Below, one piece after another: positions 1-64,000 of a stretch of DNA of 64,000 nt (the first letter of the stretch is position 1; each line of letters opens with the position of its first letter). This DNA comes from Dyella terrae. GTDB taxonomy: Bacteria > Pseudomonadota > Gammaproteobacteria > Xanthomonadales > Rhodanobacteraceae. The stretch covers positions 186,001 to 250,000 of the forward strand of contig NZ_SIZZ01000004.1 in assembly GCF_004322705.1 (NCBI RefSeq), written 5' to 3'. Both the position numbers and the translations under genes were made by a program. The notes beneath the pieces were generated by a model. It saw only the letters and a list, made by a program, of their open reading frames with translations, did not search any database and was not told the DNA's origin.

Positions 1-1
1 T

Positions 2-436
2 GAACTGGGCGCGGTGGACTACCTGCTCAAACCCGTCCGCATGGAGCGGCTTCGCGATGCCCTCGCCCGCGCCCGCCAGCGCATCGCCGCGACGCCACGC
101 GAAGTCACCAGTTACCTCAGCGGCCGCTTGCGCGGCGAGCAGGTGCGCATCGCGCTGGATGAAGTGGTCTGCCTGCTGGCCGACGAAAAGTACGTTGTCG
201 TCCAGCATCGCGGCGGTGAGTTGCTGCTCGAGGAATCACTGCGCCACCTCGAAGAGGCGTATCCCGATCAGCTCGTGCGCCTGCACCGTAACTGCCTGGT
301 GCCGCAGCAACGCCTGGTGGGCCTCAAGACCCTGGCCGACGGTCGCGTGCTGGCGCGACTGGGCGGGTCGGAGTTCACGCCCGAAGTGAGCCGGCGCAAT
401 CTGCCTGCGTTGAGGAAGCTGCTGCGCATGGGGTGA
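2..436 (+). CDS. LytTR response regulator, AlgR-like (3' part)
   Basis: The gene enters from the left edge and only its last 144 residues are visible. The first residues (ELGAVDYLLKPV) are the end of a CheY-like receiver domain with its conserved Lys-Pro. A LytTR DNA-binding domain follows (about residues 50-140, with the LHRNCLV and RLGG patches). LytTR regulators are cytoplasmic transcription factors controlled by a partner sensor kinase. The kinase would lie upstream, outside the window. In pseudomonads and xanthomonads an algR-type gene sits beside hemC, and the same neighbour is seen here, although hemC is on the opposite strand and convergent. The true start is not in the window. Confidence 0.85.
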   Translation, partial: ELGAVDYLLKPVRMERLRDALARARQRIAATPREVTSYLSGRLRGEQVRIALDEVVCLLADEKYVVVQHRGGELLLEESLRHLEEAYPDQLVRLHRNCLVPQQRLVGLKTLADGRVLARLGGSEFTPEVSRRNLPALRKLLRMG

Positions 437-479
437 GGGGCGCTTGCGCGCCCGGTGGTGTCGCGCCTGTGGCGCTGTG

Positions 480-556
480 AGCGGTAAACAGTAAACGGTA
501 AGAGCGAAGCGCGAGGCTACCTAGCCCGGCTCTTACTGTTCACCGTTCACAGCCCG
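480..556. repeat. Dispersed palindromic repeat, copy 1 (GGTAAAC/GTTTACC type)
   Basis: The left arm contains GGTAAACAGTAAACGGTAAG. The right arm is a near reverse complement containing CTTACTGTTCACCGTTCAC. The arms are separated by about 23 bases. It lies between the convergent LytTR gene and hemC. Related blocks occur at about 8816-8876, 33645-33714 and 55145-55199, so this is a family of intergenic REP-like elements rather than a single terminator. Confidence 0.7.
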
Positions 557-594
557 CGCAGCGGGCGGATTCACAGGGCGCGCAGCGCCCGGCC

Positions 595-1512
595 TTACCG
601 CTTCAAGAATTCCGCGGCGCCTTGTGCGAAGAGCGCATCGGCCACGCGACGTCCCAGCGCATGCGCTTCATCGCTGCGCGCCTCGCCTTCGGCATGCAGC
701 AGGCGGCCGCTGGTGGCGTCACCCACCGACCCGCGCAGGTGCAGGCCATGCTCCGTGACCACGCACCATGCACCCACCGGCACCGTGCAGCTGCCGCCCA
801 GGGCCTGGTTCATGGCGCGCTCGGCGGTGACGGCCAGGCGGGTTTCCGCGTCGTCGAGCGCCGCGAGAAGCTCGAGCACGTCCGGCTGGTCGGCGCGTGC
901 TTCGATGGCGATGGCGGCCTGGCCCGGGGCCGGCAGCCATTCGGGGGCGGTGAGGCGGCTGCGGATGCGGTCAGCCAGGCCCAGGCGCTCCAGGCCCGCG
1001 CAGGCCAGCAGGATGGCGTCGTAGTGGCCGGCGTCCAGTTTGGACAGGCGCGTGCCGACATTGCCACGCAGATCCAGCAGGGTCAGGTCCGGGCGAAGCG
1101 CGCGCAGCTGCGCCTGGCGGCGCAGCGACGAGGTGCCGACGCGAGCGCCCAGCGGCAGGTCGGCGAGGGTCGCGACATCACGGCTGACAAAGGCGTCCGC
1201 GGCGTCGGCGCGCGGCAGGATCGCCGGCAGGGTAAAGCCCGGTTCCAGTTCGGCGGGGACGTCCTTGAGCGAATGCACGGCCAGGTCGGCGCGACCCTCC
1301 AGCATCGCCACTTCGAGCTCCTTGAGGAACAGGCCCTTGCCGCCGATGGTGGCCAGCGGCTTGTCCAGGATCTCGTCGCCGCGCGTGGACATCGGCACCA
1401 GTTCGACCACCAGACGCGGATGGGCGAGGCGCAGTTCGGCGGCCACGTGTTCGGCCTGCCACAAGGCAAGGGCGCTCTTGCGGGTGGCGATGCGCAGGAC
1501 GGAAGGAGTCAT
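595..1512 (-). CDS. hemC: Hydroxymethylbilane synthase (porphobilinogen deaminase)
   Basis: It polymerises four porphobilinogen molecules into hydroxymethylbilane in cytoplasmic tetrapyrrole (haem) synthesis. The 305-residue protein has the family length and opens with [14 protein letters not shown]. It carries the substrate-binding HSLKD and GTSSLRR motifs and the LGGSC motif, whose Cys242 should hold the dipyrromethane cofactor. A start 45 bases further upstream is open, but the extra residues are unlike the family, so the ATG at 1512 is preferred. hemC is convergent with the AlgR-like gene, and no hemD is visible next to it. Confidence 0.96.
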
Positions 1513-1696
1513 CGGGAATCTCGGAACGGTGCCGTTTCCGGCAGGAAAGGGCGCCATTGTCGCCGAATCGGACGCGGATGACAGGTCGGCGGCCTGCTGC
1601 GTGTGGTCGCAGCCTTACGCGAACCTGACACTGGCGGAGCGCGCCGGCCCGGAACTAGGATGGCGCCGGGGTGAGGATTCGCCACGGAGTGTCGTC

Positions 1697-2356
1697 ATGA
1701 AGACCGTAGCTCGTGCATTGCTTGCAAGTTTGTCCCTGGGATTGGCCATGATGGCGACGGCCCAGGAAACCACCACGCCGCCGCCACGCTTCGCCGTGGT
1801 GATGCCCGACGGCAAGCCTTACAGCGACGTCGACTGGTCGGCGCGCCTGTATCCGGAAGCCGGCAATGGCTCGAGGCCTGCGTTCATGCTGATTTCGCCG
1901 CACCTCAGCCCGGTGCCGCGCCTCACCTACGAAGGTTGGCGGGCTGCCATCACCAACCATGCCAAGTCCGCCGAACGCAATTTCGGTCGCGCCCTGCGCA
2001 TCTCACCCAACGACCGGCACCTGCTGTGGGCATATGGCTGGTCGCAACTGAATCTCGACAACCCGGCGCTCGCGATGGCCGCTTTCCAGCGCAATCTGGC
2101 GCTGCGTCCCGGCACCCGTCCGCAGTGGTTGCCCATGGCCATGGCCCTGACTTACACCGCCGTGGGTGAGCGTGACGCTGCTGTCGCCTGGTATCGCGCC
2201 GCCGCGCAGAGTGATCCCGAGCGCTGGGGTACCGACAACCGCGTGCTCCTGACCACCGTGGAGTGGACGCCGAAGGAGCGCGCACTGGTCAAGCAGTTGC
2301 TGCACGATGCCTCGCAGGGCTCCGCGCCCGAGCCCACGCATCTGGCACAACGCTGA
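1697..2356 (+). CDS. Secreted TPR-like protein of unknown function
   Basis: The 219-residue protein begins with a signal peptide (MKTVARALLASLSLGLAMMATAQ, likely cleaved after ATA or AQ), so it should be periplasmic. Residues about 90-190 form alternating helices. Their pattern (FGRALRISPNDRHLLWAYGWSQL, then NPALAMAAFQRNLALRPG, then AVAWYRAAAQSDPERW) matches tetratricopeptide repeats. TPRs are protein-interaction scaffolds, so the partner cannot be read from the sequence. The ATG at 1697 is supported by a GGAG at 1686-1689. A longer open frame runs upstream through the hemC antisense strand and is not believed. A terminator follows at 2365. Confidence 0.75.
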   Translation: MKTVARALLASLSLGLAMMATAQETTTPPPRFAVVMPDGKPYSDVDWSARLYPEAGNGSRPAFMLISPHLSPVPRLTYEGWRAAITNHAKSAERNFGRALRISPNDRHLLWAYGWSQLNLDNPALAMAAFQRNLALRPGTRPQWLPMAMALTYTAVGERDAAVAWYRAAAQSDPERWGTDNRVLLTTVEWTPKERALVKQLLHDASQGSAPEPTHLAQR

Positions 2357-2364
2357 TCGACATC

Positions 2365-2392
2365 GAAGGGCGCCGCGAGGCGCCCTTCTTTC
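2365..2392. terminator. Bidirectional rho-independent terminator
   Basis: A perfect 10-bp stem (GAAGGGCGCC / GGCGCCCTTC) with a GCGA loop is followed by TTTC. It lies between the convergent TPR gene and the hydrolase, and the leading GAA gives a short U-run for the minus strand too. Confidence 0.85.
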
Positions 2393-2400
2393 GTACGGCA

Positions 2401-3348
2401 TTACTTACCGTGGCGAACGAAATCGGCGATCGCGTCCGCCAGGCCCGCATGCAGCGGAAGATCCGGATTGCCGTAGGTGCCGATGTTCGCGGCGCGCTCA
2501 CTCGGCGCGTCCTTCCACACATGGTTCATGCCTTCCATCGGCACTAGCGTCACGCCTGCGCGTGCGCCAGCGAGACGTTTTGCGTCCTCCATGGACGTCT
2601 GCAGGTCCGTCGTGCCCTGCACGACGAGCACCGGCTGCTTGCTCTTCTTCAGCACCTCCGACGGATCGTAGGAGAACATGCTGATCAGGAAATCCTGCAC
2701 CGCCGGTCGGAAAAGCGGCTGCAGCGGTGCGGGAAAGGCTGACGTATCGACGTGCTTGCCCGCACGCAGATCGGCAATCGCGCCAAGCGCCTGCGGCAGG
2801 ATCGGCGCATTGGCGGGGTTCGACTTGAGCTGTTCGATCATCACGTCGGCGATGTTGCGACCGGCGCCCGATGCCAGCACCAAACCGCAGATGTGCGGGT
2901 CGTGCGCCGCTGCCACGACGGCGACCAGCGCACCCTCGCTGTGGCCCAGCACCCAGATGCAGCGTTGGCCGGTGCGCTCGCGCTGCGCCGACACCCAGGC
3001 CGACACATCCGCCGCGTAGTCGTCGATGGTGACCTTGTTGGGGTCGAAGCCTTCGATCTGGCTGCCGAACAGGCCGCGCTTGTCGACGCGAACACTGGCG
3101 ATGCCTTTGGCGGACAAAGCCTCGGCGAGTAGGCGATAAGGCGCCGCCTTGATGCCGAGCGGGCTGTTGCCATCGCGATCGGTCGGTCCGGAGCCCGGAA
3201 TGATCAGTACGACGGGTGCATCTTTCGACGGCGGTGACTCGAGCGTGCCGTGCAAGGTGCCCGCCGGTCCCTTGGCTGTCACTTCGGTGCCGGCATGCGT
3301 GTTGGCGGCAAGACTGGTCATGAGCAAAACTCCGAGCAGATATTTCAT
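2401..3348 (-). CDS. Secreted alpha/beta hydrolase (S33-like)
   Basis: The 315-residue protein has an N-terminal signal peptide (MKYLLGVLLMTSLAANTHA), suggesting a periplasmic esterase or peptidase-like hydrolase. The nucleophile elbow is GHSEGA with Ser137. An oxyanion-type segment PGSGPTDRDGN lies at about 51-61. Asp in VQGTTDLQ and His in GMNHVWKD are the likely acid and base. These features fit the serine aminopeptidase/BAAT-like hydrolase group, whose substrates are diverse and cannot be assigned here. It converges on the TPR gene and is divergent from the PhzF-family gene. Confidence 0.85.
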   Translation of the reverse strand: MKYLLGVLLMTSLAANTHAGTEVTAKGPAGTLHGTLESPPSKDAPVVLIIPGSGPTDRDGNSPLGIKAAPYRLLAEALSAKGIASVRVDKRGLFGSQIEGFDPNKVTIDDYAADVSAWVSAQRERTGQRCIWVLGHSEGALVAVVAAAHDPHICGLVLASGAGRNIADVMIEQLKSNPANAPILPQALGAIADLRAGKHVDTSAFPAPLQPLFRPAVQDFLISMFSYDPSEVLKKSKQPVLVVQGTTDLQTSMEDAKRLAGARAGVTLVPMEGMNHVWKDAPSERAANIGTYGNPDLPLHAGLADAIADFVRHGK

Positions 3349-3438
3349 CCGCGTTCCTCAAGCATCATGGGGGAGCGCCTCAGGCGCATATCCTTCGACG
3401 CGACTACCTTCCGCGACCCGACTCCGACATTCGATACC

Positions 3439-4296
3439 GTGACGACCTACCACTATCGCCTGCTCAACGTTTTCGCCGAATCCACCTTCGGTGGCAATCC
3501 GCTTTGTGTGATCGAGGACGCCCGCGGCATGGACGACGCGACCATGCACGCCCTCACCGTCCAGTTCAATCTGTCCGAAACCACCTTCGTGCTGCCCTCG
3601 GAGCACGCGCACGCCCGTGTCCGGATTTTTACCCCCGGCTACGAAATGCGCTTCGCCGGTCACCCCGCCCTGGGCACCGCGCACGTGGTGCGCGCGCTCA
3701 CGGGCGCAGGTGATGACCTGTCGCTGGAGTTCAACGCGGGCGTGGTGCCATTGCGCGCCGAGGGCGATGTATGGCGTTTCGCGGCGCCAGGTGGTGCAGC
3801 ACCGAAGATCGACCCGGTCGACGTGCCGCCAGCGGACATAGCAGCACTTTTCGGCCTCGATGCCGACGACCTGCTCGACGCGCCGCAATGGGTCGACACC
3901 GGCGCCCATCAGCTGCTGGTGCCGCTGCGTTCGGTCGAAGCCGTGCGCAAGGCGCAGCCCAACGCCGCCTTGCTCGATCGCTGGCCGCTCAATAGCCTCT
4001 CGCGCCGCACGGCGTATCTGTTCGCATGCGATGCCGAGCGCCCCAATACCATTGTCACCCGTTACTTCCTCGTGCGCCCCGAAGGCGGCGTCGCCGAAGA
4101 CCCCGGCACCGGCTCAGCGTGCGCGAACCTGGGCGGCTGGTGGCGCGGGCAGGGCAAAGACGTACCCGTGCACCTGCACGTTGAACAAGGCGATGCCATC
4201 GGCCGACCGTCCCGGTTGCAGCTTTGGGTCGACGCCGAAGGTGTTTATGTGGGCGGGCGGGTGATTGAGTTGGGGCGGGGTGCGGTCACCCTTTGA
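3439..4296 (+). CDS. PhzF family isomerase/epimerase-like protein
   Basis: The protein has about 285 residues with the diaminopimelate epimerase-like fold typical of PhzF proteins. Visible marks are FGGNPLCV near the N-terminus, the catalytic Glu47 in NLSETTF, MRFAGHPALGTAHV, and the second-lobe GGVAEDPGTGSAC. PhzF itself isomerises a phenazine precursor. Most chromosomal homologues lack phenazine neighbours and are of unknown function, as here. The GTG at 3439 gives the usual family N-terminus. An in-frame ATG at 3367 would add 24 residues. An AraC regulator converges on it from 5133. Confidence 0.88.
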   Translation: MTTYHYRLLNVFAESTFGGNPLCVIEDARGMDDATMHALTVQFNLSETTFVLPSEHAHARVRIFTPGYEMRFAGHPALGTAHVVRALTGAGDDLSLEFNAGVVPLRAEGDVWRFAAPGGAAPKIDPVDVPPADIAALFGLDADDLLDAPQWVDTGAHQLLVPLRSVEAVRKAQPNAALLDRWPLNSLSRRTAYLFACDAERPNTIVTRYFLVRPEGGVAEDPGTGSACANLGGWWRGQGKDVPVHLHVEQGDAIGRPSRLQLWVDAEGVYVGGRVIELGRGAVTL

Positions 4297-4317
4297 TACG
4301 GGTTCGCAGGTTCGTTC

Positions 4318-5133
4318 TCACGCCCTCTCCGCAAAATACCGTCCCGGCGACACGCCAAAACTCCGCCGGAACATCGCCACAAACGCACTCACGCTCGCGT
4401 AGCCCAGCGCATCGGCCACCGTCGCCACGGCTTCACCGAGGGCCAGTCGCTCCAGCGCACGCGTCAGCCGTGCCTGCTGGCGCCATTGCGTGAAACTGCT
4501 GCCGGTTTGCGCGCGGAACAGGCGTGACACGGTGCGCGGTGATACGCCGGCCCAGTCGGCCCAGGCTTCGAGCGAACGCACGTCGTCGGGATGCTCGAGC
4601 ACCGCGTGCGCGATGCGTTGGAGGCGCCGGTCATTGGGCATGTTCAGATGCAGCGGTTCGTGCGGTGCGTGGCGCATCTCGTCCATCAGCACGGCGATTA
4701 CGCGCTCCTGCTCGGCGGTCAGCTCGTCTTCGGCCGACCAGGACGACGCGCGATGCACCAGTGCGCGCATCAGGTCGTTGGCGTTGAGGATGCACGTGTC
4801 TTCGGGCAAGCCGTTGGCGGCATGCGGCGAGACGTAGACGCCCCAACCGCTGCTCGCCTCCGCAATGCGCACGGTGTGCATGACGCCCGGTGGCAACCAG
4901 CCCACGCGGTGCGGCGGCAGCGTCCATGCGCCGTCGTGCGTGCGCACGCTGATCAGGCCTTTCTCGAGATAGAAGAACTGCCCGCGCACGTGGCGATGCC
5001 ATTCGGATTCGCCGGCCGACATGGCGTCGTCCTGCTTGTTCACCACGAAGGCAATCAGGGCCGGGCCATCCGCGCGCTCCAGGCGTCGGAAGTAGTCGTC
5101 GGGGGTCATCTGGGGGCCGTGCGCGTGTCCCAT
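4318..5133 (-). CDS. AraC family transcriptional regulator with cupin sensor
   Basis: The 271-residue protein has an N-terminal cupin-like ligand domain (about 15-110, with HRHVRGQFFYLEKG and WLPPGVMHTV). Its C-terminal AraC double helix-turn-helix spans about 165-270 (LEAWADWAGVSPRTVSRLFR and YASVSAFVAMFRRSFGVSPGRY). Its ligand is unknown. It is divergent from the small gene at 5299 and convergent with the PhzF-family gene, either of which could be its target (inference). Confidence 0.92.
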   Translation of the reverse strand: MGHAHGPQMTPDDYFRRLERADGPALIAFVVNKQDDAMSAGESEWHRHVRGQFFYLEKGLISVRTHDGAWTLPPHRVGWLPPGVMHTVRIAEASSGWGVYVSPHAANGLPEDTCILNANDLMRALVHRASSWSAEDELTAEQERVIAVLMDEMRHAPHEPLHLNMPNDRRLQRIAHAVLEHPDDVRSLEAWADWAGVSPRTVSRLFRAQTGSSFTQWRQQARLTRALERLALGEAVATVADALGYASVSAFVAMFRRSFGVSPGRYFAERA

Positions 5134-5298
5134 GGCGTGAACTCGACAGAAATTGGCGTACTAACGCTATCACGCCAGACAAGACTGATCTTAGGATTTC
5201 GTCTTGCTCGCTACCCCGGCGAGCCGTTCCACGACTCCGCCGAGCGGTTGTCACATTTGCGCCAGGCCGGACGTCCTCCAGAAAAGCAGGAGACCAAG

Positions 5299-5562
5299 AT
5301 GTCGTACCGCGACGTGTCGTCCACCGCCCTGGACGCCGCCGAAGCTCTGACTCGCTTCGTCGTCCACGCACAACTGATGCTTGACCCCCTCACTCCCGAA
5401 GACATGCGCCGGGAGATCGAACCCCAGCTGCTGAGCGTCCTCCCGACCCTCAAAGCCCTCGGCGTCTTCGAGCTGTTTGCCGTGCGCGACCCCGCCCTGC
5501 GCAACCTGATCGACGACGAACTGACTCAGCGAAGCCTGAGACTGGCGGAAGAACTGGCTTAG
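5299..5562 (+). CDS. Small protein of unknown function (87 aa)
   Basis: I do not recognise a family. The 87-residue product is acidic and predicted helical, with Leu-rich stretches (LDAAEALTRFVVHAQLMLD, LLSVLPTLKALGVFELF) and no signal peptide or membrane segment. AGGAG at 5288-5292 sits at good distance from the ATG at 5299, which argues that it is a real gene. It is divergent from the AraC regulator and lies upstream of the MarR promoter. The open frame upstream of this ATG overlaps the AraC gene antisense and is ignored. Confidence 0.65.
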   Translation: MSYRDVSSTALDAAEALTRFVVHAQLMLDPLTPEDMRREIEPQLLSVLPTLKALGVFELFAVRDPALRNLIDDELTQRSLRLAEELA

Positions 5563-5598
5563 AACTGAACATTTGACCCGGCAGACGTTGCCGTCCAT

Positions 5599-5635
5599 AT
5601 ATTTGCCTTGACAAATATCTGTACGGCAATAGAAT
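5599..5635 (+). promoter_or_regulatory. MarR-type palindromic operator over a sigma-70 promoter
   Basis: A perfect inverted repeat ATATTTG-N6-CAAATAT (5599-5618) overlaps a consensus -35 TTGACA (5608-5613). Sixteen bases later comes the -10 TAGAAT (5630-5635). Transcription should begin around 5641-5643, only 1-3 bases before the ATG of the MarR gene. MarR dimers bind such palindromes, so autorepression of the efflux operon is the natural reading. Confidence 0.8.
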
Positions 5636-5643
5636 GCGCGTCC

Positions 5644-6096
5644 ATGATTGATACATCCGCCCTGAGTAGTCCTAAGGAAAGCATCGGCGTCCTGCTGGGA
5701 CTGGTGCGCGCCGAACTGGTGCGCGCGATCGAAAACGAGATCGCCACCAAGGGCATGGACCTGAAGTACACGCAGTTCCTGATCCTCAAGCGGCTCTCGT
5801 ACATGGGCCCGATGTCGGCCACCGAGCTGTCGCGCGCGGTGGAACTGGATGCCGGCGCCATGACGCGCCAGCTCGACCAGCTCGAACGCAAGGGTTACCT
5901 GCGCCGCCGTCCGCACGAACAGGACCGACGCGCCCTGCGCATCGAACTGACCGAAGCCGGCGTGACGCTCACGCACCAGCTCATCGGCTGCAGCGAGTTC
6001 GTCATGGATGCCGCACAGCACACGCTCAGCGAAACCGAGCGCGAACAACTGCACGACTACCTGGGGCGCGTACTCAAGGCGCTCCGCAACAAGTAA
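5644..6096 (+). CDS. MarR family regulator of the efflux operon
   Basis: The 150-residue protein has the MarR winged-helix layout: a dimerisation helix, then MSATELSRAVELDAGAMTRQLDQLERKGYL as recognition helix, and the wing RRRPHEQDRRALRIELT. MarR proteins are small dimeric repressors released by aromatic or antibiotic ligands. The gene heads an operon with an outer-membrane channel, EmrA and EmrB (29 bases to the next gene). There is no Shine-Dalgarno upstream of the ATG at 5644, and the predicted transcript starts almost at the ATG, so it may be translated leaderless. An earlier start at 5608 would fall inside the promoter. Confidence 0.93.
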   Translation: MIDTSALSSPKESIGVLLGLVRAELVRAIENEIATKGMDLKYTQFLILKRLSYMGPMSATELSRAVELDAGAMTRQLDQLERKGYLRRRPHEQDRRALRIELTEAGVTLTHQLIGCSEFVMDAAQHTLSETEREQLHDYLGRVLKALRNK

Positions 6097-6125
6097 CTGA
6101 CTCTCTCATCTTCGGAATACTCACC

Positions 6126-7592
6126 ATGCGTCTGCACACAATGGCGGCGGCGATCGGACTGACCCTGGCGTTGGCGGGATGCGTCAGCACCGGCGGCCTG
6201 CAGCCTTCCGGCACCCTCACCGAGGCCAGCTCGCTGAAGAGCCAGCGCAGCCTCGATCGCGTTCCTGTCTCCCCGGCCGCCTGGCCGCAGCAGGATTGGT
6301 GGACCGCGCTGGGCGATACACAGCTCGACGCGCTGATCGCTGAAGCCCTGCACGACAACCCCAGCCTTGCCGCCGCCGACGCGCGTGCGCAGCAGGCGCA
6401 GGCGGCTGCCGGCGTGGCCGACGCCGAGCGTGGGCCGACCGTCAACGCTGGTGCCAGCATTGCCGGCGCCCGCCTGCCGGGCGCCCTCACCGGCAACGAC
6501 AGCCATTTCGCCTGGGCCAAGTACGGCTATGCCAGCTTCAACTGGGGCCTGGACCTGTGGGGTGGCAAGCGCGCCGCGTGGGAAGCCGCACTCGGTGAAG
6601 CCCGTGCCGCCGAGATCGATCGCCAGGCTGCACGCATCGAGCTGTCCACCAATGTCGCTCGCGCCTATACGCAGCTGGGCTACGCATATGCACAGCAAGA
6701 TGTCGCCAAGGACGAACTTGATCGCGCCACCAGCGTGCGCGACCTGACCCGTCAGCGCGTCAACGCCGGCATCGACAGCCAGCTGCAGCTCAAGCAGAAC
6801 GAAACCGAAGTCGCCAACGCCGATGGCCAGATGGCTGTCGCCGCGCGCGCCATCGATGCCGCGCGTTCGTCGCTCTCGGTGCTGCTGGGCAAGGGCCCCG
6901 ATCGCGGCCTCGACATCACGCGCCCGCAGGTGCTCAAGCCGTCCGAACTGGCCGTGCCGGGTAACCTCTCGCTCGACCTGATCGGCCATCGCCCCGACCT
7001 CGTCGCCGCGCGGTGGCGCGTCGAAGCGGCGAGCAAGGACATCAAGGTCGCCAAGAGCGAGTTCCTGCCCAACGTCAGCATCGGTGCCATGGCCGGCTTG
7101 CTCGGCATGGGCGGCGGCAATCTCTTCAGCATGAAGAACCGCTTCTTCGAAGCCGGCCCGTCGCTGAGCCTGCCGATCTTCGACGGCGGTCGCCTGCGCG
7201 CGAACCTGTCGGCGAAGGACGCCACCTACGACCTCGCCGTCGCGCAGTACAACCAGATCCTGGTCGGCGCGACCAACGAAGTGGCCGATACCTACAACGC
7301 GCTGCAGTCGATGCAGACGCAGATCGAGGCGCAGCAGCGCGCACTGGCCGCGGCCAATGACGCGTGGAAGCTCGCCGAGCAACGCTACAAGTCGGGCGTG
7401 GGCAACTACCTCGAAGCGCTGATCGTGCGCCAGCAGCTGCTCGTCGCCCAGCGTCACATGGCCCAGCTGCAGTCGCAGCAGGTCGATCTTTCGGTGCAGC
7501 TGATCCAGGCCCTCGGTGGCGGTTTCCGCCCGCAGTCCGAGCCGGCCCAGGTCGCCGCCAACACCGCTTCCCCTACTGACCGTTCTCTCTGA
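6126..7592 (+). CDS. Outer-membrane efflux lipoprotein (NodT/OprM family)
   Basis: The 488-residue TolC-like channel lipoprotein forms the outer-membrane duct of a tripartite pump. The signal peptide ends in the lipobox LALAGC with lipidated Cys19. Two outer-membrane-factor halves are rich in coiled-coil helices (about 60-260 and 270-460). GHRPDLVAARWRVEAASKDI and SIPIF-like SLPIFDGGRLRANL are family signatures. It lies between the MarR regulator and EmrA (11 bases to the next start), so it is the dedicated channel for EmrAB, as in several MFS tripartite systems. Confidence 0.94.
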   Translation: MRLHTMAAAIGLTLALAGCVSTGGLQPSGTLTEASSLKSQRSLDRVPVSPAAWPQQDWWTALGDTQLDALIAEALHDNPSLAAADARAQQAQAAAGVADAERGPTVNAGASIAGARLPGALTGNDSHFAWAKYGYASFNWGLDLWGGKRAAWEAALGEARAAEIDRQAARIELSTNVARAYTQLGYAYAQQDVAKDELDRATSVRDLTRQRVNAGIDSQLQLKQNETEVANADGQMAVAARAIDAARSSLSVLLGKGPDRGLDITRPQVLKPSELAVPGNLSLDLIGHRPDLVAARWRVEAASKDIKVAKSEFLPNVSIGAMAGLLGMGGGNLFSMKNRFFEAGPSLSLPIFDGGRLRANLSAKDATYDLAVAQYNQILVGATNEVADTYNALQSMQTQIEAQQRALAAANDAWKLAEQRYKSGVGNYLEALIVRQQLLVAQRHMAQLQSQQVDLSVQLIQALGGGFRPQSEPAQVAANTASPTDRSL

Positions 7593-7603
7593 AGGCTATC
7601 CCC

Positions 7604-8794
7604 ATGTCCAGCCAGACTCCGCTCGCGGCCGACAACACCGCCGTCCAACCGCCGCAGAAGAACCGTCGCGGCTTTCTGCTCCGCCTGCTCGCCGCGATCC
7701 TCGTGGTCGTCTTCGTCGGTTGGGGCGTGTGGTACTACTTCGACGGTCGTTGGTACGAAGGCACCGACGATGCCTACGTCAACGGCAACATCGTGCAGAT
7801 CACCCCGCAGATCCCGGGCACGGTCGTGTCCATCGGCGCCGACGACGGCGACCTGGTGCATGCAGGCGACGTGCTGGTGAAGCTCGATCCGAGCGACGCC
7901 GACGTGGCCCTGACCCAGGCCAAGGCCAACCTCGCCAACACCGTGCGCAAGGTGCGTGGCCTTTACAGCAGCGTTTCCGGCGCGCAGGCCGATGTGGCCG
8001 CACGCAAGGTCGCTGTCGACAAGGCGCGCTCCGACTTCAACCGTCGTCGTGACCTGGCCAAGTCCGGCGCGATCTCGGCCGAAGAGCTGTCGCACGCCGA
8101 AGACACGCTAACCACCGCCGAAAGCGCGCTGATCGCCGCCCAGCAGCAGTACCAGACCAACAAGGTGCTGGTCGATGACACCGTGGTCGCTTCCCATCCG
8201 GAAGTGCAGACCGCCGCCGCCAAGCTGCGTGCCGCCTACCTCGACGACGTGCGCAGCACCATCGTCGCTCCGGTCGACGGTTACGTCGCCAAGCGCACGG
8301 TGCAGCTGGGCCAGCGCGTCGCCCCGGGTTCGGCGCTGATGGCCGTGGTGCCGCTGCATCAGGTGTGGATCGATGCCAACTTCAAGGAAACGCAGCTGAC
8401 CAAGATGCGCATCGGCCAGCCGGTCGAGATCCACGCTGACGTCTACGGCAGCGCCGTGACCTACAAGGGCAAGGTGCAGAGCCTGGGTGTTGGTACGGGT
8501 AGCGCGTTCTCGCTGCTGCCGGCGCAGAACGCCACTGGCAACTGGATCAAGATCGTGCAGCGCGTTCCGGTGCGCATCACCTTCGACGATCCCAAGCAGC
8601 TTGACCAGCATCCCCTGCGCATCGGCCTGTCCACCAAGGTTGAGGTCACCCTGCACGACCAGAACGGCCCGCTGCTCGCCCAGCAGGCACCGACCGCGCC
8701 GGCCTTCAGCACCGATGTGTACAAGAAGGAACTGGCCCAGGCGGATGCGCTGATCGATCAGGTGATCCACGCCAATATGGCGGGGGAGCATTGA
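7604..8794 (+). CDS. emrA: EmrA/HlyD-type periplasmic adaptor
   Basis: The 396-residue membrane-fusion protein has one N-terminal inner-membrane helix (about 24-45). A lipoyl/barrel-sandwich half motif follows (GTDDAYVNGNIVQITPQIPG), then a long alpha-hairpin (about 105-205) and a second lipoyl/beta-barrel part (STIVAPVDGYVAKR, VDIDANF-like VWIDANFKETQL). EmrA links the inner-membrane transporter EmrB to the outer-membrane channel. The genomic order channel-EmrA-EmrB supports a complete pump. A 10-bp hairpin starts within its stop codon. Confidence 0.95.
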   Translation: MSSQTPLAADNTAVQPPQKNRRGFLLRLLAAILVVVFVGWGVWYYFDGRWYEGTDDAYVNGNIVQITPQIPGTVVSIGADDGDLVHAGDVLVKLDPSDADVALTQAKANLANTVRKVRGLYSSVSGAQADVAARKVAVDKARSDFNRRRDLAKSGAISAEELSHAEDTLTTAESALIAAQQQYQTNKVLVDDTVVASHPEVQTAAAKLRAAYLDDVRSTIVAPVDGYVAKRTVQLGQRVAPGSALMAVVPLHQVWIDANFKETQLTKMRIGQPVEIHADVYGSAVTYKGKVQSLGVGTGSAFSLLPAQNATGNWIKIVQRVPVRITFDDPKQLDQHPLRIGLSTKVEVTLHDQNGPLLAQQAPTAPAFSTDVYKKELAQADALIDQVIHANMAGEH

Positions 8795-8815
8795 GCGAGC
8801 GCATGGCGCTCGCTC
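8793..8815 (+). other. Strong hairpin overlapping the emrA stop codon
   Basis: A perfect 10-bp stem GAGCGAGCGC / GCGCTCGCTC with the 3-base loop ATG starts one base into the TGA stop of emrA. No T-run follows, so it looks like an attenuating or mRNA-stabilising hairpin rather than a normal terminator. Confidence 0.55.
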
Positions 8816-8876
8816 GGTGAACGGTTAACGGTGAAGAGGTAAGGGCAAGGGCGCTCTGCGTGCCTGCCCTTGCCCG
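8816..8876. repeat. Dispersed palindromic repeat, copy 2
   Basis: The GGTGAACGGTTAACGGTGAAG block (8816-8836) is related to the other GTTTACCGTT-type elements. It is followed by an inverted repeat of GGGCAAGGGC with GCCCTTGCCC. It occupies the 197-base gap between emrA and emrB, in which I see no promoter I would defend. Confidence 0.55.
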
Positions 8877-8991
8877 CCCGCCCTGATTCACATCTTTTGT
8901 TTTGAAGAGAACGAAGTGGGCTGTGGCTTTGTCGCTCACTGCACGTCACGGCTCCTGCTTTGCGCCTCTTATCCTCTACTTCTGACGGCCT

Positions 8992-10521
8992 ATGAACACC
9001 CAATTCCGTCCGCCCAATATGGCCCTGACCACGGTCGGCCTGTCGTTGGCGACCTTCATGCAGGTGCTGGATACGACGATCGCCAACGTGTCGTTGCCGA
9101 CTATCGCCGGCAACCTGGGCGTGAGCGTCAACCAGAGCACCTGGGTGATCACCTCGTTCGCGGTGAGCATGGCCATTTCGCTGCCGCTGACCGGCTTCCT
9201 CACGCGCCGATTCGGCGAAGTGAAGATGTTCATCTGGTCGACGCTGCTGTTCTCGCTTGCTTCGTTCCTGTGTGGCATCGCGCAGAGCATGGAAATGCTG
9301 ATCCTCTTCCGCGCCATCCAGGGTGCGGTGGCGGGCCCGATGTATCCGGTGACGCAGGCGCTGCTGATTTCGATCTATCCACCGGCCAAACGAGGCATGG
9401 CGCTGGCGCTGCTGGCGATGGTGACCGTGGTCGCGCCCATTGCGGGTCCGATCCTCGGCGGCTGGATCACCGACAATTATTCGTGGCCGTGGATCTTCTT
9501 CATCAACGTGCCCATCGGCATCTTCGCCAGCATGGTCATCGCCAACCAGATGAAGGGCCGCAATGACGTCACGATGCGCCCCAAGATCGACTGGGTGGGC
9601 CTGATCACGCTGATCATCGGCGTGGGCGCCTTGCAGATCGTGCTCGACAAGGGCAACGAAGAAGACTGGTTCAGCTCCACCTTCATCGTGGTCACCACCA
9701 TCGTTGCGGTGATCGGTATCGCGATCTTCCTGATCTGGGAGCTCACCGAGAAGGAACCGATCGTCGACCTGAAGCTGTTCCGCCACCGCAACTTCCGCAT
9801 GGGTACGCTGGCGCTGGTGCTCGCCTACGCCGCGTTCTTCGCCATCGGTCTGTTGGTGCCGCAGTGGATGCAGCGAAACCTGGGTTACACGTCGACATGG
9901 GCGGGCTTTGCGAGTGCGCCATTGGGTATCCTGCCGGTGTTGCTCACCTTTATCGTCGGCAAGTACTCCAATCGCTTCGACCTGCGTCTGATCGCGTCGA
10001 TCTCGTTCCTGGTGATGGGCGCGACCAGCTTCCTGCGCTCGGAATTCTTCCTCGACATCGACTTCATGCATATCGCGGGCGTGCAGTTGTTGCAGGGCCT
10101 TGGCGTCGCGTTGTTCTTCATGCCGGTGACGACCATCCTGCTATCGGATCTGCAGCCGCATGAGATTGCCGCGGGCGGTGGCCTGGCGACGTTCCTGCGT
10201 ACGCTCGGCGCGAGCTTCTCTGCGTCGCTCACCACCTTCATGTGGGATCACCGCGCCATCGTGCACCACGCGCAGCTGGCCGAGCACATCACGCCCTACG
10301 ACCCCACGGCGCAGGCGGCCTTGAACACCATCGGCCATGGCGATACGCAGGCGGCGGCGACGACGATCAACAACATGATCACGCAGCAGGCGTACCAGAT
10401 CTCCTTCAACGAAGTTTTCCACGTGCTGGGCTGGGTCTTCGTCAGCCTGGTCTTCGTGGTGTGGCTGGCCAAGCCGCCGTTCACGGCGAAGGGCGGGCCG
10501 GCGGCGGGTGGCGGTCACTAA
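8992..10521 (+). CDS. emrB: EmrB-type MFS drug exporter (DHA2, 14 TM)
   Basis: The 509-residue inner-membrane proton antiporter of the DHA2 group has about fourteen hydrophobic helices. It carries the family motifs LDTTIANVSLPTIAG in TM1, LTGFLTRRFGEVKMF in loop 2-3 and the motif C region MVTVVAPIAGPILGGWITD. With EmrA and the NodT-type lipoprotein it should pump drugs or hydrophobic toxins directly outside. The 197-base gap from emrA holds a repeat element, but the gene order indicates one operon under the MarR palindrome. Its stop overlaps the stop of the opposite-strand gene by two bases. Confidence 0.95.
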   Translation: MNTQFRPPNMALTTVGLSLATFMQVLDTTIANVSLPTIAGNLGVSVNQSTWVITSFAVSMAISLPLTGFLTRRFGEVKMFIWSTLLFSLASFLCGIAQSMEMLILFRAIQGAVAGPMYPVTQALLISIYPPAKRGMALALLAMVTVVAPIAGPILGGWITDNYSWPWIFFINVPIGIFASMVIANQMKGRNDVTMRPKIDWVGLITLIIGVGALQIVLDKGNEEDWFSSTFIVVTTIVAVIGIAIFLIWELTEKEPIVDLKLFRHRNFRMGTLALVLAYAAFFAIGLLVPQWMQRNLGYTSTWAGFASAPLGILPVLLTFIVGKYSNRFDLRLIASISFLVMGATSFLRSEFFLDIDFMHIAGVQLLQGLGVALFFMPVTTILLSDLQPHEIAAGGGLATFLRTLGASFSASLTTFMWDHRAIVHHAQLAEHITPYDPTAQAALNTIGHGDTQAAATTINNMITQQAYQISFNEVFHVLGWVFVSLVFVVWLAKPPFTAKGGPAAGGGH

Positions 10522-11051
10522 GGGGATGCGATATCGGGCGGCTCGTCGGGGCCGCCCCGGGTCGTGTGGGCGGCTGGGCTTTGGAAGCTTTGCAGGAACA
10601 TGAGGACTTCGGCCTCCCTGGCTCGCGAAACGGACATGCCGCGCTCTTCGTCAAGGCGGCTGTTGGTGAATGCCTGAAATTCATCAAGGGGTCGCGCAAC
10701 GCAGGCTTTCACGGTTGCCAGTTCGTTGTTGATGGTCGCGATCAGCACACTCAGTGATTCGCGCTTCGCATTCGCATGCCGGTACAGCCACTTTTTTCGG
10801 TTGATTTGCCCGATCTTCCGGCTGGCGTCTCTTTCAAGTTCGCGCAGCTTTTCGGTTCTCGTTTCGGAAGGGCACGGGAAGCCGCCGAACGTGTGGCGCG
10901 CGCCGGGGACCTTATGAGGTGTATTCATCACCTGGATGACCTTGTTCCCGAGATTCTCGATGTCTGCGCCTCTCACCCTGACATGGTTGCCGCCACACAG
11001 CCCATAGACGAAGCGATACAGGAAAACCGGAGAAGACATGCGCATGACCAT
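10518..11051 (-). CDS. Orphan protein of the 10.5-12.9 kb accessory patch
   Basis: No family is recognised. The 177-residue frame (or 136 residues from the internal ATG at 10928) has a helical, charged core (TEKLRELERDASRKIGQ, then NRKKWLYRHANAKRES) and a Pro/Gly-rich tail. Residues encoded at 10896-10973 (RGADIENLG...NTPH..PGAR) recur at 12659-12736 with mostly synonymous differences, which argues that this strand and frame really code. It converges tail-to-tail with emrB. Base composition is lower in GC than the neighbours (32 G+C in 10741-10800). The start is uncertain because ATGs at 11051, 11045 and 11039 all lack a clear Shine-Dalgarno. Confidence 0.55.
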   Translation of the reverse strand: MVMRMSSPVFLYRFVYGLCGGNHVRVRGADIENLGNKVIQVMNTPHKVPGARHTFGGFPCPSETRTEKLRELERDASRKIGQINRKKWLYRHANAKRESLSVLIATINNELATVKACVARPLDEFQAFTNSRLDEERGMSVSRAREAEVLMFLQSFQSPAAHTTRGGPDEPPDIASP

Positions 11052-11246
11052 TGACGTCGGAAGCTCGCCATCACGCTAATGCACGGGAAAGGTCCGCAAT
11101 ACCAGGCAGCGATCATGGCCGGGGTTATCCGTGTGAAGGGCCCGCTCTTCCCGTCATCATTTGGATGAATGGTTCGTGGCCGTTTCCGGAAAGTTGCCTT
11201 CGGAGGAGCGCCGTAGACTCGGGCTATCTTCCCTGAGGCACCACTT

Positions 11247-11843
11247 ATGAACACTCCCATCTCCAACCCTGCCGGTATCCGCCCGGCCGTGACCCCTCAT
11301 GCGCCGAACCACACCGGGGACCAAACAGACGGGGTCCCCGTGCGGGGTCTATCCCAGGGATCTGACGTGGCACATCCCGGTGCACGCACGGGAGATATCG
11401 CCAAACCGACCGTGTTCCAGTGCATTGATGGGCAGCGGACGCGCGCAGATGAACTCAGAAGCTCGCAGCGCACGCCCGTGAGCCATGCAGGCGCGGACGG
11501 CAACAACGCCAGCAAGGCGAGCGTGTCGGAGCATTGCGCTCGGATCGGTGGTGACCTCAACGAACTTCTCGCTTTCGATCTGAGCGAGGTCGGTCGCATT
11601 GCGCTGGAGTGCGTGGGCCGCCGGTGTCTGGAGTTAAAGGATGAACTCAAGGAGCTGGAGGTCAGTTGCCTGACGAGCTCTGGTTTGGATTCGGATTTGA
11701 ATCAGGTGCAGGGCTTGTTCGACCTGGCCGGGGATCTGTTTGAGAAGGTGTCGGACAAGCCCGACTCCGATCCCAACCCATCTGTCATGGAACCCTTGTC
11801 ACTTTCCAATCCGGGGAACGTGGTCGGATCGTCCCCCCGATAA
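11247..11843 (+). CDS. Orphan protein, Ser/Thr/Pro-rich N-terminus (198 aa)
   Basis: No family is recognised. The first roughly 100 residues are disordered-looking and rich in Pro, Thr, Ser and Gly (MNTPISNPAGIRPAV...). A helical section follows (about 108-165, with LNELLAFDLSEVGRIALE and LELKDELKELEV), then an acidic Pro/Ser tail. GAGG eight bases before the ATG supports translation. An uncharged Ser/Pro-rich N-terminus followed by a helical body is seen in many type III secreted proteins. No secretion genes or PIP-box promoter are in the window, so that is only a hypothesis. Upstream DNA (11052-11246) shows nothing else. Confidence 0.5.
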   Translation: MNTPISNPAGIRPAVTPHAPNHTGDQTDGVPVRGLSQGSDVAHPGARTGDIAKPTVFQCIDGQRTRADELRSSQRTPVSHAGADGNNASKASVSEHCARIGGDLNELLAFDLSEVGRIALECVGRRCLELKDELKELEVSCLTSSGLDSDLNQVQGLFDLAGDLFEKVSDKPDSDPNPSVMEPLSLSNPGNVVGSSPR

Positions 11844-12082
11844 CTCCGACCGGCGCCCGGCTCGCTCAGGCCATGCCGTACTTGTCAGGCAAGCAGCGGG
11901 AGGCGAGTAGCCGGGCAAGGGCCGGGGTCCATGCGAGGGACCCCGAGCCTCTCAGATGGTCGGTGAGGTCGACAGGTCGTCATCGTCATGTCTTTCCGAG
12001 CGCGCATGCGGTCGACGGTTGAAAGCATGCTGCGCGCGACGCTCCCCAGGATGAATGACCGCAGGCGCGAGAAACCATCGCC

Positions 12083-12646
12083 ATGACTCCAACACTATCT
12101 CCGTCATACAACTCAGCGGGCCCTTCACGCGTACAGCAAACCGCGATCTCGGCCATGCGTCGCCACGTCACCAGCGCCGAGGTGACCGGGATTCACACTC
12201 GCTTGGTGGCATTGGAGAACAGGTATGAGGAATGGTTGCCCCGTGCTGTCAGTTATCGCCGATCTTCCCAGGGACAGGGCGATCTGAAGGCGATCATCAC
12301 AGAGGTGAAAAACCTCCGCGATGACAACGCCCGCGCGATACGGGCGTTGAAGGCCGACCCCGGTTCCTACGGGAACCTGGCGAGGAAGCTGGGCGACTCG
12401 ATTTACTATCGCGACAGGATCGACTGGATGCTGTTGAACCATGGCAAGCATCTCCTGGGGCCGCCTGGGTCACCTGCGCCACCTCCCGTGGCTCCGCCCA
12501 GGATGATCACCAACGTGGCGGCGATTCCTGCGGACATGCCTCCCTCGTACGAAGAGGCCATGCGACCGTCCATCGCCGTCGAGCCCTCGCCGCCGACGTA
12601 TGCGCAGGCCATGGCCGACTCCGAGGCAGACAGCACCAGGCTCTGA
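12083..12646 (+). CDS. Orphan protein with two C-terminal PPxY motifs (187 aa)
   Basis: No family is recognised. After a Ser/Pro-rich start, residues about 25-125 are helical (TRLVALENRYEEWLPR, LKAIITEVKNLRDDNARAIR). The tail from 126 is Pro-rich and ends with two near-repeats, PPSYEEAM (153-160) and PPTYAQAM (170-177), 17 residues apart. PPxY is the classical ligand of eukaryotic WW domains. Twin copies in a bacterial orphan could mean an effector acting in a eukaryotic host, or simply a low-complexity tail. No strong Shine-Dalgarno precedes the ATG. The 240 bases upstream (11844-12082) contain nothing I can name. Confidence 0.5.
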   Translation: MTPTLSPSYNSAGPSRVQQTAISAMRRHVTSAEVTGIHTRLVALENRYEEWLPRAVSYRRSSQGQGDLKAIITEVKNLRDDNARAIRALKADPGSYGNLARKLGDSIYYRDRIDWMLLNHGKHLLGPPGSPAPPPVAPPRMITNVAAIPADMPPSYEEAMRPSIAVEPSPPTYAQAMADSEADSTRL

Positions 12647-12658
12647 TGCGCGCTTCGA

Positions 12659-12736
12659 ACGGGCGCCCGGCCCGTCGTGCGGCGTGTTGATGGCGCCATG
12701 GACCTTCTTGCCAAGGCAAGCGATGTCGGCCGACCT
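12659..12736 (-). pseudogene. 26-codon homologue of the 10896-10973 segment (gene remnant?)
   Basis: Read on the minus strand, these 26 codons match 16 of 26 residues of the segment at 10896-10973 (R.ADI..LG.KV....NTPH..PGAR). Eleven of the 16 identical residues use a different synonymous codon, which is the signature of an old coding duplication. The similarity stops 12 bases short of the stop of the PPxY gene. Downstream the frame only runs antisense to that gene, and upstream it is stopped after about 26 codons. I read it as a truncated relic, but a short real peptide is possible. Confidence 0.45.
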
Positions 12737-12937
12737 CATTATTCGCGCAGGTGCGCCACGCGGCTGCGACGAACGAGTCTGGGGAGACGCCCCATGCTGA
12801 TCAGCTTCGCCAGTTCAACGGAGGGTGCTACGGGAGCGGTACCGAGGTCGTCCACATACGAACGCACAGGCACGCCGGAAGGTTCGTCTGACTGAATAGG
12901 GCAGTCCGAAACCGTGGCCTCCGGTGGGACCGATGAT

Positions 12938-13462
12938 TCACATACCAAAGCCCACGCCGACCAGCGCCATGGTTTCACCGCGATTGGGGCCATGGGTGCC
13001 GCCGTTGGAAATGTGGCGGATCTGAAAACTCACATGCTTCCCTTGCCAGCCGACGGTATTGACGAACTCACCGATGCTGCTGAGTGCCTGCGTGCGGCCC
13101 GTCTGTACGGCGCCTTGCAGGCTGTAGAAAAAGCCGTGATACCAGTCGCTGTCGCTGCCATAGCGAAATCGCGCGCCACCGGCAAACAGCGCGACGTTGT
13201 CGTGGGCGTCGTAGCCACTACCGTCATAGCGATGGGTGCTGCGACCGTTGATCCAGCCCATGGAGACGTCAGGCGCCCAGGTCCAGTGGCTGTCGCCAAT
13301 CGGTCGATCGGCGAACACGGCTTCCACGAACGCCGTGTTGGCACCGTAGCTGTCCATGTAGCTGCGGCCACCCTGGACTTCGACGTGGGCGGCGGATGCG
13401 ACGGCGGCGAAGGGGATAAAAGCGAACGCGAGCGCGCTGCGGAGGAGGCGGGGATAACGCAT
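12938..13462 (-). CDS. pagL: Lipid A 3-O-deacylase, PagL family
   Basis: The 174-residue outer-membrane beta-barrel enzyme should remove the 3-O acyl chain of lipid A in the outer leaflet. The signal peptide is at 1-25 (LAFAFIPFAAVASA). The C-terminal half has alternating barrel strands, and the catalytic site is visible as H150-I-S152 plus E163 in RHISNG...PNRGET. The last residue is Met after GVGF. Deacylation lowers endotoxicity and changes membrane barrier properties. The ATG at 13462 gives a proper signal peptide. A TTG two codons earlier is also open. It is divergent from the DUF2239 gene with a palindrome between them. Confidence 0.88.
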   Translation of the reverse strand: MRYPRLLRSALAFAFIPFAAVASAAHVEVQGGRSYMDSYGANTAFVEAVFADRPIGDSHWTWAPDVSMGWINGRSTHRYDGSGYDAHDNVALFAGGARFRYGSDSDWYHGFFYSLQGAVQTGRTQALSSIGEFVNTVGWQGKHVSFQIRHISNGGTHGPNRGETMALVGVGFGM

Positions 13463-13498
13463 GGGCAAAAAACCTTACGGATTGCACTTGTTCTTTTT

Positions 13499-13516
13499 GT
13501 AAACTCTATAGTTTAC
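13499..13516. promoter_or_regulatory. Perfect palindrome between pagL and the DUF2239 gene
   Basis: GTAAACT-CTAT-AGTTTAC is a perfect 7+4+7 inverted repeat in an AT-rich pocket, 37 bases upstream of pagL and about 150 bases upstream of the DUF2239 start. Size and symmetry fit a dimeric regulator site controlling pagL. The regulator is unknown and no regulator gene is adjacent. Confidence 0.5.
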
Positions 13517-13669
13517 TAAGTAGCGTCAAGTCTCAGTGAAGCCAGCGACGATCCGTTCGTTGGTCTTTCGGCGCCGCTCACCTCGCGCGTCTTTGCCATG
13601 TGGTCCGACTTGACGCCGGGATATTACCCGGCCATTATCCGCCTGCTCCATTTGCCCCGGGTTAAACTT

Positions 13670-14260
13670 ATGAATGCCCCCTTCCCTGCTTCCTGCACGG
13701 CTTTCGACGGTTTTCGCCTGATCGCGTCCGGTTCTTTCCTGGACGTGGCCCTTGCCACCAAACGCGCCATCGACGCCGGTGCTCCCGGTCCGGTGATGAT
13801 TTTCGACGACCGCACCAGTCGTCAGGTTGAAATTGATTTCCGCGGTACGCCGGACGACGTCAAGGCGCGCCTGCAGCCTGCCTCGGCCGAACCGGTGCCA
13901 CGTGGCCCCGGTCGCCCGAAGCTGGGCGTCGTGGCGCGTGAAGTCACCCTGCTGCCTCGCCACTGGGATTGGCTGTCCTCCCAGCCCGGCGGCGCCTCGG
14001 CCACGATTCGTCGCCTCGTTGACGAAGCGCGTCGCGGCAACAGCAACGGTGAATCCTCGCGCCAGGCCAGCGAGGCGGTCGACCGCTTCATGCAGGCCAT
14101 CGCAGGTGACCTGCGTGGCTTCGAAGAGGCATCGCGTGCGTTCTGGCGCGGTGAGCGCGATGGCTTCCACACGCTCATCGATCACTGGCCGTCGGATGTC
14201 CGCAACCACCTGAAGAACCTGGCCTCGTCCGCGTGGGACACGGCTGAAGAACGAACGTAA
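13670..14260 (+). CDS. DUF2239 family protein
   Basis: The 196-residue cytoplasmic protein belongs to the uncharacterised DUF2239 family. It is recognised by CTAFDGFRLIASGSFLDVAL, GAPGPVMIFDD and RQVEIDFRGTPDDVKARL at the N-terminus, the basic PRGPGRPKLGVVAREVTLLPRH stretch, and the HWDWLSSQPGGASATIRRLVDEAR segment. The last part resembles a short ribbon-helix-helix-like DNA-binding segment, so a regulatory role is possible (inference). The ATG at 13670 matches the family start better than the open codons 24 residues upstream. The MATE gene follows after 24 bases, suggesting co-transcription. Confidence 0.8.
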   Translation: MNAPFPASCTAFDGFRLIASGSFLDVALATKRAIDAGAPGPVMIFDDRTSRQVEIDFRGTPDDVKARLQPASAEPVPRGPGRPKLGVVAREVTLLPRHWDWLSSQPGGASATIRRLVDEARRGNSNGESSRQASEAVDRFMQAIAGDLRGFEEASRAFWRGERDGFHTLIDHWPSDVRNHLKNLASSAWDTAEERT

Positions 14261-14284
14261 ACCTAAAAAGAAGAACTCGCACCC

Positions 14285-15712
14285 ATGTCCGCGTCCCCTC
14301 CCCGCCAGCCCTTGCTTACCGAAGGGCCCATCGCACGTACCTTGCTGATGTTCGCGCTGCCCATCCTGGGCAGCACGGTACTTCAGTCGCTCAACGCTTC
14401 CGTCAATGCGATGTGGATCGGCCACTTCCTCGGGGAGTCCGCGCTCACGGCGATCAGCAATGCCAGCCTGATCGTGTTCCTGCTGATCACCGCGGTGTTC
14501 GGCGTGAGCATGGCCAGCACCATCCTGATCGGCCAGAGCCTGGGCGCGCGCAATATGCTCGAAGCCAAGCGCGTGGTGGGCACGGGTGTGAGTTTCTTCG
14601 TGGTGATGTCGGTGCTGGTATCCGTCTTCGGGTACTTCGCCACCCCGGCCATGCTCCGGGCATTGGGAACACCTGCCGATGCCCTGCCCTACGCCGTGCC
14701 CTACCTGCACATGATCTTCGTCGCCATGCCGACGATCTATTTCTACAACTTTCTGATGATGACCCTGCGTGGCGCAGGCGACTCACGTACGCCGTTCCTG
14801 TTCATGGGCCTGTCCGTGCTGCTGGACATTGCGCTCAACCCGCTTTTCATCTTCGGGTGGGGTCCGGTACCGGCCATGGGTACGGCGGGATCCGCCGTCG
14901 CGACGCTGATCGCGCAGAGCGTGGCTCTGATCGCCTTGCTCAGTACGTTGTACGGGCGCAAACACTTTCTGCGCCTGACGCGCGCAGAGCTTGGTTTCCT
15001 CAAGCCCGATCCGGTGATCTTGCGTGCGTTGATTTTCAAGGGCCTCCCGATGGGCCTGCAGATGCTGGTGATCTCCTCGTCGTCGATGCTGATGATGCGC
15101 CTGGTCAACAGCTACGGTTCGCAGACGGTGGCCGCTTACGGTGCGGCGACGCAGCTGTGGACTTACGTGCAGATGCCGGCGATGGCCATCGGCGCGGCGG
15201 TGTCGTCCATGGCCGCGCAGAACGTCGGCGCGCAGCTGTGGGATCGCGTCAATCGCATTGCGCGCATTGGCGTGGGCTACAACTTCCTGCTCAGCGGCCT
15301 GCTCATCGGCATCATCTATATCTTCAACCGCGCTGCGCTGAACCTGTTCCTGCCCGGCGACGGAGAAGCGCTCGCACTGGCGGCGCATCTGAACATGATC
15401 GCCGTATGGTCGTTCCTGTTCTTCGGCGTCACCTTCGTGCTGTTCGGCGTGGTGCGTTCAACGGGCGCCGTGTGGCCGCCGCTGATCGTGCTCACTATTT
15501 CGATGTGGCTGATCCGTCCGCCGTTCGCGGTGACGCTGATGCCGAGCATCGGTGCAGAGGCGATATGGTGGAGTTTCCCGCTGGGTTCGATGGCGGCGAT
15601 GCTGATGGCGATGGGGTATTACAAGTGGGGTGGCTGGCGGAAGGCGCATATGTTGAGTGCACCGCATGCGAAGGCATCGCTGATCCCTGCGGTGGTCGAA
15701 GGCGACGCCTGA
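14285..15712 (+). CDS. MATE family multidrug exporter
   Basis: The 475-residue inner-membrane protein has twelve predicted helices in two related bundles. The N-half signature is TEGPIARTLLMFALPILGSTVLQSLNASVNAMWIG. Repeat segments GVSMASTILIGQSLGARN and AAVSSMAAQNVGAQLWDRV mark the two halves. MATE pumps exchange cationic drugs for Na+ or H+. It sits 24 bases after the DUF2239 gene and ends before a clear terminator, so the two form a short operon. Confidence 0.93.
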   Translation: MSASPPRQPLLTEGPIARTLLMFALPILGSTVLQSLNASVNAMWIGHFLGESALTAISNASLIVFLLITAVFGVSMASTILIGQSLGARNMLEAKRVVGTGVSFFVVMSVLVSVFGYFATPAMLRALGTPADALPYAVPYLHMIFVAMPTIYFYNFLMMTLRGAGDSRTPFLFMGLSVLLDIALNPLFIFGWGPVPAMGTAGSAVATLIAQSVALIALLSTLYGRKHFLRLTRAELGFLKPDPVILRALIFKGLPMGLQMLVISSSSMLMMRLVNSYGSQTVAAYGAATQLWTYVQMPAMAIGAAVSSMAAQNVGAQLWDRVNRIARIGVGYNFLLSGLLIGIIYIFNRAALNLFLPGDGEALALAAHLNMIAVWSFLFFGVTFVLFGVVRSTGAVWPPLIVLTISMWLIRPPFAVTLMPSIGAEAIWWSFPLGSMAAMLMAMGYYKWGGWRKAHMLSAPHAKASLIPAVVEGDA

Positions 15713-15734
15713 GTCCACCGGTCATCGCATAAGA

Positions 15735-15768
15735 AAAGGCCGCCGGAGCATTCACTCCGGCGGCCTTT
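15735..15768 (+). terminator. Rho-independent terminator after the MATE gene
   Basis: A 14-bp stem AAAGGCCGCCGGAG / CTCCGGCGGCCTTTT with a CATTCA loop and trailing Ts. Its A-rich left side could also stop the minus-strand RND transcript. Confidence 0.85.
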
Positions 15769-15807
15769 TTCGTGGATGCCTTCACTCTGAATCGATCGCT
15801 TGATCGA

Positions 15808-18800
15808 TCACGCCCCCACAGGCGTCATCAGTGAGGTGTCCTGCTCACGTCGCTTGCGTTCACCGAAGTATTCGCGCGTCCGCCCACTAAAGACACCCCA
15901 GCTCGCATAGAGCAGGAAGATGCCACCCACGATCAGCACCAGCATGCTGCCGCCACCGTTCGCCATGGCGGCGATCTGGCCCAGCACGGCTGGAATCAAA
16001 GGCACCGCCACCAGCGCATACATCAGGAAGCGGGCGCGGCGAGTCTTGCGCAGGGTGGCGATGGCGGTGCGAACGAGCGCCCAGCCATAGATCGCCAGCA
16101 TCAGCGCTACGAGCGGATTGAGATGCATCTTGTCCTGCATGCCACGGGCGAATACGGCGAGAAGCCCCGTAATGCCCAGGGCGCCGCCCAAGGCAATGGT
16201 GATGCCCGACGTCCACATCAGCCGCAACGGCATCAGGCCCTTAGCATGGCGCACCAGGCGGTCGAAGTTCCACAGGTAGATCGCCGGGGTGCTCAGCAGC
16301 GTGAGCAGCTGCGACACCAGCAGGCCACCGACGATGGCCACGCCCAGCGGCTGGCGCATCTCCGAACCGATGCCGAAACCGATGGCCAGCGGCAACGCTG
16401 CGCCCATCGCTACCAGCGTCGTCATGGTGATCGGGCGGAAGCGCACCAGCGCGGCTTCGCGAATCGCATCCGGTGGCGACAGGTTTCGCTCGCGCTGCGC
16501 GACCAACGCGAAGTCGACCATCAGGATGGCGTTCTTCTTCACGATACCAATCAACATCAGGATCGCGATGATGGCCATCAGCGTGAGCTGCATCTGCGTC
16601 ACCAGCATCGCCAGGAACGCGCCCATGCCGGCGGCGGGCAGGGTGGAGAGAATGGTGAGCGGATGACCCAGGCTCTCGTAGAGAATCCCGAGCACGATGT
16701 ACATCGCGACGATCGACGCGATCAGCAGGACCATGCCGTTGGATTTGGCCTGCTGCAATCGCTGGTTCTGGCCGGTGAATTCCACGCGGACGCCGGCCGG
16801 CAGCGCCAGGGCAATGGCTGCCTGGTTCACCAGCGTTATGCCGCGATCCTGCTCCACGCCCTGACGCAGGTTGTAGCCGATGGTCGAGGCTTCGAGCTGG
16901 TTGTGATGGCGGATGCGCATCGGCGAGATGGTCGGCTGGATGCTTGCCACGGCCGATAGCGGGATCATCTGTCCCTTCGGATTACGCACGCGCACATTGA
17001 GCAGCGCTTCCGGACTCAGCGACGTGGCGGACGACGACGTCAGCACCACCCAGTACTGGTTGATGTCCGAATAGATCACCGAGACCTGACGCTGGCCGAA
17101 CGAGTTGTACAGCGCGGTATCGATCTGGCCCATATTCAGGCCCAGCCGGCCGGCGGCTTCGCGATCGACCTTCAGCATCTGCTGCTTGCCGGTGAGGTCG
17201 AAGTTGCTTTTCACGTCGCGCATTTCCGGTCGCGCGCGCAGCCACTGCACCATTTTCAGCGACCACGGCTGCAGGTTCTCGCCGCTGCTGCCGATCAGCT
17301 GGAACTCGTACTGGCTACCGGCGTCACCACTACCGCCGCCGCCCAGGAACTGCACGGCATCAAGCGACACGCGCACGTCCGGGAGCAGCTCGTACTGCTT
17401 GGACAGGCGTTCCATCACTTGTTTGACGCTTTCCTTGCGCATGCCGGGGCCTTCGCCCTTGGGCTTGAGATCCACGAACATGCTGCCGGCATTGCCGACC
17501 GCGCCATCGCCGCCGTTGGCGCCGAGCGTGGTGAGCACGTCCAGCACCGCCGGGTCCTTGCGCATGATTTCCGTCGCACGCTGTACGCGCGCGGCCATGG
17601 CGGTCGGCGAAATGTTGGCATCCGCGCGGATATCGGCCTGCAGCATGCCGATGTCTTCCTCGGGCATGAAGTTGCCACCCGCGGTCTTCACCACGGCAAA
17701 GCCAAGGAGAATGGTAAGGATGAAGCAGATCAGCGGCTGCCAGCGCATCCAGCGGCGATGGCGCATGGCCCAGTTGAGCGAGCGTTCGTAGACGTCATGC
17801 AGCCCGCGATCGAAACGCTCCAGCGCGCGTTCAATGCGACCGGGCTTGTGCTCGCCGGGTTCTTCATGGCGCAGGAAGTAGCCGCACAGTGCCGGCGTCA
17901 GCGTCAGCGACACGATGGCCGAGAAGATCACCGCCACGGCGAGCGTCACCGAGAACTCACGCAACAGCTTGATGATCATGTTGTTGCCGAACAGCATCGG
18001 CGCGAACACGGCCACCAGCGACAAGGTGATCGACACCACGGTGAAGCCGATCTCGCGCACGCCGATCAGGGCGGCAGGCAAGGGCGCTTCGCCATGTTCC
18101 ATGTGGCGCACGATGTTCTCGATCACCACGATGGCATCGTCGACGACGAAGCCGATACACAACACCAGCGCCACCAGCGACAGCGTGTTGAGCGTGTAGC
18201 CGAGGAAATACATGATCACGAACGCGCCGGCCAGGGACAGCGGCACGCTGAGCGACGCGATGAGGGTAGGGCGCAGGCGACGCAGGAACACCAGCATCAC
18301 CATCACCACCATCACGATACTGATCAGCAGCGCGACCTGGACTTCATGCAGCGCCGATTTGGCGGTCTGGGTGAGGTCGAAGATCGGCGTGATCTGCACG
18401 TCCGCCGGCATCCACTCATGGAACTGCGGCAGCTTGGCGCGAATGCGATCCACCGTATCCACGGCGTTGGCATCGGCGCGCTTGCTGATCTGCATCGCCA
18501 CGGTGGTCTTATCGTTGAACCAGGCACCCTGGTAGATGTCCTGCGGGCCGCTGTAGATCTTCGCGACATCCGCCAGGCGCACCGGCACGCCGTTCTTCAC
18601 GGCAATCATCAGGCTGCCGAATTCTTCCGGCGTATGCAGCGAGTCGTTGGCCGTGACGGTCATCTGCGTGCGGCCGTCGGTCAGCATGCCTTGCGGCGAG
18701 GTGACGTTGGCGGCGATCAGGGCGTTGGTGACGTTGTCGGCCGTCAGGCCCTTGGCAGCCAGGGCGTTATTGTCCAGCTCCACGCGCACCGCATGTGGCG

Positions 18801-19341
18801 CGCCGCCGAACACCTGCACCTGGGCCACGCCGTCGATCTGCGAGATGGCGGGCTTGAGCAGGGTGTCGGTCAAGTCGTAGAGCTTGTCCGGCGGCAGGCT
18901 GGTCGAGGTGAACGAGACCAGCAGGATCGGAATCTGCGACGTGTCGAACTTGAAGTACTGCGGCAGTGACGGCATGCCCGTCGGCAGGTCGACGGCGGCG
19001 GCATTGATGGCGGCCTGGACGTCGCGCGCGGCCTTGTCGGCCGAGCGATCGAGGTTGAAGCGGATCTGCACCGAGGCCGAGCCTTCGGTGGCATTGCCGT
19101 ACATATCTTCGATGCCTGGAATACGGCCCAGGTGACGCTCCAGCGGCGCCAGCACCGTATTGGCCATCGTCTGCGCACTGGCGCCTGGCATCGAGGCGGC
19201 GACATAAACGCCGGGGAATTCCAGCGTCGGCAGGGCGGCGACACCCAGAAGGCGATACGCAAAGAAGCCGGCCAGCAACAAGCCGAGCCCAAGCAGGGAG
19301 GTGCCGACGGGTCGGCGAATCAATGGCGCAAAGATGTTCAC
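15808..19341 (-). CDS. Large RND efflux permease, MdtB/MdtC-like (second of pair)
   Basis: The 1177-residue inner-membrane proton antiporter of the HAE/RND type starts NIFAPLIRRPVGTSLL. It has the two periplasmic porter loops and the TM4 proton-relay pair in GFVVDDAIVVIENIV. Usual RND pumps are about 1030-1050 residues. This one carries an extra C-terminal tail of about 134 residues with four hydrophobic stretches after the normal end. The GTG at 19341 aligns with the paralogue's start. It lies 239 bases downstream of the paralogous pump gene, and no membrane-fusion adaptor or outer-membrane channel is adjacent. It may share those of another locus. Confidence 0.93.
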   Translation of the reverse strand: MNIFAPLIRRPVGTSLLGLGLLLAGFFAYRLLGVAALPTLEFPGVYVAASMPGASAQTMANTVLAPLERHLGRIPGIEDMYGNATEGSASVQIRFNLDRSADKAARDVQAAINAAAVDLPTGMPSLPQYFKFDTSQIPILLVSFTSTSLPPDKLYDLTDTLLKPAISQIDGVAQVQVFGGAPHAVRVELDNNALAAKGLTADNVTNALIAANVTSPQGMLTDGRTQMTVTANDSLHTPEEFGSLMIAVKNGVPVRLADVAKIYSGPQDIYQGAWFNDKTTVAMQISKRADANAVDTVDRIRAKLPQFHEWMPADVQITPIFDLTQTAKSALHEVQVALLISIVMVVMVMLVFLRRLRPTLIASLSVPLSLAGAFVIMYFLGYTLNTLSLVALVLCIGFVVDDAIVVIENIVRHMEHGEAPLPAALIGVREIGFTVVSITLSLVAVFAPMLFGNNMIIKLLREFSVTLAVAVIFSAIVSLTLTPALCGYFLRHEEPGEHKPGRIERALERFDRGLHDVYERSLNWAMRHRRWMRWQPLICFILTILLGFAVVKTAGGNFMPEEDIGMLQADIRADANISPTAMAARVQRATEIMRKDPAVLDVLTTLGANGGDGAVGNAGSMFVDLKPKGEGPGMRKESVKQVMERLSKQYELLPDVRVSLDAVQFLGGGGSGDAGSQYEFQLIGSSGENLQPWSLKMVQWLRARPEMRDVKSNFDLTGKQQMLKVDREAAGRLGLNMGQIDTALYNSFGQRQVSVIYSDINQYWVVLTSSSATSLSPEALLNVRVRNPKGQMIPLSAVASIQPTISPMRIRHHNQLEASTIGYNLRQGVEQDRGITLVNQAAIALALPAGVRVEFTGQNQRLQQAKSNGMVLLIASIVAMYIVLGILYESLGHPLTILSTLPAAGMGAFLAMLVTQMQLTLMAIIAILMLIGIVKKNAILMVDFALVAQRERNLSPPDAIREAALVRFRPITMTTLVAMGAALPLAIGFGIGSEMRQPLGVAIVGGLLVSQLLTLLSTPAIYLWNFDRLVRHAKGLMPLRLMWTSGITIALGGALGITGLLAVFARGMQDKMHLNPLVALMLAIYGWALVRTAIATLRKTRRARFLMYALVAVPLIPAVLGQIAAMANGGGSMLVLIVGGIFLLYASWGVFSGRTREYFGERKRREQDTSLMTPVGA

Positions 19342-19579
19342 GTGGTTTCCGTACCGGGCTGTCGGTGCGCATGCCCAGGCATACCTGCTTGGCATGCCAG
19401 ACGCGGGGATCGTGTGCCAGCACGCGCGGCGCTGGAGGCGGGCGCAATCATAGCGACTATATGACTACCCCACGTGTGCGCGGCGAATGTGCAGGAAGTC
19501 CGTCCGTGCCGGAAGGCAGGGTGCCAAAAGTGGGGCGCCGCCCCGATGTGCGGGGCGGCGCGGTGACGACAGGTTTCGC

Positions 19580-22500
19580 TCAGGCGCCCAGTGGCGCGGG
19601 CAGGGGATGGACCTGGCGCAGGCGCTCGGCAAAGTAATGGCGCGTGCGGCGGCTGAAGACCGCCCAGGTGACATAAGCCAGCAGCGCCGCCGGCAACAGG
19701 ACGCCCATCAGGCCACCCTGATCGTTCAGATAGGCGGACGCAGCAACCAGCATGGCCGGCGCCAGTACCACCGCAAGCAAGCCCAACACGACGAAGCGCG
19801 CGCGACGAACCTTGCGCCAGGCCTTGAGACCTGCCCACGCCAGCGCCGCGCCGTAGGCCATCAGCGGCAGGCTGGCGAGCGGGTTGATGCTGAGCTTGTC
19901 CTGCAGCGCCGGCGCGAGCAGGTAAACCAGTGCCGCCACACCCATGGCCGAACCCAGCGCGACGCTTACACCCGACGTCCACTTCAGGCGCAGAGGCATC
20001 AGGCCCATCGCATGACGGGCGAGACGGTCGTAGTTCCACAAGTAGATCGCCGGCGTGCTCAGCAGCGTAAGCAGCTGGGACACCAGCAAGCCACCGACGA
20101 TGGCCACGCCCAGCGGCTGGCGCATTTCCGATCCGATGCCGAAGCCGATCGCCAGCGGCAACGCCGCGCCAATCGCCACGAGCGTCGTCATGGTGATGGG
20201 ACGGAAGCGCACCAGGGCGGCCTGGCGAATGGCGTCGAGCGACGACATGCCGTATTCGCGTTCGGCCACCAGGGCGAAGTCGACCATCAGGATGGCGTTC
20301 TTCTTCACGATGCCGATCAGCATCAGGATCGCGATCACGCCAATCAGCGACAGCGGCGTATGCGTCACCAGCATCGCCAGGAACGCGCCGGCACCGGCGG
20401 CCGGCAGGGTGGAGAGAATGGTCAGCGGCTGGCCCAGGCTCTCGTAAAGCATGCCCAGCACGATGTACATGGCCAGGATCGAGCCCAGCAGCAGGATCGA
20501 CGTGTTGTCCTGGGTGTCCTGCAACTGCTCGTTCTCGCCGGTGTAAGCGAGCTTCACGCCCGCGGGCAGGCCCGCATGGTTCATGACGCTTTCGATCAGG
20601 CCCATCGCCTTGTCGCGCGGATAGTTCGGCGGCAGGTTGTAATAGATCTGCGCCGATTCAAGCTGGTTGTAGTGGTTGACGAAGGAAGGCGTCACCGCCG
20701 GCTCGATATGCGCGATCGCCGACAGCGGCACCATGCCGCCCTGGTTGTTGCGCACATAAGTGTTGAGCAGCGCCTCGGGACTGAGCGAGCGCTCGGCCGC
20801 GGACGTCAGCACCACCCAGTACTGGTTGATGTCCGAATAGATGATCGACACCTGGTTCTGGCCGAAGGCGTTGTAGAGCGCCGTGTCGACCATGCCCATG
20901 CTCACGTGCAGGCGGCCGGCGGCTTTGCGATCCACCTTGAGCATCTGCTGCTTGTCGACGGTGTCGTAGTCACTGGTGACATCGCGGAACACCTTGGTGT
21001 CGCGCATCATGCGCGTCACCTTGTAGACCCACGGCTGCAGGTCGATGCTGTTGGTGCTCACCAGCTGGAAGCTCTCGCTGCCGTTGCTGCCGCCGCCACC
21101 ACCCCCGTTGAAGAAGCCGATCGAACGCAGCGATACCCGCAGCTCCGGCAGCTTTTCGTAGGCCTTGCCCAGCCGCTCGATCACTTTATCGATGTGTTCG
21201 GGGCGCTGGCCGGGGCCGTCGCCCTTGGGCTTGAGGTCGACGAACATCGTGGCCTGGTTGCCAACGGCACCGCCGGCGCGGTCACTGCCCAGGAACGTCG
21301 TCACGTCGAGCACGGCAGGATCGTCGCGCATGATCGCGGCGGCCTTCTTCGCGCGCTCGGCCATCAGCAGCGGCGAGATGTTGGCATCCGCGCGGATATC
21401 GCCCTGGATCATGCCGATGTCTTCCTGCGGCATGAAATTGAAGCCCGCGGACTTCACCACGGCGACCGCCAGCAGGATGGTGACCACCAGCAGGATCGGC
21501 GGCTGCCAGCGCATCAGGCGCCGGTGGTGCAGGGCCCAGTCGAGCGCGCGTTCGTAGATGTGATGGACTTTGCGATCGAAGCGTTCCACCGCCGCCTCGA
21601 TGCGCCCGGGCTGGCGCTGGCCGGGCAGCTCCGTGCGGAAGTAGCGGCCGCACAGGGCCGGTGTCACGGTCAGCGAGACTACAGCGGAAATCACCACCGC
21701 AGCCGTCAGCGTGACCGAGAACTCGCGCATCAGCAGCGTGAACTGGCTGTTGCCGAACAGCAGCGGCACGAACACCGCCACCAGCGACAGCGTGATCGAG
21801 ATGACGGTGAAACCGATCTCGCGCACGCCGACCAGCGCGGCAGGCAAGGGCGCTTCGCCGTGCTCCATGTGGCGCACGATGTTCTCGATCACGACGATGG
21901 CATCGTCGACGACGAAGCCGATGCACAACACCAGCGCCACCAGCGACAGGGTGTTGAGCGTGTAGCCCAGCGACCACATCACGATAAAGGCGCCCGCCAG
22001 CGACAGCGGCACGCTGAACATGGCGATCAGCGTGGGCCGCACGCGGCGCAGGAACACCAGCATCACGACCGCGACCATCAGGACGCTCAGCATCAGCGCG
22101 ATCTGCACTTCGCGCAGGGCGGACTTGGTGGTCTGGGTCAGGTCGAAGATCGGCGTGATTTCCAGGTCCGCCGGCAACCACGCGCGGATCTGCGGCAGCA
22201 TCGCGCGAACGGCATCCGCCGTGGCCACGGCATTGGCCTCCGGCCGCTTGCTGATGCGCACGCTGACCGAACGCTGGCCATTGAACCAGGCCGCCTGGTA
22301 CTCGTCCTGCTGGCCGCTGTAGACGCGAGCCACATCGGACAGGCGCACCGGCACGCCGTTCTTCACCGAGATCAGCACATCGGCGAAATCCTTCGGCTCG
22401 CTCAACTGGTCCGTGGCGGTGACCGTCATGTTGGTCTTGCCGTCGGTCAGCAGGCCTTGCGGCGAGGTCACGTTGGCCGCGCGCAGCGCGTTGCGCACGT

Positions 22501-23107
22501 CATTGCCGGTGAGATTGCGGGCGGCCAGCGCGTTGTTGTCCAGCTCCACGCGCACGGCCTTCGGGCGGCCGCCCATCACGCGCACCTGGGCCACGCCCGG
22601 GATCTGCGACATGGCCGGCTTGATCAGGGTATCGGTCAGGTCGAACAGGCGATCTGGCGGCAGCGTGTGCGAGGTGATCGACATCAGCAGCACGGGGATG
22701 CCGGACGTATTGAACTTGAAGTAGCGCGGCGGGATCGTCATTGTCGAGGGCAGGTCCGCCGCCGATGCGTTGATGGCCGCCTCCACGTCGCGGGCGAGCT
22801 TGTCGGTGGAGCGACCCGGCTCGAACAGGATCACGATGGAGGTCGAGCCGTCGTTGCTGCTCGAATCCATTTCCTTGATGCCGGGGATCCGGCCCAGGTG
22901 CCGTTCCAGCGGCGCAGCCACGCTGGATGCCATCGTCTGCGCATTGGCGCCGGGCACTTCGGCGTAAACCGACATGCCGGGGAACTCGATCGTCGGCAGG
23001 GCCGCGACACCCAGCAGCAAATAGGCCCACAGGCCCGCCATCGCGAGGCCCAGCGCCATCAGCAAGGTGCCAATGGGACGACGAATCAGTGGCGCAAAAA
23101 TATTCAC
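19580..23107 (-). CDS. Large RND efflux permease, MdtB/MdtC-like (first of pair)
   Basis: This 1175-residue paralogue of the downstream pump is nearly colinear with it from MNIFAPLIRRPIGTLL to the C-terminal tail. It has the same GFVVDDAIVVIENIV proton-relay motif and the same roughly 134-residue extension with extra hydrophobic stretches. Paired RND subunits such as MdtB and MdtC form mixed trimers, which would explain two adjacent non-identical copies (inference). An adaptor gene, normally first in such operons, is missing: upstream is a DUF535 gene. It begins 24 bases after the likely promoter region at 23108-23240, which shows no clear consensus. Confidence 0.93.
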   Translation of the reverse strand: MNIFAPLIRRPIGTLLMALGLAMAGLWAYLLLGVAALPTIEFPGMSVYAEVPGANAQTMASSVAAPLERHLGRIPGIKEMDSSSNDGSTSIVILFEPGRSTDKLARDVEAAINASAADLPSTMTIPPRYFKFNTSGIPVLLMSITSHTLPPDRLFDLTDTLIKPAMSQIPGVAQVRVMGGRPKAVRVELDNNALAARNLTGNDVRNALRAANVTSPQGLLTDGKTNMTVTATDQLSEPKDFADVLISVKNGVPVRLSDVARVYSGQQDEYQAAWFNGQRSVSVRISKRPEANAVATADAVRAMLPQIRAWLPADLEITPIFDLTQTTKSALREVQIALMLSVLMVAVVMLVFLRRVRPTLIAMFSVPLSLAGAFIVMWSLGYTLNTLSLVALVLCIGFVVDDAIVVIENIVRHMEHGEAPLPAALVGVREIGFTVISITLSLVAVFVPLLFGNSQFTLLMREFSVTLTAAVVISAVVSLTVTPALCGRYFRTELPGQRQPGRIEAAVERFDRKVHHIYERALDWALHHRRLMRWQPPILLVVTILLAVAVVKSAGFNFMPQEDIGMIQGDIRADANISPLLMAERAKKAAAIMRDDPAVLDVTTFLGSDRAGGAVGNQATMFVDLKPKGDGPGQRPEHIDKVIERLGKAYEKLPELRVSLRSIGFFNGGGGGGSNGSESFQLVSTNSIDLQPWVYKVTRMMRDTKVFRDVTSDYDTVDKQQMLKVDRKAAGRLHVSMGMVDTALYNAFGQNQVSIIYSDINQYWVVLTSAAERSLSPEALLNTYVRNNQGGMVPLSAIAHIEPAVTPSFVNHYNQLESAQIYYNLPPNYPRDKAMGLIESVMNHAGLPAGVKLAYTGENEQLQDTQDNTSILLLGSILAMYIVLGMLYESLGQPLTILSTLPAAGAGAFLAMLVTHTPLSLIGVIAILMLIGIVKKNAILMVDFALVAEREYGMSSLDAIRQAALVRFRPITMTTLVAIGAALPLAIGFGIGSEMRQPLGVAIVGGLLVSQLLTLLSTPAIYLWNYDRLARHAMGLMPLRLKWTSGVSVALGSAMGVAALVYLLAPALQDKLSINPLASLPLMAYGAALAWAGLKAWRKVRRARFVVLGLLAVVLAPAMLVAASAYLNDQGGLMGVLLPAALLAYVTWAVFSRRTRHYFAERLRQVHPLPAPLGA

Positions 23108-23240
23108 CAGGCTCCCCGAACTTCCCTGTCGCGTACGGGTAACGCATGGCGGGACGCGGCCGCGCCCCGGACAGCAAGCTTGAACAACGCGAATTCTGTC
23201 CGCAGAAGGGGGTGTTCGGGATGTGCCTGAAGTGGGGGAG

Positions 23241-24134
23241 TCAGGCCCGCGATTGCGCGAGGGTGAGGCGCAGCTGGTCGATCAGCCCCTGGCGCAAGCT
23301 TTCGCGGCGACGGAATTCGGCACGATGGCGCGACGCCACCCCGGACTCGTCGCGCGGACTCTCCGCGGCGGGCAAGCGGTAATAGCCGTCATCGCCGAGC
23401 TGGCCGCCCTGTTCCTCCCAGAAGCCGTCGTACGACGCCTTGATCTTGCCGGTGCGCGACAGGGGATGGGCGTCATTGGAAATGCCCTTGATGGAAGGCA
23501 GGCCCAGGGTTTCGGCCAGCGGGTAAACCATCGACATCAGCAGGTTCTTCGGGCGCAGGCCGTGGCAACCCTTGGTCACGTCGCGCACGACGTCGCGGCC
23601 TTCGTCACCCCAGGGGCCTTGCAGGCAACCGATCAGCAACTCGCCCCGGGTCGCGGAGAAGGTCAGGGTAAGGGAATACAGTCGATCGCATTCGGCGTGG
23701 GACAACGCCAGGTCGAGCTCGCCTTCGCAGCCCCACACCGGCGGTGGCGCCAGCTTGAGTGCCAGCTCGCGTCCGTCCTTGAGCACGACGGTGCCCAGGC
23801 GCAGCCCGCCCTGGGCATGGATGGCTTCCAGCGCCACCGGGGTGAGCATCGAGGTCAGTGACTGGAAATGCTCCACCAGGCGACGCGCCTTTTCCTGCGG
23901 ACCGAAATGGCGATTCAGATAGCGATGCTGCCAACGATCAAGCAGGCGGGAATCGCGTTCGGCCGCGTTCTGGAGCGCGTGATGCTCGGCCATCAGGCGC
24001 TGCCAGCGCATGCGCCAGCGCAAGGCGCTCGGTGCGGTGACCGCATCGCGCAAGACGCCCCAGACCGGCAGCACGCCACGGGTATGCGCGGCGCGTGTAC
24101 GACGATGACGAGTTGCGTGCGAAACAGAGTCCAT
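23241..24134 (-). CDS. VirK/YbjX (DUF535) family protein
   Basis: The 297-residue protein matches the DUF535 family by RLGTVVLKDGRELALKLA, the GELDL strand, LLIGCLQGP, the VTKGCHGLRPKNLLM segment and GISNDAHP. VirK and YbjX in enteric bacteria are PhoP-regulated proteins linked to envelope stress and resistance to antimicrobial peptides. The biochemical activity is unknown. There is no signal peptide. It lies 133 bases upstream of the first RND gene on the same strand, so all three could be one transcript. Confidence 0.85.
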   Translation of the reverse strand: MDSVSHATRHRRTRAAHTRGVLPVWGVLRDAVTAPSALRWRMRWQRLMAEHHALQNAAERDSRLLDRWQHRYLNRHFGPQEKARRLVEHFQSLTSMLTPVALEAIHAQGGLRLGTVVLKDGRELALKLAPPPVWGCEGELDLALSHAECDRLYSLTLTFSATRGELLIGCLQGPWGDEGRDVVRDVTKGCHGLRPKNLLMSMVYPLAETLGLPSIKGISNDAHPLSRTGKIKASYDGFWEEQGGQLGDDGYYRLPAAESPRDESGVASRHRAEFRRRESLRQGLIDQLRLTLAQSRA

Positions 24135-24357
24135 GGTTCACATCACGGGCCGGGCTTGAGGACGCAGCAGCCCGCGACCGCTTCGTCCGAAGCGTTCGAC
24201 GCAGACCACCGGGGAGTAGCAACACGTGCCCTGTCGATGCGCCCGGGGAAAAGCGCATGGTTCCGTGCACTGGATCACATGCTAATCGAAGAAACTTGCG
24301 GGGCCCTTAAGCATCGCGGTGACAGGTGAGAAGTCATGGACCTGTCATTCGCCACAA

Positions 24358-24386
24358 CGAAAAAGCGGGCCGAAGCCCGCTTTTCA
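24358..24386 (-). terminator. Terminator of btuB
   Basis: Stem AAAAGCGGGC / GCCCGCTTTT with loop CGAA. On the minus strand the right arm runs into TTTTTCG, three bases after the btuB stop. The 220-odd bases between it and the DUF535 start hold no gene. Confidence 0.85.
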
Positions 24387-24389
24387 TCG

Positions 24390-26264
24390 TTACTTCGCCG
24401 GCGAGTAGCGCAGCGTCAGGTACGCCGTGCGCCCAAGCTGGTTGTAAAAGCGCGCCGTCTCGTAGGTGTGATCGAACACGTTGGCGACGCGGGCCTGCAC
24501 GCTCCATCCCGGCAGGAAGTTCCACGTTGCACGCAGGTCGACCGTGCCGTAACCGCCCAGGCGGTTGAGGTTGGCGGCGTCGTCGTAACGATAGCTCTGC
24601 GCGGTCAATGACGTGCCCACGCTGAACGCACCGACATCGCGATCAATGTCGAAGCGGGCGATGCGCTCCGGGCGACGCGCCAGCAGGTTGTCGTGATTCA
24701 CGCCGTTGCCGTCGTTCTTCGGGCGCTGGTAGGTGAGGTAGCCACGCAGGTGCCATCCGTCGACATCCGCGCCCAGCTGGCCTTCGATGCCCCGAATGCG
24801 CGCCTTGCTGGTGTTGGCCGGGACGTAGTTCTCGTCCAGTTCGATCAGATCATTGATGCGCGTGTCATACGCGTTGACCGCCCAGTTCCAGATGCCCGGC
24901 TTGCCTGACACGCCCAGCTCGGTGGTGCGTGCCTTTTCCGGCTTCAGGTCCGGGTTGGCCGTGGGGAAACCGAAGAAGGGCGGGAAGTACAGGTCGTTGA
25001 ACGTCGGCGCATGGAACGACGTGCCATAGGACGCGGTGAGCTTGATGCCGTTGCCCAGCGTGTAACCGTAAGCCGCCGCACCCGTATTGTGATTGCCGAA
25101 CTGGCCGTTGTGGTCGTGGCGCGCGGACAACTGCAACTCATGCGCGCCGAACAGGCCCTGGTAGAAACCAAACACGCCGGTGTTGTTGCGCGTGGTGCTC
25201 AGGTAGTCGGTGTCGCTCTGCAGGTGTTCCTGCTGGTAGTCGACGCCGGCGCTCAGCGTCTGGCCCGGAGCCAGCGTGAAGTCGTTCTGCCACGACGCCT
25301 GGTTGCGACGCGAATACAGATAGCCCTCGCGCACCATGTCGGCGCCAAGATCCGCGCGATCGAGATAATTGTCCGCGCGATCGATGTTCTGGCCGACGGA
25401 AAGACTCATCTTCCAGAAGTCCATGACGCCAAAGCCCAGGCGCGCACCGGCGACCTGCTGTGAGCGACGCGTGTCGTTCTGGAAATCGCCGTCGTACTCG
25501 ATGTCACCCTTGCTCTTGAGCAGGTTGGCGGTGAGCTCCGTGCCGTTGTCCCAGCGATATCCGCCACCGAGCGAGCCGAAGTACGTGCGATAGCCATCGT
25601 CGTCCGGCTCGTTGGTAAAGCAGCCGCCGACGTTCAGAGCAGCAGCGCGGCAGCTGTTGATGCCACGCGTGTACTGGCCGCCCACACTGGCGTTGTACCA
25701 GCCGTGTTCGGTGCCGCCGGAGATGCCGGCCTGGCCGTCGGTGTAGCGGTGGCTGCCACCGGTGATGCTGAAGGACGGGGTGGGGCTGTCACCCTTCTGG
25801 CCGTGACGGGTGAAGATCTGGATCACGCCGCCAATGGCGTCCGAGCCGTAGAGGCTGGAGCGCGGGCCGCGCACGATTTCGATGCGGTCGATCTGATCCA
25901 CCGGCAGCTGCTCGTAGGCCGGGATGCCGGCGCCCACGGTGCCGATGCGCACGCCGTCGACCAGCAACAGCGTGTGCGAGGAATTGGTGCCGCGCATGAA
26001 CAGCGAGGTCTGCTGGCCGAAGCCGCCCGCGTTGGTCATCGTCACGCCGGGCAGGCCCATCAGCAGGTCCTGCACCGACGCCGGCTGCAGGCGCTCGATG
26101 TCTTCGCGGGTGATCACCGTGACCGGTGCCAGGGTTTCATCCATCGGCGTTGCCACGCGCGTTGCCGTCACGACAACGGGGGCCAGGTCCTGGGGAGCCT
26201 GGTCGGCGGCATGCGCCAGGGAAATGCAGGACAGCAGGGCCGTCGCCAGCAGGGTCTTCTTCAT
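24390..26264 (-). CDS. btuB: TonB-dependent cobalamin receptor BtuB
   Basis: The 624-residue outer-membrane receptor takes up vitamin B12 using TonB energy. The signal peptide is MKKTLLATALLSCISLAHAA, followed by a TonB-box region (APVVVTATR). A plug domain follows (about 45-160, with TREDIERLQPASVQDLLMGLPGV and RIEIVRGPRSSLYGSDAIGGVIQI), then a 22-strand barrel. The length is close to that of E. coli BtuB. The ATG at 26264 has GAGGAAG upstream. A longer open frame runs into the riboswitch and is rejected. The cobalamin riboswitch directly upstream makes the B12 assignment firm. Confidence 0.96.
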   Translation of the reverse strand: MKKTLLATALLSCISLAHAADQAPQDLAPVVVTATRVATPMDETLAPVTVITREDIERLQPASVQDLLMGLPGVTMTNAGGFGQQTSLFMRGTNSSHTLLLVDGVRIGTVGAGIPAYEQLPVDQIDRIEIVRGPRSSLYGSDAIGGVIQIFTRHGQKGDSPTPSFSITGGSHRYTDGQAGISGGTEHGWYNASVGGQYTRGINSCRAAALNVGGCFTNEPDDDGYRTYFGSLGGGYRWDNGTELTANLLKSKGDIEYDGDFQNDTRRSQQVAGARLGFGVMDFWKMSLSVGQNIDRADNYLDRADLGADMVREGYLYSRRNQASWQNDFTLAPGQTLSAGVDYQQEHLQSDTDYLSTTRNNTGVFGFYQGLFGAHELQLSARHDHNGQFGNHNTGAAAYGYTLGNGIKLTASYGTSFHAPTFNDLYFPPFFGFPTANPDLKPEKARTTELGVSGKPGIWNWAVNAYDTRINDLIELDENYVPANTSKARIRGIEGQLGADVDGWHLRGYLTYQRPKNDGNGVNHDNLLARRPERIARFDIDRDVGAFSVGTSLTAQSYRYDDAANLNRLGGYGTVDLRATWNFLPGWSVQARVANVFDHTYETARFYNQLGRTAYLTLRYSPAK

Positions 26265-26399
26265 CGGTGGAGCTTCCTCGCCGCGCCACGCGCACGGCTC
26301 ACGGTTCATGAGCTGGCGAAGCGAAGAGCGTACGAACGCCGACGGGCCGGCAGGCCGCAACGAGGTCCGCATCGCCCACCGCGATCCGCCAGGTTTCAG

Positions 26400-26580
26400 A
26401 TTCGGGCCGGTCTCCGGGCTTGCGAGCGCACGCCCCAAGGCGTGCCTGCGGAACGGCCTTCCCATGCTTCACGCACAGTGGCCGACGGTTCCGCTCCAAC
26501 TCTCTCGCTTACCGTTGCGGGGGCAGCGCCGGACTGATTCCTGTCAAAGGAACGCACCGGCTTCCCGTTTCATCCCGGTA
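26400..26580 (-). ncRNA. Cobalamin riboswitch upstream of btuB
   Basis: On the minus strand the leader contains GAAACGGGAAGCCGGTGCG, the B12-box GCTGCCCCCGCAACGGTAA (26509-26527), then GGCCACTGTGCG and GGGAAGGC, and closes with GCCCGGAGACCGGCC. These are the conserved elements of the class I cobalamin riboswitch in the correct order. Adenosylcobalamin binding represses btuB expression. About 135 bases of expression platform separate it from the start codon. Confidence 0.95.
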
Positions 26581-26802
26581 AAACCGGGACACCCGAACGG
26601 CGGGACTTTAGCCGGGGTGCGATGCAGCCGCAACTTCGCGAGTCATTCAAGGCACTAAGCAAAAACAAAGCATCACGCCCGAATAGCCGTCTGGACGGCC
26701 ATTCGAACGGCATCAATGGTGCATTCGCAAGTTTGCCGCAAGCCATCGTTTATCAATGTCAACGTGACGAAAGGCACATTGCACAAAATCGTAAAATAGT
26801 TG

Positions 26803-26831
26803 TTGACGCGCCCGGAGCATCGTGATTACTT
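26803..26831 (+). promoter_or_regulatory. Promoter of the first Oar-like receptor
   Basis: TTGACG (26803-26808), 17 bases, TTACTT (26826-26831). The paralogous receptor has the same arrangement (30350-30378), sharing TTGTTGACGCG and a TTCG just after the -10. It implies a leader of about 185 bases before the ATG at 27022. The rest of 26621-27021 is AT-richer non-coding DNA. Confidence 0.6.
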
Positions 26832-27021
26832 TCGACGCGCGCCTCGCCAGATATTGCGATTCGAGGCGCTAGGGGAAACGCAAGGGGAATCAGGAACGCA
26901 AGCTTTTGCATGGTGGCCCTCGGGCCGCCACGGGAACGGCTTGCGTTCTGCAAGGCACGGCACCGTGCACGCCGTGGGCATTCGAGCCATTCGGATTCGA
27001 TTTCTTTCTGGGGAGAGAGCA

Positions 27022-30000
27022 ATGAGCAAGCTTCTGACTCACCGGCGCGCGCCGGTGTGGCGTCATACCGCGCTGGCCGTCGCCCTGAGCATGGGCCTGG
27101 CGGGCATCGTTCATGGCCAGTCCAACGCGTCGGGCAGCATTTTTGGTCGCGCGGATGACAATGCGGCGACGGTCCACGTCGAAAACCTCGACACCGGTCT
27201 CGCACGCGATGTTCAAGTGGATTCTTCCGGTCGCTATCGCGCCGTCGCGTTGCCGATCGGTCGCTACCGCGTCTCGTTGGTGAAAGACGGCAAGACCGTC
27301 GATACCCGCGACAACGTGCAGGTCGTCGTCGGCACCGGCCAGGAAATTTCCTTCACCGCTGCCGCCAATGCCAAGAACCTCGAGGGCATTCAGGTCACGG
27401 CCAATGCACTGCCTGCTATCGACGTTTCGTCGGTCGACTCGCGAACCGTGATGACGGCCGAGCAACTGCAAAAGCTGCCGGTGCTCAACAACGTCAACGC
27501 CGCCGCACTGCTCGCGCCGGGTACGACCGCCGGTGACAGCCGCTATGGCAACTCCATCTCGATGGGTGGCGCGTCGGCGGCGGAAAACCAGTACTACATC
27601 AACGGTTTTCCCGTCACCAACCCACTGACCGGCCTGGGCTTCACCAGCCTGCCCTTCGATGCGATCGATCAGGAGCAGGTCTTTACCGGCGGCTACGGTG
27701 CTGAGTACGGCCGCTCGACCGGCGGCGTGGTGAACATCATCACCAAGCACGGTTCGAACTCGTGGAAAGCGGGCGCGGACGTCCAGTGGACCCCGGCGGC
27801 GCTCAAGGCAAATCAGCGCTACATCTACTATCCGGTAGGCAGCGGCCGCTCTACCGATGGCAAGGTGTACTTCCGACCGAACGAGAACAGCACCAACACG
27901 CTCTACGGGGCCTACATCAGCGGCCCGCTGGTCAAGGACAAGCTGTTCTTCTACGGCAGCGGCGAACTGACCCGCAACACCGGTCTGGCGCAGTTCGGCA
28001 TCAACAACGGCACCAACGGCAACAGCACCAAGACCACCACGGACACCAACAAGGTGACGCGCTGGTTGACCAAGGTCGACTGGAACATCACGGACAGTCA
28101 CATCCTGGAATTCACCGGCATGGGTGAAACCAATATCCAGGACACGTCGATCTACAACTACAACTACAACACCAACACCGTCGGCACGCTCAAGGGCACG
28201 GAGCACCAGAAGAACACTGGCACGGCTAACACGTCCGTCGGCGGCACGGTCTACGTCGGCAAGTACACCGGCTACATCACCGATGACCTTGTCATCAGCG
28301 CCCTCTACGGCAAGAGCACGTCCGATCACGTGGATACGGTGGCTGGTTCGGCAGGCGTGGTCTGCCCGAACATCACCGACAGCCGCTCGGTTCCGACTCG
28401 CGTCAGCTGCGCTCCCGTCGGCGGCAACTTGTTGGCACCGGGCGCGAATGACGAGACCAAGGCGCTGCGCTTCGATATCTCGTACCACATCGGCTCGCAT
28501 TCGCTGCGCGCTGGTATCGATAACCAGACCATCAACTCGTTCTCGGGCCGTGCCACCCAGGGCGGCGCGCTGTGGACCTACTACGACGCAACCGACGACT
28601 TCTCGACCGTACCGGGCATGAATGTTCCCGCCGGTGCGACCGAAGTGGCCCAGCGCACGATCTTCAGCGCTGCCGGCAAGGTGAAGGTGGAACAGGAAGC
28701 CCAGTTCATTGAAGACCGCTGGCAGATATCCGATCGCTGGCTGCTGCAGGTCGGCTTGCGCAACGAGCAGTTCAAGAACTTCAACACCGATGGCGTCGTG
28801 TTCGTGAAGCAGCGCCACCAGCTCGCTCCGCGTATCGGCGCAACCTGGGACGTGATGGGCGATTCGTCACTCAAGGTGTACGCCAACGCCGGTCGTTATC
28901 ACCTCGCCGTGCCGGCAAACGTTGCCATTCGCGGCGCCGGCCCGCAGCGCTTCGAGAACCAGTACTTCACCTACAGCGGTGTCGATCCGGTCACCAACGC
29001 GCCCATCAATCCCACGCCCATCAGCAGTGTGTTCTACGCCAACGGTGCCAACGGTGAGGCTCCGGATCCGAAAACGCTGGCGAAGCATGGTCTGAGTGCG
29101 TATTACCAGGATGAGTACATCGCTGGTGCCGACTGGCAGTTCGCACCCAACTGGACCACGGGCGCGAAGGTCATCTACCGCAATCTCAAGAGCATCATCG
29201 ACGACTTCTGCGATGCTCGCGCGTTCCTCGCCCATGAGCAGGCGGCCGGCACGCCCATCACCAACCCGGCATTCACCAACTGGCAAACCGACGGCGCGCC
29301 GTGCTTGCTGTTCAATCCGGGCGAAGGTGGCACGTTCACCATCGATCACGACGGCAACGGCACGCTCAAGGACATCACGCTGACGGCGGACGAGCTGGGC
29401 TTCCCGAAGCTCAAGCGCAAGTACTACGCCGTGAATCTGTATCTTGAGCATCAGTTCGACCAGAAGTGGTACGCGCGCTTCGAGTACACCTGGTCGCACA
29501 GTTACGGTAATTCCGAAGGCCTGCTGCTCTCGGACATCGGCCAGATCGATCCGTCGGTGACACAGACCTGGGACTTCCCGGAGATCATGATCGGTGCCAC
29601 GGGCAACCTGCCCAATGATCGTCGCCACCAGTTGAAGTCCTATGGCTACTACCAGGTGACGCCGGAGTGGCTGGTTGGCGGTGTATTGCTCGTGTCCTCG
29701 GGTCGCCCGAAGAACTGCATGGGCATCTACCCGAGCGATCCGTACCAGTACGGCTCGTCGTACTTCTACTGCAACGGTGCCGTGGCAACCCGCGGCAGCC
29801 AGGGCACGTTGCCGTGGACCTACCAGCTGAACCTGAGCACCGAGTGGCGTCCGGCCTGGGCTGACCACAAGCTGGCCATCAGCGCGGACGTCTTCAATGT
29901 GTTCAACCAGCAGCGCGCCCAGAACCGCGTCGAAACCTACCAGCTTGGCAGCGGCGCGATCAGTCCGAACTACGGCCGCATCCTGAGCTACTCGGCACCG

Positions 30001-30042
30001 CGTTCTGTCCGCCTGTCGGCCCGATACGACTTCACGCTGTAA
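27022..30042 (+). CDS. Oar-like TonB-dependent receptor 1
   Basis: The 1006-residue outer-membrane receptor has a signal peptide ending ...AGIVHGQ. A carboxypeptidase-regulatory-like beta-sandwich follows (about 33-110, with SGSIFGRADDNAATVHVENL), then a plug (about 125-260, with SVDSRTVMTAEQLQKLP and SAEYGRSTGGV-like GAEYGRSTGGVVNIITK), then a large barrel. Such Oar-type receptors import carbohydrate- or peptide-derived ligands through TonB. The ligand is unknown. GGGGAGAG ten bases before the ATG supports the start. It is the first of a tandem pair, probably each with its own promoter and terminator. Confidence 0.93.
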   Translation: MSKLLTHRRAPVWRHTALAVALSMGLAGIVHGQSNASGSIFGRADDNAATVHVENLDTGLARDVQVDSSGRYRAVALPIGRYRVSLVKDGKTVDTRDNVQVVVGTGQEISFTAAANAKNLEGIQVTANALPAIDVSSVDSRTVMTAEQLQKLPVLNNVNAAALLAPGTTAGDSRYGNSISMGGASAAENQYYINGFPVTNPLTGLGFTSLPFDAIDQEQVFTGGYGAEYGRSTGGVVNIITKHGSNSWKAGADVQWTPAALKANQRYIYYPVGSGRSTDGKVYFRPNENSTNTLYGAYISGPLVKDKLFFYGSGELTRNTGLAQFGINNGTNGNSTKTTTDTNKVTRWLTKVDWNITDSHILEFTGMGETNIQDTSIYNYNYNTNTVGTLKGTEHQKNTGTANTSVGGTVYVGKYTGYITDDLVISALYGKSTSDHVDTVAGSAGVVCPNITDSRSVPTRVSCAPVGGNLLAPGANDETKALRFDISYHIGSHSLRAGIDNQTINSFSGRATQGGALWTYYDATDDFSTVPGMNVPAGATEVAQRTIFSAAGKVKVEQEAQFIEDRWQISDRWLLQVGLRNEQFKNFNTDGVVFVKQRHQLAPRIGATWDVMGDSSLKVYANAGRYHLAVPANVAIRGAGPQRFENQYFTYSGVDPVTNAPINPTPISSVFYANGANGEAPDPKTLAKHGLSAYYQDEYIAGADWQFAPNWTTGAKVIYRNLKSIIDDFCDARAFLAHEQAAGTPITNPAFTNWQTDGAPCLLFNPGEGGTFTIDHDGNGTLKDITLTADELGFPKLKRKYYAVNLYLEHQFDQKWYARFEYTWSHSYGNSEGLLLSDIGQIDPSVTQTWDFPEIMIGATGNLPNDRRHQLKSYGYYQVTPEWLVGGVLLVSSGRPKNCMGIYPSDPYQYGSSYFYCNGAVATRGSQGTLPWTYQLNLSTEWRPAWADHKLAISADVFNVFNQQRAQNRVETYQLGSGAISPNYGRILSYSAPRSVRLSARYDFTL

Positions 30043-30051
30043 TCAGAACAA

Positions 30052-30117
30052 GCGCCAGGGATCACCTGGCGCGGATCTCCCCGATTGGCCGCCGGGCAAA
30101 CCGGCGGCCATTTTTTG
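30052..30117 (+). terminator. Double-hairpin terminator after receptor 1
   Basis: A first hairpin GCGCCAGG / CCTGGCGC (30052-30072) is followed by the stem TGGCCGCCGG / CCGGCGGCCA with loop GCAAA and TTTTTT (30086-30116). The same two-hairpin layout ends receptor 2. Confidence 0.88.
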
Positions 30118-30349
30118 TTCGGCAGCGCGCACAAGGTCGTTGATCGCTCGCGCCCGCCAGGCAGGAACGCCTTCTCTGCTTCACATTCATTACGCAAATT
30201 GACGCATTTTCTTACAGGCCATTAATAGAGCGTTCATGATTTCTTGACGCCCACGGGTGCCTTCGGGGCGCGTCGCGGGGCCATTTTTCGCCATTTGCTC
30301 AATAACTTACTGTCACGTACATAGTTGCGACTGTAATATTAAGAAATTG

Positions 30350-30378
30350 TTGACGCGGTGCCCCTGTGCTCACTAAGT
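30350..30378 (+). promoter_or_regulatory. Promoter of the second Oar-like receptor
   Basis: TTGACG (30350-30355), 17 bases, CTAAGT (30373-30378), preceded by an AT-rich UP-like stretch (30300-30345). It matches the receptor 1 promoter in -35 context and spacing. The leader of about 150 bases contains inverted segments such as GAAATTGCGGA with TCCGCAATTCC and GGTGGCGCCTGCCACC. The remainder of 30118-30536 shows no gene. Confidence 0.6.
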
Positions 30379-30536
30379 TCGCCTTGCGAGTCGTGAGAAA
30401 TTGCGGAAGCGCCGGGAGCGGGGGGCTCCAGAAAGACATCTAGACGGCCGACCGGGATGGTCCGCAATTCCTCCGCTTTGCGCATTGGGTGGCGCCTGCC
30501 ACCCCTATTGATCGTCTTTCTGGGGAGATAAGCGAT

Positions 30537-33500
30537 ATGCGTACGTCTCGTAATACCTTTGCGTTGCAACGAACTGCCCTTGCCCTCGCGCTCGGCATGG
30601 GCATCGCCGGCACGGCCCTGGCTCAGTCCAATGCCTCCGGCGTGATTTTCGGCCGCACGGCCGAACCGGGTACCACCATCCAGCTGACCAATATCGATAC
30701 CGGCTTCACGCGTGACGTGCAGGTTGATAACGAAGGTCGTTACCGTGCCGGCTCGCTGCCGGTGGGTCGCTACAAGGTGACGCTGCAGAAGGATGGCAAG
30801 GCCATCGAATCGCGCGACAACATCCAGGTCGCCCTGGGTAGCGGTGTCGATGTGTCGTTTGCCGGTGGCTCAGCCGCCGCTTCGGCCAACGCGCAGAACC
30901 TTGAAGGCGTGCAGGTCGTGGCCAGCGCCTTGCCGGCGATCGACGTGTCGTCGGTTGACTCGCGCACCGTGCTGACCTCCGAACAGCTGCAGAAACTGCC
31001 GCTGGCACGTAACGTCACCGCGGCCGCGCTGCTGGCGCCTGGCGTGGTGGCCGGTGACTCGCGCTACGGCAACGTCGCGTCGTTCGGTGGTTCGTCGGCG
31101 TCGGAAAACCAGTACTACATCAACGGCTATGCCGTGACCAACGCGCTCACCGGCCTGGGCTTCACCAGCCTGCCGTATGACGCGATCGATCAGCAGCAGA
31201 TCTACACCGGCGGTTACAGCGCCGAATACGGTCGTTCCACCGGCGGCGTGATCAACGTGATCACCAAGAGCGGCGGCAACACCTGGAAGGCCGGGCTTGG
31301 CATGTATGTCATTCCGCAGTACTTCCGCGATTCGCCGCGCAGCATCTACCGCACCAACGGCCAGCTGTGGCAGTACCGCGGCGACAACAAGACCTCGTCC
31401 ATGCAGTACACCGGCTACGTCAGCGGCCCGCTGGTCAAGGACAAGCTGTTCTTCTACGGCGCGGCCGACCTGACCGACTCCCGTGCCCACACCACGACGT
31501 CGATCGTTGCTCCGCAGCGCAGTACGGACGACATCAAGGCGATGAAGTGGTTGGTGAAGGTCAACTGGAACATCACCGACAGCCACCTGCTCGAACTGAC
31601 GGGTATTTCCGACAAGACGGACGTCGACAAGAGCATCTACCGCTACAACTACGCGCAGGGCGTGGCCACCTCCTACCTGGGTACCGACAAGACGAAGAAC
31701 TTCGACTCCGGCCCGGGCTCGCAGCCGGGCGGTGACGTCTACATCGGTCGCTACACCGGCTACATCACCGACGACCTGACGGTGAACGCCCTGTACGGCA
31801 AGAGCAAGACCGACCACGTGCGCAACCTCGGTTACGCCAGCAATCCGAACTGCCCGTGGATTCTTGACTCACGCCAGGGCGCACCGAACACCATCATCGG
31901 TTGCGGCCTGGTCAACGGCACGGTGCTTGGCCCCGGTGCCAACGACAAGACGCACGGCTGGCGCCTCGACGTCGAATACCGCCTGGGCAGCCACACGCTG
32001 CGTGCCGGTCTGGACAACCAGACGCTTGAATCGCAGGCGGGCAACATCTACGAAGGCGGCTATCGCTGGGTCTATCGCAACGCGGGCCCTGTCACCGGCC
32101 GTCCGGACATCGTGCCGCCGCCGGGCACGCAGTACGTCGCTGAAAAGCGTCTGTTCCAGACCGGTGCAGCGGTCAAGGTGGAGCAGGAAGCGCAGTTCAT
32201 CGAAGACAACTGGCAGATCACCGACCGCTGGCTGGCCAAGATCGGCCTGCGCAACGAGCAGTTCAAGAACCTCAACGGCGCCGGCGACGTGTACGTCAAG
32301 CAGCGTCACCAGCTGGCCCCGCGCCTGGGCGTCACCTGGGACGTGTTCGGTGACTCGTCGTTCAAGGTCTACGGCAACGCCGGTCGCTACCACCTGGCGA
32401 TTCCGTCCAACGTGGCTATCCGCGGCGCCTCGGCCTCGAACTACTACAGCGAGTACTACACCTACAACGGCGTGGCACCGAACGGCGAGCCGCTCAACCT
32501 GACGCAGCTCGGTTCGCGCAGCTACCTCAACGGCGAAGACGGCACGACGCCCGATCCCCGCTCGGTGGCCGCGCAGGGCATCAAGGCGTACTACCAGGAT
32601 GAGTACATCCTGGGCTTCGACAAGATGCTCGGCAGCAACTGGACCTTCGGCGCGAAGGCCACGGTGCGCAAGCTCAAGAGCTCGATCGACGACTTCTGCG
32701 ATTCGCGTCCGTTCGAGAAGTACGCCGCGCGCAACAACATCGACATCAGCAATGCGCGCATTGCCGGTTGCTACCTGTTCAATCCGGGCGAGAGCAACAC
32801 CTTCCTGGTGGACGTGAATGGCCAGGGCAACTTCGTGCCCTTCAAGCTGACCAAGGAAGACTTCACCACGCCAGCTGGCGTGAGCTTCCCGCCGCTCAAG
32901 CGCAAGTACTACTCGCTGGATCTGTATCTTGAGCATCAGTTCGATGCGAAGTGGTACGGCCGCGTCGACTACACGTTCTCGCGTAGCTACGGCAACTCCG
33001 AAGGCCAGCTCAAGTCCGACATCGGCCAGCTCGATCCGTCGGTGACCCAGGACTGGGATGCCCCGGAAATCATGCAGTACACCAACGGCCCGCTGCCGAA
33101 CGACCGCACGCATCAGTTCAAGGCGTACGGCTTCTACCAGATGACGCCGGAATGGCTGTTCGGTTCGAACCTGGCGATTGCCTCGGGTCGTCCGAAGAAC
33201 TGCATCGGTTTCGACCCGGTCGACGCCATCCACTACGGCGCCTCGTACTTCGAGTGCAACTTCGAGCCCAGCCCGCGCGGTTCGAAGGGTCGCCTGCCGT
33301 GGACCTGGTCGCTTGACCTGAACGCCGAGTACCGCCCGCGCTGGGCTGGCGACTCGCAGCCGCTGGCATTCACCGCCACGGTGTTCAACGTGTTCTCGAA
33401 GCAGGAACCGACCGCCATCATCGAAGTGGGCGAAAGCTCGATCAGTTCGGTGACCAACAAGCCGGTGCGCAGCGTGGATTACCTGCGTCCGGTGGCGTTC

Positions 33501-33551
33501 CAGTCGCCGCGCTACTTCCAGTTCGGCGTGCGCTACGACTTCTCCATGTAA
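30537..33551 (+). CDS. Oar-like TonB-dependent receptor 2
   Basis: This 1004-residue paralogue of receptor 1 has the signal peptide ALALALGMGIAGTALAQ, a carboxypeptidase-regulatory domain (SGVIFGRTAEPGTTIQL), a plug (VDSRTVLTSEQLQKLP, SAEYGRSTGGVINVITK) and a barrel ending QFGVRYDFSM. Similarity continues through the whole length, including a conserved EQEAQFIED strand and the PLKRKYYSLDLYLEHQFDAKW region, so they arose by tandem duplication and diverged. The Shine-Dalgarno is GGGGAGA in the leader end TCTTTCTGGGGAGA shared with receptor 1. The neighbouring Entner-Doudoroff genes suggest a sugar-derived ligand, which is only inference. Confidence 0.93.
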   Translation: MRTSRNTFALQRTALALALGMGIAGTALAQSNASGVIFGRTAEPGTTIQLTNIDTGFTRDVQVDNEGRYRAGSLPVGRYKVTLQKDGKAIESRDNIQVALGSGVDVSFAGGSAAASANAQNLEGVQVVASALPAIDVSSVDSRTVLTSEQLQKLPLARNVTAAALLAPGVVAGDSRYGNVASFGGSSASENQYYINGYAVTNALTGLGFTSLPYDAIDQQQIYTGGYSAEYGRSTGGVINVITKSGGNTWKAGLGMYVIPQYFRDSPRSIYRTNGQLWQYRGDNKTSSMQYTGYVSGPLVKDKLFFYGAADLTDSRAHTTTSIVAPQRSTDDIKAMKWLVKVNWNITDSHLLELTGISDKTDVDKSIYRYNYAQGVATSYLGTDKTKNFDSGPGSQPGGDVYIGRYTGYITDDLTVNALYGKSKTDHVRNLGYASNPNCPWILDSRQGAPNTIIGCGLVNGTVLGPGANDKTHGWRLDVEYRLGSHTLRAGLDNQTLESQAGNIYEGGYRWVYRNAGPVTGRPDIVPPPGTQYVAEKRLFQTGAAVKVEQEAQFIEDNWQITDRWLAKIGLRNEQFKNLNGAGDVYVKQRHQLAPRLGVTWDVFGDSSFKVYGNAGRYHLAIPSNVAIRGASASNYYSEYYTYNGVAPNGEPLNLTQLGSRSYLNGEDGTTPDPRSVAAQGIKAYYQDEYILGFDKMLGSNWTFGAKATVRKLKSSIDDFCDSRPFEKYAARNNIDISNARIAGCYLFNPGESNTFLVDVNGQGNFVPFKLTKEDFTTPAGVSFPPLKRKYYSLDLYLEHQFDAKWYGRVDYTFSRSYGNSEGQLKSDIGQLDPSVTQDWDAPEIMQYTNGPLPNDRTHQFKAYGFYQMTPEWLFGSNLAIASGRPKNCIGFDPVDAIHYGASYFECNFEPSPRGSKGRLPWTWSLDLNAEYRPRWAGDSQPLAFTATVFNVFSKQEPTAIIEVGESSISSVTNKPVRSVDYLRPVAFQSPRYFQFGVRYDFSM

Positions 33552-33562
33552 TCGGGTTCACC

Positions 33563-33625
33563 GAGCGCCACACGGATGTGGCGCTCACTCCCCGTTGGCC
33601 GCCAGTGAAAGCTGGCGGCCTTTTT
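33563..33625 (+). terminator. Double-hairpin terminator after receptor 2
   Basis: The perfect hairpin GAGCGCCACA-CGGA-TGTGGCGCTC (33563-33586) precedes the stem GGCCGCCAG / CTGGCGGCC with TTTTT (33597-33625). Confidence 0.88.
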
Positions 33626-33644
33626 GAATGAGAGAAACGATTAA

Positions 33645-33714
33645 CTGTGAACAGTAAACAGTAAGAGCGGTAAGCGCTGCTTTGTCCGTTTACCGTTTGC
33701 TGTTCACCGTTCCT
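33645..33714. repeat. Dispersed palindromic repeat, copy 3
   Basis: Left block GTGAACAGTAAACAGTAAGAG, middle hairpin-like GAGCGGTAAGCGCTG, right block GTTTACCGTTTGCTGTTCAC. It lies between the receptor 2 terminator and the 3' end of the GntR gene and resembles copy 1. Confidence 0.7.
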
Positions 33715-34467
33715 CTAGTCAGTATGAAGTTCCGCCACGAAATCGTAGATGTCGCCCCGATACCACGACGTGGTGAATTCCACCACGCGACCGTCATCGA
33801 GAAAGCTGCGGCGTTCGATGTTGAGGCCGGCGCTTCCCGTGGGCACATGCAGCAGGCGCGCCTGTTGCGCGCCAAGCGAAACCGCGCGAAGACGCTGCAA
33901 GGCGCGGCGCGGGCGGGCGCCCAGGCTTTCAAGCACTTCATAGAGTGAATCACGCACCGCCAGCGGATCGGGCAGGATGCTGGCCGGCACCACGCTGCGC
34001 TCGATCGCCAGCGGCTCTTCCTTGGCGTAGCGCACGCGATGCAGTCGCGCGACGAGCACGCCGGGCGACAGGTTCATCGCCATCGACTCTTCCGGCGTCA
34101 CTTCGCCGATGCCGCGTTCGAAGAACTCCGAGCGCGGGTTCAGTCCGCGGGCGCGAAGGTCTTCCGTGAAGCTGGTGAGGCGCGACATCGGCTTGATGAT
34201 GCGCTCGGCGACGAACGTGCCGGCGCCGTGGCGCTGGGTGAGGATGCCTTCTTCCACCAGGCCGGCGATGGCCTTGCGCACCGTCACGCGTGACAGGTTG
34301 AGCGCACGCGACAGGTCGCGTTCGCTTGGCAATGCCTGACCCGGTTCGATGTCGCGGTGCTCGACCACGTTGCGGATGGCCCGACGCAGCCTCAGGTAAG
34401 CCAGGGGCTGGTGGGCAGCCGAATCGCGGCTGAGTCGGTGGTATTCGTTGGCCAGGGCGGTTTCCAT
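33715..34467 (-). CDS. GntR family regulator, HutC/UTRA subgroup
   Basis: The 250-residue transcription factor has an N-terminal GntR winged helix (about 15-85, with LPSERDLSRALNLSRVTVRKAIAGLVEEGILTQRHGAGTFV) and a C-terminal UTRA ligand domain (about 95-245, ending SWYRGDIYDFVAEL). UTRA domains often bind sugar phosphates or amino sugars. It is divergent from zwf-pgl-edd-eda, and TGGTA-type repeats lie in front of both genes. This makes it the likely local regulator of the Entner-Doudoroff operon (inference; HexR does this in pseudomonads). The ATG at 34467 is preferred because an earlier ATG at 34491 overlaps the repeats. Confidence 0.88.
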   Translation of the reverse strand: METALANEYHRLSRDSAAHQPLAYLRLRRAIRNVVEHRDIEPGQALPSERDLSRALNLSRVTVRKAIAGLVEEGILTQRHGAGTFVAERIIKPMSRLTSFTEDLRARGLNPRSEFFERGIGEVTPEESMAMNLSPGVLVARLHRVRYAKEEPLAIERSVVPASILPDPLAVRDSLYEVLESLGARPRRALQRLRAVSLGAQQARLLHVPTGSAGLNIERRSFLDDGRVVEFTTSWYRGDIYDFVAELHTD

Positions 34468-34478
34468 GGTGGTCACGA

Positions 34479-34497
34479 TACCAATGACCATACCAAT
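34479..34497 (-). promoter_or_regulatory. Direct-repeat operator in front of the GntR gene
   Basis: TACCAAT-GACCA-TACCAAT on the plus strand (ATTGGTA twice on the minus strand), start-to-start distance 12. It lies immediately upstream of the ATG, where binding would block the gene's own transcription. The core TGGTA recurs at the zwf promoter. Confidence 0.5.
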
Positions 34498-34590
34498 TCC
34501 ACAAGCATGGGATAAATCAGGGCCCTGCAGGCGCTACCAGTTGGCCGGTTGAGGCTGCCGGAGGCCGGACCTGATGCGGTTTGTCGCAAG

Positions 34591-34625
34591 TGGTGTTGTC
34601 TGGTATTTCAGTGGTACGGTAGGAT
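34591..34625 (+). promoter_or_regulatory. zwf operon promoter with phased TGGT repeats
   Basis: TGGTGT at 34591, TGGTAT at 34601 and TGGTAC at 34612 are spaced 10 and 11 bases, about one helical turn each. They overlap a plausible promoter (TTGTCT 34596-34601, TAGGAT 34620-34625, spacing 18). The shared TGGTA core with the GntR upstream region suggests one regulator binds both. Confidence 0.5.
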
Positions 34626-34680
34626 CAGACTCCCAGGCCGGTGACAGCCATCGGTCCCACAGCTCCCCGCATAGGTCGAG

Positions 34681-36159
34681 GTGACGGCAGTGACGGCTTC
34701 TTCCCCCCCGGTCGATCCCTTTGACCTGGTGATTTTCGGCGGTACCGGCGACCTTGCCCTGCGCAAGCTGCTGCCCGCCATGTTCCACCGCTTCCTCGAC
34801 GGCCAGATCCCCGAACACAGCCGCGTCGTCGGCGTTGCCCGCGAAGCGCTGGACGATGACGGCTACCGCGCAAGCATTCGCAATGCGCTGGTCGAGGCAG
34901 GCGGTGCGAAGGACAAGATCGAGCAGTTCCTGGGCCAGGTGCATTACCGGCCGCTCGATGCCCGCAAGGATGAAGGCTGGGACGACTTCGCCGAGATGAT
35001 CGGCACGCAGCCCGACCATGTGCGCGTGTTCTATCTCTCCACCTCGCCGGAATTGTTCGTCGACATCTGCCAGCGCCTGGGTCATCACGGCCTGAATGAA
35101 GGCAAGTCGCGCGTGGTGCTGGAGAAGCCGATCGGTCGTGACCTGGCCAGTGCCAATCGCATCAATGATGCGGTCGGCCAGTACTTCAATGAATCGCAGA
35201 CGTTCCGCATCGATCACTACCTCGGCAAGGAAACGGTGCAGAACCTGCTGGCGCTGCGCTTCGGCAATGCCCTGTTCGAGCCGCTGTGGAATGCCGAGCA
35301 CATCGACCACGTGCAGATCACCGTCGCCGAAACCCTGGGTGTCGGCCGCCGTGGCGCTTACTACGACCGTGCCGGCGCACTGCGCGACATGGTGCAGAAC
35401 CATATCCTGCAGCTGCTGTGCATGGTGGCCATGGAGCCGCCGTATTCGCTTGCGCCCGACGCGGTGCGCGACGAAAAGCTCAAGGTGCTGCGTTCGCTCA
35501 AGCACATCGACGAATCCAACGCGGCACAGCTGACCGTGCGCGGGCAGTACCGCGCCGGTGCGGCCGAAGGCCAGAGCGTGCCGGGTTACCTGGAGGAGCT
35601 CGACGGAGACACCAAGTCGGGCACCGAAACCTTTGTCGCCATCAAGGCCGAAATTGACAACTGGCGCTGGGCCGGCGTGCCGTTCTACCTGCGCACCGGC
35701 AAGCGCCTGCCGGCGCGCGTGTCGGAAATCGTGGTGGTCTTCAAGTCCGTCCCGCATTCCATCTTCAATGCCGACGCGGGCCCGCTGGCGCACAACCGCC
35801 TGGTGCTGCGCCTGCAGCCGGACGAAGGCGTGAAATTGTGGCTGACGATCAAGCACCCCGGCCCCGGTGGCTTGCGCCTGCGCCACGTGCCGCTGGACAT
35901 GAGTTTTGCCGAAGCGTTCGGCGTGCAGCAGCCCGATGCGTACGAGCGTCTTCTGCTTGATGTCGTACGCGGCAATCCCACCCTGTTCATGCGGCGCGAT
36001 GAAGTGGAGGCGGCATGGAAATGGGCCGATCCGATCCTGGAAGCCTGGGCTGCCAGCAACGAGCCACCGCGTCCCTATACCGCGGGCACCTGGGGGCCGA
36101 GCGCCGCCGTGGCGCTGATTGAGCGCGATGGCCGTACCTGGAACGAAGACACTGACTAA
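34681..36159 (+). CDS. zwf: Glucose-6-phosphate dehydrogenase
   Basis: This cytoplasmic enzyme oxidises glucose-6-phosphate to 6-phosphogluconolactone with NAD(P)+ and is the entry to the Entner-Doudoroff pathway. The 492 residues match the family length. The coenzyme-binding loop is [11 protein letters not shown] (20-30) and the substrate/active-site motif is RIDHYLGKE (176-184). The GTG at 34681 is used, giving a short N-terminal extension typical of this group. It is the first gene of zwf-pgl-edd-eda, 83 bases before pgl. Confidence 0.97.
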
Positions 36160-36242
36160 CAGGCTGTTCACCGGAATCTTGCACGCGGATTGCTAGCGTC
36201 ACGCGTTCGGTGACCTCCCCATTCACCCGACCTCCCATCACC

Positions 36243-36947
36243 ATGCTTTCCATCACCAGCCACAGCTTCACTGACTGCCACGCGTTGGCACACGCGCTGG
36301 CCGGGCGCGTCGCCGACAAACTGCGCGAAGGCCTTGCAAGGCGCGGCAAGGCCTTGCTTGCAGTCTCCGGTGGAAGCACGCCGGTGCATTTCTTCCGGCA
36401 GCTGGCGCGCATGGAGCTCGACTGGAGCAAGGTGCAGGTCGTGTTGGTGGACGAGCGTTGGGTGCCCGAGTCGCACGAGCGATCCAACGCGCGCATGGTG
36501 AAGGCCGAGCTGCTGCAGCACGCGGCATCGGCCGCGCATTTCGTGCCGTTCTACGCCGATGCGCCGACGCCGGAAGCCGCGCTGGTTCTGGTCCGCGCGC
36601 GCATGGCCGCGCTGCCATATCCCTTCGATGCCGTGGTGCTGGGCATGGGCGGCGACGGGCACACGGCGTCGTTTTTCCCGGGCGGCGATCGCCTGGCCGA
36701 GGCGTTGGACCTGTCCGGCACGGCTTTGGTGTTGCCGATGCGTGCCGCCGGTGCGGGCGAGCCGCGCATCACGTTCACGCTCCCGGCGCTGCTCGATACG
36801 CAGGCCTTGTTCCTGCACATCGAAGGCGAAGCCAAACAGAAGATCCTCGCCGATGCCCGACTGGGCCTCGGCGAAGCCCGGCAATATCCCGTGCGTGCGG
36901 TGCTCGAGCAGACCCGTACGCCGGTATCCGTGTACTGGTGCCCGTAG
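36243..36947 (+). CDS. pgl: 6-phosphogluconolactonase (DevB type)
   Basis: It hydrolyses 6-phosphogluconolactone to 6-phosphogluconate. The 234-residue protein has the NagB/Pgl fold signatures: LLAVSGGSTPVHFFRQL, VLVDERWVPESHERSN, and the active-site GMGGDGHTASFFPG. The ATG at 36243 is chosen over a GTG 33 bases upstream because it matches the family N-terminus. It lies between zwf and edd in the predicted operon. Confidence 0.95.
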   Translation: MLSITSHSFTDCHALAHALAGRVADKLREGLARRGKALLAVSGGSTPVHFFRQLARMELDWSKVQVVLVDERWVPESHERSNARMVKAELLQHAASAAHFVPFYADAPTPEAALVLVRARMAALPYPFDAVVLGMGGDGHTASFFPGGDRLAEALDLSGTALVLPMRAAGAGEPRITFTLPALLDTQALFLHIEGEAKQKILADARLGLGEARQYPVRAVLEQTRTPVSVYWCP

Positions 36948-37036
36948 AGCCTGCTCTTACGTACCAGCAACAGAGCGGGGGACGAACGGCCCTCAACGTT
37001 CGTTCCCCGCTTCTTCCCCCATCCATCGAGTAAGAC

Positions 37037-38854
37037 ATGACCCAGTTGCATCCCGTCGTTGCCGAAGTCACCGAGCGCCTGCGCGAGCGCAGCCACGAGA
37101 CGCGCAGCGCCTACCTGCGCCGCATCGATGCCGCCGGCAGCACGGGCACGCATCGCGAGCGACTGTCCTGCGGCAACCTCGCGCACGGTTTCGCCGCCTG
37201 CGGTCCGAACGACAAAGAAGCGCTGCGCGAAGGCCACACGCCGAACCTCGGCATCGTCACGTCCTACAACGACATGCTTTCGGCGCACCAGCCGTACGAG
37301 CGCTACCCCGAGCTGATCCGCCAGATCGCGCGCGAAGCCGGCATCACCGCCCAGGTGGCCGGTGGCGTGCCGGCGATGTGCGATGGCGTGACGCAGGGAC
37401 GCGCCGGCATGGAGCTGTCGCTGTTCTCGCGCGACCTCATCGCGATGGCGACGGCGGTTTCGCTTTCGCATGACATGTTCGACGGCGCGATCTACCTGGG
37501 CATCTGCGACAAGATCGTACCGGGCCTCCTGATCGGCGCCCTGAGTTTCGGCCACCTGCCGGGCATCTTCATTCCGAGCGGCCCGATGCCCAGCGGCATC
37601 ACCAACGAAGAGAAGTCCAAGGTGCGCCAGGCCTATGCCGAGGGCAAGGTCGGGCGCGCGGAACTGCTGGAAGCCGAAGCGGCCGCCTACCACGCGCCGG
37701 GCACCTGCACCTTCTACGGCACCGCCAACTCCAACCAGATGCTGATGGAGATCATGGGCCTGCACCTGCCGGGCGCCAGCTTCGTCGCGCCGGATACGCC
37801 GCTGCGCGATGCGCTCACGGCCGAGGCCGTGCAGCGCTTGGCGGAACTGAGCGCGCAGGGTTCGTCCCATCTGCCGATCGGCCACATCATCGACGAGAAG
37901 GCCATCATCAACGGCGTCATCGGCCTGCACGCCACCGGTGGCTCGACCAATCATCTGCTCCACCTGGTGGCCATGGCGCGCGCGGCCGGCATCCAGTTGC
38001 GCTGGGACGACTTCGATGCGCTGTCATCGGTAGTGCCGCTGCTGGCACGCGTATACCCGAACGGCTACGCCGACGTGAACCAGTTCCATGAAGCCGGCGG
38101 CATGAGCTTCCTGATCGATCAGCTGCTGAGCGCGGGGCTGTTGCATCGCGACGCACGTACGGTGTTCGGCACGGGCCTCGACGGCTATGCGCAGGTGCCC
38201 TACCTGGACTCGCACCACAAACTCGCCTGGGCACCGGTCAGCAAGGAAAGCGGCAATCGTGGGGTGCTGCGCAGCATGGCCGAACCGTTCCGCCCGGATG
38301 GTGGCCTGCGCATGCTCAAGGGCAATCTCGGTCGCGCGGTCATCAAGGTTTCGTCCGTGCCGGAAGATCGCCTGGTGATCGAAGCGCCGGCCGTGGTCTT
38401 CCACGACCAGGACGACGTGCGTCGTGCCTTCGAGCGCGGTGAACTCAATCGCGATTTCATCGCCGTCGTGCGTTTTCAGGGCCCGCAGGCCATCGGCATG
38501 CCGGAGCTGCACAAGCTCACGCCGACGCTGGCGGTGCTGCAGGATCGTGGTTATCGCATCGCGCTGCTGACCGATGGCCGCATGTCCGGCGCGTCGGGTC
38601 GCGTGCCCGCGGCCATCCATGTCACGCCGGAAGCCAACGCGCATGGCGCGATCGCCAAGATCCGCGACGGCGACATGATTCGCCTCGATGCGGTCAACGG
38701 CACGGTCGAAGTGCTGGTCGAAGCCGGCGAGTTTGCCGCGCGTGTACCGGCTACCGCCGACCTGAGCGCCCACCACCATGGCATGGGTCGCGAGCTGTTC
38801 GGTTTGTTCCGGCAGGCCGCGGTCGAGGCCGATCTGGGCGCGGGCGTGCTCTGA
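37037..38854 (+). CDS. edd: 6-phosphogluconate dehydratase
   Basis: This 605-residue iron-sulfur dehydratase converts 6-phosphogluconate to 2-keto-3-deoxy-6-phosphogluconate (KDPG). Family marks are [29 protein letters not shown], the cluster-ligand regions around [13 protein letters not shown] and [12 protein letters not shown], and the end motif [17 protein letters not shown]. It follows pgl by 89 bases and precedes eda by 37. Confidence 0.97.
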
Positions 38855-38891
38855 GCGACCGGCCCATCCACCTATTCAACGTCGGATTCCC

Positions 38892-39533
38892 ATGCACATC
38901 GATTCCAAGCAACAAAGCATCGCGGCCACTCTTGCGCTTGCGCCCGTCGTTCCGGTCGTCATCATCGATGACGCGAAAGCCGCGGTGCCGATGGCGCGTG
39001 CGCTGGTGGCCGGCGGCATTCCGGCGATCGAGGTGACCCTGCGTACCCCGGCGGCGCTGGAAGCGGTGCGCGCCATCGCGCAGGAAGTCGAAGGCGCTGT
39101 CGTTGGCGTCGGTACCGTGCTCACGCCGAAGGATCTGCACGCCGCGCGGGAAGCTGGTGCGCGCTTCGCCGTGTCGCCGGGCATCTCGCCGAATATCCTC
39201 GCGGCGGCGGACGACAGCGACCTGCCGCTGCTTCCGGGCACCGCGACCGCGTCCGAAGTGATGACCTTGCTTGAGCGCGGCTATCGCCACCTGAAGTTTT
39301 TCCCGGCCGTTCCTGCCGGCGGCCACAAACTCATCGCCGCCTGGGCAAGCCCGTTGCCGCAGGTGCGCTTCTGTCCGACCGGCGGCATCAGCCTCTCGTC
39401 GGCACCGGACTTCCTGTCGCTGCCGAACGTCATCTGCGTCGGCGGTTCGTGGCTCACGCCGGCCGACAAGCTCAAGGCCGGCGACTGGGCCGGCATCGAG
39501 TTGCTGGCGCGGGAAGCGCGCGGACTGAAGTAA
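38892..39533 (+). CDS. eda: KDPG/KHG aldolase
   Basis: It splits KDPG into pyruvate and glyceraldehyde-3-phosphate, the last dedicated Entner-Doudoroff step. The 213-residue TIM barrel has the general-base Glu47 in IEVTLRT, and the Schiff-base Lys135 in GYRHLKFFPA. The phosphate-binding end is CPTGGIS. The ATG at 38892 follows the edd stop by 37 bases, so it is the last gene of the operon. It ends five bases before the stop of the convergent rhodanese gene. Confidence 0.97.
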   Translation: MHIDSKQQSIAATLALAPVVPVVIIDDAKAAVPMARALVAGGIPAIEVTLRTPAALEAVRAIAQEVEGAVVGVGTVLTPKDLHAAREAGARFAVSPGISPNILAAADDSDLPLLPGTATASEVMTLLERGYRHLKFFPAVPAGGHKLIAAWASPLPQVRFCPTGGISLSSAPDFLSLPNVICVGGSWLTPADKLKAGDWAGIELLAREARGLK

Positions 39534-39538
39534 GTCGC

Positions 39539-39946
39539 TCAGGCGACCGCGGCTTCGCTCGCCAGGGTGAAGCCTTCGTCCAGCCAGCCGGTGATCCCAC
39601 CGATCATTTCCTTCACCGGGCGGCCCAGCTGCGCCAGCTTCACGGCCGCCTTGTTCGCGCCGTTGCAGTGCGGGCCGGCGCAATACACCACAAACAGTGT
39701 ATCCGCCGGATAGTCGCCCAGACGCTGCGCGGCGATCGTGCGGGTCGGCATGTTGATCGCGCCCGGCACATGGCTGGCGGCGAACATGGCCGGCGTGCGC
39801 ACGTCGAGCAGCACGAAATCGGGCTGCTCGTGCGTCAGGGCGTAATGCACGTCGGCGCAGTCGGTCTCAAACGTCAGGCGCTGCTGAAAGTGCGCCAGCG
39901 CCTGGGCGCTGTCGGCGGCCGGGATGTAACGAACGACACTGCTCAT
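39539..39946 (-). CDS. Rhodanese-like sulfurtransferase domain protein
   Basis: The 135-residue single rhodanese domain has CH2A-like LLDVRTPAMFAASHVPGA and an active-site loop beginning at Cys89 (YCAGPHCNGANKA). Rhodaneses carry persulfide on that Cys. It is divergent from the ftrA-type regulator gene, a pairing I know from other proteobacteria, and is probably its regulatory target. The longer open frame upstream is antisense to ftrA and ignored. Confidence 0.9.
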   Translation of the reverse strand: MSSVVRYIPAADSAQALAHFQQRLTFETDCADVHYALTHEQPDFVLLDVRTPAMFAASHVPGAINMPTRTIAAQRLGDYPADTLFVVYCAGPHCNGANKAAVKLAQLGRPVKEMIGGITGWLDEGFTLASEAAVA

Positions 39947-40005
39947 GGTGGCGGACTCCTTCGGAAAGTGCGCCCAGTGTGGGGACTGGCGAAGCCGCCC
40001 GACAT

Positions 40006-40020
40006 TGGCAAAAATGGCCA
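40006..40020. promoter_or_regulatory. TGGC-N7-GCCA palindrome in the rhodanese/ftrA divergent region
   Basis: TGGCAAAAATGGCCA lies just before the ftrA start at 40026 and about 60 bases before the rhodanese gene. Its symmetry and position fit an operator for the adjacent AraC-type regulator. The evidence is positional only. Confidence 0.4.
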
Positions 40021-40025
40021 TCACC

Positions 40026-41009
40026 ATGAAAAAACCGCCAAAGCGTTCCCGCAGCCGGCCAGGGCCCGCCAATCGACGTGTTGTCGCGCTGGCGTACGAC
40101 GGCCTGTGCACGTTCGAATACGGCGTGGCCGTGGAGATGTTCGGGCTACCGCGGCCGGAACTGGACGGCTGGTACGACTTCGCCACCTGCGCCGTCGAAC
40201 GCGGCCCGCTTCGGGCGGCCGGCGGCCTTACGGTCAGCGCGCAGGGCGGTCTCGCGCTCCTCAAAGATGCCGGCACCATCATCGTGCCGGGCTGGCGTGG
40301 CGTGGATGCTGCGCCACCGCCCGCACTGCTCGCCCGCCTGCGTGACGCGCATGAGCGCGGCGCGCGGTTACTGTCGTTCTGCTCGGGCGTGTTCGTGCTG
40401 GCGGCCGCGGGTTTGCTCGACGGCCGCCGGGCCACCACGCACTGGCGCTATGCCGATGCCCTGGCGCAGCGCTATCCCCGCGTCACGGTCGAACCGGACG
40501 TGCTGTACGTGGACGAAGGTTCGGTCCTGACCTCGGCCGGTACGGCGGCCGCCATCGATCTCTCGCTGCACCTGATACGGCGTGACTGGGGTCCCCTGAT
40601 CGCCAATCGCGTTGCGCGTCGCGCCGTGGTGCCGACCCACCGCGACGGCGGTCAGGCGCAGTTCGTGCCGTCTCCGCTGCCGGAGCAGGGCGCTGCCATG
40701 GGCCCGGTACTGGACTGGATGCGCCGCCGCCTGGGCGATGGCCTGACGATCCCGGCGCTGGCTGAGCGTGCGCGCATGAGCGAACGCACATTCCTCCGCC
40801 GCTTCGAGGAGGCCACCGGCTTGTCGCCCAAGCAATGGCTGACGCAGGAGCGCCTCGCCCGCGCCCGGGAGCTGCTGGAGGCCAGCGATCTGGCGGTGGA
40901 GCAGATCGCCGACGCCTGTGGCTTCGGCACAGCCGATACACTACGCCACCATTTCCGCCGCACGCTGCAGATCAGTCCTGCACGCTATCGCGAACGCTTC
41001 GCCTGCTGA
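40026..41009 (+). CDS. ftrA: FtrA/GlxA-type transcriptional regulator (DJ-1/PfpI + AraC HTH)
   Basis: The 327-residue protein has a DJ-1/PfpI-like N-terminal domain (about 20-190, with VVALAYDGLCTFEYGVAVEMFG and the nucleophile-elbow-like LLSFCSGVFVLAAAGLLDGR). An AraC helix-turn-helix pair follows (about 225-325, with IPALAERARMSERTFLRRFEEATG and IADACGFGTADTLRHHFRRTL). It is divergent from the rhodanese gene and followed after 11 bases by the DMT transporter. The ATG at 40026 avoids the palindrome. A start at 40014 would lie inside it. Confidence 0.9.
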   Translation: MKKPPKRSRSRPGPANRRVVALAYDGLCTFEYGVAVEMFGLPRPELDGWYDFATCAVERGPLRAAGGLTVSAQGGLALLKDAGTIIVPGWRGVDAAPPPALLARLRDAHERGARLLSFCSGVFVLAAAGLLDGRRATTHWRYADALAQRYPRVTVEPDVLYVDEGSVLTSAGTAAAIDLSLHLIRRDWGPLIANRVARRAVVPTHRDGGQAQFVPSPLPEQGAAMGPVLDWMRRRLGDGLTIPALAERARMSERTFLRRFEEATGLSPKQWLTQERLARARELLEASDLAVEQIADACGFGTADTLRHHFRRTLQISPARYRERFAC

Positions 41010-41020
41010 TTCCCCCAACC

Positions 41021-41887
41021 ATGACCTTCGTCTTTCTGAGCGTGCTGTGCAGTGTCCTGGTGTCCGTGCTGCTGAAGCTGGCGCGCCGCTTCGGTGTCGA
41101 TATCGGCCAGGCCGTCTCGTGGAACTACGTGGCCACCAGCGTGCTGACGGCGCTGATCTTCAAGCCGGACATGGCTGTGCTGCAGGGACCTGGCGTGCCC
41201 TGGATCGCGCTCGTGGGCCTGGGCCTGCTGCTGCCGAGCATTTTCATTGCGCTGGGCGCATCCGTGCGCCATGCGGGCATCGTGCGCAGCGACGCGGCGC
41301 AGCGTTTGTCCCTGCTGATCTCGCTGCTGGCGGCGTTCCTGTTGTTTGGCGAGCAGCCCGGTGCCCTGAAGGGCGCGGGCATCGCCGTGGGCCTGATGGC
41401 CTTGCTGTGCATGGTGTGGAAACCGTCGGGCGCACCCGGCGACCGCGACGCCGGCGCGTGGGCATGGCCGCTGGCCGTGTTCGTCGGCTTTGGCCTGATC
41501 GACATCCTGTTCAAGCAAGTCGCACTCGGGGGCGTGCCGTTTGCCGCAACCTTGCAGGGAAGTTTCGCGCTGGCGTGGGTCGTGGCGACCGCCCTGGCCG
41601 TTGCCCGCGCCTTGCGCCGGCAGACGCGCCTGAGCCTGCGCGACGCAGGGGCCGGCCTGCTGCTGGGGCTGATCAACTTCGGCAACATCGTCTTCTACGT
41701 GAAAGGGCACCAGGCGCTCCCGCAGCAGCCTGCGCTTGTATTCGCCGGCATGAACCTGGGCGTCGTGGCACTGGGTGCGCTGGTGGGCGTCGTGGCTTTT
41801 CGCGAGCGCCTGACGCGCGTGAATACGCTGGGCCTGCTGCTTGCCCTGGTCGCCATCGCCCTGATCGCCCGCGCTTCCTGGCAGTAA
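41021..41887 (+). CDS. DMT superfamily (EamA-like) transporter
   Basis: The 288-residue inner-membrane protein has about ten hydrophobic helices and two EamA-like halves (for example ASVRHAGIVRSDAAQRLSLLISLLAAFLLFGEQ and the C-terminal FAGMNLGVVALGALVGVVAFRERLTRVN). Members export or import metabolites. The substrate is unknown. The ATG at 41021 follows ftrA by 11 bases, so it may be co-transcribed with it. Confidence 0.88.
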   Translation: MTFVFLSVLCSVLVSVLLKLARRFGVDIGQAVSWNYVATSVLTALIFKPDMAVLQGPGVPWIALVGLGLLLPSIFIALGASVRHAGIVRSDAAQRLSLLISLLAAFLLFGEQPGALKGAGIAVGLMALLCMVWKPSGAPGDRDAGAWAWPLAVFVGFGLIDILFKQVALGGVPFAATLQGSFALAWVVATALAVARALRRQTRLSLRDAGAGLLLGLINFGNIVFYVKGHQALPQQPALVFAGMNLGVVALGALVGVVAFRERLTRVNTLGLLLALVAIALIARASWQ

Positions 41888-41949
41888 CTGCGCCGATTCA
41901 CCGCCGGGATTGCTATGCTCCCGCCGTCCCCGCCTTACGAGATGTTCCC

Positions 41950-42321
41950 ATGCGCGAGCTCATCGACCGCTACATCGACGCCTACAACCGCATGGACGTC
42001 ACGGCCATGCTGGCCACGATGCATCGCGAAGTGATCTTCGAGAACTACACCTCGGGCGTGCTGAGCGTGCGCACGTTGGGCATGCCGGAGCTGGAGCATC
42101 TGGCGCGCAGCTCGCTGCATTTGTTCAGCGCGCGTCGCCAGATCATTACGTCATTCCGCCAGGATGGCGACGCGGCGACGGCGGACATCCTGTTCGACGG
42201 CACGTTCGGCATCGATCTCCCGAACGGCGTGCGGGCAGGGCAGCAGATTTCGCTGACCGGGCGCAGCGAGTTCCGCGTGCGGGACGGGTTGCTGATCTAT
42301 ATCGGTGATTTCAGCGGTTGA
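41950..42321 (+). CDS. SnoaL/NTF2-like small protein
   Basis: The 123-residue alpha+beta barrel protein of the SnoaL-like group opens MRELIDRYIDAYNRMDVTAMLATMHREVIFEN and ends with paired strands (RSEFRVRDGLLIYIGDFSG). These folds serve as small isomerases, hydrolases or binding proteins. The role here is unknown. A second, diverged copy of its last 37 codons (including the stop) sits at 42613-42723. Confidence 0.82.
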   Translation: MRELIDRYIDAYNRMDVTAMLATMHREVIFENYTSGVLSVRTLGMPELEHLARSSLHLFSARRQIITSFRQDGDAATADILFDGTFGIDLPNGVRAGQQISLTGRSEFRVRDGLLIYIGDFSG

Positions 42322-42343
42322 TGGAAAGCGCGCCCACCATGGT

Positions 42344-42469
42344 CGTCATTCGGCGAAAGCCGGAATCCAGTGGCGACCACGTCCAGCGCTCCACACAACA
42401 CCCGCACGACCCACTCGCGACAACCGATGACTGTCGCGAGTGGATTCCGGCTTTCGCCGGAATGACGGC
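42344..42469. repeat. Inverted pair of GTCATTCCGGC-type REP elements
   Basis: CGTCATTCGGCGAAAGCCGG (from 42344) and its inverse, CCGGCTTTCGCCGGAATGAC (ending 42467), face each other about 60 bases apart. Between them lies a further perfect inverted repeat CCACTCGCGACA / TGTCGCGAGTGG (42411-42443). A third single copy is at 42743-42775. The motif is a common REP-type sequence in proteobacteria. Confidence 0.75.
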
Positions 42470-42485
42470 AGAGAAACGTTGAGGC

Positions 42486-42612
42486 TTACCCCTTCGCCTC
42501 CCACTCTTCGTCCGCCGCCACACCACGCCGCAACACCCCCGCTTCCACCTCGCCTGCTGCGCCGAATCCGCCTCGACCAACCCTGCGCCTTGTTCCCCAC
42601 CAGCGCCGCCAT
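42486..42612 (-). pseudogene. Diverged 3'-end fragment of the lhr helicase gene
   Basis: On the minus strand this segment matches the last roughly 42 codons of the real lhr gene (42801-42926): AALVGNKAQ, then DSAQQARWK and LRRGV are recognisable. Single-base deletions break the frame twice. It joins directly to the SnoaL fragment at about 42612. Confidence 0.8.
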
Positions 42613-42723
42613 ATCGACCTGCCGAACGGGGTGAGGGCGGGTCAGCAGATTTCGCTGACGGGGCGGTGTGAGTTCCGGGTGCGGGATGGGTTGCTGATTT
42701 ACATGGGTGATTTCAGCGGTTGA
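42613..42723 (+). pseudogene. Diverged 3'-end fragment of the SnoaL-like gene
   Basis: This is a 111-base copy of 42211-42321 with no indels and 15 substitutions. Only two change the protein (Ser to Cys, Ile to Met), and the stop is conserved. The piece lacks a start and the first 86 codons. Confidence 0.88.
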
Positions 42724-42800
42724 TGACGCCTGATCACCCTTCAATGGCCGTCATTCCGGCTTTCGCCGGAAAGACGGCACAAGGGAAGGTTGTCTAAGGC

Positions 42801-45800
42801 TTAGCCTTCCGCTTCCCGCACTTCTTCCCCAACCACTCCACGCCGCAACAACCCCAGCTTCCACCGCGCCTGCTGCGCCGAATCCCCCTCCACCAACCAC
42901 TGCGCTTTGTTCCCCACCAGCGCCGCCACGGCGACGCCGTCCTCGAACAACACGCGCGTCCCGATCAGCGCCGGCAGTCGATTGCCGCTCAGCACGGTAC
43001 CCACCAGATTCAGCGGATCGCAGCCGCTGATGCACACGAGGTGGCCGTCCTCCGGCATCTCGCGCATCTGTTTGAGCTTGGCTACGGCTTCCGGCAGCGC
43101 AAACTGTTCGCCAACCAGGCCTTCGATGAACCGGCCGCCGCGAATTTCACCGCGTGCCTCCAGCCGGTGATACACGCGCAGCAATTCGCGCCACGTCGGC
43201 ATCCACGATGCCTCGCGCTCAAGCAGCTTCCAGAACACCACGCCATAACGCCGCAACAAGACCCGCGCCACGTGCTCGACGTATTCACCACGTGCTTCAC
43301 TCTCCACGCGTGGCGGCCGCACCAGCGACCAGCGACCGGCGTCTTCGATGCCGCTCAGCATGTGCCGGCGAACGCGGCGATGTCGATGCTGGTCACGTTT
43401 GGCGGCGGGAAGGAGCAGGGCACGCAGGCCCGCGAAGCTGTCGGCCGTCACGCGACCGGCGGCCACGAGTTCGCCCAGGGCATCCTCCAGCTCGGTGCGA
43501 AGCAGTCGCGCACTGTCGACGAGTTCGTCGAAGAACAAGGCGCCGTGTTCCTTGAGCGTGTCGGCGACCGCCTGAGCACGCGAAGGCAGTTCGACCTCGC
43601 CGTTGGCTGCTTCGGCGGCAAGGCTTGACCAGATGCCCGATTCCTTGCGTGGCAACAGCACGATGGGCGTGGCTCGCACGGGGCCCGAGCCGCCGCCGCC
43701 GCAGCGAAGCCGGGCCCAGCCGATGCGGCCGGCGCGGCACAGATCGTCGAGCCAGTGGATGGCGTAGTCATCGATGCGCGAAGGCAGAATCTCACTTTCC
43801 CACGCGCCCGCCGCCGCCTCGAACCCTTCCATATGTGCAAGCACGGCCAATAGCGCATCAGGACCGCTCAGCCGCTGGCCCTGCCCGACATGCTGCCACG
43901 CAAACTGGAAGCGCATGAAGTCGCGTCGACTGACCGGCTCGATTTCGCGACGCAGTCGTCCGAGGGTGTAGCGATGGATGCGCGCGAGCAGATGGCGTTC
44001 GCACCATTCGAGAGTCTCAGTGCCGGGCGTGAAGTAGCCCTGCATGACGTAGCCTTCGGATTGCAGACGCAGCAGGGCGGCATGGACATCGCTGGCATCG
44101 GCTGCCAGGGCCGCAGCCAGCGTCGCTTCCGACATCGGGCCCAGGCCGACCATGCGGCTGCGCAAGGTTTCGAGCAGCGCATCCTCACGTGTCCACGCGA
44201 CTTTCGTGAACTCGGCCGGTGCCTCGATGGCCGGTTGCATGGGCGCCCCGGGGTGCATGGCCTGAAGGACAGGCAGGCGCTCCGCTGCGACCCAGATGCC
44301 GTGTTGTCCACGCGGTGCCAGCCTTGTCGCGCGATGATCACGTGACAGCGAGGCTAGCCAGTCCTCCCACGAAGGATGCGCTGCCGCTTCGTCATCGGTG
44401 ACTGCGCCCAGCACCATCAGCGCTTCATGCATTTCGTCGGCGTTGCGCACCTGCGGCCAGGCTTCGGCACGCACCGCCTCGATCGCCGAAAGATCCAGCT
44501 GCGCGTAGTCACCTGATTGCATGGGCTCGCCAGCGCGACGCGTGGACACGGCCTGCGTGCGGCGTTCCTCCAAGGGAGCGTCGTCGAGATACGCGTAAGG
44601 CGCCGCGGTGAGCACCTCGCTGGCCAGCGGGCTAGGCGCCGTGAGGTCGCGCGCCACGACGCGGATATCACCACGCTCGAGGCCGCGCAGGACGTCGAGC
44701 AGGCCATCCACGTCCATCGCTTCACGCAGGCAGTCGTACAGCGTCTGATTCACCAGCGGGTGATCGGGAATCTGGCGCTCGCCCTGAATGTTCTCCAGGC
44801 AGGCGACCTGATCGGGAAAGACTGTCGCCAGCAAATCCTCACTCTTCATGCGCTGCAACTGCGGCGGCACTTTCTTGCCACCCTGGAATCGCGGCAGCGC
44901 CAGCGACGTCGTCGCGTTCCAGCGCCAGCGCGCGGGGAACAGTGGTGCATCGAGCAAGGCCTGGACAAGTACATGCTCGGCGGTATTGGAATGCAGATAG
45001 CGCGCGACTTCTTCCAGCGGAAAACTATGGCTGGTCGACAGCGACAGCACGATGGCGTCCTCGGTCGCCGCCGCCTGCAACTCGAAGTTGAACTGGCGAC
45101 AGAAGCGCTTGCGCAAGGCCAAACCCCAGGCACGATTGACGCGGCTGCCCCAGGGCGTGTGGATGACCAGCTGCGTGCCACCGGACTCGTCGAAAAAGCG
45201 TTCGAACACGAGGGTGTGTTGCGTGGGGAGCACGCCAAGCGCGGCGCGCGCAGCCGCCATGTAGTCAGTCAACTGCTGTGCGGCCGCTTCGTTCAAGCCC
45301 AGCTCCGCGATCAGCCACTGGCGCAGCGCATCGACACCACCGGCGTCGAGATGCACTTCGGCCTCCTCGCGCAATCGGGACACGGCAAACGACAGCTCGT
45401 CACTGCGTCCGGGCGCTTCACCCAACCAGAACGGAATGCTCGGCGGCACGCCATGTGCGTCTTCCACGCGCAGTCGATCGCGTTCGACACGCAGGATGCG
45501 GTAACTGGTGTTGCCCAGCTGGAAGATATCGCCCGCTAGCGATTCCACGGCGAAATCTTCGTGCACCGTACCGATCACGGTGGCCTGCGGTTCCAGTACC
45601 ACGAGGTAATCAGCGGTGTCTGGGATGGCACCGCCGGACGTCACCGCCGTCAGTCGCGCGCCACGACGCGCGCGCAATTGCCCGTGCACCGCATCGCGAT
45701 GGATGTACGCCGCCCGCGCGCCGCGTCGCGTGGTGAAGCCCTCCGCCAGCATGCGCACGATGGCGCTGAATTCATCACGCGACAGATCGCGATAGGGCCA

Positions 45801-47114
45801 CGCCTGCCGAGCCAGGTCGAACAGCGCGTCCTCGCTCCATTCCTGGCAGGCGACCTCGGCGACGATCTGCTGAGCCAGGACGTCCAGGGGCTTGGGCGGT
45901 ACTTCCAGGGCGTCGAGTTCGCCGCGACGCACGCTGTCGAGCAGGGCGGTGCATTCGAGCAAATCATCGCGCGACGTCGGAAACAGCCGCGCCTTGGGCG
46001 TGCCGTTCACCGCATGCCCCGAGCGGCCGGCGCGCTGCAGGAACGCCGCGATCGAACGTGGTGATTCGAGCTGGCACACGAGATCGACGTCACCGATGTC
46101 GATGCCAAGTTCCAGCGAGGCCGTGGCAACCAGCACCTTGAGCTCGCCACGCTTGAGGCGCTGCTCCGCATCCAGGCGCTGATCGCGCGCGAGGCTGCCG
46201 TGGTGCGCCGCGACCACGTCCTTGCCCATGCGTTCGGAAAGATGGCGTGCCACGCGTTCGGCCATGCGTCGCGTGTTGACGAACACCAGCGTTGTGCGAT
46301 GCGTTTGCGAAAGGGCGGCAAGCTGGTTGTAGACCAGCTCCCACGCATCGTTGGACATCACCGCCTCAAGCGGCACCGGCGGCACCACGATGCCCAGATC
46401 GCGCTTGCGCGTGTGACCGATATCGATGATGTTGCATGCGTCCCCGGGCACATCCGTGCCCACCAGAAAACGCGCGACTTCTTCGATGGGTTTCTGCGTG
46501 GCCGACAGGCCAATGCGCAGCAAGCGCCGCTGGCACAGCGCGTCCAGTCGCGCCAGCGACAGCGCGAGGTGCGAGCCGCGTTTGCTCGCCGCCATCGCAT
46601 GGATTTCATCGACGATCACGGTCCGGGCGCTACCGAGCATCGCGCGACCGGAGTCGGAGCCCAGCAGGATGTAAAGCGACTCCGGCGTGGTGACGAGGAT
46701 GTGCGGCGGATGCTTGCGCATCAGGTTGCGTTCGGCCTGCGGGGTATCCCCGGTGCGCACCGCGGTGCGGATGGCGACGTCCGGCAGCCCCAGGGCCTCC
46801 AGCTCCGCGCGGATGCCCTCGAGCGGTTCCTCCAGGTTCACGTGGATGTCGTTCGACAGTGCCTTCAATGGCGAGACGTAGATCACCGCGGTGCTGTCGG
46901 GAAGCACGCCGCCCTGGGCGACGCCTTCACGCACCAGCCCGTCGATGGCCGCAAGAAAGGCCGTCAGCGTCTTGCCCGAGCCCGTGGGCGCCGCCACAAG
47001 CGTAGGTTTTCCTGAACGTATGGACGGCCAGGCGGCTATTTGCGCCGCGGTCGGCGACGGAAAACGGCGCTCGAACCACTGTCGCACGGCGGGATGAAAC
47101 TCAAGCAGGGACAT
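42801..47114 (-). CDS. lhr: Lhr-type large ATP-dependent helicase
   Basis: This 1437-residue superfamily 2 DNA/RNA helicase translocates 3'-5' and is implicated in DNA repair. Motif I is APTGSGKT (42-49), motif II is DEIH (169-172), and motif III is [11 protein letters not shown]. The RecA2 domain has [19 protein letters not shown] and QRAGRSGH. The Lhr-specific winged-helix and C-terminal regions fill residues about 450-1437. The ATG at 47114 ([10 protein letters not shown]) matches the family. A longer frame upstream overlaps the next gene's leader and is rejected. A mutated copy of its 3' end lies at 42486-42612. Confidence 0.94.
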
Positions 47115-47309
47115 GGGCTTAGGGGCTGTATCGGCGTCAGGCGGACAGGGTAACCAGATGGGGGCGTGAGCAGCTTGCGGCAAGCCTTCGTAAAAATCTT
47201 CGCTTTCGCCCTTAGCAGGTTTGCATGACAATACGACGCCCAAACCGTGCGCTCGCGTATTGCGCCGGATGACACCGTTGCTGCCTTCACATCCTTGGGG
47301 ATTCACACC

Positions 47310-49562
47310 ATGAGCGTTCACCCGTCGCGGTCCGCCGTGCTCGCCCTTGCCATTGCCTCCGCCCTGGCGCTTCCCGTTGCCCTCCATGCGCAGGACAACA
47401 CGGCCCAAACGGATAACACCGCTTCGAAGAAGAAGCCCACCGAGCTGCAGGCCGTCACCGTGACGGCGGAAAAGCGCGTGGAAGACCTGCAGAAAGTCCC
47501 GGTGTCGATGACCGTGCTACCGGCCGAGAAGCTCGAAGCCTTCGGCCAGGCCGGCGATACCGTGCTCCAGCTCGCTTCCCGCGCGCCCAGCGTCTACGCC
47601 GAAACCTCTTACGGTCGTGAGTTCCCGCGCTTCTACATCCGCGGCCTGGGCAACAGCGACTTCGACCTGAACGCGTCGCAGCCGGTGTCGATGGTGTACG
47701 ACGACATCGTGCAGGAAAACCCCATCCTCAAGGGTTTCCCGCTGTTCGACCTGGACCAGGTGGAAGTGCTGCGCGGCCCGCAGGGCACGCTGTTCGGCCG
47801 TAACTCGCCGGCTGGCGTGATCAAGTTCGAATCGCGCAAGCCGAGCCAGGAAACCAGCGGCTATGCACGCGTCTCCTACGGCACGCTGGGCACTGCCAAC
47901 GCCGAAGCGGCGATCGGCGGCGCGCTCAGCTCGCACTGGTCCGGTCGCGTGTCCGCGCTGGCGCAGCATCGCGACGGCTGGATCGACAACGATTACACCG
48001 GCAAGAAGGACGCGCTGGGCGGTTACAACGATCGCGCCATCCGTCTGCAGGCGCTGTATGAAAACGGTGACTTCAACGCGCTGATCAGCGCGCACGCACG
48101 CTGGCTCGACGGCAGCGCCATGGTCAACCGCGCCAATGCGATCCCGCTGGGCGAGAACAGCTTCGTCCCGAACTTCGATCGCGATGTGGTCTACCAGGAC
48201 GGCAAGAATCGCCAGCATCTCTTCAGCTGGGGCACCAACCTGCACCTGAACTGGAAGCTGGGCGATTACACCTTCACGTCGATCACGGGCCTCGAGCGCG
48301 CCACCACGTACAGCCTCGGCGACGTCGACGGCGGTATCGCCATCCCGCACACGCCGGCGCAGCAGCAGTGGGTGACGCCGTTCCCGTCCGAGACGGCCGA
48401 CGCGCTCCCGCACGATCGCCAGATCACACAGGAGTTCCGTCTGGCCAGCGATCCGAAGGAACAGCTGAGCTGGCAGGTCGGTGCGTACTATTTCGACGAA
48501 GACATCGCGATCAGCAACTTCGATTACGCCACGCTCAACAATCATGCGCTGGACGGCTACGCCGAACAGACCCAGCGCACCAAGGCGTGGGCGGTGTTCG
48601 GATCGGCGAAGTACCAGATCGCCGACGATTTCGACGTGCGTGCCGGTGCGCGCTACTCGCACGACTCGCGCACTTTCCGCGTCGATCGCATCCTGTCGCC
48701 GATCGGTGGCGGCCCCCTGACGCTGGCCGCCGATCCGCACGACTCGCGCTGGAGCGGCGACGTCACCGGCACCTGGCAGGTCGACCCGAACGTCAACCTG
48801 TACCTGCGCGTGGCCAACGGTTTCCGCGCGCCGAGCGTGCAGGGTCGCGTGCTGTTCGCCAACAGCATCTCGGTGGCCAAGCCTGAAACGATCACCTCGT
48901 ACGAGCTGGGCATCAAAACCACCGGCATGGACAACCGCGTGCGCTTCAATGCGGACGTGTACAGCTACACCATGCACAACCAGCAGCTGACGGCCGTGGG
49001 CGGCGACATCAATGTCACTCGCCTGCTCAATGCCAAAAAGACCGACGGCTACGGCGCCGAGTTCGACCTGGAGGCCTACCTCACGCCGAACTTCATCGTC
49101 ACCGCCGGCGGCAGCTACAACCACACGGAACTGAAGGATCCGAACCTGGCCGTGGCCATCTGCGGTTCGGGCTGCACCGTGCTCGACCCGCTCAACGCCC
49201 AGGGCAATGCGCTGGTCGACGGCAACACGTTGCCCAACGCGCCCAAGTGGATCGGCACGCTGACCGCGCGCTACGGCATTCCGTACGGCGACAGCGGCGA
49301 GTTCTTCGTCTACACCGACTGGAACTACCGCAGCGACGTAAATTTCTTCCTGTACGAGTCGAAGGAATTCCAGAGCAAGCCCTTCCTCGAAGGCGGTATC
49401 CGCGTTGGCTACAACTGGGACTTCGGTCGTCGTGAAATCGCGCTGTATGGCCGCAACCTGACCAACAAGAAGGTCATCACCGGCGCCATCGACTTCAACA
49501 ACCGCACCGCGTTCGTCAACGACCCGCGCGTGATCGGCGTGGAGTTCAAGGCCGACCTGTAA
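47310..49562 (+). CDS. TonB-dependent receptor, FecA/CirA-like
   Basis: The 750-residue outer-membrane receptor has the signal peptide [18 protein letters not shown] and the TonB-box-like [11 protein letters not shown]. The plug spans about 45-170 ([42 protein letters not shown]). A barrel ends [18 protein letters not shown]...[10 protein letters not shown]. The [14 protein letters not shown] opening is typical of the large xanthomonad/sphingomonad receptor group whose ligands include siderophores and plant compounds. The substrate here is unknown. It is divergent from lhr and followed by a terminator, so it stands alone. Confidence 0.92.
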
Positions 49563-49581
49563 GGCCCGGATACGGGCGAAG

Positions 49582-49613
49582 CGAAGGGCCGGGCCATGCC
49601 GGCCCTTCGTTCG
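49582..49613 (+). terminator. Terminator after the TonB-dependent receptor
   Basis: Stem CGAAGGGCCGG / CCGGCCCTTCG with a GCCATG-type loop, followed by TTCGTT. Confidence 0.75.
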
Positions 49614-49730
49614 TTCCGCACGCAAGAACCTGCCCGCATCCCGCCATGGCGCACACTCGCGGGCGGCCCCGCGCCCGTGCCACTATGAGACCCATTGGCG
49701 CCACTTCCTGACTACCCAGGGGGGGTATCG

Positions 49731-51761
49731 GTGGCGCGCATCATGCGCGGGATACGTATGTTCGCAACGAAGGGATGGGGTCGCCGGGCAATCCGGGGCT
49801 GGCTGGTGCTGGTGGTGTGGATGGTGGTGGGTTCGGCGTGGGTCGGGACGGCATGCGCGGCAAGCCTGGATGCCTCCTTGCTGCCGCGGATCCAGGGCGC
49901 GACATTCGAAGTGGTGGCGGCCAAGCCGGACAAGGATCCGCTGACCTACGAAAAGCCCCTGCCGCTGGAGCTGCTCGATTACCAGGACCGGACCGACAAA
50001 TACTTCTCCATCGGCACCGCCTTCGCGATCGGCAAAAACCGCTACGTGACGGCCGGCCACGTGCTGATGGCTGGCCTCGACAGCCTGTGGGGCCAACCGT
50101 CGTTGCGCGATGCCAAGGGCAACGTCTACGCCATCGACAAGATCGAGAAGTTCGATCTGCGCCGCGACCTGGTGGTGTTCTCGCTGGTCAAGGATCCGGC
50201 ACCCGAGCCGCTGGAGATCAACACGAGCCCCGTGATGAACCAGGAGGTTTACGCGGTGGGTAATGCGCTGGGTACGGGCGTGGTGATCCGCGACGGCCTG
50301 TACACCTCCGACACGCCCGAGCAGGAGCAGGGCCAGTGGAAGTGGATGCGCTTCTCGGCCGCGGCGTCGCCGGGCAACAGCGGCGGCCCGTTGCTGGACA
50401 AGGACGGCAAGGTCATCGGCGTGGTGCTGATGAAGTCGGCCAACGAGAACCTCAACTACGCGCTGCAGATGAAGGAAGTGCTCGACGCGCCCGAGAAGAA
50501 CGCGGTCATCGACAGCCGCCTGAGCTATCGCCTGGACATCTTCGACACGACGCTCAGCAACTCTTTCAAGGGCACGTTCCCGCTGCCACAGACGCTGCCG
50601 GACTTCTTCGCCAGCTATACCAAACTGTTCAACGCCTACGTGGAAACGCAGCTCAAGGACATCCTGGCCAAGGATGCCGATCGCGTCTTCCCGCGAGGCG
50701 AGGGCAGCGATCGCCTGCTGTACAACGAGGTGTGGAGCAACATGCTCCCGCGCATGATCGTGCGCAGCAACACCGGCGAGTGGTTCCTGCAGAGCAACAC
50801 CACCAAACGGCAGTCGCTGTCGAACAACGGCTATCTGGACGTATCGATGGCGCAGAGCAAGTTCGTCATGCACCTGCGTCGCCCGGACAACACGCCGGTC
50901 GCCAACTTCTATACCGACCCGGTGGTGCTGGGCGACCTGCTGGCCAAGTCGGGACTGTTCGCGCGTACGGTCGGTCCCGAGCACGTGCGCATCACCTCGC
51001 TGGGCAAGCCCATCAGCGACACGGTGCATGTCGACGGCTGGAAGCGCCGCTGGCAGGTCCGCACCTGGACCCTGCCGTACGACGACACCAAGATCATCGT
51101 CTACTGCCTGCCGTTGCCTGACGGCTATGCGATGTCGATGGTCTTCGCCTCGGCGGGTGGCGCCTACGACTCCGCGGCCGACCTGCGCGCCATCACCGAC
51201 TTCATGACGGTCGAGTACGACGGCAGCCTGGCGCAGTGGGCGGAGTTCCTGAAAAACACCAGCCTGCTGCCGGACGCCATCAAGGATGTGCATCTGGATG
51301 TGACGTACCAGAAGAGCCTGAGCCTGCGCACGCCGCGCTTCAATGTGGCGTTTACGCCGGACCTGCTGGGCATTGAGCCGGACAGCCAGCTCTCGATGCC
51401 GCTGGGCATGCTGCCCGACCATGGCAAGGTGATCTGGGGCCCCGTGGGGCTGCACTACAACCCGCGCCGTTCGGAGTCGAACTACCTGGTGATTTATCGC
51501 AATGTGAAGCCGCCGGCGTCGCTCGACGAAAGCTACGCGTCCTACTGGGACAAGCTGATCAACCGGCGCCATCCCTACGAAAGCCAGGCCTATGCGGCCG
51601 ACGGCAACACCAAGATCGCCGCACCGAAGCTGGCCGGCGACGTGGGCAAGGACACGGTGGTTTACACGGCGTTCTTCACCATGGGCGGGACCCAGCCGCA
51701 GGACAAGATGAAGACCCAGCTCGACCTGCTGCTCAAGGGGCTGCAAGTCAACGAACATTGA
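49731..51761 (+). CDS. Secreted trypsin-like (S1C) serine protease with large unknown C-terminal domain
   Basis: The 676-residue protein has an N-terminal hydrophobic export signal (about 24-44, GWLVLVVWMVVGSAWVGTACAA). A trypsin-fold domain spans residues 55-265. The triad is visible: His110 in VTAGHV, Asp146 in DLRRDLVVF, Ser217 in SPGNSGGP. No PDZ domain follows. Instead about 400 residues of unrecognised sequence, rich in beta-strand patterns, reach the C-terminus. The GTG at 49731 has the strong Shine-Dalgarno AGGGGGGG (49718-49725). ATGs at 49743 and 49758 are alternatives. It may act on envelope proteins in the periplasm. The target is unknown. Confidence 0.8.
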   Translation: MARIMRGIRMFATKGWGRRAIRGWLVLVVWMVVGSAWVGTACAASLDASLLPRIQGATFEVVAAKPDKDPLTYEKPLPLELLDYQDRTDKYFSIGTAFAIGKNRYVTAGHVLMAGLDSLWGQPSLRDAKGNVYAIDKIEKFDLRRDLVVFSLVKDPAPEPLEINTSPVMNQEVYAVGNALGTGVVIRDGLYTSDTPEQEQGQWKWMRFSAAASPGNSGGPLLDKDGKVIGVVLMKSANENLNYALQMKEVLDAPEKNAVIDSRLSYRLDIFDTTLSNSFKGTFPLPQTLPDFFASYTKLFNAYVETQLKDILAKDADRVFPRGEGSDRLLYNEVWSNMLPRMIVRSNTGEWFLQSNTTKRQSLSNNGYLDVSMAQSKFVMHLRRPDNTPVANFYTDPVVLGDLLAKSGLFARTVGPEHVRITSLGKPISDTVHVDGWKRRWQVRTWTLPYDDTKIIVYCLPLPDGYAMSMVFASAGGAYDSAADLRAITDFMTVEYDGSLAQWAEFLKNTSLLPDAIKDVHLDVTYQKSLSLRTPRFNVAFTPDLLGIEPDSQLSMPLGMLPDHGKVIWGPVGLHYNPRRSESNYLVIYRNVKPPASLDESYASYWDKLINRRHPYESQAYAADGNTKIAAPKLAGDVGKDTVVYTAFFTMGGTQPQDKMKTQLDLLLKGLQVNEH

Positions 51762-51845
51762 TTTGTGCAGCGACATCGGCGACGGTTGGTGGTCGCCGGT
51801 GTCGCAAACCCCGGTGGTCAGTATGGGAAGAACAGCAGGTTTCGC

Positions 51846-52700
51846 ATGCAAGTCGCTCCGCCGGGCTCCGCGCCCGTCACCCGCCAGCATTCACTCGCCA
51901 TGGCCGACGGCTGCCGTCTGGCCGTGGTGGACAGCGCGCCCGAGGCGCCGCGCGCCTCCGTCCTGATCGTGCACGGCCTGGGTGAGCACAGTGGCCGGCA
52001 CGAAGCGCTGGCGCGGTGGTTCCATGCCCGTGGCTATGCGGTGCGCCGTTACGACCAGCGCGGCCATGGTCGCAGCGAAGGGCCGCGCGGCGGGCTGGAG
52101 ACCAGTGACGACCTGGTTGATGACCTGGCCGTGGTGTTCAACGATTTCGCGGAACAGCAGGACAATCCGCCGCTGCTGCTGGGCCACAGCATGGGCGGCC
52201 TGGTGGCGGCGCGCTGCGTGCTGGACCGCCAGGTCGGCGCGTCGGCGCTGATCCTGTCGTCGCCGGCCCTGCGTTGCCACGAGCCGGCCTGGCTGCAGCG
52301 ACTGGCGGGTTCGCTGGCGAAGATCGCCCCGCGCCTGCCGCTGGACAACGGCCTCAAGCTCGACAAGCTTTCCCACGACGTGCGTGTCGCCACTGCCTAC
52401 AAGGCCGACCCGCTGTGCCATCGCCGCATCACGCCGCGCCTGGCCGATTTCATTTTCCGCACCGGTCATACGACCGTTGCCGACGGTCGCGACCTGGCGA
52501 TTCCCACCTTGCTGCTGGTCGCAGGCAGCGACGATCTGGTGAACCCTGCCGGCAGCCGCGATTTCGCCGCGGCTGCCTGGGCCACGCAGAAGCTGACGAC
52601 GCGCTTCTTCGACACCCTGTACCACGAGCTGTTCAACGAGGCGGAGCCGGCGCGCACGCAGGTGTTCAAGCAGCTCGGTGACTGGCTCGCGCGTCTGTGA
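51846..52700 (+). CDS. Alpha/beta hydrolase, lysophospholipase/monoacylglycerol lipase-like
   Basis: The 284-residue hydrolase has the serine aminopeptidase S33/lysophospholipase signature. The oxyanion segment is VHGLGEHSGRH, the strand-helix is RRYDQRGHGRSEGPRGG, and the nucleophile elbow is GHSMGG with Ser115. Asp in LVAGSDDLVNP and His in LYHELFNE complete the triad. It likely hydrolyses lipid esters in the cytoplasm, since no signal peptide is visible from the ATG at 51846. A longer open frame upstream has no family match. It converges on the aldehyde dehydrogenase with a 3-base gap. Confidence 0.9.
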   Translation: MQVAPPGSAPVTRQHSLAMADGCRLAVVDSAPEAPRASVLIVHGLGEHSGRHEALARWFHARGYAVRRYDQRGHGRSEGPRGGLETSDDLVDDLAVVFNDFAEQQDNPPLLLGHSMGGLVAARCVLDRQVGASALILSSPALRCHEPAWLQRLAGSLAKIAPRLPLDNGLKLDKLSHDVRVATAYKADPLCHRRITPRLADFIFRTGHTTVADGRDLAIPTLLLVAGSDDLVNPAGSRDFAAAAWATQKLTTRFFDTLYHELFNEAEPARTQVFKQLGDWLARL

Positions 52701-52703
52701 GGC

Positions 52704-54122
52704 TCACGGCATCAGGATCGACTTCGGTTCCAGGAACGCCTCCAGGCCAAAGCGTCCGTTCTCGCGACCGATGCCCGACTGCTTGAAGCCACCGAACGGC
52801 GCCTTCGGCTCGTGCGAAAGCGTGTTGATCAGCACGCGGCCGGCGGTGATCTGCGATGCCACGCGTTCGGCGCGCGGCACGTCCGCAGACATCACGTAAG
52901 CCTGCAAGCCGTATGGCGTATCATTGGCGATCGCGATGGCATCGGCCTCGTCGTCGTACGTAATCAATGACGCCACCGGCCCGAAGATCTCCTCGCGCGC
53001 AATGGTCATGTCGTTGCGCACGTCGGTGAACACCGTCGGACGCACGAACCAGCCGCGCTGCACCGACCCCGGCAAGCCTTCGCCGCCAGCCAGCAGACGC
53101 GCGCCTTCTTCCTGCCCGATACGGATATAGTGCTGCACGCGCTCCCACTGTTTCGCGCTGACCATCGGGCCGACGGCCGTCTCGGTGTCGCGTGGATCAC
53201 CCACCTTGATCTGCGCGGCGGCATCGCGCGCGATCGCTTCGGCTTCCGCCTTGCGCGAGGCGGGAATCAGGATGCGCGTGCCGGCAATGCAGGCCTGCCC
53301 GCTGTTCATGTAGGCCGCCTGCAGTGCCATGGGAATCGCTTCGCGCAGGTTGGCGTCGTCGAGAATCACCACCGGCGACTTGCCGCCCAGTTCGAGGGTG
53401 ACGCGCTTGAAGGTTTCCGAGGCGTTGCGAAGGATGGCGCGACCCACGGCGGTGGAGCCGGTGAAGGACACCTTGGCGACGTCCGGATGCGTGGTGATGG
53501 CCTCGCCAACCACCTCGCCACGGCCAGTGACAATGTTGAAGACGCCTGGCGGCAAGCCCGCTTCGTGCAGGGCTTCGGTGACCACCTGTGTCTGCCGTGC
53601 GCTCATCTCGCTGGGTTTGATCACCGCCGTGCAACCGGCGGCGATGGCGGCGGCGAGCTTGCCGCAGATGAAACCGGCATCGTTGTTCCACGGCGTGATC
53701 ATGCCGGCCACGCCCAGCGGCTCCATGCGCACGAGGGCGCGGCCCGCCTGCTGCTCGAACGCGTAGTGTTCCAGCACGTCGGCGGCATCGGCCAGCACGC
53801 TGCTCGCGTGGCCTGCCATCCATGCCGCGCGGGATACCGGCGCGCCGTACTCCTCGACCAGCGCCTCCAGGATGTCGTTCTCGCGCGCCTTCACCGCGTC
53901 GTGCAGGCGGCGCAGCAGGGCGACGCGCTCGGCCTTGCTGGTGCGCGAGAAGGCGGGGAAAGCGCGCTTGGCAGCTGCCACGGCGCGGCGGGCGTCCTCG
54001 GCGTCGGCAAGGCGGACCTGGCCATTGACCTCACCGGTCGCCGGGTTGTGCAGGTCGTAAAGCTCCTGGCCGTGCGGGGTGACAAAGGCGCCGTCGATAT
54101 AGATCTGGTTGATCGCGTACAT
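52704..54122 (-). CDS. NAD(P)-dependent aldehyde dehydrogenase
   Basis: The 472-residue cytoplasmic enzyme oxidises an aldehyde to the acid. The cofactor site is TPWNND and IKPSE, FTGSTAVGR is the Rossmann glycine loop, the catalytic general base is Glu244 in LELGGKSP, and the nucleophile is Cys278 in NSGQACIAGTR. The C-terminal motif PFGGFKQSGIGRENG is typical of the family. The substrate is not clear. It is divergent from a LysR gene with a TTGTG-N6-CACAA site between them, so induction by a specific aldehyde or precursor is likely. Confidence 0.95.
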   Translation of the reverse strand: MYAINQIYIDGAFVTPHGQELYDLHNPATGEVNGQVRLADAEDARRAVAAAKRAFPAFSRTSKAERVALLRRLHDAVKARENDILEALVEEYGAPVSRAAWMAGHASSVLADAADVLEHYAFEQQAGRALVRMEPLGVAGMITPWNNDAGFICGKLAAAIAAGCTAVIKPSEMSARQTQVVTEALHEAGLPPGVFNIVTGRGEVVGEAITTHPDVAKVSFTGSTAVGRAILRNASETFKRVTLELGGKSPVVILDDANLREAIPMALQAAYMNSGQACIAGTRILIPASRKAEAEAIARDAAAQIKVGDPRDTETAVGPMVSAKQWERVQHYIRIGQEEGARLLAGGEGLPGSVQRGWFVRPTVFTDVRNDMTIAREEIFGPVASLITYDDEADAIAIANDTPYGLQAYVMSADVPRAERVASQITAGRVLINTLSHEPKAPFGGFKQSGIGRENGRFGLEAFLEPKSILMP

Positions 54123-54179
54123 GGGGTTGCCTCAAGGGGGAAGGGGATGCACGGATCAAGGTAGGCGCCTATCATTGCG

Positions 54180-54195
54180 TTGTGTAGCCGCACAA
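54180..54195. promoter_or_regulatory. LysR-type operator between the aldehyde dehydrogenase and its regulator
   Basis: TTGTG-TAGCCG-CACAA is a perfect 5+6+5 inverted repeat that satisfies the T-N11-A rule for LysR sites. It lies 31 bases before the lysR-type start at 54227 and about 57 bases before the dehydrogenase start. Confidence 0.65.
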
Positions 54196-54226
54196 ACCTC
54201 AATGAGCTATTGCGGAAATCGGGATA

Positions 54227-55123
54227 ATGCGCAGCTCCGGACTGATCGAACTCGAAGCCGTCCTGGCCGTGGCCCGCCTGCGCAGCTTCCGCGCGGCCGC
54301 CACCGAACTGGGCATGTCCACCTCGGCGCTGAGTCACGCCGTGGCCGCGCTGGAAACCCGCATGGGCGTGCGCCTGTTCCACCGCACCACGCGCAGCGTG
54401 TCGCTCTCCGAAGCCGGCGAGCAGTTCGTCGCGTCCGTGGCACCGGCCATGGGTCAGATCCGCGGGGCCATCGAGCAGGCCGGTGAACACCGCGACACGC
54501 CATCGGGCACGTTGCGCATCAACACCTCCGCGGGCGCCGCGTGGCAGTGCATGCCCATGCTGGTGGCGTTCCTGCGTCGCTATCCGCAGATGAAGCTGGA
54601 TATCGTTACCGAGGGGAAGCTGGTCGATATCGTCGCGGGCGGCTTCGATGCCGGTATCCGCCTCACCGAGCTGGTGCCGCAGGACATGGTCGCCGTGTCG
54701 CTGGGCGCACCACAGGAGTTCGCCGTTGTGGGGTCGCCCGCGTACTTTGAGGCGCACGGGGAACCGCGCGTCCCGACCGACCTCGCGCACCATGTGTGCG
54801 TGCGCAACCGACTGCCCAGCGGCGGCGTCTATCGCTGGGAGTTCGAGAAGCGCGGCGAGGCGGTGGCGGTCGACGTGCAAGGCCCCATCACGCTCGACGA
54901 GCCACGCCTGATCGTGGAGGCGGCACGCGCCAGCCTGGGCCTGGCCTATCTCAATCTGTGGAACGTGCAGCCGGATCTCGAGCGCGGCACCTTGCGTCGC
55001 ACGCTGGTCGACTGGACGCCTCCGTACGAAGGCCTCGCGCTGTACTACCCGGGCCACCGCCATGTTCCCGCCGGCCTGCGGGCCCTCATCGGCGTGATCA
55101 AGGACATGCGCGGTCCCGGCTGA
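54227..55123 (+). CDS. LysR family transcriptional regulator
   Basis: The 298-residue regulator has an N-terminal winged helix (5-65, with LEAVLAVARLRSFRAAATELGMSTSALSHAVAALETRMGVRLFHRTTRSVSLSEAG). The C-terminal periplasmic-binding-like effector domain spans about 90-295. It is divergent from the aldehyde dehydrogenase and likely its activator, with an operator-like palindrome between the two starts. The ligand cannot be read. Confidence 0.94.
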   Translation: MRSSGLIELEAVLAVARLRSFRAAATELGMSTSALSHAVAALETRMGVRLFHRTTRSVSLSEAGEQFVASVAPAMGQIRGAIEQAGEHRDTPSGTLRINTSAGAAWQCMPMLVAFLRRYPQMKLDIVTEGKLVDIVAGGFDAGIRLTELVPQDMVAVSLGAPQEFAVVGSPAYFEAHGEPRVPTDLAHHVCVRNRLPSGGVYRWEFEKRGEAVAVDVQGPITLDEPRLIVEAARASLGLAYLNLWNVQPDLERGTLRRTLVDWTPPYEGLALYYPGHRHVPAGLRALIGVIKDMRGPG

Positions 55124-55144
55124 CGGCGCCTTCCCCAATCGCCG

Positions 55145-55199
55145 TTTACCGTTTACCGTTGATCCCTTACGGACGCGGAGCGTCCGACAGGGGATCACC
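55145..55199. repeat. Dispersed palindromic repeat, copy 4
   Basis: CCGTTTACCGTTTACCGTT (55142-55160) leads into a long hairpin in which GATCCC pairs with GGGGATC around an inner hairpin CGGACGC-GGA-GCGTCCG. It ends directly before the DUF6916 ATG, so it could influence that gene's translation. Confidence 0.6.
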
Positions 55200-55499
55200 A
55201 TGCAGTTCTTCCAGCTCGAACATTTCGCGAGCTACGTCAACGAGACGTTCCGGGTGCGCATCGACCAACACGGCGAAACGGATTTCGTACTGGTCGAAGC
55301 GGCGCCCATCCCGCAGGGCAAGCTCTTTCCCGGCATGGTGCGCACGCCGTTTTCGCTGTTGTTCCGTAACGAATCAGCGGTGCTTTTCCCGCAACGCATC
55401 TATGACATGACGCACGGCAAGCTCGGCCAGTTTGGCGTGTTCCTGGTGCCGATCGCGCGCGACAAATCGGGCTTCGTTTACCAGGCCGTGTTCAACTGA
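55200..55499 (+). CDS. DUF6916 family protein
   Basis: The 99-residue protein matches the small beta-rich DUF6916 group (FSLLFRNES, PQRIYDMTH and LGQFGVFLVPIARDKSGFVYQAVFN). I know the family mainly from its company with tail-collar (MdpB-like) genes, and the same company is seen here. It ends one base before the convergent GNAT gene's stop. GGGGATC is the only Shine-Dalgarno-like sequence before the ATG. Its function is unknown. A structural or chaperone role with the collar proteins is a guess. Confidence 0.75.
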   Translation: MQFFQLEHFASYVNETFRVRIDQHGETDFVLVEAAPIPQGKLFPGMVRTPFSLLFRNESAVLFPQRIYDMTHGKLGQFGVFLVPIARDKSGFVYQAVFN

Positions 55500-56051
55500 T
55501 CAGGCGGTAACGCCCGCGCGCCAGCGCATGCGCCACTGCACGTCGCCGACGTCTTCGCAGGCGAAGCCAAGGCGCGCGTAGAGGCGTTGGGCACCGTGGT
55601 TGTGTGCGTCGACCTGAAGGCTCACGGCCTGCATGCCGTTGCGCTGCACGGCGTCCTGCACGGTGCGCAGCAGATGCGTTCCCATGCCCGTACCCCGTTC
55701 GGATGGCATGAGCAGGATATCGATGATGTGGATCGCGTCTTCCGTGCCGTAGAGATACAGGCGTCCGACCGCACGACCCTCGCGCAAAACGACAAGGAAA
55801 TCGGCCGGCGTGTAGCAGGCGATGTAGTTGCGGTGTTGCATGTCGAACTGGCCATCGAGGAACGTCCGCAGCATCGACTCCGGCCAGCCAAGCGCCGCGA
55901 ACTCCGGGGCGCGGTGCTGCGCGTAAAGCTCACGCAGGAAGGGCAGGTCGTCGCCCGTGGCTGCACGCCACGAAAACGCCGGCGCGGAGGCCGGCGTCTC
56001 GTCGGGCATCCATCCCGCACGCGGCGGGAAGGCGGGCAGCGGGTGGTTCAC
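55500..56051 (-). CDS. GNAT family acetyltransferase
   Basis: The 183-residue N-acetyltransferase has the acetyl-CoA-binding core IIDILLMPSERGTGMGTHLLRTVQDAV (motif A, with the R-x-x-G-x-G type loop) and HNHGAQRLYARLGF (motif B). The substrate is unknown. Its start overlaps the stop of the third tail-collar gene by four bases, so translation is probably coupled. That ties it functionally to the collar genes, perhaps by modifying them (inference). Confidence 0.88.
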   Translation of the reverse strand: MNHPLPAFPPRAGWMPDETPASAPAFSWRAATGDDLPFLRELYAQHRAPEFAALGWPESMLRTFLDGQFDMQHRNYIACYTPADFLVVLREGRAVGRLYLYGTEDAIHIIDILLMPSERGTGMGTHLLRTVQDAVQRNGMQAVSLQVDAHNHGAQRLYARLGFACEDVGDVQWRMRWRAGVTA

Positions 56052-56578
56052 TGGAACGCCGGAAAATTGCCCTGCAGGCAGATGCAGAAATTCAGCGCCA
56101 GATAGGGCTGCATGTTCTCGTGCGGCAGCGACTGGCCCGTCACATCAAGCATCTGCAGCGGAAACTGCGTGTTGGGCGTCACGTCCTTGGTTGCGAGGGC
56201 GGCGTTGCCCGGCAGCGCCAGTGCGTCACCGTTGGCGGGCGTTGCATGGCGCTTGGTGGCATCACGCTGGTCGTACGCGCGCAGGCCATGCGTATGCTGG
56301 GGAATCTCCTGCAGCAGCAATGAAACCTGCTGCGAACCCTCTTGCTCGCCCTGCACCCACGGCGACAGTCCCGGACCCTGACCCGCACCAGCGACGACCT
56401 GGCCGCCCAGGTTGGGAAGCTGGAAGGTCGACTGCCCGTTACCGCCGAACTGCGTGCCAATCAACGAAAACAGCGCCGTGTTCTGCTGGATCGCGACGAG
56501 CTGACCCTGGCAAAACGCCCATTGAGCGGGCGCGAAGTTAAACGCGAAAAGCTGGATTTCCCCGGTGAAACTCTCCAT
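56048..56578 (-). CDS. Tail-collar domain protein 3 (MdpB-like)
   Basis: The 176-residue protein has the phage tail-collar fold pattern shared by the three paralogues. The start is GEIQLFAFNFAPAQWAFCQGQLVAIQQ, then LFSLIGTQFGGNGQSTFQLPNLGG, then HTHGL in the middle. The end is HENMQPYLALNFCICLQGNFP. Collar domains form trimeric tips of tail fibres. Chromosomal MdpB-like proteins (microcystin-dependent protein family) lack phage neighbours and are poorly understood. It is the last of the trio and overlaps the GNAT gene. Confidence 0.9.
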   Translation of the reverse strand: MESFTGEIQLFAFNFAPAQWAFCQGQLVAIQQNTALFSLIGTQFGGNGQSTFQLPNLGGQVVAGAGQGPGLSPWVQGEQEGSQQVSLLLQEIPQHTHGLRAYDQRDATKRHATPANGDALALPGNAALATKDVTPNTQFPLQMLDVTGQSLPHENMQPYLALNFCICLQGNFPAFQ

Positions 56579-56622
56579 CAGTCATTCTCTCTAGTAAGAA
56601 GTGGCGTCCAGAGGACAGCGGG

Positions 56623-57147
56623 TCAGTTCTGTGTCGGGAAGACGCCGGACACGCAAATGAAATAGCGCACGGCCACGGTCGGCATGATGTTGTCGTGTGG
56701 CAGGTTGCCACCCGACATGGTGACCGACGTCGCCAGGAAGGTCGCGCTGTTCACGTCCACCGTCGTGGAATACATCGTGTCGCCGCCGACGGCGCCGTAT
56801 TCAAGGGCGTTCGACGGTGCATTGGCCGTGGCGGTGGTCGTTGTCGCGTGCATGATATGAGTGTGCGTCGGCATGGTCTGCGCGGTGAGCGTGACCGTCT
56901 CCTTGCCGCCCACCTGGCCCAACACGCGAGTGCTCAGACCCTGCCCGGTGCCCTGGTGAACCGCTACGCGACTCTGGAGGTTGGGCAGGCCGAAGGTCTG
57001 TACGCCATCGCCGCCGTACGTGGTGCCGAGGAGCGTGTAGAGCGCATCGTTTTCGGCAATCGATACGAGTGCGCCATTGCATTCCATCCAACCCAGCGGA
57101 ACGCGCGTGTACGGGAGCAACCGGATTTCTCCGAGATAAGGTGTCAT
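56623..57147 (-). CDS. Tail-collar domain protein 2 (MdpB-like)
   Basis: This 174-residue paralogue begins TPYLGEIRLLPYTRVPLGWMECNGALVSI. It has LYTLLGTTYGGDGVQTFGLPNLQSRVAVH, a central PTHTHIMHA, and the end NLPHDNIMPTVAVRYFICVSGVFP. It is the most divergent of the three (Asn-Met-Gln-Pro of the others replaced by Asn-Ile-Met-Pro). It is 13 bases downstream of collar gene 1 and 44 bases upstream of collar gene 3. Confidence 0.9.
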   Translation of the reverse strand: MTPYLGEIRLLPYTRVPLGWMECNGALVSIAENDALYTLLGTTYGGDGVQTFGLPNLQSRVAVHQGTGQGLSTRVLGQVGGKETVTLTAQTMPTHTHIMHATTTTATANAPSNALEYGAVGGDTMYSTTVDVNSATFLATSVTMSGGNLPHDNIMPTVAVRYFICVSGVFPTQN

Positions 57148-57160
57148 GTCGATGCTCCGG

Positions 57161-57685
57161 TCAAGAACGGCTGGGAAAGAGGCCCTGGAGAGCGATGCAG
57201 AAGTTCACCACCAGGTAGGGCTGCATGTTTTCATGCGGGGCATTGCCGCCCACCGGCGCGATCTCCGCGGCGTTGAGCGATACCTGCGGGCCGGTGGCAT
57301 CCGCATACACGTTCTCGGAGCCCGTGTTGCCCGGTACGCCCAGCGCGGGATTGCGCGAGGTGGCCGCGACGTTGGTGCCCATGACGATGTGGTTGTGCGC
57401 AGGCAGGTTGTTCGTCGTCAGGGTGACCTGTTCGACGCCGCCGACCTGGCCGATCTGCCAGGGTTGTCCGCTTGAGGGGCTCACGCCTGTGCCCAGAGGC
57501 GTACGACCCTGCAGGTTGGGCAATTGGAAGACGGTGGTCCCGTTGCCCCCGTAGGTGGTGCCGAGCAATGAAAACAGCGCCTGGTTTTGCTGGATGGACA
57601 GGATCTGTCCATTGCAGAAGGCAAAATACTTGGGCGCGAAGTTAAAGCCGACGGGGATGATGTTCCCCATGAAGCGTTCCGACAT
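57161..57685 (-). CDS. Tail-collar domain protein 1 (MdpB-like)
   Basis: This 174-residue paralogue is first in the operon. Its signatures are GNIIPVGFNFAPKYFAFCNGQILSIQQ, LFSLLGTTYGGNGTTVFQLPNLQGR, NLPAHNHIV and ENMQPYLVVNFCIALQGLFP. A GGGGGA Shine-Dalgarno precedes the ATG. There is no signal peptide, so the protein is cytoplasmic, leaderless-exported or phage-like. The 283-base gap to the divergent autotransporter should hold both promoters. I could not pick a convincing pair. Confidence 0.92.
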   Translation of the reverse strand: MSERFMGNIIPVGFNFAPKYFAFCNGQILSIQQNQALFSLLGTTYGGNGTTVFQLPNLQGRTPLGTGVSPSSGQPWQIGQVGGVEQVTLTTNNLPAHNHIVMGTNVAATSRNPALGVPGNTGSENVYADATGPQVSLNAAEIAPVGGNAPHENMQPYLVVNFCIALQGLFPSRS

Positions 57686-57968
57686 GTTGTCCCCCGTGTC
57701 CGGCCAGCCGTCCCGGCTGCCCTGAGACTATTACTCTGGCGTACTGTCCCACTGCTTGACAAGACGCCCGTTCCGGCAGCGAAAATATCCGGTCGCAGGA
57801 AGTTACTCAGCATGGCAGGGAAGATCGGCCATGCGGGACGATTGAGCCCGTTGAGTCGCATTTTTGTACGGGGCAATTCCAGTCGCCATCTCACAGGGCC
57901 ACCGATGATGCGCGCCGCATCCGGTCGCCAGCGCAACGCCATGGAAGAGGCGCGCAAGGGGAATCCAC

Positions 57969-60900
57969 ATGCTGCTCCGTTCGCTGCTGCATCGCGTTGC
58001 GATGCGCTTTTCGTCGTACGCGCGTGTCGGGTGCGCGCTGGCTGTGTTGGCGATGCTCGCCGCGATGTGGCCGGCGCCAGCGATGGCGGCCAATTCGGTG
58101 TTGTGCGGGCCATACAACATCACCGTAGCGAGCGGTTCGTCCTATGACCTGGACGCGAATGATTGCGTATCCTTCGGCGGCGTCGGCAACATCGTGACGC
58201 CTGCACAGTGGGGCAACGTCGACCGTAATGTGGGCACGAGTCACTTCGTCTATTCGACGAACGATACGACGCACACGTCCGACTTCTTCTCCTTTCTGGA
58301 TTCCGACGGCGATCTTGTCCAGGTCAATGTCACGATTACTGGCGCCGCGTCGACAATTACTACCCAGGAATCGACGCTGCCCTCACCGCAGCGCAATGTC
58401 GCCTACAGCCAGCAGCTGCACGGCACCGGCGGCACCGGCCCCTATCAGTTCTCGGTGTCTGGCGGCCTGCCACCCGGCCTGACCATGTCGGGCACCGGCC
58501 TGATCTCCGGTACGCCGACGACGCTGGGCAACTACAACATCACGGTGACGGTGACTGATTCGACGGCGGCCACTGGCACGGCGGCCTTCAACCTGACGGT
58601 GACCCAGGCGACGATCACGGTGACCGGCACGCCGCCCAACGGCGCGGTCAGCACCACTTACAGCTATAAGTTCACCGCAACGGGTGGCGTGTCACCCTAC
58701 ACCTTCACCAAGGACACCGGCACGCTTCCCGCCGGCCTTACCCTGGCCTCGGACGGCACGCTCAGCGGCACGCCGACGACCCTCGGTACATCGAACTTCA
58801 ACATCAAGGCGATGGACGCGAACGGCGACTTTGCCGCCGCCAGTTTCGCCGTCAACATCCTCGCTGTCCCGCCGCCGGTCGCAGGCATTCAATCGGCGAC
58901 CGTTGCCCACGGCAGCAGCAGCAACAACATCAATCTGCCACTCACGGGCGGCCCGGCAACGAGCGTCGCCGTGAGTACCCAGGCGACGCACGGCACCGCG
59001 ACCGCAGTCGGCACGAGCATCACGTACACGCCGGTGGCCAGCTATTCGGGCACCGACTCGTTTGCCTACACCGCGACCAACGCGTCCGGTACATCGTCGC
59101 CGGCGACGGTGTCGATCACCGTCTCCAATGCGGCCATCGTTTACGCGCCGACAACGGTGGGGGGCACCGTGGGCGTGGCCTATAGCCAACCCATGGCCGG
59201 CGCAACCGGTGGCACCGCGCCGTACACCTACACGGCCAGTGGCTCGCTGCCGCCTGGCCTGACGCTTGCCGCCAACGGCACCTTGAGCGGCACACCCACG
59301 GGTGGCGGCACCTATACGTTCACGATCACAGCGAAGGACTCGAGCACCGGCACCGGACCCTTCAGCACGACGAGCGGCTCGCTCACGCTGAACATCGGTG
59401 CGCCCACGATCACGGTCACTCCGACCAGCCTGACGCTGAGGGCCGGCAACCCTGTATCGCAGACGATCGTCGCCTCCGGCGGCATATCGCCCCACACCTT
59501 CAGCGCTTTGGGCCTGCCCGCCGGCCTGACGCTGGATGCCAACGGCCTGCTCCACGGCACGCCAACGGCCACCGGCTCAGTCAACTTCACCATCACGGCG
59601 ACCGACAAGTCGACGGGCACGGGACCCTATACGGGATCCCAGGCGTACCCTCTGACCATCGGCGACCCGGTCCTGACGCTGTCGCCCGCGAGCGGCTCAC
59701 TCAATGCAACCTACGGCGTGGCCTACAGCCAGACGTTCACCACGGCCGGCGGCAATACGCCCTACCACTTCACACAGACCGGCACCCTGCCCAACGGCGT
59801 GAGCTTCAACGCATCCACCGGTCTACTTTCCGGTACGCCAACGCAACCGGGCAACTTCCCGATCACGATCTCGGTGACCGACAGCACCACTGGCACGGTC
59901 GGGCAGATCGCGGCGAACTACACGCTCATCGTCGACGTTCCGGCGATGAACCTGCCGCCGACGATTCCGGACACCGCGAAAATCGGGCAGCCATACACGT
60001 CCACCGTGGCCGTGACGGGCGGCGTTCCGCCGTACACCTACACGGTAGCGGGCGCACCATCGGGCCTGACCGTCTCGTCGACGACGGGCGAAATCAGCTG
60101 GACGCCGACGACGACGGCTACGTCGTCATTCACCCTCACCGTCAATGACAGCAACGGTGGTGTGGTATCGAAGCTGTATCAGCTGCATCCCGCCCCGCCG
60201 ACGCTGATCAACACCTCGACGTTCGATCAGACCACGACGGGCGGCGAGCCCTACACGGCCACCTTCAGTGCGACGGGCGGCACGGCGCCGTACGAGGTGA
60301 CCACGGCCAGTACCCTGCCCACGGGCCTCACCTTGGACCCGGCCACGGGCATCTTGTCGGGTACGCCCAAGCAGTCGGGCAACTTCAACCTGATCTTCAA
60401 GATCACCGACTCGAGCACGGGCACGGGTGCGCCTTTCTCCGTCAACGCGGTCGTGCAGCTGATCGTCAACCCGCCGGGCATCTCCCTGCCGACGACACTT
60501 CCGCTGCCGGTGATCGGGCAAAGCTACAACCACACGTTCACCGCCACGGGTGGCCATGGCCCGTACACGTATACGATGGACGCGGGGACGGTGCTCCCCA
60601 CCAGCATGATCTTCCACGGCGACGGCGCCATTTCCGGCACGCCGACCAAGGCGGGCCAGACGCAGTTCACCATCAAGGTCACCGACGACAACGGCTTCAC
60701 CGCCACGCAGGCCTACGACTGGACCCTGGCCCCGCCGCAGATTGCGATCACGGCGACCGTGCCATCGGCCGACGCGATGGTGCCGTACTCCGGCAGCGTG
60801 ACCGCATCCGGTGGCACGCCCGGTTACAGCTTCAGCGTCGGCACCGGGGGCCTGCCGCCAGGCATCAGCCTCTCTTCGTCGGGTCAGTTGTCAGGTGCCG

Positions 60901-63209
60901 CAACGGCGGCGGGTGACTTCACGTTCGAAGTGATCGCGACGGACACCACCACCGGGCCGAACGCGCCCTACGACGGCCGGCAGAGCGTCACCATCCACAT
61001 CGGCGCGCCGGCGATCTCGATCACGCCTACCTCCCTTCCGAACCAGAAGGTTGGCGTGCCGATGTCGTCGCAGCTGACGGCCTCGGGTATGGCCGGTTCA
61101 TTCACCTTCACGCTGTCCGGTGCGGGTGGCCTGCCCGTGGGCATCGGCTTGTCCAGCGCGGGCGTGCTCTCCGGTACGCCTACCACGCCGGGCAGCTACA
61201 ACTTCACCGTCAAGGCGACGGGGCCCGGTGGGTTCAGTGGCGAGCAGGCACTCACCATCAACGTGGTGGATGTGACGCCGGTTGCCGTCAACGACAACGC
61301 TGGGGTGAACGCGAACAGCGCCGTCACCATTCCGGTCACCAGCAACGACACGGGCCCGATCACCAGCATTGCCATCACCAGCGCCCCGGGGCATGGCACC
61401 GTCACGGTGAACGGCCTCAACGCGATCTACACGCCGGCGACCAACTTCTTCGGCACTGACACGTTCCACTACACCGCTACCGGCCCGGGCGGCACCTCGA
61501 ACGATGCGACCGTGACGGTGGCCGTCGCGCCGCTGGCCGTGCCGACGGCAGCACCGCAGACGATCACGGTGCTTGCCGGCCAGAGCGTGGTTATCCATGG
61601 TGCGGCTGGCGCCACGGGTTCGCCGTTCACCGGCCTGGCCATCTCGACGGCGCCGACCGTGGGAACGGTCACCGTCAGTGGCACCGACATGACGTACACG
61701 GCGGCCGCCGACGCGCAGGGCGCCACCGGATTCGACTACACGCTGTCCAATCCGTTTGGCACGTCCGCGCCGGCGCATGTGACGGTGACCGTCAATCCGC
61801 TGCCGATCACTGTGCCGAAGACGGCGGCGGTAGCGGCAGGTAAGCAGGTGACCGTCGATCTCACCGCTGGCGCGCATGGCGGCCCGTTCACCGCAGCCAC
61901 GCTGGTCTCGGTGACGCCGTCCAATGCCGGTACCGCCACGGTGCATGCGAGCGGCTCGGGCTACGCGCTCGATTTCACCGCCGACATCCACTACGCCGGT
62001 GACGCCGTGGTCACCTACACCCTCGCCAACGCCTATGCGACGTCGGCACCGGGTACGGTGACGGTCAAGGTGACCGGCCGCAGCGATCCCTCGAAGGACG
62101 CTGAAGTGCGCGGCATCCTGGACGCCCAGGCCGACGCCGCCCGCCGCCTGGCCATCGGCCAGATCAGCAACTTCACGCGTCGCCTGGAGAGCCTGCACAA
62201 CGGCGTCAGCAGCGGCTTCACCAACGGCATCACCATGGCCTCGGCCGGCAGCCGCCAGAACCGCGACCCGATGAACGGCCTGCGCGAAGGCGACGAGTTC
62301 ACCCGCCGCTACCTGGTGAACGACGACGAGCCCGGCACCTCGGGTGCGAAATCGGTGGGTCCCGGCCTGCCGGGTGACGTGGCCGTGTGGACCGGCGGTG
62401 CCGTGAACTTCGGCAAGAGCCAGGTCGGCGCCAGCGACAACGGCATCGACTTCACCACCTCGGGCCTCAGCCTCGGTATCGACAAGCAGTTCGGCCCGAA
62501 CCTCGCGCTGGGTGCCGGTGTGGGCTACGGTCACGATGCCTCGGACATCGGTCGCCACAACAGCCGCAGCACGGTCGACAGCTACAACGTGGCCATCTAC
62601 GGCAGCTACCGCCCGATCGCCTCGATGTACCTGGATGGCCTGGTCGGCTACCAGTGGCTCTCCTTCGACGCGCGCCGCTACGTCACCGACAACGGCAACA
62701 CCGTCCACGGCAGCCGCGACGGCAAGCAGTGGTTTGGCTCCTTCGCCATCGGCTACGAGCACCGCACCGACGGCAGCCTGGTGTCGCCGTACGCCCGCCT
62801 GGATATCGCGCAGGCCAAGCTCGACAGCTACACCGAGCAGGGCGACGCGATCTACGCGCTCAACTATGGTCGCCAGACGGTCAAGACGAGCACCGGCACC
62901 CTGGGTGTGCGTGCCGAATGGACGGCCAAACGTGATTACGGCGTGTGGATCCCGCGCCTGCGCGCCGAGTTCGGCCACGACTTCCAGGGCTCGAGCACGG
63001 CCACTATGCGTTACGCCGACCTGCTGACCGGCCCGATGTACCAGGCCACGCTCGCCAACCAGTCGCGCAACCACACCCTGCTGGGTGCCGGCATTGAGCT
63101 GCAGACCCTGGGCGGCTTCATCCTTCGCGCCGAGTACCAGAACCTGCTCGACAACAGCAGTCGCGACAACCAGTCGATCCTGCTCGGCGTGGAGAAGAAG
63201 TTCCCGTAA
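57969..63209 (+). CDS. Ig-repeat autotransporter adhesin (1746 aa)
   Basis: The signal peptide ends LAAMWPAPAMA (about 41 residues). A small N-terminal domain follows, then about ten putative-Ig (He_PIG) repeats of the LPPGLTL...G.LSGTPT..G.Y.FT....DS type. At least four cadherin-like/Big-type repeats (HGT.TV...ITYTP....GTDSF.YTATN) are interspersed or follow, to about residue 1380. A linker then leads into a C-terminal 12-strand autotransporter barrel (about 1460-1746). Type V secretion should place the passenger on the surface, probably as an adhesin. The last residues are KKFP, with Phe penultimate. AAGGGG seven bases before the ATG supports the start. It is divergent from the collar genes. 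Confidence 0.92.
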   Translation: MLLRSLLHRVAMRFSSYARVGCALAVLAMLAAMWPAPAMAANSVLCGPYNITVASGSSYDLDANDCVSFGGVGNIVTPAQWGNVDRNVGTSHFVYSTNDTTHTSDFFSFLDSDGDLVQVNVTITGAASTITTQESTLPSPQRNVAYSQQLHGTGGTGPYQFSVSGGLPPGLTMSGTGLISGTPTTLGNYNITVTVTDSTAATGTAAFNLTVTQATITVTGTPPNGAVSTTYSYKFTATGGVSPYTFTKDTGTLPAGLTLASDGTLSGTPTTLGTSNFNIKAMDANGDFAAASFAVNILAVPPPVAGIQSATVAHGSSSNNINLPLTGGPATSVAVSTQATHGTATAVGTSITYTPVASYSGTDSFAYTATNASGTSSPATVSITVSNAAIVYAPTTVGGTVGVAYSQPMAGATGGTAPYTYTASGSLPPGLTLAANGTLSGTPTGGGTYTFTITAKDSSTGTGPFSTTSGSLTLNIGAPTITVTPTSLTLRAGNPVSQTIVASGGISPHTFSALGLPAGLTLDANGLLHGTPTATGSVNFTITATDKSTGTGPYTGSQAYPLTIGDPVLTLSPASGSLNATYGVAYSQTFTTAGGNTPYHFTQTGTLPNGVSFNASTGLLSGTPTQPGNFPITISVTDSTTGTVGQIAANYTLIVDVPAMNLPPTIPDTAKIGQPYTSTVAVTGGVPPYTYTVAGAPSGLTVSSTTGEISWTPTTTATSSFTLTVNDSNGGVVSKLYQLHPAPPTLINTSTFDQTTTGGEPYTATFSATGGTAPYEVTTASTLPTGLTLDPATGILSGTPKQSGNFNLIFKITDSSTGTGAPFSVNAVVQLIVNPPGISLPTTLPLPVIGQSYNHTFTATGGHGPYTYTMDAGTVLPTSMIFHGDGAISGTPTKAGQTQFTIKVTDDNGFTATQAYDWTLAPPQIAITATVPSADAMVPYSGSVTASGGTPGYSFSVGTGGLPPGISLSSSGQLSGAATAAGDFTFEVIATDTTTGPNAPYDGRQSVTIHIGAPAISITPTSLPNQKVGVPMSSQLTASGMAGSFTFTLSGAGGLPVGIGLSSAGVLSGTPTTPGSYNFTVKATGPGGFSGEQALTINVVDVTPVAVNDNAGVNANSAVTIPVTSNDTGPITSIAITSAPGHGTVTVNGLNAIYTPATNFFGTDTFHYTATGPGGTSNDATVTVAVAPLAVPTAAPQTITVLAGQSVVIHGAAGATGSPFTGLAISTAPTVGTVTVSGTDMTYTAAADAQGATGFDYTLSNPFGTSAPAHVTVTVNPLPITVPKTAAVAAGKQVTVDLTAGAHGGPFTAATLVSVTPSNAGTATVHASGSGYALDFTADIHYAGDAVVTYTLANAYATSAPGTVTVKVTGRSDPSKDAEVRGILDAQADAARRLAIGQISNFTRRLESLHNGVSSGFTNGITMASAGSRQNRDPMNGLREGDEFTRRYLVNDDEPGTSGAKSVGPGLPGDVAVWTGGAVNFGKSQVGASDNGIDFTTSGLSLGIDKQFGPNLALGAGVGYGHDASDIGRHNSRSTVDSYNVAIYGSYRPIASMYLDGLVGYQWLSFDARRYVTDNGNTVHGSRDGKQWFGSFAIGYEHRTDGSLVSPYARLDIAQAKLDSYTEQGDAIYALNYGRQTVKTSTGTLGVRAEWTAKRDYGVWIPRLRAEFGHDFQGSSTATMRYADLLTGPMYQATLANQSRNHTLLGAGIELQTLGGFILRAEYQNLLDNSSRDNQSILLGVEKKFP

Positions 63210-63213
63210 CAAG

Positions 63214-63246
63214 GTAAGCGCCGGCACCGACCGTGCCGGCGCTTAC
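63214..63246 (+). terminator. Strong hairpin after the autotransporter
   Basis: A perfect 14-bp stem GTAAGCGCCGGCAC / GTGCCGGCGCTTAC with loop CGACC, four bases after the stop. No T-run follows, so it could be a terminator-like or mRNA-stabilising hairpin. Confidence 0.6.
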
Positions 63247-63331
63247 AGCGGTTCACCTATGGCTTCCGGCGAATCCCGCCGGAGCCTCGCACGGCATACG
63301 CTGACCGGTGTCCCCACGCTGGAGCCGTGTC

Positions 63332-63811
63332 ATGCCCATGGCCACGTCCGATCTGAATGACACGCGCCGCCGCGTGATGCTGATGCTCGCCGACACCATT
63401 GATACCTTCGAGGTGATCGGCATCAATGCGCCTTTCATGTTCGGCGACGCCGCCGACCGCGTGCGCGCCGCCATCGACGAATGCCTGGGTGATGTCTGGC
63501 GTCGTCCGGCCGACGCGGGACTGGTGCACCCGGAGGCGCTGATTTTCGCCACGCCGCTGGAGCGCTTTCAGCGCGCGGGTTTCTATGGCGCGCAGCTGGA
63601 CTTGAAAGAGCAGCAGGTCACGCGTGCGAATCGGTCCCTGCGCGAAGCCATTGCCAGCCGTTTACGCGGCACATGGATCAAGCCGTTCCGTAAATGGATC
63701 GACGCGATCAACAACTTCCTGACCAGCCTGATCGGCGCATCGGGCATTCCCGAGGCGCTCAAAGAGCTGAAGGATTGCCTGCGCGATGAGCTTGAGGACG
63801 ACGAACCGTAA
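63332..63811 (+). CDS. Protein of unknown function (159 aa)
   Basis: No family is recognised. The 159-residue soluble protein is helical, with an alternating hydrophobic start (RRRVMLMLADTIDTFEVIGI). It has a helical C-terminal half (FRKWIDAINNFLTSLIG, EALKELKDCLRDELED) and no signal peptide. A second ATG two codons on is possible. It stands between the autotransporter hairpin and the convergent CDF gene. Confidence 0.6.
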   Translation: MPMATSDLNDTRRRVMLMLADTIDTFEVIGINAPFMFGDAADRVRAAIDECLGDVWRRPADAGLVHPEALIFATPLERFQRAGFYGAQLDLKEQQVTRANRSLREAIASRLRGTWIKPFRKWIDAINNFLTSLIGASGIPEALKELKDCLRDELEDDEP

Positions 63812-63827
63812 GCGTCCGGCGCGATCC

Positions 63828-64000
63828 TTACAGCCACTCCTTCTTGCCGGTAAACACGATCGTCAGCCATTCCGCGCGGATATCGCCGCCGATGCGTCGC
63901 GCGATGTCCGCGCGAATCTCATCCACCTCGGCCATGCTGCCGAGCTCCATGTTCGGGCTGACCAGGATGTGGATGTCGATGAAGCTCATGCGCCCCATCT
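63828..64000 (-). CDS. Cation diffusion facilitator, C-terminal end (partial)
   Basis: Only the last 57 residues are in the window, continuing beyond the right edge. Read on the minus strand the end is SFIDIHILVSP, then a helical MAEVDEIRADIARRIG and a strand AEWLTIVFTGKKEWL. This is the cytoplasmic metal-binding C-terminal domain shape of CDF (ZitB/FieF-type) exporters, which pump Zn, Fe or Mn out of the cytoplasm. The assignment rests on this domain only. Confidence 0.6.
   Translation of the reverse strand, partial: MGRMSFIDIHILVSPNMELGSMAEVDEIRADIARRIGGDIRAEWLTIVFTGKKEWL

Follow-up and report, generated by a model that had tools for sequence, protein, structure and literature searches.

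The short tail fibre tip of phage T4, gp12, is a homotrimer whose metal is held by an H-x-H-type pair. Phage tails domesticated by cells are represented by tailocins, eCIS, T6SS and gene transfer agents. To our knowledge, the autotransporters described so far are self-contained. Collar proteins also occur in cellular operons: according to two papers, RhiB of the Rhizobium rhiABC(D) operon is a stand-alone PF07484 (COG4675) protein linked to the interaction with plants (PMC13133039, PMC6969944), and the exoproteome of Ruegeria pomeroyi is reported to include a PF07484 protein (PMC4949626). Here we analyse a 64,000-nucleotide stretch of DNA from Dyella terrae (the window), in which three collar genes lie together with genes for a GNAT acetyltransferase, a DUF6916 protein and a giant repeat autotransporter. 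A prior description of this module was not found in literature titles and the beginnings of abstracts, a search that left preprints and most subscription journals outside its scope.

Results

All six genes lie where the earlier note had placed them, as judged from the ORF list, and the locus is organised as follows:

55200..55499, plus strand: DUF6916 (PF21880), 99 aa, small beta protein (Pfam and predicted structure)
55500..56051, minus strand: GNAT acetyltransferase, 183 aa (PF00583)
56048..56578, minus strand: collar protein 3 (PF07484), 176 aa (Pfam, alignment, hydropathy)
56623..57147, minus strand: collar protein 2 (PF07484), 174 aa (Pfam, alignment, hydropathy)
57161..57685, minus strand: collar protein 1 (PF07484), 174 aa, first gene of the operon (Pfam, alignment, hydropathy, model)
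57686..57968, no strand: intergenic region of 283 bases that separates the collar operon from the divergent autotransporter
57969..63209, plus strand: giant partner, an Ig-repeat (He_PIG, Big_9) autotransporter, 1746 aa (Pfam, hydropathy)

The ORF coordinates also bore out the proposed architecture to the base: the collar trio and the GNAT gene form a minus-strand operon with gaps of 13 and 44 bases and a 4-base overlap, DUF6916 abuts the GNAT gene tail to tail, and the autotransporter is transcribed divergently from the collar operon. A consensus scan found no sigma-70-like site in the intergenic region.

The three collars belong to PF07484 (E values of 2.3e-25, 3.3e-22 and 2.3e-25; 78.6-88.8 bits, the cut-off being 24 bits) and are the only matches to this family in the genome. 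As had been claimed, they share their ends and diverge in the middle: the identity between pairs of paralogues is 43-50% over alignment columns 1-100, 14-17% over columns 101-153 and 40-63% in the terminal section. An H-x-H motif is present at residues 81-120 in 363/363 collars. None of these (0/363), including all three from the window and those beside Gram-positive partners, has a hydrophobic N-terminal segment, defined from hydropathy alone as a 12-residue mean of 2.0 within the first 40 residues (maximum 1.95, median 1.08). Residue 2 is S, A, T or G in 314 of 340 collars versus 304 of 788 background genes, a contrast inflated by the relatedness of the rows (the start Met was sought within the first four residues, and 23 rows without it were dropped). 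The collar monomer was predicted with a mean pLDDT of 78 and a pTM of 0.52.

By profile, the collars match a phage long tail fibre (8kec, 4.2e-10) and the T4 short tail fibre (1ocy, 6.1e-6), the alignment with gp12 stopping before its histidines; at the sequence level, they combine a collar domain with an H-x-H pair, as gp12 does. We agree with the earlier note that the locus is not a prophage remnant: Pfam revealed no tube, sheath, baseplate, capsid or integrase genes, the marks of a prophage or tailocin, among the nearest neighbours (LysR, an aldehyde dehydrogenase, a hydrolase and a 167-aa ORF without match), the trio is the sole one in the genome, phage collars are distant from those of the window (less than 60% identity in all 122 matching phage records, and at most 37% among the 15 matches listed), and a search of 50,697 phage records gave no match to the window's DUF6916. 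A known anti-phage defence system was discarded as well, PADLOC models matching 0/6 proteins.

The giant partner has the features of a type Va autotransporter, namely a hydrophobic N-terminus (by hydropathy only), a repeat passenger (He_PIG, E 2.7e-99, 10 stretches) and a C-terminal PF03797 barrel (E 2.7e-52, residues 1473-1724). Giant repeat ORFs, of 900 aa or more, are present in 62 of 80 module regions; among control regions of these genomes, the count is 2 of 40. Co-occurrence of the collar operon with the autotransporter, whose rarity would have refuted the note's reading, proved frequent in the window's family, where 40/40 regions retrieved have a giant repeat ORF and 27/40 a divergent Ig autotransporter related to that of the window (26 recognised by a barrel near by and one, L055, which lies at a contig end, by its passenger). 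The filter retrieved no giant ORF in 18/40 phylum regions (several cut by contig ends, two collar-free) and in 36/80 named loci. Next to the trio there is often a giant repeat protein that relies on export or anchoring machinery of the host itself; the neighbouring proteins include autotransporters, two-partner secretion, T9SS, S-layer and cell-wall binding proteins, and proteins with OEP/HlyD neighbours. This diversity of routes does not support the special tie to an Ig autotransporter that had been proposed. Moreover, the autotransporter also occurs alone: a paralogue in the window's genome, whose barrel is 66% identical, has no collars beside it, and two collar-free genomes (G013 and G034) have kept the gene. 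Since partners vary and the autotransporter is found without the trio, we rejected it as an obligate partner. The surface module suggested by the note holds up in large part, as a conserved unit of trio, GNAT and DUF6916 that accompanies giant surface proteins, autotransporters or not, a link that rests on gene neighbourhood throughout.

Nine phyla yielded collar trios, and seven the complete set that includes GNAT and DUF6916. In the family, 47 of 97 genomes have both DUF6916 and collars and another 47 have neither, with DUF6916 alone in 1 and a collar alone in 2; this co-occurrence exceeds chance in counts that ignore kinship. Presence within the family is patchy, and 64 plasmid records contain a match. 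The recurrence of the layout in very different bacteria suggests a common cell-surface device and not a dead virus.

The divergent middle sections had been read as those of tips specialised for different partners; natural fusions and conserved positions favour instead three subunits of one head. Exactly three collars are present in 55/80 collar loci. In five sphingomonad-type genomes the three are joined in a single, circularly permuted chain: each protein comprises three N-parts alternating with three C-parts (C-N-C-N-C-N), which is what a closed three-unit ring would give if cut at a new place. Three of these proteins have a signal peptide and PEP-CTERM, and the other two RTX repeats. The L253 fusion carries PEPxxWA-CTERM (53.2 bits, cut-off 35) and the L254 fusion RTX-type repeats (calcium-repeat models, E 5e-36 plus below-cut-off scores); the like ends of the L257, L258 and L259 fusions, and the signal peptides too, were recognised by inspection, as was the lack of H-x-H pairs in the two RTX fusions. 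No GNAT or DUF6916 match was seen within 4.1-5.0 kb around the five fused genes. In addition, two Paenibacillus ORFs each fuse a pair of the collars, the third remaining a gene of its own; these were the fusions accepted from 14 long collar ORFs, 11 being overlapping out-of-frame extensions and one (L244) phage-like, by inspection. Position within the trio is largely orthologous across phyla: it changes 37 times on a 366-row tree versus at least 158 times in 100 within-locus shuffles, and 18 times on a 29-locus ML tree versus at least 32 in 500 shuffles, the underlying clades being imperfect (best F1 0.80, 0.80 and 0.63). A single collar is present in 19/80 loci, and there a homotrimer must therefore serve.

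DUF6916 is a member of PF21880 (E 2.1e-29; 101.9 bits, cut-off 27), and its structure was predicted with a mean pLDDT of 93. At E<=0.001 no fold in the PDB matches the model, and weak hits to phage neck, Hcp or PilZ folds were counted as no evidence. DUF6916 is missing in 8/32 phylum genomes with exactly three collars, two of the 8 being of the fused kind; we regard it as a possible assembly factor. The GNAT (PF00583, E 8.6e-16) falls outside its nearest NCBIfam model, TIGR01575 rimI (48.5 bits, cut-off 86.4), and two of its three PDB matches are named N-terminal acetyltransferase. In three Bacteroidota loci a formyltransferase adjoins the collars and no GNAT was seen. The GNAT is a candidate modifier of the collar N-termini.

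Discussion

The reading that we favour, and consider rather probable, is that the module builds one heterotrimeric, phage-tip-like head, helped by GNAT and DUF6916, and that this head works extracellularly in company with a giant surface protein. The three collar genes would supply the three subunits, as the fusions, the frequency of three-collar loci and the positional orthology suggest, and the head would resemble the tip of a phage short tail fibre, probably binding metal like it, without shaft, tube or baseplate. Extracellular action is suggested by the signal peptides and the PEP-CTERM or RTX ends of the fusions and by the exoproteome report (PMC4949626), and the tie to a surface protein by the excess of giant ORFs over control regions. 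The giant protein would leave the cell and be anchored in the way usual for the host, that of a type Va autotransporter in the window, and the head would dock on it, most likely as a cap or decoration, and offer variable loops for ligand binding. The GNAT would most likely N-acetylate the collar chains, a role to which the small residue 2 and the formyltransferase of the GNAT-less Bacteroidota loci point, and DUF6916 would most likely aid the assembly of three different chains.

The main problem of an extracellular head is that 0/363 collars have a hydrophobic N-terminal segment. The single-collar loci (19/80), the three-collar genomes without DUF6916 (8/32), the autotransporter without trio, the regions without giant ORF, the imperfect position clades, the RTX fusions without H-x-H and a prediction of the monomer only also weigh against it. 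The first of these observations would suit collars that never reach the surface and instead help, inside the cell, to fold the giant protein or control its quality ahead of export, as would the tight operon with GNAT and DUF6916 and the constancy of these helpers while the partner changes. We think this unlikely: in the natural fusions the three collars either follow a signal peptide and carry PEP-CTERM or precede RTX-type repeats, the exoproteome report concerns a PF07484 protein (PMC4949626), and the relatives known are tips of phage tail fibres.

Less probable still is that the module makes or caps a glycan, with the GNAT or formyltransferase acylating an amino sugar and the collars being lectin-like. 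The formyltransferase of the Bacteroidota loci, a weak sulfotransferase match near a DUF4347 partner (L102) and glycosyltransferases near the Deinococcus ficus copy are in line with this; however, glycosyltransferases are present in 1/4 annotated plasmid regions (Deinococcus only), the best curated match of the GNAT is RimI (below cut-off), its PDB matches are mostly N-terminal acetyltransferases, and collar residue 2 is mostly small. A domesticated or selfish phage fragment, such as a phage decoy or defence device whose proximity to giant genes is incidental, seems very improbable to us. It could account for the collar domain of phage tail-tip kind, the patchy presence and the plasmid matches, but not readily for a DUF6916 unmatched in phage records, for the low identity of phage collars in the 122 matching records and the 15 matches listed, for the lack of PADLOC matches, or for the enrichment of giant ORFs over same-genome controls.

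If the extracellular head is real, 'tail fiber protein' genes on bacterial chromosomes and plasmids, with trios in nine phyla, would be parts of a cell-surface device, DUF6916 would acquire a role, the collars a reason to come in threes, and a phage receptor-binding fold would be tied to bacterial surface proteins. It would also pose an export puzzle, that of signal-peptide-free proteins at the surface of both diderm and monoderm cells. With more doubt than confidence, we extend this idea to a head kit for the cell surface that is shared throughout the bacteria. It would be an ancient heterotrimer whose three faces are not equivalent, with the fold of a phage receptor-binding tip, exported without signal peptide and docking on giant surface proteins that differ in anchor class, in one class via a C-terminal domain without Pfam match. 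Phage tips may have come from such a cellular stock, or the stock from phage tips.

The module shares features with several known systems and departs from each of them: (i) Like T4 gp12, the collars have the collar domain by profile and the H-x-H pair (363/363); in contrast, the trio consists of three different chains without shaft, adjacent tube, sheath or baseplate genes were not seen, and it has GNAT and DUF6916 partners and sits on cellular chromosomes and plasmids. (ii) As with the domesticated phage tails, a phage-type structural domain is retained by cells, whereas tube, sheath and baseplate genes are absent among the neighbours scanned or annotated, including four plasmid regions. (iii) RhiB is likewise described, in the available text, as a stand-alone PF07484 collar protein in a cellular operon; that description sets rhiABC(D) apart by its one collar with RhiA, RhiC, RhiD and quorum-sensing genes and mentions no trio, GNAT or DUF6916, and no rhi genes are annotated in the four plasmid regions. 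(iv) With its He_PIG repeats and PF03797 barrel, the window partner resembles the type Va autotransporter adhesins; unlike them, it is accompanied by a divergently encoded collar module, and the same module is also found beside barrel-less partners.

The module in the window

The earlier note described three collar genes (PF07484, phage-tail-tip type), a GNAT gene and a DUF6916 gene (PF21880) beside an Ig-repeat autotransporter, and the six genes and spacings that it gave match the ORF positions in the window exactly. Pfam recognises DUF6916, the GNAT, the three collars and a He_PIG autotransporter with a PF03797 barrel, and a search of the window's genome returned no further PF07484 match beyond the three. 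Identity to the first collar is 37% for the second and 45% for the third; that the collars are alike at both ends and unlike in the middle is borne out by an alignment count, with pairwise identities of 40-63% at the ends vs 14-17% in the middle. Features with coordinates are:

55200-55499: DUF6916
57969-63209, + strand: 1746-aa Ig-repeat (He_PIG) autotransporter
63308-63811: 167-aa ORF 3' of the autotransporter, with no Pfam or NCBIfam match

The same genome carries a second autotransporter (G000:C1:2146397-2147314, locus L235), its barrel 66% identical, which lacks nearby collars.

Occurrence within and beyond the family

Among 97 genomes of the Rhodanobacteraceae, DUF6916 is present in 48 and PF07484 in 49, the two occurring together in 47 and neither in 47; the collar count is exactly three in 39 of the 48 DUF6916-bearing genomes. 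G003, one of the two collar-only genomes, shows a weak match to a custom DUF6916 model next to its collar (L243). Regions were taken from 40 of the 47 DUF6916 genomes other than the window's, and later from six of the remaining seven, G039 being left out. All 40 regions hold the trio and the GNAT; the six later genomes gave two trios, one trio split across small contigs and three single collars, each of these last with a GNAT, DUF6916 and a giant ORF. In one genome (G016:C2:3940181-3960180, L056) two collar modules are separated by about 13 kb.

Across 398 genomes drawn from the phylum, DUF6916 is found in 44, PF07484 in 100 and both in 43; because PF07484 also counts prophage collars, the 57 collar-only genomes are probably a mixed set. 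By map reading, 40 further phylum regions hold three collars in 22 cases (one cut by a contig end), two in 3, one in 13 and none in 2, and one of the two collar-less regions (G147) has a trio elsewhere on the same contig. A collar-side scan of named genomes gave at least 589 loci, and among the best 80 of these exactly three collars occur in 55, a module-type GNAT (>50 bits) in 64, DUF6916 in 53 and DUF6916 with such a GNAT in 51. The sample sets overlap, L111 and L129 being the same contigs as the genomes of L069 and L076. Trios occur in at least nine named phyla (Pseudomonadota, Acidobacteriota, Bacteroidota, Bacillota, Chloroflexota, Actinomycetota, Planctomycetota, Verrucomicrobiota and Kiritimatiellota), and the full set of trio, GNAT and DUF6916 in at least the first seven. 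On Sinorhizobium meliloti plasmid pB the annotation repeats the window's layout: a divergent 'putative Ig domain-containing protein', three 'tail fiber protein' genes, an N-acetyltransferase and, where DUF6916 would be, a convergent hypothetical gene.

Local variants were also seen. Two DUF6916 genes lie tail to tail, adjoining the trio, in L111, L112 and L113. Between trio and GNAT stand a Peripla_BP_6 substrate-binding protein in Deinococcus ficus (L193:7081-8241), an unmatched 405-aa gene in Ruegeria TM1040 (L192) and, at two same-strand loci (L058:10838-11473 and L061:8748-9389), an unmatched gene (about 213 aa) whose start is signal-like.

The giant partner

The earlier note had tied the trio to the autotransporter. 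In 27 of the 40 family regions the divergent neighbour is likewise an Ig autotransporter, akin to the one in the window. Gene maps place a giant protein upstream of the trio on the same strand in 10 and the trio upstream of the giant in 3, two of these three giants having 1496 and 1310 aa. A composition filter (at least 900 aa, few R and H, many G, T, S, N, V and D) found a giant ORF in 40/40 family regions, 22/40 phylum regions and 44 of the named loci (best 80 of at least 589), vs 2/40 control regions drawn from these genomes; contig ends truncate several regions, and genomes that are related do not count as independent cases.

The C-termini of 99 partners were scanned, namely the window's and 98 of the 122 near collars, after rows cut by locus ends or containing unknown residues were dropped. 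Thirty end in an autotransporter barrel, four in Por_Secre_tail, three in SLH, one in CWB2 and one in RTX; most of the others among the 99 gave no match indicating an anchor type. Single cases include a two-partner-secretion protein (L240) and a DUF4347 giant adjoining OEP, HlyD and M50-HlyD genes at a locus with a single collar (L102), and in Ruegeria TM1040 the partner is an Ig autotransporter with different repeat families. The single collar of L102 also adjoins a weakly sulfotransferase-like gene and an Asp/Asn hydroxylase gene.

After iteration, 29 of the 99 partners shared a C-terminal domain (about 95 residues; alignment A7) with no Pfam match. Its profile found 12 places in 11 of the 97 family genomes and 3 in the 398 phylum genomes, 14 of them distinct, and comparison with PF07484 coordinates puts all 14 directly upstream of a trio. 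All but two of these places (the exceptions being G147 and the second copy in G016) already stood in the model, so the result shows specificity more than discovery. Judged by gene linkage, the trio may dock on the giant protein.

Three old paralogues and their natural fusions

A tree of 366 collars, from 121 trios and the window, requires 37 changes of operon position, and shuffling positions within loci 100 times never gave fewer than 158; a maximum-likelihood tree of 29 loci requires 18 vs at least 32 in 500 shuffles. Because changes are so few on both trees, the sequences indicate that the paralogues are old and have mostly kept their order. The best positional clades are imperfect (F1 0.80, 0.80 and 0.63), and in 4/5 Bacillota trios the first collar falls inside a clade of second collars.

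Two of the three collars are joined in one open frame at two Paenibacillus loci, and all three form one chain in five genomes of one family, presumably sphingomonad-type (5 of 149 searched, E<=1e-40):

L253, L254, L257, L258, L259: single-chain three-collar proteins, circularly permuted, with PEP-CTERM-like or RTX-type ends

Their order is C-part then N-part, three times over, as if opened inside one unit, and the variable middle (profile positions about 105 to 140) has no match in them. A signal peptide and a PEP-CTERM-like tail are present in three of these proteins, and the remaining two run on into RTX-type repeats; the tails of L253 and L254 were assigned by profile, the RTX family models scoring below curated cut-offs, and the other tails and the signal peptides by inspection. 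We read the five, the most telling case, as a closed three-unit ring acting outside the cell. An extracellular trimer is supported by natural fusions.

The putative helper proteins

The module GNAT resembles RimI at a score below the model cut-off; of its three PDB matches, two bear the name N-terminal acetyltransferase. Collars have S, A, T or G as residue 2 in 314/340 cases vs 304/788 background genes, a contrast inflated by relatedness; the third window collar has E there, and a small residue may be kept for reasons other than acetylation. In three Bacteroidota loci (L164, L168 and L194) a formyltransferase adjoins the collars and a GNAT was not seen, an arrangement that would accord with amine acylation. 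DUF6916 is predicted with confidence as a small beta fold (pLDDT 93), and the model of the window's copy has no significant PDB match, with only non-significant likeness to phage neck, Hcp and PilZ proteins. Neither GNAT nor DUF6916 was matched within 4.1-5.0 kb around the fused three-collar genes, and the fused-type genomes G395 and G227 are outside the 44 DUF6916-bearing phylum genomes, which fits a role in the assembly of separate chains. DUF6916 is likewise missing from six other genomes with three collars. Acylation by the GNAT and chain assembly by DUF6916 would be the likeliest helper roles.

Comparison with known proteins and phages

Titles and abstract openings yielded no published description of a collar-GNAT-DUF6916 module. 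Passages in the literature touch on single proteins: COG4675 'microcystin-dependent protein' appears among the entries of a soil metaproteome (PMC5579227), the Ruegeria pomeroyi exoproteome includes a PF07484 protein (PMC4949626), and RhiB is described as containing a collar domain (PMC13133039, PMC6969944).

The earlier note had denied that this is a prophage remnant, and we agree: collars were matched in 122 of 50,697 phage records, every one below 60% identity (at most 37% among the 15 matches listed), and DUF6916 in none of the 50,697. The module does not look like phage, and is real and widespread. Its collar profile has matches among phage tail fibres of the long and the short kind, including T4 gp12. 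An H-x-H motif lies between residues 81 and 120 in 363/363 collars, and 78 collar sequences all share H97, H99, H151 and N153; the monomer was modelled with only middling confidence (pLDDT 78, pTM 0.52), which is no proof of fold or metal. T4 gp12 is a trimer that holds its metal through histidines of this kind.
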